This document shows positions 1-64,000 of a stretch of DNA of 64,000 nt, one piece after another. Source of the DNA: Tomocerus qinae (lineage: Eukaryota; Arthropoda; Collembola; Entomobryomorpha; Tomoceridae). Made by a program: the position numbers and the translations under genes. The DNA lies in assembly GCA_020055645.1 (NCBI GenBank), contig CM034546.1:76756001-76820000 (forward strand). The letters are read 5' to 3'. The number at the start of each line of letters is the position of its first letter. Within the stretch, counting starts at the first letter, position 1. Under the pieces are notes generated by a model that was given only the letters and a program-made list of their open reading frames with translations, had not been told where the DNA came from and did no database searches.

Positions 1-34
1 AAAACAAGCTCAAGTCTACATAATTTCAAATGAA

Positions 35-2534
35 TTAAATTACCACTTCATTTTCTTTTGACAGTAGAAATTTTTCCAGTAGTTCCAATCCAAAACGAGA
101 CTCGAGGTCGCAAAAAGCATCTAAAAATGGCCAGTACTCCTTCCATGGGACGTGCAATTGCTTTGCATACTTGCGACAGAGACGTTCCAGACCCTTAACA
201 CCGTCTTCCATGCGTAGTGACATATCAGCTTTTGACTGTATGCTAATCAGCTTACTTGGAGTAATTGGTAAAACCAAATCCTTGGATGTGATTGGCGAAC
301 CAGACAAGACTTTGGCTGGAGAATTCATGGGTGAAGACATTGGAGGCGTGCTCCATGGACTATTTTTCGGAGAGGTCGGCCCTGGGCTTCCGAAAGGACT
401 TAATGCGTTATCAGCTATTCTTCGGCCAGAACTGTCTTTTAATAATCGATAAAATTCTTTAGCCTTCTCTTCTGTCGTTGGTCCAGCATAAGAGGAAATT
501 TCTGCAATATCACCAGATCTTGAAAAAGGCACTAGTGAGTCGTCAAATGGAGGTAGTAATTCTACCTATGTAAAGAAGGGTGGATAAAATTTGTTATATG
601 ATGAAGCAAATCATTATTTCAATTAATAAATAAACAATTTTAATATATTACTGGAAGATTGAATGATTGTTCATGGAAGGATTTCGGAAGTTTATTTCTA
701 TACGAATGCCACTTTCCGTACATCCCAACACGAGGACTAGCACTAAGAACGTCTCTCCAAATTGGAACAATATAGATTTCTTGCAACAGACGAACCACTT
801 CATTTTTATCCTTTACAGAATTTGGTCCACTACAACGCGAACCTGCAATCTGGTTTCAAAATAATATAATTAAATAATACTTTAATAAAAATATAATTAT
901 TTACAAACTAAGTATATGGTAAAATGTTAAAAGAATCTTCCACTTATGCACCCGAATTTCATACAAAAACATTTTCTGTTTGGACTGAATTGGGTCGAAT
1001 TGGACCAAGTACATTATTTCAATATAAGTTAAGTGGATTGCGGATGGCATTAGGAAAAGCAAGTACAAGTACCAAGGAATTTGTTCACAGAGTGCATCAA
1101 AAAAATTGTCCAAAACTTGACTGCAATTTTTAGCCGTTTTTGAAAACAAATCTGTTTCCTGTAACTATGAGAAAGGGTATTCACGTTCTCTCTGCCCGTT
1201 CAAAACGTGTGCCTGGTTCGGTGATACGTTCAAGCAAACAAAAACGTAACAAACGTTTACGATTATTATCGTTGAAATTTTCAAAGTTACCTGAACGGGA
1301 GTGTGTCCCTGATCGTTTCTAGGCTCAAGACTACAAAGAGGATGAATCACTAACAACTTCAAAACATCGATTGCGTTAAACTTCGCTGCGTAATGTAGGG
1401 GTGTTTCCAGGAGCATTTTATCAGGTGTGTTCAAATAAGACATGTTAAGATGCCGGCATCTTTCGCTGCAAAAAAATACCAATTTAGTATTTTCATCTTG
1501 TAAAATATTCTGTAATTACTTCATAAAAAGTTGTTTTGAATTAAAATATTGGCGTTTTACCTTCTTGTGACAGGACTATCTTTGGGATAAAGCGACTCAA
1601 AAAATGTAATGCTAGATATTGTTTCAAGAATAATCTGAGCAGCTTGGTAATTATTATTTTTAGCAGCAGCGTGAAGGGCATTTTGTCTAGTGCCTTCATG
1701 AACAGATGGGGCAACGTCACAATCATGGCATAAAAGTCTCGGATTTAAGTTAATTGCTTCCGATAATTTATTATTAAGTCTTCTTGTAATGTACGAATTC
1801 AGCATTGCCATATCCTGAGGCTTTGGAGTTGAGAACTTATTCGCTCGTTCTCTTTCCTCCGCATGACTACGAGTATCTACACTTCGAGTCGTATTCGGCA
1901 AAGACGACCTCCCTTTTAAATCATTGCAGAAGTTTTTTAGAGCAATAATTCACATCGATTTTACTAAATAAAGTTAAAACCAGATGTAAAATGTTACCTC
2001 TTGGTTTAGATTGTATTTTGGACGGAGTCCCACACTCTGGAGTGTCGGGACATTCAATACATTTATAGGCATCGTCGTAATTCGTAAAAACTCGAAAACG
2101 GGAATGTGTATTTCTTTTAAGAAGTGGTTGCAGGTCCTTTAAGCTTGTTGCGACGACAGACTTGTCTAAAATCAAAAGTGAAATGATTAATTGCAGTTTT
2201 AATTATTTTTAACAGAAATTAAAAAATTGAAGTCAATTCACTAATATTATTAACTATCTACGTATTCAAAACTTCAAATAATTATACGGATTAAAATTAG
2301 AAAATGTGCTTTTAGGAATAAAAGTCTATCCAAATGCATAAACAAGTCAACCTTGTGAAACAAATCCCAAATGATTAAAACCGTATAACATAAAATTTAT
2401 ATATATGTACTAATTTGTAAAAAGGTAGAGGAGTAGCTTTGATTAATATATATACCTTGAGTGATGATTGTATCTTCCTCAGGTATGATAAGTGCAAAGT
2501 ATGTGCACTTCATCTCGGGTGATAACGACTCCAT
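35..2534 (-). CDS. Ankle2: ANKLE2 homologue (ankyrin-repeat nuclear-envelope protein), six coding exons
   Basis: ANKLE2 is an ER/nuclear-envelope scaffold that brings PP2A to BAF (BANF1) so that the nuclear envelope re-forms after mitosis. I read coding exons 2534-2456, 2165-1998, 1912-1561, 1465-1291, 849-652 and 565-35; all junctions are GT-AG and keep frame. The N-terminus (MESLSPEMKC) enters an RNase H1/viroplasmin-like segment (RFRVFTNYDDA). It is followed by ankyrin repeats (QNALHAAAKNN, LNTPDKMLLETPLHYAAKF) and the conserved C-terminal blocks YIVPIWRDVL and VKGLERLCRKYAKQLHVPWK. The ATG lies 15 nt inside an exon, so an upstream non-coding exon is likely. I see no LEM domain or membrane segment at the N-terminus, unlike the vertebrate protein. 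The frame stops at 35-37, but GTGGTAATT there could also be a splice donor, so the gene may continue to the left of the window. Confidence 0.9.
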
Positions 2535-4404
2535 TGAAAGGTTTTGAACTATAAATCAACATATTTACAAAAAATAGTTAGAGCAAACTTTCAAATTTTA
2601 TTAACTTAAATATACGGTTGACGGTAATTGTTGCATCTGAAAATATGCATATGAAACATTTTGAGCAAAAGAATATATAAATTTTTGTTTTGTTTAAGTT
2701 TTACACCAACAGCTGTTACTGCTTTTAACTTTGAAGAAAAATGCTTATATTATTACGAACGGATATCAAAATTTGAAATTAATGATCATTAATTTTGATT
2801 TACGTTTTAGAAAAGTTAACATCAATAAATTAGAACAATAAAACAACATAACTATACGTAAGGTAGTTAACTTATAAACAATATTAATACCTTTTTCAGA
2901 TGCCTGACTGAAAGCTTTATTATGTTGGTGGCAAAAAATTTGGTGTTTGAGCACACACCCAAACTAATCCAACCGACACGGCTAGGCTAACTATGACTTA
3001 AAAACAATTCAAGTCAACTTACGGAGACTAACCTAATCTAATAACGGAGAATTTTACCTGTATAGGTTTTCAAATACCTATAACTAGATTAAAATACTGA
3101 ATCTTGAACCCGACCGACTTACTATTCTTTTTTACAATCACAAAATCACAACCACAACACAGCTTCTCGGAACTCCAACTGTCAACTTGTTTGTGTTTGA
3201 CTTATACCATTTTGGCGGTGAAGTTGTAGTCTCAAGTAGTACTAATAGTTACCAGAGACAAACCGCTTGGAAACATGTATCAACGTATATGTATGGAATT
3301 TCCCAACACCCAAATTCCTTATTGTGTGGGTAAAAGTTGGATTAACGTTATAATTCGACGTTATTTTTAGATTAGACAACGTTATTTGGTAAACAAAAGG
3401 CTGTATTGAGGGGGGCATAAGGGCAAATGTACCCCCGAAAACCAAGAAAAAGGATTTTTTTCTCAAAGTACTAAACAATTTAAAGCTTCGCGTGAATTTA
3501 TGTGATTTTTTGGCAGTTTTCGTTTCAATTTTGACTGAATAACCTATATTTGATAATAGATAGATTAATAGACAGCCAAATAGATTTGGCTTTTTGACAT
3601 CCTTGCCCCTCCGAAATTGACTTTTAAATACGGTACTGGGTAAAGAAAATGTCCTGTAAAAATGTCTCACTTGTCGACCTTAAACTAACTACAGTCCACT
3701 ATAGGATAGATAGACATTATCATATTACAGACACAGACGTAACGGAAATTTTACGTTAGATTTTGACGTCCCGATGACGACTACCCTTATGCTTATGACA
3801 ACGTTAACTTATTTTATAATAATAAGACGATGTACAAATTAGTGCTAAACTGATAAGATAAATGTCTAAACTTACTAAAAAAATATAATGCAAACATGCA
3901 CATGGATTCGTATAAAGACATTTACCAATGTCTCAATATTATTTACATGCAAAAAGATTCTCAATTTGGGTACTGTATTTCACTCCATTAAAACGTACTA
4001 CGTTTTGTTATAGTTCAATTGCTTCATCAACAAACTGCTCCAAATAGCTTTCTAACTTTCTAGGTTTTGATTCGCCCTGAAATACTTCTACTGGAAAAGG
4101 CTCTAATATATATTATATATAGTGTAGCCGGTCTTTGGTGAAAGTTGGTTTAGGATAAAAAAACATTTTGAGGGACACCGATAAAGAATATCATAATATT
4201 TTAATCTTTGACTCTCAGCAATGTAACTTGTAACATGTACATGTATAACTATACTGAACTAATATATTATGCAAAGCTAGAGCCAACATAAAATGTGTGT
4301 ATGTCAAAAGTATTCATGTGATGTTTACAATATTATGGCTTTTTTCAATACGATTTTTATTAATTATTATTGATACAAGTTGGAAATAATCTAAAGGTAC
4401 ATTT
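2535..4404. other. Intergenic region upstream of Ankle2
   Basis: This stretch probably holds the Ankle2 leader exon and promoter (about 2549-3200, with a 5' non-coding exon ending near 2549). From 3240 to 4400 it is AT-rich spacer. A 142-codon minus-strand open frame at 3242-3670 shows no signal peptide, domain or splice context and I do not call it a gene. Nothing else was recognised. Confidence 0.5.
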
Positions 4405-6021
4405 TTAAACTACAGTTAAAGCTGTGCCCATTAATAAGAGAAAAATTAAGGTTTGAAAATGTATTTTTAGACAGGAGGCAGAATTAAAAGCCCTTTCAGC
4501 TGTTATTGCATACTTTGAAACATTTTGAACCCCATAAACTGATACATAAACACTATCTCCCAAATTGCGGGCACGGTGAGCAGGATGATCTGTTTCAGTC
4601 ATTGCTGAAGATCGTTTGTGCCTTTTGGGAACTCCTTTCTTCACTAAAGTCGGTCTGTCGATTTTTCCATCGTAAAAAGCGTCATTGGGGGTAGCCACAG
4701 TGTAGGAATAATAGGCTTCAACTTTTCCGTTCATATTGTCAATTGTGACGATAATTCCCTCGGTGGGTATTTCATAAGCATAATTCTGAAACTCTCCTCT
4801 GTGTACAATTTCTTCGACAGTGAAGTTGAGAGGCGGTTCTTTGGGAACTTCTTGAACTGCTTTTGTAATCAAACAAGTTTTTTCACGGAGACTTTGAAAA
4901 GATTCAGTTTCAAACGACCTTTGACCATTTCCTAGACCTCCTCCTCCAATGTTGTTTAATTCTGTATGATTTATTTTCTTTCCAATGCCAACTGAAAATA
5001 AAATAATACTTTTCTTTTTTGCAGCGTCTGCAGATAATTTCGTTTGTTCTGGATAACTCGAAAGTCCATCGGTGTAAACTACAATTATTTTCGGAACTTT
5101 TAAATCCTTAATTGCAGTATTATTTCGAATTAACATTTCGGAGGCCAAATCGATTCCAAGGTTGGTAAATGTTCCAGCTCCAGGATAGTCAGCCTTCATT
5201 ATAGATTCCTTGAGGCTCTCCTTTGTAGAAAATGACTTTGATAAAGAAATTACTTCCGTTGCTACTGAACTGTATACTACGAATCCTATTCGGGATGTTT
5301 CAAGTGAAAATTTGCTGGCCATGCTTGCTATTGTCGCCTTTGCAGATTTAAAATCGATCCACCCCACACTTCCAGATCCATCCAACACGAAAACAATTTC
5401 AAAATCGCTGGGCGAATTAAGACATCGACTTTTCTGCAATTCTTCCGAATCTTTCAGATATTTTTCAGCAGTTCGTCTTTTGTTTGTGCCGTTTGGATTA
5501 TATAAATTTTCGTAGTATGATCCTTGCTCTGTCAATAATTCTGGAATGGGGATGGATTTTTCTTTTTTCCACAAAACCAATCTGGCAGCTATTCCACTGT
5601 AAAATGGCTTCTCCAAGTCTTCGTATCTTACGTTTTCCCAATTAATGTCAAATTTGTCAATCATTTCCATTTTCTTTTTTGATAGGTCACTTTTGTCATC
5701 TTTAATGTTCTGTAGTAATTCTTCAAAAACACTTTTGTCAATTTGCCAAATTCCTCCATGGTAGTTATCTCTGTAGGTTTCTGTATCTAAGCCATATTGA
5801 GATTCAGTCCAAGCTATTCGGTCCATCATCTCGTGATCGGGAAAGAAAATCTTTGAAAGTTTTATTTTCATTAGTACCGCATCAACGACAGATTTTCCAG
5901 ACGACTTTTCTTCTACCGTTTCGTCTATCCTAGCAAAATCGTTTCTCCTGTTTGTCCCTTCATCAATTCCAAAAATAAAATGACACTTCAGCACCAAAAC
6001 AATTGCGATGGGAATTATCAT
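4405..6021 (-). CDS. Secreted lytic-transglycosylase-like / von Willebrand factor A protein, intronless
   Basis: A 538-residue protein in one exon. Residues 1-18 form a signal peptide (MIIPIAIVLVLKCHFIFG). Residues about 62-170 look like the SLT/goose-lysozyme-type fold seen in some invertebrate matrix proteins: a Glu-Ser pair in WTESQYGL (E73) sits ahead of GGIWQID, which is laid out like the GLMQI block of lytic transglycosylases. A vWA domain follows at about 207-385, with an intact MIDAS (D214-G-S216-G-S218), the TFTNLG threonine and the YTDG aspartate. The C-terminus ends in a hydrophobic tail (TLIFLLLMGTALTVV), which suggests a GPI anchor or a membrane end. The vWA part probably binds protein ligands with a metal ion outside the cell. 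Whether the N-terminal segment cuts peptidoglycan is inference. There are no neighbours with an obvious link. Confidence 0.75.
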   Translation of the reverse strand: MIIPIAIVLVLKCHFIFGIDEGTNRRNDFARIDETVEEKSSGKSVVDAVLMKIKLSKIFFPDHEMMDRIAWTESQYGLDTETYRDNYHGGIWQIDKSVFEELLQNIKDDKSDLSKKKMEMIDKFDINWENVRYEDLEKPFYSGIAARLVLWKKEKSIPIPELLTEQGSYYENLYNPNGTNKRRTAEKYLKDSEELQKSRCLNSPSDFEIVFVLDGSGSVGWIDFKSAKATIASMASKFSLETSRIGFVVYSSVATEVISLSKSFSTKESLKESIMKADYPGAGTFTNLGIDLASEMLIRNNTAIKDLKVPKIIVVYTDGLSSYPEQTKLSADAAKKKSIILFSVGIGKKINHTELNNIGGGGLGNGQRSFETESFQSLREKTCLITKAVQEVPKEPPLNFTVEEIVHRGEFQNYAYEIPTEGIIVTIDNMNGKVEAYYSYTVATPNDAFYDGKIDRPTLVKKGVPKRHKRSSAMTETDHPAHRARNLGDSVYVSVYGVQNVSKYAITAERAFNSASCLKIHFQTLIFLLLMGTALTVV

Positions 6022-7376
6022 AATGAAATTGTAGGCCCAATTTTTTCAACCAATATAGAGTATAACAAGACCGGATGTCGAAAAAGTTATACTGTTCTTG
6101 TGTTATTAAATGAAGTACGTAATGAATAAATAAAAATTGCTACAACTTTTCTCTTTCTGTTTTTGGTGACTAAGCTCATCCTTACATAGTCCATTGATTT
6201 GGTGCTATTTATCAAACGAAATGATACACATGAGGTAAAATATAAAATTACCAAAACGGAAGCATTGAGGTCAAGACGAGAACGTAATTAGTCGATGACA
6301 ACCAAAACTATCTTGGTGGTCGATGTTGCAAGTAGGTTAAGCGTCATGCTAAAATTAACACAAAAAGAACACTACGTTCTTAACAAATTAAAAAGTATAT
6401 ACCTTAATTTAAGTTCATAAAATGCAATGCAAACATGACATAACATGACATGACATAACATTAATTAGGTATGCTAATATTTTCTGTCCTATACAATTTT
6501 AACAGAGGATTATTGATATTTTTAAAATTAAATAACTTTCAAATTAGACTAACTTTAAACTAGAGATACATCGGCCACCAATGTTACCTTCTTTACCAAT
6601 TCATCGAAATCGGCCAACTTAAATTGCCTGAATAGGCAGATATGCCGATTCTTTTTATTTAAAAATTTTTCATGTTTTGTTATTTAATTTTATGAAATTT
6701 TTCTACGACTTATTTGATTGGTTGGTTAAGTTTTACATTGGCTACTACCGTTAACTACTATATTACTGATTTCCAAACCACCTATTGTCACCAAGAGCTC
6801 GATATATATGTATAAAATTAATACTATTTCAACCAACGCATTATTTTCCAACGCAAAAATATTTATTATACTATTTATAATCTTAATAACAGTATAATGA
6901 CGTTATATAAAACTTCGTCGAGTGACGTAACCCGCAGAATGCGAGCGAAATGATAATTCCGTTTAGTTTGAATCAAGTTATGGTCAAAGTCAACAGACAA
7001 ATGTGTGGAAATTCGCCAACTTAACCCAGCCTTCATATGTACTTATGATAAACGTACAACTTTATCTGCACGTTTTATTCACTTAGCAGGAATTCTTAGT
7101 ACTGTGAGTACAACTATGTAAAAGATAAATACAGACATGTAGTGTACTAATAGAATACTTATACAGATACATCCTTAATATTATCGTACTTGCTACTCAT
7201 ATGCTTATAAATATTTATCTACTACAAATATTTCCAAGGAAAGGTTTTTACTTTATTATATAGGATACAATTATAGTGTTTAGTTTACCATTTGGTGATT
7301 CGTATGGAAACGCTTCATATTCAAATAAACAACTCTATTTTTGTAACTAATTGCAAAACTTACTGTAGTGAGAGTA
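6022..7376. other. Intergenic region between the vWA gene and caspase A
   Basis: AT-rich spacer. Around 6427-6460 there is a short array of ACATAACATG/ACATGACAT units. Around 6570-6660 scattered ATCGGCC words look like worn transposon ends. The caspase A promoter must lie in the last few hundred bases, but I see no distinctive motif. Confidence 0.4.
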
Positions 7377-10300
7377 ATGGACAACTCCATGCATGAGAGA
7401 TTCGGTGATTTTATTCGGAGCCAACTCCCGCATCTAGCATCAACGACTAAAGTTGATGAAAGCTTTTTAGATTATTTATTATTTTTGTCTGTGCCTGGAA
7501 GAGATAAAATTGTGAGAATTTACTTGATAATTAATAATGTATTATCATATAATCAAATCATTAATGTAACTAAAATTTAATGTTTTACCTATTCATTCTT
7601 CAAAAAACAAGAGCCCTAAATACTAAACTTCTAATTTCCCTTCCATTTAGTTAGCTGAGAAAGTAAAGTACTCCAGAAGCTCAATTTTCTACACGGAGGA
7701 AGTGATCACACGTGGACCGTCAACTCTTCCCCATATAATTCATGCCCTCAGAAAAACAAAACAAGATCCTTTGGCAGACTACATTTTGGAAAATGGGGGA
7801 TCTGCATTTCTTGAAACCCCCTCATCCCACACTACCAACTCTCCAAATCCTAACTCCAGAAAATTATTATCTAAGCAGAAATCCGATTCATCTTCTGGCC
7901 AACCAACTAATCCGGTCCAGCAATCACAACCAAGAAAATTGAAAAGATTTGGAGAAACTTGCGACTCGTTCGATGAGGATTTGATACCGACTGTAAGGAA
8001 ATAGGAAGCTAAATAATTCACAATACATCTTATAGATAATAAATAAAAGTAATAATAATTTTAAAAATTTCATGCCATTAAAAAGAACAAATCTGGACAT
8101 CCGTGTGCCCAAATATTTTAAAATTAATTTTAAAATGGCGCCTTATTCAAAATTTAATAACTTGAAAAACTATATAAAGCATTCTAAAGCTTGAATAATC
8201 AGTGCCTTCACTACTGCATACTTTGAATGAGATTTAGCCCTTTTATTCTTAATTTGGGAAATTGGTTTGTTTTTTTACAGAAATATTGCATTGAATCTTC
8301 TCCAAGAGGATTTGCACTGATTATCAACATGATAGAATTTGAGAATGTTGCCAAACTTTATAGAGAGGGAGCTAAACACGACAGTGAACAACTCGGAAAT
8401 TTATTGAAAAGTTTCGGCTACGATGTCTATGATGAAAATTTGACGGAAATGGTACCTAATTTTGATTTTCCACTTATTTATTTACTGCAAGAATTCTGTC
8501 TTGTCGGTTCAATGATCTTAACTTCAGCACTGTTTTATTATGACGCATTCATAGTAAAGTAGATACTACATAATCTTATATTATTAAAGTGGTAGGAAAG
8601 CAAAACATCGATTAAAATCAATAAATCAAGTCCAATTTGTCTCCAAGTAATTTATTATTGTTGAAACCCCTGGGTAGGACTTCTTCGAAACTATCAAAAT
8701 GTTCCTGCAGATGTTCGCCGATAAGTCGGTCGACAGCTGTATCGTGTCAATTATGACTCATGGAGAACATGGAGATCTAATCTTGACTAGTGACAGGAAA
8801 AAAATTACTGTCAAGCAAGTCTTGGAAAAATTTAATAATGTCAACTGCCCTCAGCTAAAGGGGAAGCCAAAGATATTCTTCATGCAGCACTGCAGGTTTG
8901 TACATACTTAAATTTTAATTATGTTATTTCATGTGGTAAGCCAAATGGAGACACATACAGGGTAATAAAACTCCAACAGGGAATCATTGTCTTTGTATTG
9001 ACTGGCACTTGGAATATCAAGCATGTAGGAGTAGGAGACCTAGCCTAGCTACGTAAACCTAGCTATTTCCAATAGCCAACAATTTCCAACAATCCATGTA
9101 CAGCATTTTAATGCATCCTCGAATAAAAATTTAATAGAAAATAATTTCAAGACAAACAGAAATAAATATATTTAAAAAATAATTAAATTGTTAATAAAAA
9201 AGGTCTTAATAAAATTAATTCTTAATTACTTAATTATTGTAATATTTGATACAGTTTTGTTCAATTTGGTGTCAATTTAAGAATAATTTTGTTTCCTGTT
9301 AGGTCATCAATTTGTCAATAGGCACCAATTCAAATTAAAATTGAAACCTGTAATTAAGAAAAAATATAATGCCATTATGAAGCGTATGTAAGTCACGGAT
9401 TTTTTTATTTATTCATTTTAGGGGGGACCAACTTGACAGAGGAATATCTGCCGATTATGATGGAGTTTCAACAGATGGACCAGAAGCAATAAACTATTTA
9501 ATTTCTTTACAGTAGTTTAATATTTAAAGAATGCAAAACTTTCATTCTTATCACGGTTACATTATTCTGCAGGATTTCTTTTAATTTATTAATTTTCTAA
9601 TTTAAAGGATCGTGAAATAACTGTACCAACTTGGACCGATATGCTTGTCTGTTATTCCACGATTGAGGGTTCGTTTCATTTCGCAAATTTTAATTTAATT
9701 AAATCTAGCCAGTTATAGTAAAAATAAAGCAAAGAATTATCTATATACGTGATATTGGGTGATAACTCCCTAAGACCTAATTTACAGAGTTCAACTAGCC
9801 GGTGGGTAGTGGCTAGGTGGCTAGGGGTAAAAGTGGCTAGTGGGCGGGTAAATTGATAGATGGCTAGTGGGCAAAAGGGGCAAAAGTGGGCAAAAGTCAA
9901 AATGGGGCTAATAGATACACTAAAGGATGTAAAAATTGGCGCAAAATTTTGAATATTAGGTACTTTTGCCCCTTTTGCCCACTACCCACTTTGCCCCTTT
10001 TACCCGAGTGGGTGGGCAAATGTAGTTTTAGCCGGCTAAAACTGAACTCTGCTAATTTACTTTCTTTTTTGGATGTCTCATGATTTAAGTTTACGGTACA
10101 TTTATTAACAATACATTAGTATGAGAAAAGAGAAATTGAATTCATAGTTTTATAATAGAAATTTCTAATTAATTCAATATTTTTTTAGGATATTATTCGT
10201 TCAGGGAAAAAGAAAAAGGTACATTGTTTATTCAAATTTTGTGTGAAGTATTCAGAAAACATTCAAAGAAACATGATATCTGCAAGATGCTCAATTTGGT

Positions 10301-10535
10301 AAGCTTTGTGAATTGCTATTTGTTTTTAATATATTGGTATCAATCATGTTGATATCTATAGATTAACTGAATTTTATGTGTGGTTAATAAATTTTTAAAG
10401 GTCGCCAAGAAAATGATGGATAAAAGTGTTGACCTCAAAAAAAAAGATGGTACTATTGAAAGAGGTGTGAAACAGATATGCCCTTATTACAACATGGGTT
10501 TCATCAGCGAGTTTTACTTTCAGTCGCAGGGGTAG
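7377..10535 (+). pseudogene. CARD caspase, copy A (damaged tandem duplicate)
   Basis: Homologous exon by exon to the caspase gene at 14538-17859. Exons: 7377-7511, 7651-7992, 8281-8451, 8678-8895, 9422-9488 (or on to a stop at 9515), 9608-9668, 10189-10298 and 10401-10535. It carries a CARD (SQLPHLA... and GPSTLPHIIHALRKTKQDPL), the p20 start (SSPRGFALIINM), the catalytic His in SIMTHGEHG and the catalytic Cys in QHCRGD. Two faults stand out. After CCAGAAGCA the donor that reads GTAAGG in copy B reads ATAAAC here, so without unusual splicing translation runs to a TAG at 9513-9515, just after the active-site loop. Three codons are also missing from the CARD (LDYLL-FLS against LDILLKAKCLS in copy B). 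The p10 exons downstream stay open and well conserved, so the damage may be recent, or an AT-AG intron or another isoform may rescue it. An AATAAA lies just after the last exon. Confidence 0.75.
9777..10059. mobile_element. hAT-type MITE inside an intron of caspase A
   Basis: The element spans 9785-10051. Its ends are a perfect inverted pair CAGAGTTCA/TGAACTCTG, with a longer imperfect match running to TAGCCGG. It is flanked by the 8-bp direct repeat CTAATTTA (9777-9784 and 10052-10059). CAG-type ends with an 8-bp target duplication are the hAT signature. The interior is made of GGGCAAAAGTGG-like words in opposing orientation and codes for nothing. Confidence 0.9.
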
Positions 10536-12381
10536 AAGATTTGTATTGTATATTTCAATTACTATACACAACGAGATGAATAAAAAACCTTTATCAAATT
10601 AATCATTGCACAATTTGTTTTTAACGGGTGTAATCTTTGTGTTTTTAAGTAAAGATTAAATCATACAGCTTTAATGCTGATCGTAATGAATGAGTGGAGA
10701 GAAATTCAAGAAAATGCAAAGCAAATTAATAATATAATTTTGGGTAGTACAATTTGGACTAATTTAAATAGCAAGTTGACGTTGATAGAATCTTACGATT
10801 CACATCTGTGAGTCGTTGTTTATGATTATTTTATGTTCTTAATTGCACAAGACGCAGAGGATAGATTATAGATAGAATATTATTATTATAGTTGCTCCTA
10901 ACGAGAATTAGCATGTTATATTGTAACAGTATATTTAACAATTATGTAACCGCATGATTATAATATTCCCTATAATATAGCAATGCATATGCATAACTGC
11001 ACGCTTATGTTCATTTATTTATTTATAACTTAAGTATGATCAACATGTACATTTTGTTTGACTACCATTACCAAGCATATATTGTGAGCAAAGCCAAATG
11101 CAAATGATAAGACTGGAGACATGACGCAAATTCCATTGCATTATCATCATTAAATAAATAGATGTACCATATGTACCTAATGCTAAAAGCCAAAGCTATT
11201 AAAAGCTGACACTATAACATAACATAACATAATTCACAAACACTCAATATTCAAAACTTTGCATCGGGACATAATTAAATTATACTACAGATACACAGCT
11301 ATATTATGCTACAGATATAGACTCTCCTCTTTATGACCATGTAGTGTTCAACTTTTTGGCTTTGGCCGTTGACATGGTTAATATATACAAAAGAAAAAAA
11401 TTGTTAACCTGCTTTTCCTTGAATATTATTAACTAGTAAAAAGCACTGTAATGAATTAAAATTCGAAATCTAAGGGATTACTAAACATCTATATTAATAG
11501 GCCAAAATGTTCCATATACATACATTCATCCACTAGTATATAAATCATATTATGATACATGGTTTATAACAATTCAATTGAGATTTTAATATATGTTATG
11601 TATGTATTGATAACAATGAAAACGTTAAGTACTAGCTATATTATATCAATATATAGCGAAAAACTTTAAGCCATAGGCATCTTTCGTAACAGTTTGAAAA
11701 CTAATACTGAAAGAATAAGAGTCACTAAATGTTAATATTTGGTGTTTGTGTAATAATGTCGTAGCTTTTTTCCAGTAGTGGTTGGTCGTTAGTCGTTATC
11801 GTTAACCACTGGCAATGACTCATCTGTCTCGCTTAATCGAGAATTGGCGAATGCTGCAATGTTTTTTACTAGTACCGTAAACACTAAATATTCAGGGCTT
11901 TATATTTTACATACTTTTTGAATTTGTGGATGCATACGGCAGCCATAAAAAGAGGTTTGTAGAGCTTTCCGCTCACTCCATTTTGGAAGGCTGTATAAAA
12001 TGGGAAGGAAGTCAAAAATTATCATTATCGTCAATAAAATACTTCACATTTTTAGATGAAAATATGAAAAACATTTTTCGGCTCTTTATTTTTTCAATTA
12101 AGTTATTAGTTAAAAGGTCTTTGCGACTTGAAAATTTTCATTATTTTACATGTAAATAGCCAAATTTTCCCGCACATAAAATAATGGGATATTTAAAACA
12201 TTACTAGTAATTTCTCCATCTGTGTGTATAGATCTCCCGCTATCGAAACCCTATATTACCTACAGCATGTGCACTATGTATAATGTTAAATGGAATTCCG
12301 TTGGAATCTGCCACTAGCTTGTTGCAAATTGTTACTAATATTACCCAAAATACCTTTCTACGTTAACTTTCGAATTGAAAC

Positions 12382-13152
12382 TCTATAAGCAGTGTTGTGC
12401 AGTGGTTAAAACCACTAGTGGTCATAATGGCCATAATGGTCAAAATGGCCTGGTCAAAATGAAATTGAAAAGTGGGCAAAATGGTCAAAATGGAATTTGG
12501 GGCACTGTGAAACTACATTAAAGCCAAGGAGGCTACGTAGTTCCGCAGATGTACGAATTGCTGTTTACATTTTACGAGTACTTTTTATGACCAGTATGAC
12601 AATAATTTCATTTTGTAGCATTCGGTATTTAAAATTTCAGTTTAAATTCATGACGGGCACATTAAATAATAAAAATTACATTCTCAGAAGTATATTCTCG
12701 ATTGTAAGGCAACATAATTCTTACATCGTACCTGTGATGTATCTAGAGAAATTTAAAATACCTATTTCTGACTCCGACTTAGGATTTCTGTAGTAGGAGG
12801 TTACATAAGTTAATATTTCGTAGCCAATTTAAGAGGACATGCAGTGCAGATATAACCATCCAGTCATAATATTCATTATTATTATCCTAAATATGCTTAG
12901 TTGAGTATTTATTTGACTGAATTATGCTAAAGATCGTATTTCTATTGAAAATATTTGATATTCTATATAGTTAGGTACGATTTGTTATTCAAAACATATG
13001 ATAACAGTTTAAGTATTTAAAACAGGCGCGGGTCTAGTACACATGTGCAAGTGATGACGCGCATTTTGACCATTTTGACCATTTTGACCATTTTGACCAG
13101 TGGCCTGGTCAAAATGCAAAAAAGTGGTCATTAGTACAACACTGTCTATAAG
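12382..13152. mobile_element. hAT-type non-autonomous element, 755 bp
   Basis: The element spans 12390-13144, with inverted ends CAGTGTTGTGC and GTACAACACTG and an 8-bp target duplication TCTATAAG (12382-12389, 13145-13152). Near both ends there are runs of the unit TGACCATTT or its complement, including about four head-to-tail ATTTTGACC copies at 13062-13100. No transposase remains. Confidence 0.9.
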
Positions 13153-13728
13153 GTCTATAAGCATGTCTTTTTACCGAGTATAAATTCGGCATGGCGTAAA
13201 TTATTTTCAGATGCCGCATACCGTAAATGCCGTAAAATGAGTTACATAAGACATGGCATAGACAGTTTAATGGTAATATATCCAACTAATTGAAGGACAA
13301 AAAATATAATTTCGACGATTTTAAGTGACAACTCTTATATAAGTTATAAAATGAGTTTTCACTTTTCAAGGTTTTTCAGCCACTATAACTGGCATGGCAT
13401 ATTATACAGATGTTAATACACAATATTGATGTATGAAAGCACTTTTAGCGTCCCATTTCTCACTTCCCACATCAATTTATGTATAAAAGCAGCTAAAAAC
13501 GTAAAAAATAAATTACAGCATTTACGGCATGCCGCAAAATACCAACTTCCGTAAATTGAATTTACGGCACAATCGACATCGACACCTTGGTCTTTTACAG
13601 AAATATTGGGATTGACAAGGCCGAAACTAGAAAAATAATCCTTACTCCATTTTTTTCAACTAAATTTGCACACCCTGCAATGTTGTACCCATTTTTGCTT
13701 TCAATACATTTTTATATATAGTGTTAAT

Positions 13729-13883
13729 TAATGTTTTAAATAATGTACCCCAAACCAGTTTACCCGACGTCCACCACACGCAATGTGCTTTTGACGGGTT
13801 TCTTCCAAAGTTACCCGATATTGGCACTTTGATTATAGTGGACTTCGGGTAAACTGCTTTGGGGTACATTATTAAAAACATTA
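13729..13883. mobile_element. TA-flanked hairpin MITE, copy 1
   Basis: Nearly palindromic 151-bp element (13731-13881) bounded by TA dinucleotides. Its ends are ATGTTTTAAATAATGTACCC and the inverse GGGTACATTATTAAAAACAT. The same family occurs at 57279-57366. A TA target and hairpin form suggest mobilisation by a Tc1/mariner-type transposase. Confidence 0.8.
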
Positions 13884-14537
13884 TAAGTAATCAAATGAAA
13901 AAATTGGACTGCGCCCATTGGGCTGAAGTAAGGCTGAGAGAAAAATCTTTAAACTCGGGCTATGAAATACACATGGCATACCAGTCCCCGCTTTCGAGTA
14001 ACAAAACCTTTCTTATTTAAGCAATAACATTAATATGTTAGGATTTTCCCTCTGCCTTACTCCAGCCGCACATTGCGACTTGCGACGCTTAATTTATGAT
14101 TAATTAATTACTTAATTACTAATTAATTAAATACTTAATTTAAGCCTTGAGTTTTAGTCAAAATCGAAGGTATTATTTGCTGTCTTTACGGTTAATGGGT
14201 ACAATGATAAGAACAACTTGTATATCTAAATTTTTTATTTATTTGGAACGCTAAATACTATAAATACGTAGACAACGTAGACAGTAGATATTATATCGAA
14301 ATTATTCATACTTAAATATTATACTTAATGGTATATTTATGCATCGCTATACTCTTATCTCGCATAAGAGTGCCACTATTCTTATAAAATATTTATTTTG
14401 TGAATAATATTTCCATATCAAATATTTACTTTACCTTATATGAATACATTATTACTCCATTCTGGGATTTATGTTGCAAGGCTCCATATTCAAATAGTTT
14501 TGATTAGCATATAGCTGTACATAGTAATTTTTAAATA

Positions 14538-17500
14538 ATGGACAATTCTCAGCATCAAAAATTCGGTGAATTTATTAGAGCCCGACTCCCGCATCTGGCA
14601 GGAAATACTTTGGTAGATGAAAACTTTCTAGATATTTTACTGAAAGCCAAATGTTTGTCTGCTACTGGGAGAGATAGAATTGTGAGTAAACTTTATTTAC
14701 TAACTACATAGTTCATATACTTAATTGACTTTAAATTAGCATAACATTTTCCAAAAATTAATACTTAAACTTTCATATTTTTTCAAAATATGATTCTAGA
14801 TCAAGCCAAAGCAAAACGAAATTGCTCCTTTTTTAATCTAAAAATACTTTTTCTCTTCCATTTAGTTAACTGAAAAAGTAAAGTACACCAGAAGTTCCAA
14901 TTTTTACACGGAGGAAGTGGTCAAACGCGGACCGTCTACTCTTTCCCATATAATTGATGCTTTGAGACAAACAGAACAAAATACTTTGGCTGATGATTTG
15001 GAAAAGGAAGGGTGTGAATTTCTTGACAACATTTCTTCCTCTTCTTCCACCACAAATTCCTCCGTTCAAAACTCGGACGCCAGAAAATTATCCTTTAAAC
15101 AGACATCCAATGCATCTTCCAGTGAACCTTCTACTTCTACAACCGTATCACCAGCTCAGCCATCACCGACAAAGAAACTATTAAAATTTCGATTTCCTTG
15201 CGGTTCTGAATCAAATCCCAATGCGGATTTGTATGCATCTGGAATTCTGACAGTAAGGAAATATAGAAAATAAATGAAATAATTCTAGAGAAATAGAAAT
15301 ACTACCTCTAATTTAATATTATATCCTTATATTATTTAATTTTGAACGTGATCGTTTAATTCCTTTTAAGAAGTTCTATAATAATATGCAGAACATAGGG
15401 ACAAACTTGATTGAATAATTGGTAGCAGGAATAATCAATGGGGATTCAATAAAGGTTTTGTTTTTAATTTGCAACTGGTTTGCTGTATTTACAGAAATAT
15501 CGGATCGACTCTACCCCAAGAGGATACGCGTTGATTATTAACATAATACAATTTAACACTGACACTAACACTTTTAGAGATGGAGCTAAACACGATAGTG
15601 AACAACTCGGTCAGCTATTAACAGATTTTGGCTACGCGGTGTGTCCCATTGAAGATTTATCATCAAAAGTAATTTTGATTTTTATTAAATGCTTTTTGTA
15701 CCTCGTTGGTTATTTTGAATACTATTTATTCATAAAGTGTGCAAATGTTTTGTTGGAATTTATATTATTTTCTAGTTATTTGCACTTCAAACATTTTCAG
15801 CTATATTGAAACCTAACTTGAATATTCAAAGCATTTTATGTATCGGTATTGTAATATTATGTTTCAGTAAAAAATGACGTATAAGAAGTAATTTATCAGA
15901 AATAATTATTTTAAGTCATCGGGTGTATTAAGTAAAGATAAAAAATTATTACATGGTCAATTTTTTAGGAATCGAACCTGAGTACTTTCGATTTCCGGTT
16001 TACTCATATCACCAAGTCGTCATCCGACCATACTAATGTATGATCTATTTTTTACTTTACTTAAGTAACTCTGTTGGCTACTATGATAATGAATTGGTGA
16101 TATAAGTAGACCGGAAATCGAAAGTACTCAGGTTCGATTCCTAAATTGACCATCAAATAATTTTTGTCTTTACTTAATACACCCGATGGCTTAAAATTCT
16201 TATTTCTTACAAACAGAACGGGTTTGTAAGTACTTTAATTAAAGTAATTTATCATTATTTATTCATTTATTTGTGAAAGTGATATTCATATTTTAGTCAA
16301 CTATTTGAATTATTATATCCGGATAGGATTTCTTTGAAGTCATCGACGAGTTCCTGGAAAACTTCAAAGAAAATCCTGTCGACAGCTGCATCGTGTCAAT
16401 TATGACTCATGGAGATCATGAAGATCTGATCATGACGAGTGACAGAGCATTAATCAGTGTCAAACAAATTTTGGAAAAATTTAATAATGTCAACTGTCCT
16501 CAACTAAATGGGAAGCCAAAGATATTCTTCATGCAGCACTGCCGGTTTGCACATTTATATTTCTATATTTAACGATCCTACGCAACAAGTAAACATGACC
16601 TTCAATAATTTACCCTCTAAAAACAGATATTTAATTATCTTAGACATATTTTACCATAAGTGGATCATTTTTCGTACATCCTAAGATTAATGGTAGTTAT
16701 AATATTAATAATATATAATAATTACTAAAATAGGAACTCTTATAATATTAAAGGGTAGATAATGTGTATTGGTGTAATTAGTTTTGCTAATCAAAAATTC
16801 TTATTAAGTATTAAGTCACACACAAGCACGTATCCAGAGGGGAGGCCGGGGTATACAGAAAGAGACGATTTTTTGTCAAACAGGGCTAAAAATCCAAAAA
16901 AATCGCTCGTTTTACCAATATATATGTGTGCCCCCCCCCCCTTCGTCAAATTCCTGGATACGTGCCTGGTTACACATGTTTATATGTTAAGTTTTAGATA
17001 AAAACATAATGCTAGCAAGCTTGCATATTTTGCTATGATGTCATCTAAAAAGGTATTTATTTGTTTTAGTGGTGATCAAACTGACAAAGGAGCCTCCACG
17101 GTTGTTTTTGATGCAATTCCAAAGCTAGCACCACCAGAGCACGTAAGGATTAAATTTCTGTAGAATACCATTTATTTACAGCATCCTGCACATTTTATAA
17201 TATTACAGTTGTATATTATTCGCTTCCCAATTGCAGTTTTATTTTAACTTCTTTTATTTACCGATTCAAAGGGTCGTCTAATAACTGTTCCAACTTGGAC
17301 GGATATGCTTGTCTGCTATTCTACACTTGAAGGTTTGTTTCAATTCTAACTATTAAAGTAGTTATAGAAAAATTGAAAATATATAAATATTTAAGCCAAA
17401 TGTCAATTGTATTACTCAGAAAAGAAGAATAAAATTATAAAATATAATTATTACATTACATTGAATTATCAGAAAGCAAAGGCAGCAACTTATTATGATG

Positions 17501-17859
17501 TCTGAAATCTAATTATTTTTGTAGGATATTATTCATTCAGGGAAAAGGACAAGGGGACATGGTTCATTCAAATCCTGTGTGAAGTATTTAGAAAGTATTC
17601 AAAGAAACTGGATATCTGCAAGTTGCTCAATTTGGTAAGCTCTCTCTGACTGCTATGTTGTGTTTATACTTCGCTTCATAATAAAAGTCCAATAATACTT
17701 AAAAATAATGTAATGTCAAAGGTCGCAAAGGAAATGATGGGAAGAAGAACTGGACCGGTACAGACCTCAGAAAGCTTTGCTGAAACAGGTCTGAAACAAA
17801 TATGTCCTTATTACAATATCGGCTTCACAAGTGATTTCTACTTTCAAACTCAGAGTTAG
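14538..17859 (+). CDS. CARD-containing initiator-type caspase, copy B (intact)
   Basis: Cysteine protease of the apoptotic/inflammatory caspase family, cytosolic, laid out like caspase-9 or Dronc. Exons: 14538-14681, 14866-15252, 15495-15668, 16327-16544, 17070-17142, 17272-17332, 17525-17634 and 17722-17859. All have GT-AG borders and keep frame, giving 434 residues. The CARD is about 1-95 (FGEFIRARLPHLAG, LDILLKAKCLSATGRDRI, GPSTLSHIIDALRQ), followed by a Ser/Thr-rich linker. The p20 part starts near 178 (YRIDSTPRGYALIIN) with catalytic His263 (SIMTHGD) and Cys307 in QHCRGDQTDKG. The p10 part has VPTWTDMLVCYSTLEGYYSF and ends in ICPYYNIGFTSDFYF. The usual active site is QACRG or a close variant, so a His before the Cys is unusual; copy A shares it. 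The gene is a tandem duplicate of copy A and converges tail to tail with the GH31 gene. Confidence 0.88.
15897..16206. repeat. Inverted pair of tRNA-like (SINE-type) sequences in a caspase B intron
   Basis: Two arms of about 115 bp (15897-16014 and 16093-16206) are nearly exact reverse complements, separated by a spacer of about 80 bp. Read outward from the centre, each arm carries a tRNA-like tract: TTGGTGATATAAGTA, then CCGGAAATCGA, then a perfect B-box-like GGTTCGATTCC. This resembles the anticodon-arm-to-T-arm half of a tRNA of the serine/leucine kind. It cannot fold as a normal tRNA, because the acceptor stem and D arm are not evident. I read it as two tRNA-derived SINE copies in head-to-head inversion or as one fold-back element. 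Confidence 0.65.
16815..16976. mobile_element. hAT-type MITE in a caspase B intron
   Basis: Element 16823-16968 with ends CAAGCACGTATCCAG and CTGGATACGTGCCTG. The imperfect 8-bp target duplication is GTCACACA/GTTACACA. It belongs to the same family as 60073-60258 and contains a C10-11 tract. Confidence 0.85.
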
Positions 17860-18111
17860 AAGATTTTTAATATGTACATATCTCAAATGTACACAATGTA
17901 CCAACTAAAAAGCATTTTATTAAGTTAGCCATGTTTGTGTTCTGTCTTTAGGACATATTAACGAATTAAAAAAGGCATTATGCGCTTAAGTAATTGGATT
18001 ATATCTGTACAAATTCATAATGGAATTAAAATAATATTCAACTGAGATCAATTTTACAAACGACCTTTAATTTTTATTTGAATTACTTAGTTAACATTCT
18101 CTACCATTTTG

Positions 18112-21107
18112 CTATAAGAATTTGCTATAGATTTCTTGAAAGAGAATAGACCAGGGAGAATTACGGCGATAAAACACAGGAGTGTATCCTAATGGACTTG
18201 ATACCGTGACATTAATTGGTCCTGTGTGGATTGTTTTATTAGTGTCCCATATATGAATCCAATCATCAGGAGGTAAATAAACGGTTCTTTCTTCCTGCAA
18301 AAAATAAAATATAGAATTAAATTTGCAGACTAGGCATACATTTCGAAGCCATCTTTAAAGAAAGTTTTTTTTATTATGCGAGCATATATTCATAGTATAG
18401 CATCTATCTAAATGAAACAACTTACATCTCCAGGATGTAATACAGGCGCCACTAACAAATCATCTCCGTACAAATACTCATAATCCTGAAGAAAACTTTC
18501 AGGATCGGATTCGTACTGCAAAAACAAAGGTCTCATAACAGGTATCCCATGCATACTATTTTGTCTCACTGCAGCTCTGGAATAATTGCTGAGCGTTTTA
18601 AATATCTGAGTTAGACGTGCAAATCGAGTCCAAGTGTCCGCATCTGAATAGACTTGGTGGTTAGCTCCAGGCTGATTTCCTAACATTTAGTAAGGATCAT
18701 AATATTTACTTGATGGCGTCAATTGCTTCTTGTATTAATTAATATAAAATATTTCATTTTCCTCACCTTCGTGGGTTCTCATTACGGGAGTGAATACTGC
18801 ATACTCCGCTGATCTTAAAAACAACTCTTTTGACCTTGTAAGATTTAGAGCCTGTATGGTAGTAAAGCCTCCAATGTCAAAGTGAAACAATCCCATCCCA
18901 CTCATAGCAGCTGAGAAAGCTGGCAAAAATACATTTCAAACGTTCTTAAATCTCTAGATATACTTATACTATAAGACCTAAAATAAGTAGAGCAATAAAA
19001 TACGGAACATTCAGAGCTAGAAATAATTAATACGTAATCCTTGAAAGAAGAAAAATGTCACTTTTTCTGTAATCTGAAACAACTTTTATAAGTTTCAAGC
19101 TACACAATTTGACTTTGAATGATGAACGCGAGTATTTACTGAAAACAACCAATCCAATTAACCAACTACCAGGCTCAAATGCATTTAAAAGCGAGAAAGA
19201 ATGCAAATCACTAAGTGACATATCTAAAACATGTAAATATTTCTCACCAGCAGTTATAGTCGAAGGGAGTCCATCAGACAAACTCCAATCCACATTTTGA
19301 TCACCACCCCACAACATGGTAGAATATCGAGAAGCGTCGGATCCACCTGATCGGGTCCAAAACATTGTTTCGTTTAACTTTCCAGCTTCTTCAACAGCTT
19401 CTCTAAAAATTCCCAAAACATAACATTAAACTTGAAATATGTTATTAGACTGCCAATAATTATCTTTATTCTCATAATACGTACCTATTCAGTTTGGCCC
19501 AGAGCATAGGTAATAAATTATGTCTTTCCTGAGCAGTTAAACTAACGGAGGAGTTTGCAGTAGTAGAATTGAGTGGCGTGTATTCTCCAAAGTCAGCCAT
19601 CCATCCACCAAATCCCATTGCAAGTAGATTGTCCTTAATAATCCTCTTGTACCAATTCACAGCCTCTGGATTCCAAAAGTCAACCGTTCCACAAAAGAAC
19701 TGTCCAAAGTCCTGGATATAAGTCTCATTTACATTGTTTTCTTCCCTTAGGAAATATCCCATGGAGTCTCCCTCTTTGAAAACATCTCCTTCAATATTCA
19801 GTGAAGGATTTATATAGCTCAAGACCCGAATCCCTTTATCGGCCTTCAACTCTGGAATAACTCTGTCCAAATCCGGGTACCATTCTTCGTTCCATGCCCA
19901 ATTCCAGAAAACCCGGGTTCCGAAAGAAGTTGTGATTTTTCCAGACCAATCCTGGATCCACATAGCACTCAGAGCTACTCCGTGGTCTTCTGCTTCGGAA
20001 ATATATTGCAGCATTTTATCTGTCCCACCTTGTACTCCTAAAATCGCTCCGGACGAAACCCATTCAGGAAGTTCTGGTTGACGACCAAAGATCTTACTTA
20101 CATTCTGTACTAAACTCATCAGACTGTTTTGATCTACAACTAAATATCCCTCGACACTATTTGATTGAACCGATATTTCTTTGTAGGTCGAATTTTCAAA
20201 GTTGAAAACTGAGTAGGCTGCACTTTCTAATACGAAAAGATGACGCGTACTCGAGACAAACGATGGCTGAGGCCAATAGGTAAAGTCGAAGTCACCTCCC
20301 GTTCCCGGTTCAAACAGCTCAATTATTTGCGTCAATAAATCCGATTGGTTTCGTCCAACTCCTGCAATGCCATAGATAGCATGGAAATAAAACAAAAATT
20401 TATAGAATAGCTATATCGTAATCCTGCCTATAGAATTTTAGATTTATTTTGAGAAATATTTATTGGCTAAACATTTAAAATTTTCTATATACCTTGTTCT
20501 CGGGTCCAAATGGTGTATTTATGTCCATTCATATTAAAATAGGAAAACTGTTCTCCTAGTCCATAAATGTACTCTGTATCTTCTGAAGGCAATCGGAAAA
20601 TAATTCTGTTGTAATGCGAGTTGTGGGAGACTACTTTGAAATGTAATCCCAACTCTACTTCGTTTTTCACGTCGCCATCCCAAAACTCAAATGTGACCTA
20701 CAATATTAATAAAATATCTGTAAGTATTAGTTTCCTTGTATTTAAAAAAGTATTTTTATTTTACAAAGAGACAATTAACTTACCGAAGTATTTTCGTTTT
20801 CTTCAAGGTTTGCAAGGTTTACAATCCATTTTGTATTGTTGGGTCCATTTTCCTCTCTCAAGGAAAAGCTGTTGAGCCCCAAAGGTTCGATTACATGACT
20901 TTCGTTGATTTTAAAATTTCCTTGATTTTCTTCAAAGGTAACATTAGTTCTAGAAATGTAGAAAGATGGGTTAGTATTGCTATGAGAAAATATCTCTGAC
21001 CCGTCTACAAAAACTTGGAAAGTTGTGGAAGAGTGATTAACTGTTATTTTTCCAGAAATGCACTTAAGAAGTATGCACAGTATTAAAAAACAGTGAAAAT
21101 TATTCAT
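18112..21107 (-). CDS. Secreted GH31 glycosidase of the sulfoquinovosidase (YihQ) type, seven exons
   Basis: Predicted role: releases sulfoquinovose from plant or algal sulfolipid headgroups (inference from signature residues). Exons: 21107-20784, 20697-20493, 20361-19485, 19402-19248, 18919-18767, 18679-18426 and 18294-18112, all GT-AG and in phase, giving 716 residues (the bacterial enzyme is about 680). A signal peptide covers 1-19 (MNNFHCFLILCILLKCISG). The GH31 hallmarks are GLGEQFSYFNMNG near 160, MWIQDWSG near 310, nucleophile Asp433 in GWMADFGEY, and acid/base Asp503 in LWGGDQNVDW. The segment SFGTRVFWNW keeps the R-x-x-W pair (R326, W329) that in YihQ contacts the sulfonate, as I recall it. 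Ordinary animal lysosomal or maltase GH31 enzymes lack the IQDW and GEY blocks seen here. Several N-x-S/T sites fit secretion. It could instead be a related alpha-glucosidase of unknown substrate. Confidence 0.85.
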
Positions 21108-22156
21108 TTTGTATACTAGCTAGATCGATCCAAGAAAGAACCCACAACACGAAAGCTAATGTTTCTCTAAACTCAATTCAATTGACAGTAATATATTTAG
21201 TGAAACGAACAAAAATAAAGATATAATGATTATTAATCATTATGACATGTCATTAAAATCTTTTTACAGGGCCGTAATACAAAGGTAACTTAGGTGGGTG
21301 AATAATAGGTGTTATACGTGTTAAAGGTGTTGAGTACTAATTAGCAACTTATCTTCCCTTAGGATATTAAATAATATTTTTGCTAATTAAAAGTTTCTTG
21401 TCAGGTCATTAATCAGCAAATGTCAATTTATTGATGGACGTAATAGTCAATAAACATTTAAACCATCATTAGTCATAATTTGGAAGTATCTGAAAAATTC
21501 ACAAAACTGTGGCCCGTTTATGCCTTCTTTTGGTTATGATTTTTAAAAGCAGTTATGTAACCTTACAGCTGTTTGCATAACTGAAGCATCCACTTGAAAG
21601 CTTGTTATTTCATTTATAATGGTATATCTCTCTCATTATTACAAGGTAAAGTAAGGCAGGTTGCCGGTTTTATGGTAAATATTATGTAACCATGAATCAA
21701 TTTATATAATGGGGAATGCCATATTATAATTGTTATATAATTGCATGTTAGTATACAATTGGACCTCACTAATTGTAACTCGTTAAGTTCAGTAGTATCA
21801 GAATTTTAGAAATAAAATTGAGTAAATCCACGAAAATAAGGTGTTTGGCTTTACTACTCAAATTGCCTGGTGTCAGATACTTAAGAACAGAGCTTATCCC
21901 CAGGAATTGCATCAAATAACAAAAAGAAGAGACAAAAATTTATTCCATCAAATTACAACAGTCAAGCAACTCATATCTTCTACTAGTGTAATGTAAAACA
22001 AACAGATAAAACAAATTACAAGGTCATCCATTCAAAACAAGACTCTTTGTTATTTACCAAGCTATGATAACATTGTTTTATTTTTATTTATCACTAGACT
22101 TATTCAAACAAAATATTACAATTATATTTTCTTTTCAGACTAGAACATTGGATAAT
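21108..22156. other. Spacer between the GH31 and ionotropic-receptor-like genes
   Basis: AT-rich sequence that must hold the GH31 promoter at its left end. The right end lies downstream of the receptor gene, which points the same way. I see no gene, RNA or clear transposon. Confidence 0.4.
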
Positions 22157-24376
22157 CTACTTTTGAAAGTTAAGGTATTTTCTTTGAAATATTTGGGACT
22201 TTTTTCTAAAGTAATAAGATGACAGAAGTTCATAGGAAAATATTATAATGCTAACAATCGCCATTGCCATGAACATGTAAAACAAAAACACAATTGAATC
22301 CATTTTAATATAACTTGTGTCGTGCTCTTGGAAATATTTAGTATTATTTTTGACAATAGATTTGAATCTACTCTCCGTAAAAATGGCATCCCACTTGACA
22401 AAAATCAAATAAATCCCTGAATTCATAAGATTAAGTAATTTCTGATACTGAAGTTCGTTGATTATGAAACTCCTTACTCTGAAATGAGTCGTTTGTAAAA
22501 CTAAATCTTTTCTCCCTTGTATATACTTCGAACTGTCAAAGACAAATTTGCCAATTAGTTTTATTTTAACGTTGAAATCAACATACGCCCTTTTGTGACA
22601 ACTTTTAAGAAAATCTAAAGCCATTCGATAGAAGTGGTAATCATAAAGATATTCAAATTCCGAACATCTAAAATGTGGCCAACCTAACATAAAATTACGA
22701 GGCAAAATAGATTTATTTCCTGTTTCAGTTTGATTAACGAAGCAGTTTGTCCAAGACCATTGAGTGGTCTCATTATTCTGAATCTTGTACTGGTGGAATA
22801 TTTGGGTAATTGAATTTTGGGTATCCGACAGGTTTCTTAACCCTGCATTTTGTGATTTCTTGCAATCTCTTAAAAGTACCGGGCCACAGTAATCTTCTGT
22901 GTAGTTAAGCTGATCAGATTTGCAAACTTCGTAGTTGAGAAAATTTTCTTTGACGTAACCCATTTGAGGAAAATTTAAAAATGTGCTATAGTCGGAAGAA
23001 ATTATAGAAAAATTATTAAGATCTTTAAATGACTCAATATTACTACTTATAGGGGATGGCGATGTAATTTCGCTTACAAATATTCCTTTGTATGAGTTAC
23101 TAAACACAATTGCTGCGAAAGACCACAGCCCATAGGTTAAAAATATTTTCCATTTGTTTGTCCCGCCCTTGTACAACAGACCAATACATTGTTCTATTAA
23201 CGGCGAAATAAAAACTACTAGATTTCGAACAAAAACATTACGGAAGTAAAATTTCGTCTCAAATTCATCAATCATTGCATAATAATGAGTTACAAATTCC
23301 TGTACCGAAATATACAACGATAAAACGAAACAGGAGGTGAAGATTAATATCCAGTAATTGAAACTGAAGGGATTGACATAAAATTCACAAGATGCTTCAA
23401 TAGAGACTCCAGCACAAGTCACAAAACTCCATCCTTCCATTCCAGTGGCTACAATAAAATCTTTCCAGAAATAAAAGTTATCTCTACCAAGCAGGTAAAA
23501 TATGCCATTTTGCCAGCGACTATTTTTTTCGGTGAGAATGTTAAAATCTTCCCATATGAATGACTGTATCACATCATCTAATTTCATTTTCTGTTTCTTC
23601 AGAGGAATAAATGGATTGATCCAATTCGCTCTGAATGTCGATTTATTAAATCCAACAGCTTCTTCTCCACAAGTTTGGACGAACTTTACTTCTTTTGCGA
23701 CGGAGTAATTTTCGACCACATTTCTAAAGTTAGAGGTTGAGCTAGAAATATTTCCGATTTCTCTTCCCTTTGAAATTATCAGCAATTCTTTTCCCCAGCA
23801 GACTTTATTCTTTCCATGCGGAAACATATAAGGACATCCTGCACAAGATATTTTTTGGTATTTTATTTCTGCCAAGTTTAAGTGATTTAGTTTCAATTTC
23901 TGCTCATCTATTTTTACACGTAAGTTCCATGATATTCCCGAAAACGTTTTATCTTCTTTTCCAAAAGGATCAGGGGAGATGTTGATCTGATAACCAAAGT
24001 TTTCATTACAGAAAGGATAATTCCTTCCTTTGTTAGATTGGGTTGATGTACTAGAATTATAATTATTGTAGCAAAAAAATGAAAAATCTTCAAATGGACT
24101 CTCAAATACCAGCACTACTCTTAAAAATGGAAAAATCCATTTTCTCATTACTGAAACTAAGGTTAATTGATTTGGTTGAATTATTAGTAGCGGAACATTT
24201 GTTCTCGCATTCAATTCAGGAGAATATTTCGTGTAAATAATTGTCACCGCACAGTCTTGAAAGGAATTTAAAATTTTATGAAGACCTACAATTTTTATAT
24301 TTTGAATGTTTTCAGTACATTCGGACGAAAATTTTAAAAATAAGAAAATAAATTCAAGTACAAATACAATTTTCAT
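22157..24376 (-). CDS. Ionotropic-receptor-like ligand-gated channel, intronless
   Basis: A 739-residue protein in one exon, resembling the divergent arthropod ionotropic receptors derived from glutamate receptors. A signal peptide (MKIVFVLEFIFLFLKFSSEC) precedes a long cysteine-containing extracellular part rich in N-glycosylation sites. A first membrane segment lies near 342-360 (YWILIFTSCFVLSLYISV). A pore/M2-like hydrophobic segment follows (FLTYGLWSFAAIVFSNSYKG). Then comes the S2 half of the ligand-binding region and a last membrane helix near the C-terminus (IVFLFYMFMAMAIVSIIIFS), with a short basic tail. In iGluR/IR proteins SYxGxxxSxLT-type motifs follow M3; here SNSYKGIFVSEITSP fits that place. 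It is probably a chemosensory receptor subunit. The ligand cannot be predicted. Confidence 0.7.
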   Translation of the reverse strand: MKIVFVLEFIFLFLKFSSECTENIQNIKIVGLHKILNSFQDCAVTIIYTKYSPELNARTNVPLLIIQPNQLTLVSVMRKWIFPFLRVVLVFESPFEDFSFFCYNNYNSSTSTQSNKGRNYPFCNENFGYQINISPDPFGKEDKTFSGISWNLRVKIDEQKLKLNHLNLAEIKYQKISCAGCPYMFPHGKNKVCWGKELLIISKGREIGNISSSTSNFRNVVENYSVAKEVKFVQTCGEEAVGFNKSTFRANWINPFIPLKKQKMKLDDVIQSFIWEDFNILTEKNSRWQNGIFYLLGRDNFYFWKDFIVATGMEGWSFVTCAGVSIEASCEFYVNPFSFNYWILIFTSCFVLSLYISVQEFVTHYYAMIDEFETKFYFRNVFVRNLVVFISPLIEQCIGLLYKGGTNKWKIFLTYGLWSFAAIVFSNSYKGIFVSEITSPSPISSNIESFKDLNNFSIISSDYSTFLNFPQMGYVKENFLNYEVCKSDQLNYTEDYCGPVLLRDCKKSQNAGLRNLSDTQNSITQIFHQYKIQNNETTQWSWTNCFVNQTETGNKSILPRNFMLGWPHFRCSEFEYLYDYHFYRMALDFLKSCHKRAYVDFNVKIKLIGKFVFDSSKYIQGRKDLVLQTTHFRVRSFIINELQYQKLLNLMNSGIYLIFVKWDAIFTESRFKSIVKNNTKYFQEHDTSYIKMDSIVFLFYMFMAMAIVSIIIFSYELLSSYYFRKKSQIFQRKYLNFQK

Positions 24377-25648
24377 AGTAATAATTATACTTTCTTAATG
24401 TTAAAAATAGCTTTAAATGTTTCAACTGTAAAAGTAAATTGTGAGTCTTTAATTATGGCTCTTATTGAATCACCTACCCAACTTGCATTGTTTGTCATTA
24501 TAAATTGTGTGAAATAATTTCCAATTTTACATGAATGGTGAATGCGAATGTTGGTTATCCAACATTCTACTCCTCATTCCTATGGTTTGGCCAATTAGTA
24601 TTACTTGAGGTATACTTCTTCAAATAAATTAATGTTTGCATATAATTACAATAATATATCTCCATTGTCTATAAGTCTCTTTTATTAGCATGGTCGTAGC
24701 CAGTGGAAAACGAAAGGGTCCGGTCACTGCTTAAAATCTAAGAAAAATAGAAGAAAATTAATCCAAAAGTACTCTAAGTTTTAAGACTTCCCTTCCAGTT
24801 TTTTTCCTGGCTACGGTACTGTTGGAAACGTCCAAATACCATACTTAGATTGATTTATATGCACAGACTAGTTATTTATTATGAATCTAACACACTAACA
24901 CTGTATAAGAAATTTGAGCAATCGGTTATAGTTGTGGCATTGTCTCCATCATGACTATGAAGAGTAGTGTCTTTAATAAAGCTACTTAATGTCACTGTAT
25001 TGATAAATGATTTACAATTATATTGGTACAGGTTGAACTATTTTACAAATAAATGGTTTGAATATAGGTTTTTCAACTTGCACCTGCTCATATATCTGGA
25101 TTACTATATTATATCATAATTATTATCATCAGCAAGGTAGATGGTTGTTATGCATAATCTTTCCGAGAATTGACCTGGAAAATGTTCATTGTTGATAACA
25201 GTGTCTCTTTATTAAATATATTCTGAACATTGAAAACCTTAAGCCGCTCTGTACCTGATAAAGTATTAAAGCCAGCGCATTAGCAATTAGGAATGTATCA
25301 TTCCATTTTCTTAATTACTTTTATGAAATTGAAAAAATTGGTTTAATTTCTTAGACAATTCTAATTTCTTCCCTTTATTTTCCATTCAAATTGCGAAACA
25401 TTCCTTAACTATTCATCCACTCACATTAACATTCTACATAACAATGCTTTGGAAGTTACATAATATTATGATTAATTACATAATAACAATGGACAAGATA
25501 AAACTATGCAAAAACAAACGAAATACAAAGGACAAAGAGAGAAACTCGACAAACTATATCTGAACTTCATAAGTATAGGAAATATGCAAGTAAACAAACC
25601 GACCTATAGTTTATTATCTTGAATCTATTTGAAATAGCTGTCTGAATA
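24377..25648. other. Spacer with a possible worn MITE
   Basis: Sequence near 24690-24831 has imperfect inverted ends (GTCGTAGCCAG against CTGGCTACGGTAC), suggesting a small hAT-like element, but I find no convincing target duplication. The last 200 bases hold the promoter of the peptide gene at 25649, listed separately. Confidence 0.45.
25456..25547 (+). promoter_or_regulatory. Shared upstream elements of peptide gene 1
   Basis: Two TTACATAA sites (25456-25463, 25476-25483) and GAGAAACTC (GAAACTC at 25541-25547, 108 bp before the ATG). The same words recur at similar distances before the other peptide genes. TTACATAA matches the E4BP4/PAR-bZIP/C-EBP type consensus; that reading is inference. 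Confidence 0.5.
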
Positions 25649-25987
25649 ATGTCTCTGCTCGGAATTACTTTTGCGATAATACTGTTAACATTGATTACTG
25701 TCGATAACCAATTGTGTGCACAGAAAGTAGAAGATGCTATATGGAATGGCGAAGTAGTTTCAAATTCTGCTCATGGAATTCGAAATAATTTCGAAAGGAG
25801 ACTTTTTCGGATTAAACGGTCTCCAAAGTCGTACAGCACCCTAAAGCTACGCTACGTCTCCAAAAATAACAATCGAAATTCAAGACAAGGAAATCCGTGG
25901 TGGAATTTTGGCGTGGCCCCTCGTGTAACTGCAAAACCGCCTATGAGCCTTCAGGATGTTTTAGATAAATTAAGACAGCAAGGCTGA
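25649..25987 (+). CDS. Secreted prepropeptide family, member 1
   Basis: A 112-residue single-exon precursor that I do not recognise from any named family. A signal peptide covers 1-24 (MSLLGITFAIILLTLITVDN then QLCAQ). A short pro-segment (VEDAIWNGEVVSN) leads to a furin-type site RIKR|SP near residue 57-60. The predicted mature part begins SPKSYST and includes RYVSKNNNRN, a GNPWWNFGV block, and a C-terminal helix-like LQDVLDKLRQQG. The last residue is Gly, which could donate a C-terminal amide. It is closest to member 5 (58287-58613), with which it also shares upstream and 3' flanks. AATAAA follows at about 26050. The architecture fits a neuropeptide/hormone precursor or a host-defence peptide; the sequence does not decide between them. 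Confidence 0.75.
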   Translation: MSLLGITFAIILLTLITVDNQLCAQKVEDAIWNGEVVSNSAHGIRNNFERRLFRIKRSPKSYSTLKLRYVSKNNNRNSRQGNPWWNFGVAPRVTAKPPMSLQDVLDKLRQQG

Positions 25988-27358
25988 CAAATTACAAACT
26001 GAATTCAAACTACATTTTATTCACTAACAAGGAATCCACTTTCTGTAAAATAAATTTAAATAATTCTAATTCATCCAAACTTGAACCATCTCTTTTCTCA
26101 TAGTACTCCATACATACACTCCCTTCTGTCATTTTGAATTCTGACTGTAACATATCGTTTATTAATTTTAGTTACCTGCAATGCTACGGAATTGGACATT
26201 GGATAACATAATGGATAATAATAGTTATGTTACATTTTCTATATTAAACAAACAATGTAGCAGTACTTTGAGTGAAACTCCGTTCCGTTTTCACAAATTA
26301 CCGTAAAGCATGGTTTAGAGTGGGATAATTCCCAGTGTGAAAAGATGATAAACAAATAAAGGGCCAACTGAGTGAAAAAATGGAAAATTGATGGGAAATA
26401 TATCCAAATTCCGCAATTGTATTCTATTTCCTACTTTTTAACGCATTATTATTTCCAATGTTTTTCCCAGTTTCAAACAAAATTAAGTGGGATATGGAAA
26501 TATCCAAAATTATGCATAAAATGCGCATACGTACATACTTCATAATAATCATAACAACTGAAATCACATTGGGAATGTGTCTAATTACTTTTACAGATAA
26601 CGAAACGATATTGGTACGTCGATGCATGATGGGAATTGATTACAGTAATATAGTAGAGAGAAATATTGACGTAGTAAGTCCTAGCGGTTGGAAACAGTGT
26701 CCGGTAAAACCTCAGGATATAGATAAATGGCCTACTCATCTAAATGTATCTCTATTTACGGGATTGGAGTAAGGCTGGGTGATAAAATAACCATTTGATT
26801 ATAAATATCTGTATAATTAATTAAGTTCTGGTAAGTGCCTATAATTGCAACAACTGTTTTCTTTTATATCATGTACCGTAAATTATGCTCATCATTTCAA
26901 AAGAAATGCTATAACACTTTTCCTAACTGCCTACACTCACAAGTGTGCAGGTTTTATATTACAATAAAATACTTAAAATATTATGATACATAACAGTCAA
27001 TTACAAACAAAGACACAACTGAAGCTTGCCATGAATCATTATTATCACAGCGTGCCTACTGCATTTATTTGTATTTTGCATACCTGTTCAAATCCAATGA
27101 TTTTTTACTTTCCTTTCCAATGTGTTTATTAATTTCGATTACATAATATACAATGTTTTAAAAGTTACATAATACATCAGTAATAAAAATAGGCATTGTG
27201 TCATTGTCCACAAATTGTGCATCTATATTTACAAATTATAAACAATAGGTATTAGCTAAAGACCAAGGGAGAAACTCCGTTTCGGCATTATAACGAAATA
27301 TATTACACTAACTACAACAATTTACATAAGTATTTAATATCATTGAAAATCTGTAATA
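25988..27358. other. Spacer between peptide genes 1 and 2
   Basis: AT-rich, with no recognised gene. The 104-codon open frame at 26458-26772 has a hydrophobic stretch (YFIIIITTEITLGMCLI) but no paralogue elsewhere in the window, and I leave it uncalled. The last 220 bases are the conserved promoter region of peptide gene 2. Confidence 0.4.
27139..27277 (+). promoter_or_regulatory. Shared upstream elements of peptide gene 2
   Basis: TTACATAA at 27139-27146 and 27165-27172 (about 190-220 bp before the ATG), and GGAGAAACTC with GAAACTC at 27271-27277 (88 bp before the ATG). The layout is as for the other members. Confidence 0.5.
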
Positions 27359-27730
27359 ATGTCTCCAATCGGAATTACTTTAGGGTTATTGTTTACGTTA
27401 CTATCAAGTGTAAATTTTCAAATATCATGTGCTCAAATAGAAAAGCGTATATGGAATCATAAAGTGGTATCAGCGCCTCAAGTTTTCAATGTTTTTCATA
27501 AAAGGCAATCTCGGTTCAAAAGACCTCCAATGCCCTACAGTTCCCAACATGGGATGCAATCACGGAGATATCGGTCAAGAGATGCAAGCAACAAACAGAT
27601 TCCAATCTTCTACGACATTAACGCTGAAAATCCAACGGAAGCTCTAACAGGAAAATCAAACTCATGGTGGAATGTCTACGAAAATAAACCTTTAGAACAT
27701 CGTCCGCTAAATTTGCACGGTAAAGGCTAA
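27359..27730 (+). CDS. Secreted prepropeptide family, member 2
   Basis: 123 residues, single exon. A signal peptide (MSPIGITLGLLFTLLSSVNF, then QISCAQ) precedes a pro-segment with the family word IWNHKVVSAPQVFNVF. The processing site is SRFKR|PP near 55-58. The presumed mature part starts PPMPYSSQHGM, has RRYRSRDASN, then SNSWWNVYENKP and ends LNLHGKG. The GKG end would suit trimming and amidation in a secretory peptide. Its duplicate is member 3 (52143-52460). It sits 1.1 kb upstream of apyrase 1 in the same direction. Confidence 0.75.
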   Translation: MSPIGITLGLLFTLLSSVNFQISCAQIEKRIWNHKVVSAPQVFNVFHKRQSRFKRPPMPYSSQHGMQSRRYRSRDASNKQIPIFYDINAENPTEALTGKSNSWWNVYENKPLEHRPLNLHGKG

Positions 27731-28827
27731 CCGAATAGATGTAATCACTGGCCAAAACGTAGGGATATGGTAGAATGAAATGTTTATTTAAGGATGTAAT
27801 AATTTTAGCTAAATGCGAATAATAATCACAAAAACTGTAGATCGCTATCCAAAGTAGTTCCACTGATTCTTTGATGACATTTCCTAATCTGTAATACAGT
27901 ATTTGTATATGATTTAATGAGAGAAAGAAATTATTTCCCATAGTGCAGACACAATAGAATTTAGTTTTAGAAAATAATAGCAAGAGTAACGAGGGAGAAA
28001 TGTACGCGGATAGGTTTGGTTCAAAACCCTAAAGATGAGTAGGTCTTATTAGTACTAACAATTTGATTCTCGAAATGCAAGTAGATTGATTATAGATTAT
28101 ATGATATAATATTAGAGTATATATCAACACAGCACAGTTTAATATTATTGTATGTATTATCAATTATGTAATACCAATGCCTGAGGAGCTTACTACTAGT
28201 AAGTAATCCATGTTTTAGAGTTCTAAGATTTCATTTCTTACACTAATTTTATATTAATACCCTTTGGTTGAGCAAAGCTCTATGAAAGGAATATTTAGTT
28301 TGCATTTGGATGAACCTGATTTTTATTGTGCTAGAATCCGTATTGCTGATGCTTGTCCAGTCTTTTTTTCTTCTGAGTAATCTCGAACAAATGGGGAAGG
28401 TCTGGCTGGCATATTGTAGCACCATATTTTTAAATAAAGTATAACTTCAAACAAAAAATAACTGCTAAAGAAAATCTTTGCCTAAATTGAAAAGCAATTC
28501 AGTTGAAGAATAACTTTAAGTAGGTAACTGGACTGGAAGAATCGACAGTGCAGTCAAGAATAAAAACTTAAGTCGAATAAAGGAAAAAATATAATTTATA
28601 AATATTAAATATAAGGATCTGTTTATAACAGAGTGATAATTGAGAATAAAGGCTGGACCGATAAGTCTGCCTATTTTATCAATTCGGTTTAGCATTGTAG
28701 GTAAGTTCAAGAACCGACCATGGGCTGGAAAATGCATACGGAATTAGGGAATAATGCTTTGGAATTCAATTATCATATTATTTAATTGATCTAAAGTAAC
28801 CTTGATGTTCTTGTCTATAATTCTTAG
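27731..28827. other. Spacer between peptide gene 2 and apyrase 1
   Basis: This should contain the promoter and first exon(s) of apyrase 1 (signal peptide or signal anchor), but I could not find an exon I trust. Nothing else was recognised. The 121-codon minus-strand frame at 27618-27983 overlaps the peptide gene and is a shadow. Confidence 0.4.
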
Positions 28828-30428
28828 GTGACCCTTCTAATACGAGAACGTCGTCATTGCTTTTGAAACCCCAACAGGGTTCAAAACCAGTATTGTACAC
28901 GGACAAAGGTAATTGATGCAATTGTTTCGTAGTTCCAGATTTAACAATATATCGTATATCACATCTCAATTATTACCTTAGACAATTTTTATTACAGAAC
29001 CAACACCCCCCATAATCAATCACCGTATCGCAGTTGTGGCTGATCAAGATGAGGCATCCCTAGACACATCAGAGACGGGCAAATGGATATCTTACATAAA
29101 GGAAGGCACCCTTTCTATTCAGGACAATCCATATGCGCAACTTAAAAAAATTGTAAAAATTATATTACTGGAAAACTAATTGTAAATAAGAATTTTTGTT
29201 TATCCCCATGCCAAACTTTGTCAAACCCCGCAGTTGACCTGCTTGCTTTAAACTTTAAGTTACCTAATTTTATTTGCTAATTGCCAACCTACCCTATATC
29301 TTTCAAAAACTAAACGTTAATTAAAACGAATGAATGTGTTAGTAGGTATGGATATTTATTTACAATTTCTGAAATACTAATTTCCTTTCAAGATTACTCT
29401 TAAGTGGGACGAAGACATTTACACAATAAAATCGGGCTTTAGTTATTCGCTTCGGGGGCTCGAACTATCTACTCTTAATTTATTCGACGGGGAATTATAC
29501 TCCTGTGACGATAAAACAGGCATTGTTTTCAAATTGGATAAAGATGAGAAATCCAAAACAATAACTCCGATTCCATGGACTATTCTTGCTGATGGAAATT
29601 TCACAGGAAATAAAGGCAAGAGCATATTATTTTACTCTGTAAAAAATTTACAAAAATAATTTGATGTTTAAAACTGAATTTAGGTTTCAAATGTGAGTGG
29701 GGAACTGTGAAAAATGGTAATTTGCTCTTTGGGGGCAATGGTCTTAGTCTTGTGAAGATAACAAAAAATGGAATGGTAACGAATGTAAATAACCAATTTG
29801 TCAAAAGGGTTTCGGCTCGTGGTCCAGTAACGCATATTGATTGGAGAAATAACTATGAAAAGATGTCTAATGCTCTCAACATTCACGATCCTGGTTTATT
29901 ATAGTCACTCACTACCACAACTCATTTTGACACAAAATCTTTTCTACTGCTAATGGGAACATTTATTGTTTCAGGATACATAGTACACGAAGCTGCGGGA
30001 TGGAGCCATATTCTAAAGAAATGGATGTTCGTGCCTAGAAAAGTAAGTCGGGTGAAATACGAACCAAAAGTAGACGAACAACAAGGAAGTAATGTTGCTA
30101 TGCTTGCTGATGAAGATTTTGATAATATTCAGGTCGAATTACAACCTTTATGATTTCACAAGAAATCACGCTTTGTGACTTTAACTATTGAACATATTAT
30201 TATACAATGTAGATTTTCCACGTCGGTGAATTAACTCCACATCTTGGTTTTGCCAGCTTCAAGTGGATACCTGGAACAAATGATAGAATAGCATTGGCAT
30301 TGAAAACTTTCGAAAACACTGAGAGAATTCTCGAAACGTACATTTTAGCTTTTGATATAGACGGCAACATTTATCTCCCACAAACCAAAATCTCAGACCA
30401 TAAATTTGAAGGGATCGAGTTTCTGTAG
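28828..30428 (+). CDS. CANT1-type calcium-activated nucleotidase (apyrase) 1, 5' exon not found
   Basis: Family: Ca2+-dependent nucleoside di/triphosphatases (CANT1; also the salivary apyrases of bed bugs and sand flies), secreted or in the ER/Golgi. Exons: 28828-28908, 28998-29152, 29393-29615, 29684-29893, 29975-30132 and 30213-30428, all consistent in phase. Family blocks in order: HRIAVVADQDE, SETGKWISYIKEGTLSI, ELSTLNLFDGELYSCDDKTG, PWTILADGNFTGNKG, FKCEWGTVKNGNLLFGG, VTHIDWRNNYEKM, YIVHEAAGWSHILKKWMFVP, and the C-terminal HLGFASFKWIPGT, ending KFEGIEFL. The intron after 29615 starts GCAAGA, a GC-AG intron, also present in the second copy. The first recognised exon begins in phase 2, so an upstream coding exon must exist. 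Its place beside peptide genes in both duplicates may be hitch-hiking or may mean joint secretion. Confidence 0.9.
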
Positions 30429-31213
30429 TTCATGATTAGAACATACCAAATACTAAATAATTATTTACAAAATCAGATACATTCAAATGCTATTTTTCGT
30501 TCCTACGTTCATAATGATAACAAAATAATCTTTAATTCGTTAACCATTTACCGATATACGACAGAATGAAGATATTATTATTATAGTTAACAGTAAGCAT
30601 GTATTATTTATTGCCATCGGTATTGTATTATATTGTTCCAAAACATTCTTCACCCCCAATTAATTAATTAATCGTATGAACTGCAACAATTGGACCTCCC
30701 ACATAGATGGTCGGCTTCTCATCGAAGATAAACCTATTGTGCCATATGATATAATCCATTGTCTTTCTATTTCATACAGAATGGGTGAAGGATGTTTTGG
30801 AACAGTAATAAGATGTTCTAGTACTCACATTTGTATGACTCTGTCCAATTTCATATCTTCTCCTAACATCGAAGGTGTGGAGTTTTAACTCACCTTCGGC
30901 CTTAACAGGATGTTTCAGGGCATGAAAAACACATGGGTTTTTGCTGTTTGCTACCCAAAAACCCATGTTTTTGGGTTTTTCATGCCCTGGGTTGTTTTCG
31001 TGTCACAAAATAATATTTCTGTTGGCTGGGTGAGTGTAAAGAGTAAGAGAAGAAATACGAGGTTTCAGCAACTTCTATCTTTCAACTATGAAATCTTGTA
31101 CCGAGTTTATGATACAAAAACAACCAAATCAATTTAACCTTTCAGTATTATGAAGGTACATGAAACTAACAGTTATGTAAACATTCTACAAACAATAATT
31201 GTCCGAAGTAGTT
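30429..31213. other. Spacer between apyrase 1 and the satellite block
   Basis: Holds one tiny MITE (30916-30989, listed separately). No gene was recognised; the 70-codon frame at 30676-30888 shows no coding features. Confidence 0.45.
30908..30997. mobile_element. Very short hAT-type MITE
   Basis: The 74-bp element 30916-30989 has ends CAGGGCATGAAAAAC and GTTTTTCATGCCCTG. It is flanked by the 8-bp near-repeats GGATGTTT and GGTTGTTT (one mismatch). The interior is an imperfect hairpin of AAAAACCCATG words. Confidence 0.75.
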
Positions 31214-31755
31214 GTAACCATTTTCAAACATGTAAACCATTTCCAAACATATGTAAACCATTTCCAAACATATGTAAACCATTTCCAAACATATGTAAAC
31301 CATTTCCAAACATATGTAAACCATTTCCAAACATATGTAAACCATTTCCAAACATATGTAAACCATTTCCAAATATATGTAAACCATTTCGAAACATATG
31401 TAAACCATTTCCAAATATATGTAAACCATTTCCAAACATATGTAAACCATTTCCAAATATATGTAAACTATTTCTAAACTTATGTAAACCATTTCCAAAT
31501 ATATGTAAACCATTTCCAAACATATGTAAACCATTTCCAAACATATGTAAACTATTTCCAAACATATGTAAACCATTTCCAAACATATGTAAACTATTTC
31601 CAAACATATGTAAACCATTTCCAAACATATGTAAACTATTTCCAAACATATGTAAACTATTTCCAAACATATGTAAACTATTTCCAAACATATGTAAACC
31701 ATTTCCAAACATATGTAAACCATTTCCAAATATATGTAAACCATTTCCAAACATA
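31214..31755. repeat. 21-bp satellite array, part 1
   Basis: About 25 head-to-tail copies of a 21-bp unit, CATATGTAAACCATTTCCAA plus A, with scattered C/T and A/T variants. The unit length is a multiple of three and no frame contains a stop, so long false reading frames appear on both strands (for example repeated NICKPFP or MEMVYICLE). The first units carry the variant TTTTCAAACATGT. Confidence 0.95.
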
Positions 31756-32358
31756 TCGTCCCTTAAGGATCGAAAAAGCCTCTATCCACTTTCAGATTGG
31801 TGGACGAATAAGCCTATATCCATTTTTTGTTTGGTGGACGAATAAGCCTATATCCAATTTTCGTTTGGTGCAGGAAATAGCTTCTATCCTCTTGCAGCTT
31901 TGCTTGTAAAGCTATAGGGGCGTATTGATACATGGTTAATATTGGCGGCGGAAATATTGAACTTTTATTCTTCCATCAACCAGTTCGGTTTTATCCAATA
32001 TCAAAATACGAATTTGTGTCATTAAAAGTTTTGTTTTTGTCTTATTGTGTAATTAGCTAAAATTTTATAATGCTTATGTACATTCTAGCTGATATATTTC
32101 AAGTATCAACATAAAAATAATAAATATTTCATTTCGTAAACTTGCTTATTCTTACTGTGCCCCCACAACTTTACTTAAGGCTGTAAGATGACAGAGGCTA
32201 TTTCCTGCACCAAACGAAAATTGGATATAGGCTTATTCGTCCACCAAACAAAAAATGGATTTAGGCTTATTCGTCCACCAAACAAAAAATGGATATAGGC
32301 TTATTCGTCCACCAATCTGAAAGTGGATAGAGGCTTTTTCGATCCTTAAGGGACGATA
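31754..32358. mobile_element. 600-bp inverted-repeat element in the satellite, copy 1
   Basis: Element 31756-32356 with ends TCGTCCCTTAAGGATCGAAA and the exact inverse, flanked by TA; the target would be the CATATG in the satellite unit. The inverted arms run about 130-165 bp and contain direct sub-repeats of GGTGGACGAATAAGCCTATA (about 33-bp period). The centre (about 31890-32190) is unique and non-coding. A second copy lies at 45636-46234. It looks like a non-autonomous DNA transposon. Confidence 0.75.
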
Positions 32359-32900
32359 TGTAAACCATTTCCAAACATATGTAAACCATTTCCAAACATA
32401 TGTAAACCATTTCCAAACATATGTAAACCATTTCCAAATATATGTAAACCATTTCCAAACATATGTAAACCATTTCCAAATATATGTAAACCATTTCTAA
32501 ACTTATGTAAACCATTTTCAAACATGTAAACCATTTCCAAACATATGTAAACCATTTCTAAACTTATGTAAACCATTTTCAAACATGTAAACCATTTCCA
32601 AACATATGTAAACCATTTCCAAACATATGTAAACCACTTCCAAACATATGTAAACTATTTCCAAACATATGTAAACCATTTCCAAACATATGTAAACTAT
32701 TTCCAAACATATGTAAACCATTTCCAAACATATGTAAACTATTTCCAAACATATGTAAACCATTTCCAAACATATGTAAACTATTTCCAAACATATGTAA
32801 ACTATTTCCAAACATATGTAAACCATTTCCAAACATATGTAAACCATTTCCAAATATATGTAAACCGTTTCCAAACATATGTAAACCATTTCCAAACATA
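32357..32900. repeat. 21-bp satellite array, part 2
   Basis: The same unit in the same orientation as part 1, with two runs of the TTTCTAAACTTATGT / TTTTCAAACATGT variants near 32495-32590. It is interrupted at 32900 by the Gypsy element, which used a CATA inside one unit as its target. Confidence 0.95.
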
Positions 32901-33352
32901 TATGCCGTATTTAATTACAAGAAAAGGTTTAGCATATAAAACTCTCTGATGAGTAAAATGAATGGGGTCGTTTCACGTTTGCTTTTTGATACAAAAATAT
33001 AATTTAGAATTTATTAAAACAGATCTAAATAGCCAATTGAACGCGCGAATAGGATAGTTAAGGATTAGAAGAGTCAGGCAACAGACTCAGGCCATACGTC
33101 ACATACGGCCAATCTGACAAGTCAGCAAGTCAGTAGGAAAGGTGAGAACTCAAGCTACAGTCAGCAGCAGCCAGAGTCTAGAAGCATAAATCATCAAGAT
33201 TGGAATTGAGTCGAGGTTTATAAAGACTCGGTCAAGTCCAATCTACAGTAGACATATATCTAAATGTAGACAATGATGATTTAGATAGGCTGGCAAGTCT
33301 ACATGCTAGCCTATCAGTAAAATAATTTATTTACATAGTAACATACGTTACA
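32901..33352 (-). repeat. Gypsy 3' LTR
   Basis: About 452 bp. On the element's strand it begins TGTAACGTATG and ends ACGGCATA. It differs from the other LTR (45115-45568) by small changes such as ACTCTCTGATGAG against ATACTCGCTGATGAG. Confidence 0.9.
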
Positions 33353-33374
33353 GACCCCTCCACCAAACCAAACT

Positions 33375-33836
33375 TCACTGTTTGTTCCTCGAAATCTTTT
33401 TCTTCTTTTTCTTTTTGGATTTCGGTTTTAACCCTTTAAGACGAGGATTAATACACGTGGCGGCTGGATGGTTTTCCTCTCCACATTTGTAGCAGATGAT
33501 CGGTGGTTTAATCGAAACTGTTCTGTCCTCGGCCAAAGTAACAGTTAGATTCGGCAAAGTAGGAGATGACCGTGTCGACTCAGTCAAATTCCAGTATGGG
33601 TCATCTGGGGTAAGGAGTTCACCCAGGCGATCAGCAAAAGAAAATAGTTGGGCTCGAGTGGTGAAAGAATAGGAAGGCAAAACACGACGTAATGAAGGAT
33701 GCAAACCAAGCAGAATTCGATTAACTACTCGAATTTCAGGAACGTCTTCCTTAGAGTAAATTGCTAGTAAAGCATCTTCAACTCGCCAGGCAAAGCTTTG
33801 CACATGTTCTCCAGGAAATTGTTCAAAATTAGACAT
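33375..33836 (-). CDS. Gypsy: second, gag-like zinc-knuckle ORF downstream of pol
   Basis: 153 residues. The N-terminal half (HVQSFAWRVEDALLAIYSKE, VVNRILLGLHPSLRRVL) aligns with the C-terminal half of the element's own gag at 43825-44400. It then has a CCHC knuckle (CYKCGEENHPAATC) and a Lys-rich tail (KSKKKKKKK). It lies between the end of pol and the 3' LTR, where an envelope gene would sit in an errantivirus. It looks like a duplicated or captured partial gag that keeps the nucleocapsid region. Whether it is expressed is unknown. Confidence 0.75.
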   Translation of the reverse strand: MSNFEQFPGEHVQSFAWRVEDALLAIYSKEDVPEIRVVNRILLGLHPSLRRVLPSYSFTTRAQLFSFADRLGELLTPDDPYWNLTESTRSSPTLPNLTVTLAEDRTVSIKPPIICYKCGEENHPAATCINPRLKGLKPKSKKKKKKKISRNKQ

Positions 33837-34191
33837 TATTATCTATATACCACAAAAAGAGAAGCATATACAAAAAATCATAATCAAGACTACGATCATA
33901 TTGACTTATTGAGAAGTAGTATCATAATACTAAATTAATAAGCAAACAACAAAACATGTACAATTCATACAATATTGGTTGAAAAAACTAAGTACTACAA
34001 AAATCAAATGTACATACTCAGAAAAATAAGAAAATCATATTATTAAGATATAACACTATTAGAGCGTAAATTATATCTATGCTTAGGTGCTACCCTAACA
34101 TTAAGTGAAGTAGTAGCATTGGAATTGGCCGGGGAATTTTCAGCGCAATCAGAAGAAGTATAAATAGAATTAGGTCTATCAAAATAGGGCT
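33837..34191. other. Gypsy internal spacer between pol and the gag-like ORF
   Basis: About 350 bp of AT-rich sequence inside the element. It has no open frame of note and could hold a splice or promoter signal for the downstream ORF. Confidence 0.4.
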
Positions 34192-37122
34192 TTAAATTTT
34201 GTACATTAAATACACCAATAATTTCCTGGGTGAGGGTGACATAGTAACAGGGTGAGAAGAAACTTCATAATTAACATTGTTAACAATTCTAGAAATTACA
34301 AAAGGACCTGTACGTCGGAAAGCAAACTTTTTCGTAAACTTTTTGGATTTGTTTGAAAGATAGTGAGTTCGGATCAAAACTAAGTCACCTACAGAGTAAG
34401 AGATAGGATCATGACGTAAATTATAGTATTTAGCCTGAGATTTCTGAGAAAGAGACATGTGTGATTTAGCTTTTGCATACACCTGAGCTAACTTTTCTAT
34501 TAGTGCAGTTTTATATTCTGCTTGAGAGGCAATCACATCAGGGGAATCATTTTCAATCCAACGGTCAAATGGAAATGTTATTTCCCTACCAAACATTAAC
34601 ATTGAAGGACTAAAGCCAGTTGTTTCACTGACTGCTGTGCGCAAAGCGAATGCAGCAGCAGAAAGGAATTCGTCCCATTTATTATGTTTGGACGAAATGT
34701 AAGATGTAAGGATTGCTCGGAGGTTCCGATTCACCCGCTCAGCAAGATTAGCTTGAGGGTGGTATGCCGTAGTGTATTTGTGTTTAATTTTCCATGCTTC
34801 ACATAATCTAGAAATAATACAAGAGCGAAAATTAGTAGCATTATCTGTGAGAATGCAAGAGGGGCTACCATAACGACTAAAAACTTCATTTTCAAGCACA
34901 GATTTTATACGATGAGCTTTGCCATCTTTGAGAGGAAACAGTTCGACCCATTTCGAAAAGTGGTCAGTGACAACTAACAATTGTGTATTGCGATGAGGAG
35001 TAGAAGGTAGGGGACCCATAATATCTATACACAACATATCCCAGACACCTTTAGTATTGGTACTTTGAAGAGAACCAGAAGGTTTAGTGTTACTTGCCTT
35101 AGAGGACTGACAGATAGAACAAGAACGTACATATTTCAGAATGTCATCATGCATGGAGAACCAAAAAACTCTCCGAACAAGGCAAAGAAAGGTCTTTCGA
35201 TACCCCAAATGGCCAGCCAAGGGATTATCATGGAAATATGTGAGAATTTCAGACCGGAGAGAAACTGGAATAAATGGAATTTTAATATTAAAGCGATTAA
35301 TTTTATATAGAATATCGTTAACTACACACAATTCTTTAGGAAGGTCTGTCCGAAGGGCTTGACATTCTAAATCATCAACCTGATGTTGTTTAATGATATC
35401 CAGTGTGATGTCACCAGTAAGCATAGAAAGGAGTGTGAGACTAGAAACACGTTGAGGGAAGTCCATGACTTCTTTACTTTCCTCGTCCTCCACTTCACCT
35501 ACTGGATATCTAGAAAGAGCATCAGCAACAACATTAAGTCTACCAGGACAATGCGTAATATATGGTTGAAAATTTTGAATTTGAAGAGACCAGCGCATAA
35601 ATTTCGAATTGACCTCACGCATAGAATGTAACCAGGTCAGCGCTTTGTTATCCGTTTGAAGAGAAAACGGTTGTCCATCTAAATATGCAGCAAATTTCTT
35701 AAGACTCCACACAATGCTTAAACATTCACGTTCTGTTGCATGATATGCTCGTTCAGTTTTGGAAAGAGAACGACTGGCAAAGGCGACAGGGCGCTCTAAG
35801 TTGTCAATTTTCTGAGCTAAAACGGCACCAAGTCCAACGCCAGAGGCATCGGTACGAAGAATAAATTCCTTAGAAAAATCAGGAAAAGAAAGAGTAACTT
35901 CATTAGTAATTAGATCTTTTAACGTAATAAACGTGTCATTTTCTAATTTAGTCCATTGAAAAGAAATATTTTTGCGCAATAAACAATTAAGAGGTTCAGC
36001 TACGTGGGAAAAGTTTGGAATGTAGTGACGATACCATCCACATAAACCTAGAAATTTCTTGATATCTTTAGGATTTTTCGGAACAGGGTAATCCGTAATA
36101 GGTTTGACTTTGTCCGGATCAGTAGAAACACCATCAGGAGTAATGAGGAAACCCAGATATTTAATTTTTGTTTTGCCAAAGGTGCATTTGTTAATATTTA
36201 CTGTTAATTTAGCTTCCCGCAATTTAGAAAGGACAAAACGAACATGATTAAGGTGATTTTCCCAAGAACTGGAAGAAAATATAATATCGTCCAAATAGGC
36301 ATCAGCAAAATTGCCAATAGCATCTTTTAATAAAGAATTCACAAATCTTTGAAAACAAGATGGCGCTGTTTTTAAACCAAAAGGCATTCTTAAAAATTCG
36401 AATTTGCCTTCGTCACAGATAAAACTAGTATAGGGAATAGAATCAATGTGCATTTGTATTTGCCAATAACCTTTCTTTAGATCAATCACTGTAATAAATT
36501 TGGCACCACCCAGACGGTGAATTAAGTCAATTATTCTATTAAATGCAAAAGGATCAGATCGAGTTCTAACATTAACTTTGCGGTAATCGATGCAAAAACG
36601 ATAATCATCTGCTTCTTTTTGTAAATTAACTGGAGAAGCCCCTTCAGAAGTTGAATGGCGAATTATTTTCATGTCTAACATTTGATTAACTTTTTTCTTA
36701 ATAATGGCACGTTTAAAAGGTGAAACACGATATGGTTTCTGAGCAATTGGGGGTCCCTCAACTTCCAATTTACATTGAACGTAATCGGTACACCCAACGT
36801 TATCAGAAAACACATCTGGAAATTCAGTTAGAAGAGATTTTAATTCGTCTTCCTGTGAACCAGTCAGACTTTGTAAATTACATAAAATATTTGAATTGGC
36901 ACAATGAAATTTCAACTTTTCCGATTCTGAAAAATAATAACATCCACGAGGGATATCTAACAAAATGTTATAATTATAAATAAAATCTTGACCCAAAATA
37001 CAATTGTAAGGAGCATCATCAATAATATAGAACCTATTAATCAAGGGCTTACCAGACAAGTCAAAAGCAAGATCACAGTAGCCAGAGGTTAGAATTTGAG
37101 AATTATTTCCTAATGTCACAGA
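34192..37122 (-). CDS. Gypsy pol, 3' part (end of protease, RT, RNase H, integrase)
   Basis: About 975 open codons starting abruptly at the Copia target duplication. Order: the second half of the aspartic protease (PYNCILGQDFIYNYNILLD), reverse transcriptase with active site YLDDII near residue 273, RNase H (LRTDASGVGLGAVLAQ), an HHCC integrase zinc finger (HDNPLAGHLGYRKT, CSICQ), the DDE integrase core (CIDIMGPLP, ILTDNATNF, YHPQANLAERVNR) and a C-terminal chromatin-directed tail with FAFRRTGPFVI (GPF/Y motif). No internal stop. The missing start lies beyond the Copia insertion at 43636 and onward. Confidence 0.95.
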   Translation of the reverse strand, partial: SVTLGNNSQILTSGYCDLAFDLSGKPLINRFYIIDDAPYNCILGQDFIYNYNILLDIPRGCYYFSESEKLKFHCANSNILCNLQSLTGSQEDELKSLLTEFPDVFSDNVGCTDYVQCKLEVEGPPIAQKPYRVSPFKRAIIKKKVNQMLDMKIIRHSTSEGASPVNLQKEADDYRFCIDYRKVNVRTRSDPFAFNRIIDLIHRLGGAKFITVIDLKKGYWQIQMHIDSIPYTSFICDEGKFEFLRMPFGLKTAPSCFQRFVNSLLKDAIGNFADAYLDDIIFSSSSWENHLNHVRFVLSKLREAKLTVNINKCTFGKTKIKYLGFLITPDGVSTDPDKVKPITDYPVPKNPKDIKKFLGLCGWYRHYIPNFSHVAEPLNCLLRKNISFQWTKLENDTFITLKDLITNEVTLSFPDFSKEFILRTDASGVGLGAVLAQKIDNLERPVAFASRSLSKTERAYHATERECLSIVWSLKKFAAYLDGQPFSLQTDNKALTWLHSMREVNSKFMRWSLQIQNFQPYITHCPGRLNVVADALSRYPVGEVEDEESKEVMDFPQRVSSLTLLSMLTGDITLDIIKQHQVDDLECQALRTDLPKELCVVNDILYKINRFNIKIPFIPVSLRSEILTYFHDNPLAGHLGYRKTFLCLVRRVFWFSMHDDILKYVRSCSICQSSKASNTKPSGSLQSTNTKGVWDMLCIDIMGPLPSTPHRNTQLLVVTDHFSKWVELFPLKDGKAHRIKSVLENEVFSRYGSPSCILTDNATNFRSCIISRLCEAWKIKHKYTTAYHPQANLAERVNRNLRAILTSYISSKHNKWDEFLSAAAFALRTAVSETTGFSPSMLMFGREITFPFDRWIENDSPDVIASQAEYKTALIEKLAQVYAKAKSHMSLSQKSQAKYYNLRHDPISYSVGDLVLIRTHYLSNKSKKFTKKFAFRRTGPFVISRIVNNVNYEVSSHPVTMSPSPRKLLVYLMYKI

Positions 37123-37127
37123 AGAAA

Positions 37128-37568
37128 TGTTAGAATACTAACCTAAATAAATGCATGAGAAAGTAAAGTAGCAAATGTTCACACAATTGGTTTGTACATT
37201 TAAGCTGAACATTAGATTTTAAGGGTCCAAGTACTTAACGTTTGGCCCTTCTTAATGTAGTAACTATTAGTTTTTATGATTTTGTAGCTCAATTAAGTCT
37301 AAATGAAGCATGAAAGCATATGGGTACAACTGTTACATCGTCCCATGTCCCTTGCTTTATAGAGATACCTATTGTAACCATTAAGGGTCTCTCACATCTG
37401 TCTATGTAAGCATAGTATTTAAATACCATGGACAATAATGTAAAAGTACTGAGTATTATTCAACTGTTTGAGCTGGAAACTTCATTCTCTCTCTGTTCAA
37501 TAAAAGTTACTTTACAGTAACAACTAAATACAAAACTTGTCTCACTAACTGAATCCGTTTTCATAACA
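37128..37568 (+). repeat. Copia 5' LTR
   Basis: 441 bp, begins TGTTAGAATAC and ends TTTTCATAACA (TG...CA). TCAATAAAAGT near 37498 is a probable polyadenylation signal, and the TATTTAAATACCATGG region near 37418 may be the TATA-box area. The repeat partner is 43190-43630. Confidence 0.95.
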
Positions 37569-37729
37569 TGGTGTCAGAAGTGGGATTCAGGATTCGATCT
37601 GTGAGTTAAAAGAATTCAAGTTTTTGAACTTAGTGAATTTGTCCAATCAGTAAATACTTAGTCAGTTTTTTGTGTGGAAAAGAGTGAAGTATTTGTGAGT
37701 GAGCAAGTTGTTGAACTCTGACAAGTAAA

Positions 37730-40700
37730 ATGGCCACCGTCAGTATTTCGCAACGTATTGATACAAATCACGTTGTAAAACTTGCAAATGATAATTGGGA
37801 TCTCTGGAACTTACAAATCACCCTAGTTCTTAAAGCTGCAAAAGTGTGGGACGTTGTCAGTGGCACATCCACTCGTGCAGCCGCAGCTGATAAAGATAAA
37901 TGGGACGATTCTGATATAAAGGCCCAAGCCATCATTGTACCCACTCTTACATTAGTGAACGCTACTCATATCCACAGTTGTATTACATCAAAACAAGTGT
38001 ATGACCGTCTAAAGTCAATTCATAGTGACACAAGTCAGTTGAACAAACAGTTTGTGTTAGCTTCATTCTTCAACTATAAGTTCAAAGAGGGAACAACTCT
38101 TGTCACTACATACACTGAGATAGAGAGGTTGTCAATCTCTCTAAACCAAATGGGTGTGGTTATTGACGATGATACCACAATTATGAAGATAGTGTCTTCA
38201 CTTCCTGATGAAAAGCATAATGCTTTCAAAAAGGCATGGGACAGTGTTCCTGCAGCATCCCAAACAATGCCCGCACTGTTAGCCAGGTTGAGAAAAGAGG
38301 ATCTTGAGCTGAAACAAGTAAGCAACACTGAGGAGGAGCAGAGCCAAGTAAAGGCGTTTCAGGCAAAAGGAGGAAAAGGGAAACTCGACAAAAAGGAATT
38401 CAAGAAAAGAAAGATTGAAGAATTAAAGAAAAAGACCAAATGCAGTCGGTGCAAACAGACTGGTCATTGGTATAAGGATAAGGAATGCCCAGCCCGCAAT
38501 ACACACCCCAACGAAAGTGAGGAGGATAAAAGAAAGACAATTGCAGCCTTCATGAGCAATCCAAATCATGGTAATGATGTATGGATTTCAGATTCCGGTG
38601 CAAGCCAACATATATGCGGTAAAAAATCCTTCTTTATTTCATACAAAGAGTTTGAGACCCGAGTGTCAGTATACCTTACTGACGGAAACGCAGTGGAAGC
38701 CCAAGGAATAGGAACTGTTTCAGTATTGGCATTCATGAACAATAAATGGATAGAATGCACAATGAATGAGGTACTGCATATTGAGGGAGCAGCCAATCTC
38801 TTTTCAGAAGTTATTATGGATAAAAAGGGATATACCATAATAAGAGCAGCGGGAGTGGCAAAATACATTGATAGAAATGGATTAGAAGGGCCAGTAGCTG
38901 TAATGAGAGATAATATGTATATTATGAAGTTTAAACCCATTGTACCGAACAAAGCAAATGCAATATGCTTGAGCTCTAATGCAAGACTCTGGCATGAGCG
39001 AATGGGTCACATCAATATAAGGTTCATTAATGACACGGCCAAGAAAAATGCAGTGAAAGGATTTTATGAGAATTTTGGAGAACAGTCCATTGAATGTAGC
39101 ACTTGTCAATTGGGAAAACAAGCTAGAAAGCCTTACCACACAGTGGAAACTAAGAGAAATACTAAGCCAGGGGAAATGGTTCACGCAGACCTATCTGGGA
39201 AAATGCCTGTTACTTCTATTGGAGGAGCTGATTATTTCTTCCTAATGAAAGATGATTCGACAGGATTTCGTATGGTATTCTTTATCACGAAAAAGACACA
39301 AGTCCCTGCCTGTATTGAAGAGTATGTTTACTTTATGGAAAACCAGACAGGATCAAGACTTAAAGTTTTTAGAAGTGACAATGGAACTGAAATGGTTAAT
39401 AAGACAGTTCAGACATTCTTTCAGAAAATGGGTATTGTACATGAGACCACGGCCCCATACAGCCCTGAATCGAATGGGAAGATAGAACGGGAAATGAGAA
39501 CTTTGAAAGAATCGGCTCGCTGTATGCTACTGCAGTCAAAACTGCCAGAATATTTGTGGGCTGAAGCAATGGCCACAGCAGTTTACATAAAGAACCGAAT
39601 TCTGGATACACAGAGTCCAGAAATAACAGCATTTGAGGCTATTTTAAAAAGAAAACCAGAAATGGGACATTTGCGTATTTTTGGATGCCTAGCCTTTGCA
39701 CACATACCACAAAACAAACGAAAAGTGTGGAATGATACTGCTGAACAGAGTTATATGGTTGGATATGATGGAGAAAGCTACAGAATATACAATGCTCTTA
39801 ATAAAACAGTAACAATTGCTCGTAATGTAACTTTCAAAGAAGTAGTACAAGGTGAAATTTCTCTTGAGGAAGCGAACAGCTTTGAGCAGAGTAGAAAAGA
39901 GTTAAGTGAACCTGTGGGAGACGAAGAGGAGATAGAATCCTACATAAAGCCAGGGCCTACTTTAAGGGATAGGTCCAAACTAAAGCCAATAGACAGACTT
40001 CAAGTTGGATTTCATACAAAAATAATAGAGCCAGCAACGTTTGATGAAGCAATTATGTCACCCAATGCCAAGGAATGGATGGAATCCATGGTGGATGAAT
40101 TACATAGCCATAAATTAAATAAAACTTGGACTTTGGTCCCTTACCCAACAGACAAGCAAGTACTTGACAACCGTTGGGTATACAGAGTAAAAACAAACCC
40201 AGATGGCTCAATTTCAAGATTTAAGTCCCGTTTGGTTATAAAAGGTTACAAGCAAGTACATGGAATTGATTATTATGCCACATTCTCCTCTGTTGGCCGA
40301 TACGAAAGCATAAGGATTCTGATATGCATAGCAGCTACATACGGCTACTTTATTGTACAACTGGACATCAAAACAGCCTTTCTGCATGGGAAAGTTAAAG
40401 AAGTTATTTATATGAAGCAGCCTGACGGATTTATAGAAAATCCTAACTTAGTTTGCTTGTTGGACAAGAGTCTTTATGGGCTTAAGCAAGCACCGAGATG
40501 CTGGAACGAGAGATTAACTGAATTTTTAAAAGAAAATAATTTTAATGTATTAACAAGCGACCCTTGTGTCTTTATTGGATTTGTTAACACATACATTGTA
40601 TACCTACTGGTATATGTGGACGATATTTTAATGGTGTCCCCAAATAACGAAGCACTAAAAATGGTTACACAGAGAATTGAGTCTACATTTGAAATATCAA

Positions 40701-43162
40701 AAGGAGAACTAAGCTCTTTCGTGGGATTCGAAATTAAACGAAGCGAAGACGGAATTTATATGGGACAGGCATCGTATGTACAAACCTTGCTTGACAGATT
40801 TGAGATGACTGATTGCAGTGTACAGTCTGTACCAATGCAACCGAACCAGGATTGGCTTCCTGCTGAGCAGTGTGAGAAAGGACTGCCTTATCCACAGCTC
40901 ATTGGAGCTTTATTGTTTCTCACAAGATTATCCCGTCCTGACATTGCCTATGCAGTGTCAAAGCTGTCCCAATTTATGAGTGCATACGATGAGAATCATC
41001 TCGAAGCAGCGAAAAAGGTACTTATGTACCTAAAAGGAACAATAAACTTGGGTTTGTATTACAAGAAGGGAGGAGAGTTGAGTTTGAATGGCTACTCGGA
41101 TTCAGACTTTGCAGGCAACAAACTTGACAGGAAATCAACCACTGGTTATGCCTTTTTCCTTGGAGATAGTTTGATCACTTGGAACAGTAATAAGCAACCT
41201 ATAGTGACTTGTTCCAGTACAGAGGCAGAGTATGTTGCTCTTTCCTCAGCAGCCAGGGAATGTGTTTGGCTGCAAACCTATCTTTTGGAGCTGCAGATAC
41301 CACAAGACGGCCCAGCCAAGCTGTTCGTTGACAATACAAGCGCTATACGGCTAGCTAAAAACCCAGAGTTTCATAAACGTACTAAGCATATAGATGTACG
41401 TTACCACTATGTCAGAGAACTAATAACTAATAATGTAATAGAGGTACACCATGTACCCAAAGAAGAACAAAAGGCAGATGTACTCACAAAACCACTGCTA
41501 AAAGGCAAACATCAGCATGATACACAGAAACTTGGACTCAGTGCAGGAAACGGGAATATCAATCCCCATTCAAAGATCGGTGTTGGAACTGGAACCATAA
41601 GTGGACTAATGAGCAAGTTATTCATTACTATGCTACTATTGCTGGGACTTCTATCTCCAATTACTGCAAACCCAACCGTAAACCAACCAGTACTCTGGAG
41701 GCCAAGTAACATACCTATAACTGTAGGTTACAATGAGTACTATTTAATGATTCATTTGAAAAGCCCTTGCGACATTTTGACGAATGAGACAATTCATGAG
41801 GATCTTCTCATCGATACGAAAAACAAATGCAACGAACTGTATGATGAATATTTTATGAAGGAACTGGAAATTATGTGCCCTAAAGGCAGCTTCACAGAAG
41901 TCCATTCACGCTCTAAGAGATTTGTTTTTGGAATATTAATGGGAATACTAATCATGTCCATAGTTGTTCCAGTTGGACTTGGAATCTCAGCACAGGTGAC
42001 AGCCAGTGTCGCAGCAGGAAAAATAGCAACTGTTGAAACGAAGATGAGTGAGATGGAAAGTGAACTAGAGAGTCTTTCGAAAAATATGGAATTGGCGAAA
42101 GAAGCAATTAAAGTTCTACAACATAATGTAAAACTTTTGCGGATAGAAACTAAGGCACATGAAGATGACTATACACAAATGAAAGCAAAGCTGAGCGCAT
42201 CTATTTACGCAATTTCATACATAACATCAAGAATGCTGACTGCCAAACAAATACTTAAAGAAGCGAAGCGAAATTGGGAAGAACGAAAGTTATATGCTCC
42301 ATTGTTTGACTATCTTGGCTTCTCCTTGCCATGTAAAGAGTCTTGTCCAATTCGGCTTGGCAGAGCAAAGAAATGTCGAATATCTTATGACAAATCTAAA
42401 CTGTACTTTGATTTTGTTACTCCACTTATAAATGATACTCTGCACCTTCTGGAGGCTGACCCTTTTGACCTGATACACCAAACTGAGAACCAGACTTGCG
42501 TTATCTCGTTTTCTGGACCCCGAAACGTGATCATGAGTGAATTACACAGTTGTGTGTATGCAGTTAATGTTAAATACTCTGATTTGATTTTGTCTCCTTC
42601 ACAGGATTGTGACCATAGCATGACCTACCCAAACGTCTCGAGGTATTATTCGTTGGGAAAATGTCATCCGAGACATACAAAGGACGCGATGGATTTCGTT
42701 CAAGTAAAAAACTTCAACTTTCAGAATTATATTTATTGCCACGGCAATAATATTACAATTGGAAAAAGAGAACAGGCCTGCCCACTTGATGTCTTTACAC
42801 TGCCAATTACAGCAGCTTTCACAATCAATGACCATTTCTACAAGGCCGGCGAATTTCAAATTAGCCATATCCAGGAGGTCAACCCTTTATTCACGATGAA
42901 AGCTAATTGGCTATTACAGCCAAAGATACACATGGACGAAATTAAGGAAGATATAAAAATGTTGGATTCAACTAAGAAAAATCATGATTCATATAATACT
43001 ACATTTATGTTTTTAAATTTGTTGATTGGTGGAATCATTTTTTTGTCTCTTATTATAATAATTCTGGTTGTTGTTATGATTATCATTTGGAAACGGAAGA
43101 AAACTGTCGAGCCTGCTGTAAAATTTACAGCCCCTAAAACCATCGAAATAGATGATGCCTAA
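37730..43162 (+). CDS. Copia polyprotein: gag-protease-integrase-RT-RNase H fused to an envelope-like domain
   Basis: 1810 codons without a stop. Gag part about 1-230. CCHC-like knuckle near 237 (CSRCKQTGHWYKDKEC). Protease WISDSGASQHI near 285. Integrase HHCC (HERMGHI near 421, CSTCQLGK) and DDE core (HADLSG, FRSDNGTEM, PYSPESNGKIER). RT with KSRLVIKGYKQ and YVDDIL near 961. RNase H YSDSDFAGN near 1124 and ADVLTKPL near 1250. The frame then runs on without a break into a membrane protein: a hydrophobic signal-like segment from 1294 (MSKLFITMLLLLGLL), a furin-type RSKR at 1394-1397 followed at once by a hydrophobic fusion-peptide-like stretch, an amphipathic heptad region about 1430-1480, paired cysteines, N-glycosylation sites, a transmembrane helix about 1758-1788 and a short basic tail. 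That is the layout of a class I fusion envelope like those of errantiviruses and the baculovirus F protein. How the envelope part would be freed from pol is not evident. Confidence 0.95.
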   Translation: MATVSISQRIDTNHVVKLANDNWDLWNLQITLVLKAAKVWDVVSGTSTRAAAADKDKWDDSDIKAQAIIVPTLTLVNATHIHSCITSKQVYDRLKSIHSDTSQLNKQFVLASFFNYKFKEGTTLVTTYTEIERLSISLNQMGVVIDDDTTIMKIVSSLPDEKHNAFKKAWDSVPAASQTMPALLARLRKEDLELKQVSNTEEEQSQVKAFQAKGGKGKLDKKEFKKRKIEELKKKTKCSRCKQTGHWYKDKECPARNTHPNESEEDKRKTIAAFMSNPNHGNDVWISDSGASQHICGKKSFFISYKEFETRVSVYLTDGNAVEAQGIGTVSVLAFMNNKWIECTMNEVLHIEGAANLFSEVIMDKKGYTIIRAAGVAKYIDRNGLEGPVAVMRDNMYIMKFKPIVPNKANAICLSSNARLWHERMGHINIRFINDTAKKNAVKGFYENFGEQSIECSTCQLGKQARKPYHTVETKRNTKPGEMVHADLSGKMPVTSIGGADYFFLMKDDSTGFRMVFFITKKTQVPACIEEYVYFMENQTGSRLKVFRSDNGTEMVNKTVQTFFQKMGIVHETTAPYSPESNGKIEREMRTLKESARCMLLQSKLPEYLWAEAMATAVYIKNRILDTQSPEITAFEAILKRKPEMGHLRIFGCLAFAHIPQNKRKVWNDTAEQSYMVGYDGESYRIYNALNKTVTIARNVTFKEVVQGEISLEEANSFEQSRKELSEPVGDEEEIESYIKPGPTLRDRSKLKPIDRLQVGFHTKIIEPATFDEAIMSPNAKEWMESMVDELHSHKLNKTWTLVPYPTDKQVLDNRWVYRVKTNPDGSISRFKSRLVIKGYKQVHGIDYYATFSSVGRYESIRILICIAATYGYFIVQLDIKTAFLHGKVKEVIYMKQPDGFIENPNLVCLLDKSLYGLKQAPRCWNERLTEFLKENNFNVLTSDPCVFIGFVNTYIVYLLVYVDDILMVSPNNEALKMVTQRIESTFEISKGELSSFVGFEIKRSEDGIYMGQASYVQTLLDRFEMTDCSVQSVPMQPNQDWLPAEQCEKGLPYPQLIGALLFLTRLSRPDIAYAVSKLSQFMSAYDENHLEAAKKVLMYLKGTINLGLYYKKGGELSLNGYSDSDFAGNKLDRKSTTGYAFFLGDSLITWNSNKQPIVTCSSTEAEYVALSSAARECVWLQTYLLELQIPQDGPAKLFVDNTSAIRLAKNPEFHKRTKHIDVRYHYVRELITNNVIEVHHVPKEEQKADVLTKPLLKGKHQHDTQKLGLSAGNGNINPHSKIGVGTGTISGLMSKLFITMLLLLGLLSPITANPTVNQPVLWRPSNIPITVGYNEYYLMIHLKSPCDILTNETIHEDLLIDTKNKCNELYDEYFMKELEIMCPKGSFTEVHSRSKRFVFGILMGILIMSIVVPVGLGISAQVTASVAAGKIATVETKMSEMESELESLSKNMELAKEAIKVLQHNVKLLRIETKAHEDDYTQMKAKLSASIYAISYITSRMLTAKQILKEAKRNWEERKLYAPLFDYLGFSLPCKESCPIRLGRAKKCRISYDKSKLYFDFVTPLINDTLHLLEADPFDLIHQTENQTCVISFSGPRNVIMSELHSCVYAVNVKYSDLILSPSQDCDHSMTYPNVSRYYSLGKCHPRHTKDAMDFVQVKNFNFQNYIYCHGNNITIGKREQACPLDVFTLPITAAFTINDHFYKAGEFQISHIQEVNPLFTMKANWLLQPKIHMDEIKEDIKMLDSTKKNHDSYNTTFMFLNLLIGGIIFLSLIIIILVVVMIIIWKRKKTVEPAVKFTAPKTIEIDDA

Positions 43163-43189
43163 AGAAAATGTATTTAGATTAAGGGATAG

Positions 43190-43630
43190 TGTTAGAATAC
43201 TAACCTAAATAAATGCATGAGAAAGTAAAGTAGCAAATGTTCACACAATTGGTTTGTACATTTAAGCTGAACATTAGATTTTAAGGGTCCAAGTACTTAA
43301 CGTTTGGCCCTTCTTAATGTAGTAACTATTAGTTTTTATGATTTTGTAGCTCAATTAAGTCTAAATGAAGCATGAAAGCATATGGGTACAACTGTTACAT
43401 CGTCCCATGTCCCTTGCTTTATAGAGATACCTATTGTAACCATTAAGGGTCTCTCACATCTGTCTATGTAAGCATAGTATTTAAATACCATGGACAATAA
43501 TGTAAAAGTACTGAGTATTATTCAACTGTTTGAGCTGGAAACTTCATTCTCTCTCTGTTCAATAAAAGTTACTTTACAGTAACAACTAAATACAAAACTT
43601 GTCTCACTAACTGAATCCGTTTTCATAACA
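43190..43630 (+). repeat. Copia 3' LTR
   Basis: 441 bp, matching the 5' LTR base for base as far as I can follow by eye. It is preceded by a purine-rich tract (GATTAAGGGATAG) that would be the polypurine tract. Confidence 0.95.
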
Positions 43631-43635
43631 AGAAA

Positions 43636-43816
43636 TCTTTTTGGTAACGGGAACATCCAAAACAGTAGATAAAGAAGTTGTAAGGAAAGAACACTTGGCA
43701 CCACAGTCCAATAACGCAGTGAAATCGTGATGGCCAAACTTTAATAATATTTGAGAAGTGATAGTGGGAGATAAGTGAAAAAAATTCTGTACGGCAACAG
43801 GATACGCACTAGTCAC
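43636..43816 (-). CDS. Gypsy protease, 5' fragment cut off by the Copia insertion
   Basis: Sixty codons continuing from the gag region. They contain FTALLDCGAKCSFL, an aspartic-protease active site with Cys in place of the usual Ser/Thr (D-C-G-A). The fragment ends at the Copia target duplication. The rest of the domain is at 37122 and downstream on the minus strand. Confidence 0.85.
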
Positions 43817-43824
43817 CCCGTAAG

Positions 43825-44948
43825 TCAGTTTTTTGAATCAGGAGATGTTGAAGCAGCCAAAACAGCAGCCTCCGCTTTACGTTTTTCCCGCGCCTTTAAT
43901 TTGGGACACTCTGAGATGTCATGATCAGATTTTTTACAATATTTGCAAGGGCCCAAAGAAGAATCAGAATTTGAAGAAGCTCGATTGCTAACAGTAGGCG
44001 TTTCTGTGCTAGCAGTCATCAGCTCGGATTTTTCCGTAGTTGATGAATCAGAATTCACTGTGGTAGACACAGACGAAGAAGGTGAAGGCCGCGACTGGCG
44101 CTGATGAAAATTAGAATATTTTCCACCAGTGGGTAAAGCAGGCTTGGGATCAGTAGAACGAATACGGAAAAGTGGCTTTTTCTCAAAACGCCTTATTTTA
44201 TTTAAATCAGAGATAACCTCTCTGCTGTGGTGAATGAGCTCTGGCACAGTATCACACTGTAGTGTTCTAAGGATAACTGATATCTCAGGTAGACACGAAT
44301 TGATAATTCGAGTCACTACTTCCTTTCCATCCACATTGTCTGAAAGTTTCCGTAAAGCGAATTAACATGCTATGCATAGGACTCAAATGCATCGTCAAGT
44401 TTTTGACGGGTATGAAACAGAAGATTTCTTATCTCATCTTTACTTTGACCTGCCTTTTCGTATTCAATAAAATTATCCTTAAAGTCTGACCACGTCTTTA
44501 TAGAATCTTTTGATTCTCTCCACCAACATGCAATATCCGAATCTCTAACAAACATGCGACTCAACAGAAGTAACCATGTAGATTTCTTGGCACCTTTGTA
44601 AGCAAAATAATCTTCAACTTCCCTAATGAAATGTTCGGGTGTCATAACTTTGGCATCATAAGTAGGTATAGGAAAAGAAACTGAAGAATCTACTTCAAAT
44701 GGACGATCGCTAACATTTTGCAACTGTGTCGATTTAAGTATAGTATCTACGTCGTCCTCACCGCCGCTAACATCCTGTTCGACATCTGGTTTCGATTCTA
44801 AGTTGTTTATTGCAACTGCCATCGTCGATAGATTTCTATTAATCTTATCAAGCGTAACTACAATATCAGCTTGCTTATTCTGAAGAGCAGTAACTGCCAC
44901 AGCTAAATCCTTAAGTGTTAATTCTTTCCTTTCTTCTGCACCAAGCAT
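43825..44948 (-). pseudogene. Gypsy gag, broken by a stop and a frameshift
   Basis: The first part, 44948-44370 (192 codons, starts MLGAEERKEL), has a coiled-coil-like N-terminus and a retrotransposon gag domain (TWLLLLSRMFVRDSDIACWW, WSDFKDNFIEYE) and stops after AFESYA. The second part, 44334-43825, resumes in another frame (EVVTRIINSCLPEISVILRT) and ends with a nucleocapsid knuckle (CKYCKKSDHDISEC). The related ORF at 33375-33836 has Trp at the place of the stop (SFAWRVE), so a TGG-to-TAG change is likely, followed by a one-base shift before the second part. This copy therefore probably cannot make full-length Gag. Confidence 0.8.
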
Positions 44949-45114
44949 AATGAAAGCTATGAATATTGAATTAAAAAAAGGAAAATTGATATTAAGTCCA
45001 ATGCTAAGACCTCAAAATTTGTTATATCAAGAATAGGTAGACAATATAAAACTAGCTATATAATTTTGAATGAAAGTTTCAAATAGCAAAGTGAATTAAA
45101 AGTTGGGCGCCATA
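44949..45114. other. Gypsy leader with primer-binding site
   Basis: The untranslated leader between the 5' LTR and gag on the element's strand. The minus strand reads TATGGCGCCCAACTTTTAAT next to the LTR. The TGGCGCCCAAC part is the usual complement of a lysine-type tRNA 3' end. Confidence 0.7.
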
Positions 45115-45568
45115 TATGCCGTATTTAATTACAAGAAAAGGTTTAGCATATAAAATACTCGCTGATGAGTAAAATGAATGGGGTCGTTTCACGTTTGCTT
45201 TTTGATACAAAAATATAATTTAGAATTTATTAAAACAGATCTAAATAGCCAATTGAACGCGCGAATAGGATAGTTAAGGATTAGAAGAGTCAGGCAACAG
45301 ACTCAGGCCATACGTCACATACGGCCAATCTGACAAGTCAGCAAGTCAGTAGGAAAGGTGAGAACTCAAGCTACAGTCAGCAGCAGCCAGAGTCTAGAAG
45401 CATAAATCATCAAGATTGGAATTGAGTCGAGGTTTATAAAGACTCGGTCAAGTCCAATCTACAGTAGACATATATTTAAATGTAGACAATGATGATTTAG
45501 ATAGGCTGGCAAGTCTACATGCTAGCCTATCAGTAAAATAATTTATTTACATAGTAACATACGTTACA
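45115..45568 (-). repeat. Gypsy 5' LTR
   Basis: About 454 bp, nearly identical to 32901-33352. Its outer end abuts the satellite at CATATGTAAACC. Confidence 0.9.
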
Positions 45569-45635
45569 CATATGTAAACCATTTCCAAACATATGTAAAC
45601 CATTTCCTAACATATGTAAACCATTTCCAAAGATA
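45569..45635. repeat. 21-bp satellite array, part 3
   Basis: About three units, one with TTTCCTAAC. This is the continuation of part 2 beyond the Gypsy insertion, up to the second 600-bp inverted-repeat element. Confidence 0.9.
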
Positions 45636-46236
45636 TCGTCTCTTAAGGATCGAAAAAGCCTCTATCCACTTTTAGATTGGTGGACGAATAAGCCTATATC
45701 CATTTTTTTTGGTGGACGAATAAGCCTAAATCCATTTTTTGTTTGGTGGACGAATAAGCCTATATCCAATTTTCGTTTGGTGCAGGAAATAGCTTCTATC
45801 CTCTTGCAGCTTTGCTTGTAAAGCTATAGGGGCGTATTGATACATGGTTAATATTGGCGGCGGAAATATTGAACTTTTATTCTTCCATCAACCAGTTCGG
45901 TTTTATCCATTATCATAATACGAATTTGTGTCATTAAAAGTTTTGTTTTTGCCTTATTGTGTAATTAGCTAAAATTTTATAATGCTTATGTACATTCTAG
46001 CTGATATATTTCAAGTATCAACATAAAAATAATAAATATTTCATTTCGTAAACTTGCTTATTCTTACTGTGCCCCCACAACTTTACTTAAGGCTGTAAGA
46101 TGACAGAGGCTATTTCCTGCACCAAACGAAAATTGGAAATAGGCTTATTCGTCCACCAAACAAAAAATGGATATAGGCTTATTCGTCCCTCAATCTGAAA
46201 GTGGATAGAGGCTTTTTCGATCCTTAAGGGACGATA
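45634..46236. mobile_element. 600-bp inverted-repeat element in the satellite, copy 2
   Basis: Element 45636-46234, very similar to 31756-32356 and in the same orientation. Small differences include TCGTCTCTTAAGG at the left end and one fewer base in a T-run. It sits at the same CATATG position of the satellite unit and is TA-flanked. Confidence 0.75.
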
Positions 46237-46746
46237 TGTAAACCATTTTCAAACATATGTAAACCATTTCCAAACATATGTAAACCATTTCCAAACATAT
46301 GTAAACCATTTCCAAACATATGTAAACCATTTCCAAATATATGTAAACCCACATATATAAACCATTTCCAAATATATGTAAACCATTTCCAAACATATGT
46401 AAACCATTTTCAAACATGTAAACCATTTCCAAACATATGTAAACCATTTCCAAACATATGTAAACCATTTACAAACATATGTAAACTATTTCCAAACATA
46501 TGTAAACCATTTCCAAACATATGTAAACTATTTCCAAACATATGTAAACTATTTCCAAACATATGTAAACCATTTCCAAACATATGTAAACCATTTCCAA
46601 ACATATGTAAACCATTTTCAAACACATGTAAACCATTTCCAAGCATATGTAGACCATTTCCAAACATATGTAAACCATTTCCAAGCATATGTAGACCATT
46701 TCCAAACATGTAAACCATTTCCAAACATGTAAACCATTTCAAAAGA
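46235..46746. repeat. 21-bp satellite array, part 4
   Basis: The same 21-bp unit with more divergence towards the right end (CCAAGCATATGTAGACC variants, shortened AACATG units). The array fades out at CCATTTCAAAAGATATGG. Confidence 0.95.
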
Positions 46747-46935
46747 TATGGACCTATAGTTTAAGCTCAGCGTATAATGATATTTAATACTATTAAATAA
46801 CATGAGATCGATGCAAATTAAATATACCACTATGACAAATAGTTTGTTGAGTTAAATGTAATAAATACTTTCTTGCATTTTGTCAAAAAATAAAGCTAAA
46901 AAACTCTATAGCTACTCAATGGTCGAATGTGGTTC

Positions 46936-47137
46936 ACATCCCAAAATTCTGACAATGTAGTCAAAAATACAAATTAACATCCCAAAATCTTGACTAGTCA
47001 AAATCAAATACAAAATTAACATCACAAAATCCTGATTAGACAAAATTAAATACAAAATTAACATCCCAAAATCCTGACTAATCACAATTAAATACAAAAT
47101 TAACACCTCAGTATCCTGAGTAGTCGCAGTTAAATAA
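46936..47137. repeat. 42-bp tandem repeat, about five copies
   Basis: The unit has a period of about 42 bp and begins ACATCCCAAAATCCTGACTA followed by ATTAAATACAAAATTA. Copies start near 46936, 46978, 47020, 47061 and 47103; the first and last are the most worn. Non-coding. Confidence 0.85.
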
Positions 47138-47450
47138 TCAAAATTTACAGCTATGAATTAGTAAATACAAATTGTAAATATATGCAATTTAGTGTGACCT
47201 TGCGTTTAATTTTATTTTTTACCATCTACCAGCTCCCCTACCACGTCATACTCCTTTTTCAGAACTCTTTCCACTATTGTTTGTAGTATATTTTGTAGTA
47301 GCTTCTTTAGCATACTCCATTGCCACATTTTTAGCCTTCCGTCGCAAATACAGGTGTTCAGGGCAGTAAAATTAAGGACATAGCTTCGATTTTGTTACAG
47401 TGATGCCATAGAACCCTAAACAGTCTTTGTGTGCCTTTTAAATAGAAATA
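47138..47450. other. Spacer after the 42-bp repeats
   Basis: AT-rich, nothing recognised. A pyrimidine-rich part at 47210-47280 has no open frame of note. Confidence 0.4.
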
Positions 47451-47730
47451 TATATCGTCTGCCTAATATTACAATGTAACAAGCCATTTGATCATGGCTG
47501 CTACAAAGTAACAAACCATTTCATCATGGCTGAGACAAAGTAACAAACCATTTTATCATGGCTGAGACAAGGTAACAAACCTAACTCCTGATACAGTGGT
47601 TTGTTACTTTGTCGCGGTCATGATAAAATGGTTTGTTACTTTGTCTCAGCCATGATGAAATGGTTTGTTACTTTGCAGCAGCCATGATCAAATGGCTTGT
47701 TACATTGTAATATTAGGCAGACGATATAAT
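47449..47730. mobile_element. Fold-back element with internal repeats
   Basis: A long inverted repeat with ends TATATCGTCTGCCTAATATT and its inverse. Its arms of about 130 bp consist of three or four units of roughly 33 bp, each with GGTTTGTTACTTTG and CATGATNAAATGG words. The loop is only about 15 bp. TA dinucleotides at both ends are a possible 2-bp target duplication. The transcript would form a near-perfect hairpin. Confidence 0.8.
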
Positions 47731-47794
47731 ACAATATTGTTACTACTACAAAGCAATGAATGACTAAATAATATAATCAAACTAATATCTTACG

Positions 47795-50760
47795 CATTTC
47801 AAACATTTTTCCGTTCCACATTTAATCCAATTGGACTCATAAGCGATTCCTTGGTGGACAACTTCCTTATTTTTACAAATGGAGCGACATTCATGGGAAT
47901 AATTTTGGTTCACCTCCTTAATTGGAGAAAAATAAGTCTGCTAAAATTAATTTAAAAATAAAATACACTAACGATTCATGCAAGTTAAAATGAAATTAAA
48001 AAACGTAGTTCAAAATAATGCAAAACTTTTTTATACTTTTGCATAGACTATAAACACAATTTTAAATATATACCCCAATCATAGAAGGACAGGGACCAGA
48101 CTTCGAAGCTACCAATTCTCCAACGTTCGATTTAAAAGCGTTTTCAACATTTTCTTTAAAAAGTATCGGTTAGGAGTTTAAACTTGGTTCCATATGTAAA
48201 TGTGTGCTTTTTAGTACATCCTATGTACAGCGCAGCGCTTTGAAAACACCTTCGCTTGTGTCTTTGTTTCATAATCCGTACAGAAATGTAAATAAAATAA
48301 AAAACTTAAAATTGCATTATTACCATAATAAAAAGTTTCACACATCAACTCAATATCAATTTATCTGTCGCATAATCGCGTCACCACTCCTTTTAGCGGT
48401 CTGCGTTCGTTGATTAATGTCATCTAAAAATTTCATCTGAAACCTTTCAGAAATATGAATTCGGGCAGCGTTATTTTATACATATATCATTTTATGCATA
48501 TGACTAGAAGAAAAGAATGTATTTGGCAGGAAACATTGTTTTGTTGTATTACAGTCAATCAAAATTTGAACTCAAATAGTGAGTCGTATACAGCCTTCAG
48601 GAGGATACAATCAATTAGCAACATTTCAAAAGATCCACCAGTTTTTCCACAAGGAGACATATACATTGTTTTTGACAATCAATATAATATCGGAAGAGAA
48701 TACAAGGTAACTGCTACTGTTGGAGGAGCTCAATAATATCGTTGGTTACAGCAGTGGCAGTTTACAAAGCAACGCAAGATCATAGTCTTCAATGTCGTTT
48801 ATCATTACCAACCATTTATGAGCATCTAATTACAGATGTTGAGAGTCTCAAATACCAAAATTTTCTGATTATCACCCATCTTCATCGTCTATACAGAAAA
48901 CAATGGATATAATGTCGCTTAAAAAGTGTTAGCAGAATGTAATCTAAAAGACGGAAAAGTTGAAGATATAGTTGAAAAAGAAGATGATCACTTACAAATA
49001 TACGGTTTTGAATTACAATCGAGTTGAATGTCAAAAAAGTAACTTTATAGTTTATGACCAAGAGACCACCAATGTTAACCCCAATTCATTTAAAACAGTT
49101 ATGCAATATGCAAGTATTGTCGACAATTGTGGAACAGAGCAAAGCGAATCATCAGATTCATCGCGCAAATGGTTTGTTGTTACTTGCGATGGATTGCCAT
49201 ACGGGATTTTGTCAAAGCTTAAGCTCATTTCATAAATACTGGGGAATGTCTTGTCATTGTCTGTGACTGTTATGGAACTCTAAATATCAAGATTCTCCCA
49301 GAAAATTTAGAAAAATAATTCTAAGACCAGGTAAATTTTATTTTTTACTATTGCTTCCCCGTTAATTTGTTCATAAAAATGGCATCTACCGTTATTTGTG
49401 AATAAGCTAAATACATTTTCCACAGGAAATGGTTACTACGAAATCACCTTCGTGCACTCTATTTTCAATTACTGTTTTGATTCTTCATCTTACTTGTTGA
49501 GAAATTAGGATTTTAAACCTCAAATGCTATTGACTATTGTAAGATATGTAAGTGGAAAACGGGCACTCGTAGTGTTGAGTCCCATTTCCTCTCCATTCCC
49601 GACTTGCCTAAGCAGCTTCAGCATGCTCACCGGTTTCGGACCTGGTCAAGTGGGCTAGTCCCGGAGTGTAGAAAGTAGTCTGGCATTCCTGTGCCAGACT
49701 AATACCCGGGTTATGCACTGTGTATGATTGTTGGTATGGCTCAGTGCGTTAATGAGATGAGTGAGAGTGCAAAGAACAATTATAAGGAGCGAATGATTAT
49801 TTGACCAGGACTTTGTCTCCTGTTCAGATTCGGAATGAATGTAATTCCTGGATGCATGTTATAATACATCTCTGTGTGTTTGTGTTGTATGGATGGAATT
49901 AGGATAGTACACAGGTAAGTTATAGTTTAAGGTTTATATACGTATTAGGGATTAGATAGGTAGGGAGATGAAGATGGCAACATGCAGATCACCTAGGATA
50001 AGGATAGGTGATAAGCTGCAGAGACATGGGCATGCATGGCTCCTGCAGGAGTCCTGGTCAGATTCGGAATGAGTGTTATTCCTGGATGCATGTTATAATA
50101 CATCTTTGTGTGTTTGTGTTGTATGGATAGAATTAGGATAGTACACAGGTAAGTTATTGTTTAAGGTCTATATAGGTATTAGGGTTTAGATAGGTAGGGA
50201 GATGAGGATGGCGACATGCAGATCGCCTAGGATAAGGATAGGTGATAAGCTGCAGAGACATGGCTCCTGCAGATAGCACTGGACCATTACAAATCGTGGT
50301 CTATTTGTCAGGTTTGTTTAAAGCTTAAAATATAAAATATTGAAGTTTTACGTGAAAAATAAATTCATAATTTATTGGGTTTTTCTTGCAGATAAAATTT
50401 GAATCGCTCACTGAGGAAATTCTCTTCCAGTATGTTGAAAGTCGTTAAACGGATAGGCAAGAAGCGACAGTATCAGATTATAGATTTTGGATGAACGATA
50501 ACTTGAATGCAAATTATTGTCGGGCATTTGATTTCGTCTTATCCTCATTGCATCCCCTTTTTCTATTTCGAGCGGGTATACGACAATGAAACGATGAAGT
50601 TTCACTGGCAGCCGGAGGAAAAATGCCCAACATTTTGTATGGATTTAATCATCAAAATTATCAGCTGCTCCTATTTTCACTTACTGAAATTGGCTCATCA
50701 GAAATCAAGAAACAATCCTTTTACTTAGTGGGTAGCAAGATTGACAAGGTCTAAATTTTC
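47795..50760. pseudogene. Decayed coding region, probably an old DNA transposon
   Basis: Short conceptual fragments with stops and shifts between them. On the minus strand near 47795-47940 there is a cysteine-containing piece (SHECRSICKNKE, CGTEKCLKC) that looks like a zinc finger. On the plus strand 48640-48736 encodes PPVFPQGDIYIVFDNQYNIG, 48972-49235 encodes RKWFVVTCDGLPYGIL, and 50400-50640 encodes fragments such as DYRFWMNDNL and FRAGIRQ. From memory such blocks (FDN..., CDGLP..., FRAG+R) occur together in long transposon proteins of cnidarians and arthropods. The order fits one decayed gene on the plus strand; the family name is not established here. Confidence 0.4.
49825..50272. repeat. 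234-bp tandem duplication
   Basis: Two copies, from 49825 and 50059, each starting CAGATTCGGAATGA and ending CTGCAGAGACATGG, differing by scattered substitutions. They contain AGGATAAGGATAGG and TAGATAGGTAGGGAGATGA words. Non-coding; they lie within the decayed transposon region. Confidence 0.85.
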
Positions 50761-51174
50761 TTTTTGCTGAAAAAGTGGGCAATTTTGGATGGTCCAGCAA
50801 CTATACACCAATGGAGAAGAGCCACTACTACACAAATACTTTTGAGGGAGTAATAAAAATATTACTTCTTTTTTTATCTTCGCTGTCATTTGTAAGGTCG
50901 TATATAATTATAATTTATACATAATTATTTATTTATAATTTTTCTTTTAATTTTGTTACTAGATTCGGAGCAAGTACTTCCAGTCTTTGTGTAATATAAA
51001 AACCAAAAATGTTAAAGCGTTAGAGACATTAGATCGCAAGCCAAGCCAATAGCATCGGAATTGGAATATTGTGCTTTTACCTGGGTTTGTTAATTGCATT
51101 ATGCGGATACGTCAGTTCAGTGTTTATTATAATATCTCAACTCTGTGTTAGATTGTAATTCTCTTAATTGGTGG
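50761..51174. other. Spacer
   Basis: AT-rich, no gene seen. Confidence 0.4.
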
Positions 51175-51471
51175 GTGGGATTGGACCAAACGGGCCGCAA
51201 ATTTCGCTAAAAGTCCCACAGCACCATTATATCTCGGAATATTGAGACGTGACCCCCCTTTCGTTTCAATTTTCTTAGGTTAGGTGAAAAAAGAGGCAAA
51301 TATAGTGACTGGTTTTGAAAATACTTAGAAATTTGTTGCCTGATTTTTGCATTGGGAAAAGAACTTAGAAAATTTCCGATTATTGCGTCCCGTTTGCAGC
51401 AACCCAACCCCGAGATACTAATGTGCTGTGGTACTTTGCCATTTGGGGCCCTCTTCGTCCAATCCAACCGA
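51175..51471. mobile_element. Fold-back repeat, about 300 bp
   Basis: The left arm (about 51175-51262, GGGATTGGACCAAACGGGCC) and right arm (about 51380-51471) are imperfect reverse complements, sharing GATTGGAC, GGGCC and CCACAGCAC plus TATCTCGG words. Open frames on both strands here (51207-51467 minus, 51352-51615 plus) arise from the arms and are not genes. No target duplication was identified. Confidence 0.55.
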
Positions 51472-51924
51472 GACGAGTGTATCAGAAAACTATCTTATGA
51501 AATTTTGAGTTGGTCAAGATGTGGGTTTAAATTATGTACTAATAATAATATGTCTGTGATTGTAATTGTTGCCATGTCATGTTCTATGGGCCAACTTACC
51601 CGTCGAGAATATTAATAAAAACAATCAATCAACTACCTGACCTAATCCTTATTTGTAAGGATACCTTTTTGATGGACGCTCAGTCCCTTGAATATCCATA
51701 ACGGAATCTCCCAAATACGTATACAGTATGAAGAACTGTGCCGACTCTTATACTATATGACGAACTCTACCCCAGCACACTTATACCCTGACGGATCCCA
51801 TTATACTTTCTTCTAATTACATAGTGTTTTAAGTCGTCTTTCCCCCGCCACCAGCGACTATACCCTATGACGGACTTTCCCCCACACCTATACTCTATGA
51901 CGGATTCTCCCCCTTGTACTTTCT
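51472..51924. other. Spacer with degenerate short repeats
   Basis: Between about 51660 and 51920 a loose 40-50-bp repeat recurs, built on TATACTCTATGACGGA and CTCCCCC words. No gene. Confidence 0.5.
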
Positions 51925-51948
51925 ACTAATTACAGAGTGTTTTAAAAG

Positions 51949-52059
51949 TTACATAATACATTAGTAATAAAAATTGATAGTGTGGCATTGTCCGTAAATT
52001 GTATATCTATTAACAAAATATAAACAATAGGTATTATCTACGCACCGAGAGAGAAACTC
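51949..52059 (+). promoter_or_regulatory. Shared upstream elements of peptide gene 3
   Basis: TTACATAA at 51949-51956 and GAGAAACTC with GAAACTC at 52053-52059 (90 bp before the ATG). The second upstream TTACATAA seen at gene 2 is worn to TTACAGAG here. Confidence 0.5.
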
Positions 52060-52142
52060 TGCTTCGGCACTATAACAGAATATAATATACACCAACTACA
52101 ACAATTTACATAAGTATTTAATATCATTTAAAATCTGTAATA

Positions 52143-52460
52143 ATGTTTCCAATCGAAATTAATTTTGGATTATTGTTTACGTTACTGTCAAGTTTAAATT
52201 TTCAAATATCATGTGCCCGAAAAGTAGAGCGGATATGGAATCATAAAATGGTATCAGCGCCTCTAGTTTTCAATGTTTTTCAGAAAAGGCAATATCGGTT
52301 CAAAAGACCTCTAATGCCCTACAGTTCCCAACATGGAATGCAGGAAACACGGAGATATCGGTCAAAAGATGATAGCAACAAACAGATTCCAATCTTTTAC
52401 GATATTGAAGCAGAAAACCTTTTAGAACAACGTCCGCTAAATTTGCACGGTAAAGGCTAA
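52143..52460 (+). CDS. Secreted prepropeptide family, member 3
   Basis: 105 residues, single exon, duplicate of member 2. A signal peptide (MFPIEINFGLLFTLLSSLNF) is followed by IWNHKMVSAPLVFNVF, the furin-type site RFKR|PL and the presumed mature start PLMPYSSQHGM. The end LNLHGKG is kept. Compared with member 2 it has lost about 20 residues including the WWN block, the only member without it. The upstream sequence of about 200 bp is still closely similar, so the gene may be expressed with an altered product. Confidence 0.72.
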   Translation: MFPIEINFGLLFTLLSSLNFQISCARKVERIWNHKMVSAPLVFNVFQKRQYRFKRPLMPYSSQHGMQETRRYRSKDDSNKQIPIFYDIEAENLLEQRPLNLHGKG

Positions 52461-52721
52461 CCGAATAGATGTAATCATATTACAAATTTTTTTACCGTTT
52501 CTAAATTTTTTAAGCCATTGAAATCTGGGGAAAAGTTATAGGAATTAATCATAGCTTACATTACAGCACAAAAAAGCCAAATCGCTGCATTGGATCATTA
52601 ATAATATGCGGTCAAAAGAAATTAAAAATTGATTCTAAATTGCTAAGAGACTTTTGAATTCAATTACCATATTTAATTGATCTTATTTAACCTTGATGAT
52701 GTTCTTGTCCATAATTCTTAG

Positions 52722-54289
52722 GCGATCCTCCTAATACGAGAACGTCGTCATTGTTTTTGAAATCACATCAGGGTTCGAAAGCAATATTGTACACGGATAA
52801 TGGTAATTGATGCATTTGTTCCGTATTCCAGTACTAACAGTATATATCCCATCTCAATGATTACCTTAGAAAATTTTTGTTATAGAACCAACACCGCCCA
52901 TAATCCATCACCGTATCGCAGTTGTGGCTGATCAGGATGAGTTATCATTAGAACCGTCAGAGACGGGCAAATGGACATCTTACTTGAAAGAGGGCACCCT
53001 TTCTGTTCAGGACAATCCTTACGTGAAAATTAAAAAAATTGTAAAAATTATATTACTGAAAAACCAATGATAGACAGTTACCTAATTATAGTTACAGTTT
53101 ATTTGTTAATTGCCTACATACCCTATATCTTTTAAAAACTAAACGTTACATACAACGTTAATTACAACAGATTAATGTGTTAATGGGTGTGGCTGTGGCT
53201 ATTTACAATTTCTGAAATACTGTTTTCATTTTAAGATTACTCTTAAATGGGACGAAGACATTTACACAATAAAATCGGGCTTTAGTTATTCGCTTCGGGG
53301 GCTCGAACTATCTACTCTTAATTTATTTAATGGGGAATTATATTCTTGTGACGATAAAACAGGCATTGTTTTCCAATTGCATAAAGATGATAAAACCAAA
53401 ACAGTAACTCCGATTCCATGGACTATTCTTCCTGACGGAAATGCCACTGGAAATAAAGGCAAAAGCAATATTATTATTATCCTTTGATCTTGTAAGAAAT
53501 TTACAAAAATAATTTGATGTTTAAAACTGAATTTAGGTTACAAATGTGAGTGGGGAGCTGTGAAAAATGGTAATTTGTACATTGGGAGTAATGGTCTTAG
53601 TCTTGAGAAGAGAACAAAAAATGGAGTTGTTAGGAATGTAAATAACCAATTTGTCAAAAGGGTTTCGCCTCGTGGTGCAGTAACGCATTTTGATTGGAGA
53701 AGTAACTATGAAAAGATGTCAGATGCTCTCAACATCCACGATCCTGGTTTATTAGTCACTCAATAACCAATTAATTTTATAGTGTCTACACGACACAAAA
53801 TCTTTTCAACTGCTAAAGAGTATATAATTATCTCTTGCAGGTTACGTAGTACACGAAGCTGTGGGATGGAGCCATATTCTGAAGAAATGGATGTTCGTGC
53901 CTAGAAAAGTTAGTCAGGTGAAATACGAACCAAAAGTGGACGAACAACAAGGAAGCAATGTTGCTATGCTTGCTGATGAAGATTTTGATAATATTCAGGT
54001 CGAATTACAGCCTTTATGATTTCACAAGAAACCAAACTTTGTAATTAACTATTGCACATATATAATTTAGGTTTTCCACGTTGATGGTGAATTAACTCCA
54101 CATCTTGGTTTTGCTAGCTTCAAGTGGATACCTGGAACAAATGATAAAATAGCATTGGCATTGAAAACTTTCGAAAACACTGAGAGATTGCTCGAAACGT
54201 ACATTATTGCTTTTGATATGGACGGCAACATTTATCTCCCACAAACCAAAATCGCAGACCGTAAATTTGAAGGGATCGAGTTTCTGTAG
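52722..54289 (+). CDS. CANT1-type calcium-activated nucleotidase (apyrase) 2, 5' exon not found
   Basis: Duplicate of 28828-30428. Exons: 52722-52802, 52886-53040, 53236-53458, 53537-53746, 53841-53998 and 54071-54289, with identical phases. Conserved blocks include HRIAVVADQDE, GKWTSYLKEGTLSV, LYSCDDKTGIVF, PWTILPDGNATGNKG, YKCEWGAVKNGNLYIG, YVVHEAVGWSHILKKWMF and the terminal KFEGIEFL. It has one extra residue in the last exon (VFHVDGELTP against IFHVGELTP). The intron after 53458 starts GCAAAA, again a GC-AG intron. All exons remain open, so both copies are probably functional. The start exon is not visible. Confidence 0.9.
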
Positions 54290-55748
54290 TTTATTGTCAC
54301 ACCACATCAAATACCTACATAATTAATTTACAAAATGAAATACATTCAAATAGGATTTTTCTATACCTACTCTCAAATTGTAAACAAATGGTATCTAATC
54401 ACTAATGCGTGATCGATAAAAATTACGACAATTATTATTAACTATTTGAATCCTAGTAGCTGAAGTGTGCTAGAAAAATGTTAAAATAAGTAAATTTCTA
54501 CGACAGCGTATTGGCCCGAATTTCATAGTCCGTTGATTATTTGGTAGGCCAATTAGTAGATGCCTAAGCGTGTCGAAATGTAAGATAAAATCAGTTAAGA
54601 TATTCGAGTCCTTACTCATTAGTTACAAAATAATACTGACATAACTATAACGGTCAATTATAAAGCAATAAGGAGATACATACAACGGTCAACAGTACGT
54701 TTATACAGTAGAAGATACTGTAGGATTTAATAATATTTATGTAAGTTGTTAACCATTTACGACAGAAGAATAATATTATTATAGTTATAAGTATGTTATT
54801 ATTTGTCGTCATCAGTATATACTGACAATTATGAATTGCATGTAAAATCGATCTCGAATTAATTAAGGTTTAGATATGGTTTGAATATCTGGAAAGGTGA
54901 AAGCTCAGTGTGCGTATATGAAACTATGAAAGGAATAAAAAGGAATCTTTATGATGCTTTAGATTATTTTATTTCATGAAAATTTAAAAAAGCTAATTAT
55001 TTTTGGTTTATAGAAACATTAATTTTGGGGTCTTGAAAAACATAAAAATAATAAAAATAAAAACTGGTTAAATAGTTCAAAAAATATCCGTTCATTAGTG
55101 AACACAATAACTTCCAAAGAATTACCCGAATCATGACCAAAATTGTAACATAAACAAACCATAAACGAAACTCAATATATAATAACTAATAAAATAATCT
55201 CAACATTGAAAATCATAAAAATACTTAGTCGCAAAAATGAGGCACATATCAAGGGACATTTAATTACGCATATTTTTAAATACGCAAATCCCATAACAAG
55301 TTAATGTTGTTTAAAATCTCAATGATAAATTAGTTGGTACTGAAGGATGGTACACTGTTAACAATAAATATAATAACTTTTTGACCGAGGTCAAGTATCA
55401 AAATTCGAGGGGTACATCCGTGAAACATGCAGCAGCAATGGCCTGGAATATGCTTCCCAGAAACTGGGTTTATAAAGAAATGTCACTAAAAATGCTGACT
55501 GATCGTATAAAATAACTAATGATTTCTAAACGTAGTGAGGCATGGCATGTCTATCTATCATGTCTATGTATTAAGTTATGAAGAATAGTTAATTGCCCAA
55601 TACTGAGACATAAAAATTCAAAACTACTTGTTTTTATTGTGTATCATAATATTTATTTATTCATTACAGATATAAGAAATTCCACAAGATGAACAGAACT
55701 GTATTTTCATGAGATTATAGATTCTTCTGGCGTCTAGGTTGCAATTAT
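54290..55748. other. Spacer
   Basis: AT-rich. At about 55405-55516 a short plus-strand frame (AAAMAWNMLPRNWVYKEMSL, then a stop) has the WN-LP pattern common at the end of LINE reverse transcriptases and may be such a remnant. Nothing else was seen. Confidence 0.35.
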
Positions 55749-56096
55749 TCAGCCCGATTGTTGCAATTTATCCTTAATATTCTGATATTTACTTGGCGGT
55801 TTTACATGATGAGACACATCAACATTCCACCATGGGTTTGCTCGTGCTCCTTTATTTGGTTTGTCACTTTCTCCATCGGACATATCAGAAGGTATTGGAA
55901 GCAGGTAGCGTAGTTGGGTGCTGTAAGGTATAGGAGACCGTCTAAACCGGAATAATCTGTTCTCTATGACATTGTTAACCTCAGGCACTGAAATTACTTT
56001 GTTCCATATCTCCTCTTCTTTCTGTGCACACAATTGGAAATTTACACTAGAAAATAGAAGCAGTGCTACTGCAAAAGTAAATTCTGTCAGAGACAT
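55749..56096 (-). CDS. Secreted prepropeptide family, member 4
   Basis: 115 residues, single exon. Signal peptide MSLTEFTFAVALLLFSSVNF, then QLCAQ. The pro-segment is EEEIWNKVISVPEVNNVIEN. Furin-type site RFRR|SP. The mature start SPIPYSTQLRYLLPIP is followed by an acidic stretch, then ANPWWNVDVSHHV, and the C-terminus IKDKLQQSG. The closest relative is member 6 (60697-61095), including the 3' flank (TTTTTATTGTGTA...ATTTATTTATTCAT in both). A minus-strand AATAAATAA tract downstream serves as a likely polyadenylation signal. Confidence 0.75.
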   Translation of the reverse strand: MSLTEFTFAVALLLFSSVNFQLCAQKEEEIWNKVISVPEVNNVIENRLFRFRRSPIPYSTQLRYLLPIPSDMSDGESDKPNKGARANPWWNVDVSHHVKPPSKYQNIKDKLQQSG

Positions 56097-56206
56097 TTTT
56101 AACGGAGATTTAAGAGATGAACGGATGTGTACGTCTGCTCCTTTATGTATTTATAATAATAATAATGTGGACATTACCTATATATTGTCCAAACATTTTT
56201 CATTTC

Positions 56207-56300
56207 GAGTTTCACTTTTTTGCCTTTCGCTGTTTCACAATAAAGATGAATGTAATGTTATCTTTTATTAGTACAATTTTATTACTGTCATATTATGTAA
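56207..56300 (-). promoter_or_regulatory. Shared upstream elements of peptide gene 4
   Basis: On the minus strand: AGTGAAACTC (GAAACTC at 56213-56207, 117 bp before the ATG) and TTACATAA at 56300-56293. They have the same order and similar spacing as in genes 1-3. Confidence 0.5.
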
Positions 56301-56736
56301 CTTCTAAAACATTGTTAATGGCACAAACATCTTATTTTCAGAAGAAAACATTGTATTTCTGTCATTCCATATGTTGTCCCAGACTTTAAAAAATTGTGAT
56401 TTTATTTAAAAAGTCAATTTTTAGGTTCAGAGATTATAAACCTCAAACTTCATTATGAGTTCTTCCTCTTTGGTATCAAGTATGTCTGGCGTCTTTTGAA
56501 CGAGCCAATTTACATAATTACATCCGTTGTTATCAGACACGTATTTAATGGCGGCGCTGCAGTTCTAAGTTTGAATGAATGATAAATGGGATAAAATGGT
56601 CAAAATATTAATTATAATTAACAATAACTTTTACAAAGTTGCTTCAATTTTGTAAATTTCATCGTAAATTTTTTCATAAAGCGTCCATTTACCATTCAAC
56701 TTGCAAAAACTCCCAGTTTCCGGTTGAAGTAAGGTA

Positions 56737-56900
56737 CTGGTTGCCAGGGCCGCAGCCAGAAAACAATTTCGGGAGGGGCCCGACAAATAATAATTGAAAA
56801 TTAATACTATATTAAGGCAAAAATCCCTTTCTTTTCTTCGATTTCGGGGGGGAGGCCGGGCCCCCTGGCCCCCCCCCCTCGCTGCGGCCCTGCTGGTTGC
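56737..56900. mobile_element. hAT-type MITE with G/C-rich interior
   Basis: The 148-bp element 56745-56892 has ends CAGGGCCGCAGCC and GCTGCGGCCCTG. It has a perfect 8-bp target duplication CTGGTTGC (56737-56744, 56893-56900). Its right part contains long G and C runs. Confidence 0.92.
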
Positions 56901-57276
56901 ACAATTTAAAAATCGCTCCAAGAAATACACAGGCCATACCAGGATAGACCTATCCTAATTTAATTAAAATAATATAACATTGATAGATGTTTGTGCTACC
57001 TTACTTTAACCCAATTTTCTCTCGACTCGACTCACATGAATGAATTACATGCTTTAGAAATTACATCTATAATATAATCCTAGACTTGAAAAAAATTACC
57101 AATGTATGGTTGTCTTGGTAGGAGAACTTAGGAAATCTATATATTATGTAATGCAAAACCCTCTCCCCCATGTGTAACGCCAGTGCTGGCTGCAGCACTT
57201 TTGAGTATATCCTCCTCCCATCAACTGCACACGTAATATATGCATGTTCCTTAAACGCAAAATGCGCAAGCCCAAC

Positions 57277-57368
57277 TAATGTTTTTAATAATGTACCCCA
57301 ACGCATACCTTCATGTGCTAAATTTAGTACATGGAGGTATGCGTTGGGGTACATTATTGAAAACATTA
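57277..57368. mobile_element. TA-flanked hairpin MITE, copy 2
   Basis: The 88-bp element 57279-57366, bounded by TA, shares its ends with 13731-13881. It is almost wholly palindromic (ATGTACCCCAACGCATACCT and its inverse). Confidence 0.85.
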
Positions 57369-58174
57369 ATTCCTTTAAACAACCGAAAAGAGTCGTTTCA
57401 TAATATTGTAACGTTGTAACATCAAAACAATAGAAATTTACACAAGAAGGTTGAATGGTGGTGATTCGTGATTGAATGGAAATGATTGGCGAAAGGGGAC
57501 ATTTCGTAATGATCGTAACGTGACTTATTAAATAGCATTTCAAAATTTCTAATCCAAATTGGTTCTGTTATATCGACAAACTTTCAGAACTGGGTTTACT
57601 TTTTTACTACTCTATATTGATTCCTTTGGCAGTTGGCACACCTTTTTTATAGAGTTAAATAACAGTACTGGGTAACTAATTATTTATTCTTTAAAAATAT
57701 TTATTCGTAAGTTGTACTCTTTGAATTTGTACGTATTTCCAAAATCCCAGGGAGAATCTTATTTTTTGATTTAAAAAGGGAGCTGTTTCTGTTTGGTGAC
57801 TTTGTGGGATTATTTTCAAAAATGGAGTCTGAAATTGTTCCCTGAATTTGATGCTACGATCTACAGTTATTATTTTGGTGCAGGAAATTCCTGTTTATCA
57901 GGAAATTGGGGCTGCAGCTAATTTCAACAAACACAAGATAATAAAAGTATATTAATTTAAATATTTAAGAGTTTAAATATTTAAATTTACAAAGGTAACA
58001 TAATAACCTATTGGGATGTTATCGAAATTGTTTTTATTACTGTGAAGGGTGGCCTTCTGAATTTCTTTTGAGTACTAGATTTGCCCCTTAGCTGGGTTCA
58101 CTAGTAATATAATAATTACAATTGGCAAGATAAAATTGTGCATAAACAATACAAAATGGCAAAGGACAAAGAGT

Positions 58175-58181
58175 GAAACTC
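58175..58181 (+). promoter_or_regulatory. GAAACTC element of peptide gene 5
   Basis: AAAGAGTGAAACTC lies 112 bp before the ATG. The TTACATAA site of the sister gene 1 is not kept here; the aligned sequence reads AATTACAATTGG. Confidence 0.45.
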
Positions 58182-58286
58182 AACGAAATTTTTGTCTTAA
58201 CTTTAACAATGTGGCGATATGCAACTAAACAAAACGATGCATAATTTTTGTCTTTATCTATTTGAAATAACTGCCTGATCTGAATA

Positions 58287-58613
58287 ATGTCTTTGCTCGG
58301 AATAACTTTTGCGATAGTACTAACATTGGTTACCGTAGATTTTCAAATACATTCATATAGAGTAGGGGAGATATGGAAAGGCGAAATAGTTTCTGCTCCC
58401 AGAGTTCACAATGTTTTCGAAAGAAGACTTTTTCGAATTAAACGGTCTCCAATTGCGTACAGTACCCAAGGCCGTTACTTAGTTCCAGTTGTCTCTGAAA
58501 ATAACAATCGAAATCCACGACAATGGTGGAATTTTGGCGTGCCGCCTCGTGTAACTGTGAAACCGCCTCTGACCTATCAAGAACTTTTAGAAAAATTAAA
58601 GCAGCAAGGCTGA
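58287..58613 (+). CDS. Secreted prepropeptide family, member 5
   Basis: 108 residues, single exon, sister of member 1. Signal peptide MSLLGITFAIVLTLVTVDF, then pro-segment VGEIWKGEIVSAPRVHNVF. Furin-type site RIKR|SP. The mature start is SPIAYSTQGRYLVPV, then NNNRNPRQWWNFGVPPRV, and the C-terminal LLEKLKQQG. Polyadenylation AATAAA near 58737. Strong conservation of the site, the tyrosine-serine turn and WWN, against drift elsewhere, suggests selection on a processed peptide. Confidence 0.75.
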   Translation: MSLLGITFAIVLTLVTVDFQIHSYRVGEIWKGEIVSAPRVHNVFERRLFRIKRSPIAYSTQGRYLVPVVSENNNRNPRQWWNFGVPPRVTVKPPLTYQELLEKLKQQG

Positions 58614-59534
58614 CAAGTTAGAAAGTTGAACTCAAGCGGAAGAGGAAGCTATATTTTATTTACTAACAAGGAATCCACTTTCTTGGCAATGACATTAAAT
58701 TCCTTATTACGTAATTTGTATACCTTAATACTTAAAAATAAATTCGAATAATTTATCCAAACTTAAACTTGATCATCAACTTTTGAAACCATCTCTACCA
58801 TTTGTTTTCATAGTACTGCATACACACCATATTATTGACATTGACGGGCACGGTAAAAACAATCCGAAGGTAAGTTGGGAGAAGGTCAAGTCTTAACAGG
58901 CATCGAAAAAAATATTAATTTCCAGTTTAACAGGCCCCGCCTCGTGGCTAATTTCTACACTTTAGCTCCGGCCACTAGCCACCCCCTAGCACACTGTGGA
59001 ACCCTCCTGTAACGTTTTGGTCTAGGTAGAAAAACCTTAGAAGGCAGAAGAAGCATAGCTATGAAAGTAGGTACCCTACTAATGTTAAATTTCGAATTTG
59101 AAACCGCTATAACTGTAACACCGCACCTCGTCGGTCCTTCTTGCTTACAGACAATGTCAATATGGACAAGACGATTCTAATGATGTAAACTTCATCCAAA
59201 TGCGGCCAGCTGACATACATCAAAAATCAATTCGAAAATCTAAGTAGGGAATTGCGTGGTTAAGCTAAGGCCCCACCAGATAGCCTCGCAGATTTACTTG
59301 TCCTCACAGTCCCTATTCAACAGCACGTGTGCCTAGGCTGAGAACACATAAGCTCCTCCTACTATATAGTGTGGGCGAGCATAGTGTGGGCGGGGCGAAG
59401 GCCGATTTTCACAGTAACCAGGTCGCAAGAGATTTTCGATGCCTGGGCCAAAGCAGAAGATATTAATTGAAATCAATTTTAAGCCGAACCAAAAGATAAG
59501 TTAAAAGTTAGCGTAAAAACCGAATGGAAGTTAG

Positions 59535-60066
59535 CATGCCGGCAGGGTTGGCATTTATTTCACAATTCAATGACTTTATCTTGAAAAGTGAAATAAATGA
59601 AATTAAATGAAATTAATTGAAATAAAGAAATAAATTGAAATTAATGAAATAAAATGAAATAAAATGAAATTAATTGAAATAAAGAAATAAATTGAAATTA
59701 ATGAAATAAAATGAAATAAATAGGGATACATGGCATTTATTTCATTTTTCAAGTGAAATAAATGACTTTATTTCACCTCAGACAGATAAAATAAATGACT
59801 TTATTTCACCTCAGACAGGTGAAATAAATGACTTTATTTCACCTCAGACAGGTGAAATAAATGACTTTATTTCACCTCAGACAGGTGAAATAAATGACTT
59901 TATTTCACCTCAGACAGGTGAAATAAATGACTTTATTTCACTTTTTTGTATTTATTTCATTAATTTCACTTTTCAAAAAAAGCTAAAGTGAAATATTTCG
60001 TGAAATTAGGTCAATTTCTCTATTTATTTCAAGCGAAATATTTCACTTGCCAACCTTGCATACCGG
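59535..60066. mobile_element. hAT-type element filled with TGAAATAAA repeats
   Basis: Element 59543-60058 with ends CAGGGTTGGCA and TGCCAACCTTG. The 8-bp target duplication is CATGCCGG/CATACCGG (one mismatch). The interior has two halves: GAAATTAATTGAAATAAAG-type repeats at 59590-59720, and about five copies of a 33-bp unit GGTGAAATAAATGACTTTAT plus TTCACCTCAGACA at 59760-59945. Each unit is itself a small palindrome. Confidence 0.88.
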
Positions 60067-60266
60067 TCACACCAAGCACGTATCCAGGAATTTGACCAAG
60101 GGGGGGCCCACCAAAATATATTGGTAAAATAAAGACATATTCGCGCGAAGCGCGAAAATTTTTTGGATTTTTAACCTTTTTTGACAAAACAATCACCTTT
60201 TTCTGAAAATTTAGGGGGGGCCCGGGTCCCCCCGGCCCCCCCTCTGGATACGTGCTTGGGTCACAC
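60065..60266. mobile_element. hAT-type MITE adjoining the previous element
   Basis: Element 60073-60258 with ends CAAGCACGTATCCAG and CTGGATACGTGCTTG and a perfect 8-bp duplication GGTCACAC (60065-60072, 60259-60266). Same family as 16823-16968. Its left duplication overlaps the right duplication of the neighbouring element by two bases, so it landed just outside that element. Confidence 0.92.
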
Positions 60267-60696
60267 TATGTGTCGTAATTCAAACAAGGCAAAGTCTATA
60301 TTATTTGTAGATCCGCCACGGTGTGACATTAAAGCAACCCATGTCATCTGGTTTAAATGGAAATCGGACCTAGCTCCGTTCCCCATTAAAAGCTACGCCC
60401 TTGCAACCCCGTGGAAAATCAGGATCCAAAAGAATTTGGGAATGATTTTTCGACGGCGTCCATTACACCTGCTGTCTTTATTGTAGTTAAGATGGGCAAC
60501 CTTTCGGTTTATATCTAATAATCTAAGTCCATTTCTCTTTTGCTTAATGCTAAAATAGAAGTTCAAAATGGGTTGTTTTTATTGTGTAATATTTATTTAT
60601 TTATTCATCAAATATATATATCAGAAACTCCACAAAATGAGCAGAAGTGTATTTGCATGTAATTGTGAATTCTTCCGGCTTCTAGATTCCAATTAT

Positions 60697-61095
60697 TCAG
60701 CCTGATTGTTGCAACTGATTTATAAGATCCTGATACTTTCCCTTTCCTGGTTTCGGTCTTACATGGTGAGACACGTCAACATTCCACCATGGGTTTCCTT
60801 GGTATTCTTTCCATGGCTTTGGCTTTGGCTTTGGCCTTGGCTTTGCGTTTCTTGACATTGGTTTATCAATTACCTCATTGTGCGTGTCAGGTATTGGAAG
60901 CAGGTAGCGTAGTTGGGTGCTGTAGGGTATCGGAGACCGTCTAAACCGAAATAGTCTGTTCTCTATGATATTGGTAACCCCGGGGGCTGAAATTACTTTG
61001 TTCCATATCTCTTCTTCTTTCTGTGCACACAATAGAAAATCTACAGTAGATAATATAATTACTGCTACTGCAAAAGTAAATCCTGTCAGAGACAT
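60697..61095 (-). CDS. Secreted prepropeptide family, member 6
   Basis: 132 residues, the longest member, single exon. Signal peptide MSLTGFTFAVAVIILSTVDF then LLCAQ. Pro-segment EEEIWNKVISAPGVTNIIEN. Furin-type site RFRR|SP. Mature start SPIPYSTQLRYLLPIP. An inserted basic Lys/Pro repeat (PRPKPKPKPW) not found in the others precedes GNPWWNVDVSHHVRPKPG, and the end is INQLQQSG. Sister of member 4, in the same direction. It lies 0.6 kb from the cecropin-like gene, also on the minus strand. Confidence 0.75.
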   Translation of the reverse strand: MSLTGFTFAVAVIILSTVDFLLCAQKEEEIWNKVISAPGVTNIIENRLFRFRRSPIPYSTQLRYLLPIPDTHNEVIDKPMSRNAKPRPKPKPKPWKEYQGNPWWNVDVSHHVRPKPGKGKYQDLINQLQQSG

Positions 61096-61181
61096 TATTA
61101 ACCGGGAGAGATGTAAACTGAGAAGTAGATCTGTACATATCTGTGTTTATATAGGAATGTATTGCCGAAATATTTTTAATC

Positions 61182-61318
61182 GAGTTTCGCTTTTGGCCCT
61201 TCGCTATTAGCCCAAGTTATCTTATTGGTACTACTTTATTACTGCCATATTATGTAACTTCTAAAACATTGTACAATATAACTCATATACCATAGCCATT
61301 GGATGCCATATTATGTAA
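61182..61318 (-). promoter_or_regulatory. Shared upstream elements of peptide gene 6
   Basis: On the minus strand: AAAGCGAAACTC (GAAACTC at 61188-61182, 93 bp before the ATG), TTACATAA at 61257-61250 and again at 61318-61311. A unit of about 60 bp, CAATGTTTTAGAAGTTACAT, is duplicated here. Confidence 0.5.
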
Positions 61319-61710
61319 CTTCTAAAACATTGAATATTATTAATGGTGTAAAACTCGTATACCCTTGTCAATGAATGACTTGATTGTGGAGAAGAGAAAA
61401 TGTGTAATTATGGTTTTCTGCTATACATTTTTAAAGAATACAATGGCATTCTTTCACTTCATAGTCAAAGGCTTTCAAAAATGAGATTTTATGCGTAGGT
61501 ATGAGTAATAAGAAATTATTCCATTTATGCTATATTGGCATTAATTGGCTGACAAATTTTATAACAATGACTTTATTTTTTAAAGCCTTTACATTTGCCA
61601 TTCATGATGGCAAAGAAATAGAATGTCGTAAGACAATCATAATACAATACTAAATCAGAGTTTACACCGGACAATAGTTATATGGTTATTTATATTATGA
61701 TCTTCGCAAT

Positions 61711-62250
61711 TTAGTGCTGAATTTTCTTTCCAGCTTTTTCCAACTTTTTACCTAGAGCTATGAAAAGAGTTTTTTAAGTGTCGAATAAAAGATTAGGTGC
61801 GTTATAACACAATAAACTTGTCATTTTGTGTAAAATGTGTAAAATACCTTTTTTAAAACGAGACCATTTCCCCTTCTTTTTTGTTGGGCTGGTAGTAGGA
61901 ACTGGTTCAGGGGTAGCGGTCTCATCAATGGATTGCTTTTTCATCCTGTGGATGATAATGATTTCATCACCGTCAAAATGTTGCTGTTGTTAAATGAACA
62001 TGAAATGAAAAAAATGAAAATGGTTAATTAATACTTATTGAAATATTTTATCATATTAGGTCCGCACAAATGATGGCCAATGCATGCCTTTCTTTTTAGG
62101 GTTGCCAAAATGGAACTCTAAGTGATAAGATAAGATAATAGATAAAAATTAATAATGCTAGAGTATTTTACTTACATTAGTATCAGCGTCTGATAGTGAA
62201 GGGACAAACACTAAAAACAGTGTGGACAGCAAAACAATCGACGGATACAT
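61711..62250 (-). CDS. Cecropin-like antimicrobial peptide precursor, three exons
   Basis: 85 residues from exons 62250-62176, 61983-61848 and 61757-61711; all GT-AG, phases 0 and 1 match. Signal peptide MYPSIVLLSTLFLVFVPSLS (1-20). The pro-segment with acidic and Pro/Thr-rich stretches (QHFDGDEIIIIHRMKKQSID, then ETATPEPVPTTSPT) lacks cysteine. The cationic C-terminus KKKGKWSRFKKALGKKLEKA, then GKKIQH, has Trp near its start and regular Lys spacing that makes an amphipathic helix, as in the N-terminal helix of insect cecropins (G-W-L-K-K-x-x-K-x-x-E-x-x-G). It is shorter than a typical cecropin and has no second hydrophobic helix. Expected role: membrane-disrupting defence peptide secreted into the haemolymph or gut. 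An inverted GAAACTT lies about 100 bp upstream (62350-62356), a weak match to the element before the neighbouring peptide genes. Confidence 0.72.
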
Positions 62251-63608
62251 ATTGATTATTTCTTTTTAGAAAACTTATATTCTCAAGCAATGCATTACAC
62301 TGACTTAAAGCAACAATACAAATACAATGAAAATAAAAGGCGTGACACTGAAACTTGACGGAATATCTGGCTTCATAAAGTCATAAAATTTATCATACTT
62401 ATTAATTAGCATAACCTTTCATGCTCAATTTCCGTAAATACATAACCAGGGAACTATATACTTTATACTTCTAAACTTAAATCAACGAGCATTTATGTGG
62501 CTTCGGCGTCAGTGCTGAAATATTGTTTTGAAGTATTTGGTGAATTGGAACGTATTGCATTGCTATTGGCACAAAAAATAAAAATACTAAATCAGATGTT
62601 CACAATTTTGGTCTAGTACTGATCTCGTTGTACTGCAACCCTGTTAACAATATTTAACCTTCCTAACATTTTATTAGGCAATGTGAAAATACTTAATTTA
62701 ATTATATATTTTCAAAAGTTGTACCTAGTGCATGGTGTTTTAGCAGGTACAAAACACGGAAGTGTTTACTAACGTTCATTAGTCATAGTTAATTATTGGA
62801 AATAAATCGAATGACGCAAATTCATTCTAGGAAAGTGAAACTACAAATATTTTTTGCCATGTTTCTGGTTTGCATGCCTCCTTCAATTATTTCTAAAATT
62901 TTAAATCTCATAGTAAATTAAGGATATGTAGGGTACGTTGTGATACTACGTGAATGGAAAAAAATGACCTTGAGTCCATTTTGCTCTCTTGTCGCAATAA
63001 ATTACAATTTATTTTTAAAATATAATTTATTTTGGAAATATGGGAATAATGCTTATCTCACAGAGATAATTTATCCATGTAAAATTAATCAATCGTTTAA
63101 CTAAAAGTCAAAAATATTTTTAAGCCAGTAAGAAGTTCTATAATGATTACACTGTGTTTACATTACATGACTATTATGGCATAAATTTCTCTTTTGCGGT
63201 CATAGAATAACATTTTGAGAAAATGGGAAAATAATTGGCAACTAGGGCGTTGACTAGAAAATATTTCATTTTACAATTACAAAGTAATATTTTACAAGAA
63301 ACATAAAATTAAGTCAAAACTCAAGCAAAGTTAAAAATGTCAATGAGATGAAGATTTTATAATTCACAGAAATGTATGAACTTTGTATATTAATGTTCGC
63401 GGGTGAAGAAAGGTATCTGGGGTAAATTTAATGTTAAAAAGTCGACTATAAATTATCGATACTGATTCGAATTTGATAAAGCTAAAATCACCGATAGGGA
63501 ATTAATTCAAATTATAATCGTCAAAGTTATAGTAATAGTAAGATAAATATAATTTATAAATAAGTATATTTGCATCTATAAGTATTGTAAATACTGTTCT
63601 GACAAACT
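62251..63608. other. Spacer between the cecropin-like gene and the phosphatase
   Basis: AT-rich. Its left end is the cecropin-like promoter and its right end is the 3' flank of the phosphatase gene. No gene or repeat was recognised. Confidence 0.4.
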
Positions 63609-64000
63609 TTACAGAAGGGATTTTAGATGTTCAGATTGATGGATTTCAGTGAACTCAACCTTTCTGGGAACTGACTCTTTGTTTCCAGTTTTGCCATCTT
63701 TACTGCATTTCGACACCTGAAAACTGTGATAAGCACAGTTTACTAGCAGTTTCGCTTCCAAGTCTGGATTCCAATTTTGCACATCATATTTCTTGCATAG
63801 ATTCATGTGCTTCATCATAAGTTTCACAAGACAAGCGTGGGAGACAATCAAAACGGTTTCTTCAGTTGCACTTTCATCCAATTTTGAAAACAGATCCTAA
63901 AAATAATGTCAATTTTTTACTACGGGTCAAATACTTAATTATTGTTAATAAAATGAGTGACCAACCTCAAAAAAGGAGTCCTGTCGGGCAATAACCTCTC
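63609..64000 (-). CDS. Histidine phosphatase (TIGAR/phosphoglycerate-mutase-like), 3' end only
   Basis: Last exon 63896-63609 and part of the previous exon (64000-63966), joined in phase 0. The end of the upstream exon reads EVIARQDSFFE. The last exon has DLFSKLDESATEETVLIVSH, then ACLVKLMMKHM, then a tail EFTEIHQSEHLKSLL. The RxD-FF and VLIVSHA blocks are the second half of the histidine phosphatase fold, with the second catalytic His in VSHA (usually VSHG). The spacing fits TIGAR-type fructose-2,6-bisphosphatases, which divert glycolysis to the pentose phosphate route, but a related phosphatase is possible. The gene continues past the right edge. Confidence 0.7.

What the first reader, a model, noticed from the sequence alone, without database searches (positions are those of the whole stretch)
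41580..43162. Envelope-like membrane protein fused in frame to a Copia polyprotein
After RNase H the Copia frame continues without a stop into about 500 residues with a signal-like segment, RSKR cleavage site, fusion-peptide-like stretch, heptad repeats, glycosylation sites, a C-terminal transmembrane helix and a basic tail. Envelope-like genes are known for plant Copia elements (sireviruses) and for animal Gypsy/BEL lineages, but an animal Copia with a class-I-type envelope in the same open frame is, to my knowledge, very unusual. The element is young (LTRs look identical, target duplication intact).
Basis: partly seen in the sequence, partly recalled or inferred. Interest (0 to 1): 0.87.

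Follow-up and report, generated by a model that had tools for sequence, protein, structure and literature searches.

The report
Animal Copia element with fused envelope
A young jumping element of the Copia kind in what looks like an animal genome carries, joined to the end of its one long protein, a membrane protein that resembles a virus envelope, and its relatives carry it too, which hints that these elements may be able to pass between cells as retroviruses do.

Summary
Observation confirmed. A Copia element (LTRs 441/441 identical, 5-bp target duplication) has one 1810-codon frame: gag, protease, integrase, RT, RNase H, then about 510 residues with signal segment, RSKR, hydrophobic segment, coiled coil, cysteines, TM and tail. 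Two AlphaFold models find paramyxo-/pneumovirus F proteins in all 50 listed PDB rows each, though global superposition is poor (TM 0.2-0.3). The domain is conserved: 9 of 120 listed RT relatives carry it in frame; with the window and one further row they form one RT clade (100/98.8). In the window's own genome 49 of 50 RT matches that reach the end of RNase H have it directly downstream; 25 of 28 stretches read are fused in one frame, in about ten families. Ten searches of an open-licence library found no animal Copia with an envelope. Best reading: an old animal Copia lineage with an F-like Env kept inside a Gag-Pol-Env frame, probably infectious between cells. Unexpected: the same Env sits, in frame behind a protease, in LTR elements in which no RT was found. 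Fusion activity, expression route and host name are untested.

The parts
37123..37127 (.). target site duplication AGAAA, 5' copy (3' copy 43631-43635)
37128..37568 (+). 5' LTR, 441 bp, TGTTAG...ATAACA
   Evidence: identical to 3' LTR over 441 of 441
37569..37592 (+). primer-binding site; its complement ends in CCA and resembles the 3' end of a tRNA-Leu (tRNA name from recall)
37601..37700 (+). two splice-donor-like GTGAGT sites in the leader (37601, 37695), candidates for a spliced env RNA
   Evidence: consensus match only, no chance control
37730..43162 (+). single Gag-Pol-Env frame, 1810 codons
37823..38302 (+). Copia gag domain (Retrotran_gag_2)
38582..38833 (+). protease region (Pol_BBD) with DSGA
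39161..39466 (+). integrase core (rve)
40118..40840 (+). reverse transcriptase (RVT_2) with YVDD
40841..41497 (+). RNase H, ending in the conserved TKPL motif
41498..41608 (+). pol-env linker without stop; splice-acceptor-like AG ends at 41575
41609..41671 (+). signal-like hydrophobic segment of Env (first in-frame ATG of the env part 41609; end by eye)
41909..41920 (+). RSKR furin-type cleavage site
41921..41983 (+). hydrophobic, fusion-peptide-like segment
42056..42280 (+). long helix, heptad-repeat-like
   Evidence: model residues 149-223
43031..43087 (+). C-terminal transmembrane segment, followed by a basic tail to 43159
43190..43630 (+). 3' LTR

Best explanation
This is a young copy of an old animal Copia lineage that gained an F-type (class I-like) fusion glycoprotein and keeps it as the last part of one Gag-Pol-Env frame. 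Shown: gene order, open frame, recurrence of the junction, shared RT clade, several near-identical copies. Inferred: translation of the long RNA gives a polyprotein; an internal signal segment sends the last 510 residues into the ER; signal peptidase and a furin-like enzyme free an F2-F1 protein with a C-terminal anchor; particles bearing it can fuse with other cells, for example entering the germ line as errantiviruses do. A spliced leader-env RNA may serve beside the polyprotein; I put the fused route at about one half.
For: Junction recurs: 9 of 120 listed RT relatives, 25 of 28 own-genome stretches read, 49 of 50 RT matches reaching the RNase H end. One RT clade, 100/98.8. RT and Env identities agree, r 0.86, 0 of 10000 permutations. 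F proteins in all 50 listed PDB rows for two models. Linkers of 34-57 residues keep the frame, with net positive charge before the hydrophobic core in 13 of 13; two proteins (P0044, P0050) have no Met between RNase H and the core. LTRs identical; seven other near-identical copies whose likeness to the window stops at the LTR end.
Confidence: 0.72

Rival explanations
1. Same envelope, but Env is made only from a spliced subgenomic RNA, as in errantiviruses; the open pol-env frame is inherited and has no role of its own.
For: Two GTGAGT sites in the leader and an acceptor-like AG at 41575, 34 bases before the first env ATG. Drosophila errantivirus Env is made from spliced RNAs with the start taken from upstream exons (passages of PMC12992720).
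Against: Frame kept open over linkers of varied length in 13 of 13 fused proteins and in 25 of 28 own-genome stretches; splice-like sites were not tested against chance.
Confidence: 0.35
2. The domain is a cell-surface or intracellular membrane protein for particle release or for the host cell, with an F-like fold but no fusion activity.
For: Fusion activity is untested; global fold likeness is modest.
Against: Cleavage motif followed by a hydrophobic segment and a long helix, as in class I fusion proteins, in most rows.
Confidence: 0.15
3. The window's element picked up an unrelated host gene once; the fusion is a curiosity of one copy.
For: Some relatives end early or hold an insert that could be an intron.
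Against: Same junction in about ten families of the own genome and in metagenome contigs.
Confidence: 0.02

Closest known systems
Errantiviruses (Gypsy lineage with baculovirus-F-like Env; PMC12992720, passages)
   Same: LTR element with a cleaved F-type glycoprotein behind pol: signal peptide, furin site, fusion peptide, Cys, TM, tail.
   Different: Gypsy, not Copia; Env is a third frame made from spliced RNA, here it continues the pol frame.
TelKA elements of bdelloid rotifers (PMC5408684, passages)
   Same: LTR element with an Env likened to paramyxovirus class I F proteins.
   Different: Described as retrovirus-like lineages with Env as ORF3, not Copia; no in-frame fusion mentioned in the passages seen.
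Sireviruses (plant Copia; PMC3599292, passages)
   Same: Copia superfamily with an envelope-like gene; called there the only Pseudoviridae genus that may contain one.
   Different: Plant-specific; the window's RT groups with rows of arthropod name, not with the plant rows. Sequence kinship of the envelope-like genes was not tested.
F and related glycoproteins of paramyxo-, pneumo-, lispi- and baculoviruses
   Same: Predicted fold and order of parts (taxonomy).
   Different: Only about 8-14% identity in the structural alignments; genes of viruses, not parts of a retroelement polyprotein.

Membership tests
Copia (Pseudoviridae) | integrase before RT, RVT_2-type RT, Copia gag in one frame | tested here: met
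Copia (Pseudoviridae) | LTRs with target duplication | tested here: met
Sirevirus | plant host and place among plant Copia RTs | tested here: inconclusive
   grouped apart from the plant rows used, but no row was labelled as a sirevirus
Class I (F-type) fusion glycoprotein | signal segment, cleavage site with hydrophobic segment behind it, heptad helix, C-terminal TM | tested here: met
Class I (F-type) fusion glycoprotein | F fold | tested here: inconclusive
Class I (F-type) fusion glycoprotein | membrane fusion as a trimer | not testable with these tools
   needs experiment
Errantivirus | Gypsy-type pol | tested here: not met
   RVT_2 and Copia order
Errantivirus | Env made from a spliced RNA | not testable with these tools
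   only splice-like sites; no RNA data

The most novel reading that the evidence does not exclude
A further line of animal retroelements turned retrovirus: an old, diverse group of Copia elements with an F-type Env made as part of a Gag-Pol-Env polyprotein (so that Gag-Pol is tied to the membrane), whose Env module has also passed into LTR elements in which no RT was found, again joined in frame, there behind a protease and beside an antisense MATH-BTB gene; these too have moved recently, with enzymes supplied by others.
Probability: 0.4. Interest if true: 0.93.

Novelty: new variant of a known kind. Interest (0 to 1): 0.86.

Why it matters
Gain of an envelope gene is the accepted step from LTR transposon to retrovirus, described for Gypsy and BEL lineages (from the passages read and recall). 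An old animal Copia lineage with a class I-like Env would add the third large superfamily, with another layout (one frame), and makes testable how an Env inside a polyprotein is made and sorted. Near-identical copies in the same genome make it a living case. The same Env in elements without a detected RT would be a direct case of module exchange between kinds of LTR elements.

Tried and rejected
Routes that gave little: phmmer against PDB found only coiled coils; PHROGs and NCBIfam gave only weak matches; three scans of viral contigs gave no relative. A profile search with 15 Env sequences gave 19 proteins, 3 of them new, none under an organism's name. Length limits (about 557-1775 residues) shut out proteins as long as the window's own 1810. 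Proteins with Env alone do not form one group in the Env tree (13 Copia-linked rows need 8 changes, 72 of 500 shuffles as low); many may be cut by contig ends or gene callers, so I drew nothing from it. The AU test does not reject the env rows without P0064 as one clade (p 0.397); P0064 has no Env but a signal-like tail behind RNase H. The careful tree used 45 of the 93 env-less rows, picked by me; some left out carry long unrelated tails (host gene models). The own-genome searches score only the best candidates (84 of 133, 87 of 132), so more distant Copia copies without Env may be unlisted. VIA-align listed F proteins; other folds that Foldseek did not rank cannot appear there. No call names the host; 'animal' rests on the named arthropod rows in the neighbouring RT group (Cordylochernes, Temnothorax) and on host genes. 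Literature: ten searches of an open-licence library; 'not described' means not found there. PMC11599104 (passages) says in general that few pseudo-, meta- and belpaoviruses express an env-like gene. PMC10084718 was seen only in a listing (its look-up failed).

Full report
What is there. Window 37128-43630 holds a Copia element: LTRs identical over 441 of 441 bases, target duplication AGAAA, a primer-binding site, and one open frame of 1810 codons, 37730-43162. Pfam reads Copia gag, Pol_BBD, gag_pre-integrs, rve, SH3 and RVT_2; DSGA, YVDD and RNase H motifs are present. No stop lies between RNase H and a last part of about 510 residues with a hydrophobic start, RSKR, a second hydrophobic segment, a long predicted helix, 6 N-glycosylation sequons, 12 Cys, a TM segment and a basic tail.

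The domain is conserved. A search of 5.8 billion proteins gave 17 relatives at 26-49% identity, all from jgi or lgn sources and none under an organism's name. The alignment of 18 keeps nine invariant columns, five of them Cys. P0007 and P0012 carry RVT_2, and P0013 part of RNase H, in the same chain.

Pol relatives. With RT-RH as the scored part, 6514 proteins passed and 120 were listed. An Env profile finds the domain in 9 of these 120, among them those nearest by identity (58, 54, 53, 52%). A 105-row RT-RH tree puts the 12 env rows and P0064 in one group (SH-aLRT 99). A careful tree of 55 rows (10 env, 45 env-less picked by me of 93) puts the 10 env rows and P0064 in one clade (100/98.8). 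P0064 ends 33 residues behind the match, in a signal-like stretch. The 44 other env-less rows of that tree end 1-35 residues behind the RT-RH match. Pairwise identities of RT and Env agree, r 0.86, 0 of 10000 permutations as high, 12 elements, so Env has mostly travelled with pol.

Own genome. It has 334 Mb in 115 contigs. Env gives 88 matches, RT-RH 92, both lower bounds. Of the 50 RT matches that reach query residue 460, 49 have an Env match within 600 bases downstream on the same strand; the one without is a fragment at C1:3966415. I read 28 env stretches: the 8 best (the window's own among them) and 20 that I picked from the rest. In 25, Env and RT/RH lie in one stop-free frame; in L025 the RT lies in another frame; L010 and L011 have no Copia RT. 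In several broken copies only the RNase H end shares the frame. The Env tree, with six near-copies left out, shows about ten Copia families. Open frames of 1813-1995 residues occur in several. Seven copies besides the window's have a 3' LTR 99.5-100% like its own, and their likeness to the window stops at the LTR end; two of the seven, L005 and L006, are 6 kb apart. The family has moved recently.

How it may work. Between RNase H and the hydrophobic core lie 34-57 residues, in frame and with net positive charge before the core in 13 of 13 fused proteins, the window included; 35-61 residues in the own-genome Copia rows where the TKP motif was found. P0044 and P0050 have no Met between RNase H and core. 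An R-x-K/R-R motif was seen in 15 of 22 own-genome loci. This favours use of the fused frame with an internal signal segment. Against it stand the ATG at 41609 and the splice-like sites, and the spliced env RNAs of errantiviruses (PMC12992720, passages). I give the fused route about one half.

A second home of the same Env. L010 and L011 hold frames of 1023 and 1090 codons with a retroviral-type aspartic protease (RVP E 1.5e-4 in L011, above Pfam's cut-off; L010 only below cut-offs) and then Env; the two are 66% alike in the Env part and 33% upstream. They lie between long direct repeats: 641 bases, 100% alike, at 65009393 and 65022014; 497 bases, 99.8% alike, at 67041331 and 67055774. Read to a terminal CA, their flanks fit 4-base duplications (my reading). 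A MATH-BTB-zinc-finger gene lies near each on the other strand, and near the env matches at C1:66.42, 67.99, 14.72 Mb and on C10. No frame of 200 residues with YxDD and no tblastn match to the window's Gypsy pol or Copia RT was found in the pieces searched; a shorter or distant RT is not excluded. Their Env groups with the window's family and L009 (100/100), with Copia-linked L012/L013 outside; a passage from Copia to these elements is likely but not shown, since other rows near them have no known context.

Literature. Ten searches; passages seen in PMC12992720, PMC12440569, PMC5962544, PMC5408684, PMC11599104, PMC2774666, PMC3599292 and PMC11673190. PMC3599292 calls Sirevirus the only Pseudoviridae genus that may contain an envelope-like gene. 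PMC5408684 describes a paramyxovirus-like Env in rotifer TelKA elements. I found no text on an animal Copia with an Env.

Verdict. Observation confirmed; interpretation supported, with the likeness shifted from baculovirus F to F-type proteins in general. New variant of a known kind.

Noticed in passing
L010, L011, L029-L050 (own genome C1 at 65.01, 66.42, 67.04, 67.99 and 14.72 Mb; C10): The same Env, in frame behind a retroviral-type protease, in multi-copy LTR elements of 13-15 kb with an antisense MATH-BTB-zinc-finger gene and no RT found.
   Followed up: partly
P0017, P0008, P0010, P0014, P0141 (metagenome proteins): P0017 has an in-frame insert of about 26 residues that could be a short intron; P0008, P0010 and P0014 end just behind the same IQV/VQV motif, P0141 ends in the coiled coil. 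Broken copies, introns or host-adopted env genes are possible; the DNA was not seen.
   Followed up: no
window 32897-45568: The Copia element sits inside a Gypsy element on the other strand: direct repeats 32897-33352 / 45111-45568 (458 bp, 99.1%), pol 34192-37119, Arc-like gag 44370-44948.
   Followed up: partly
window 45547-46732 and 31500-32900: Arrays of a 21-bp repeat (consensus with ACATATGTAAACCATTTCCAA) on both sides of the Gypsy element.
   Followed up: no
window 38441-38488: Gag zinc-knuckle-like motif with spacing C-x2-C-x4-H-x6-C instead of x4; Pfam zf-CCHC only at E 0.3.
   Followed up: no
L005, L006 (own genome C5 15746295-15753886): Two env copies 6059 bases apart on one strand, as if two elements shared an LTR.
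   Followed up: no
window 22157-24376: A 739-codon single-frame gene with a weak ligand-gated ion channel match, perhaps a chemosensory receptor.
   Followed up: no
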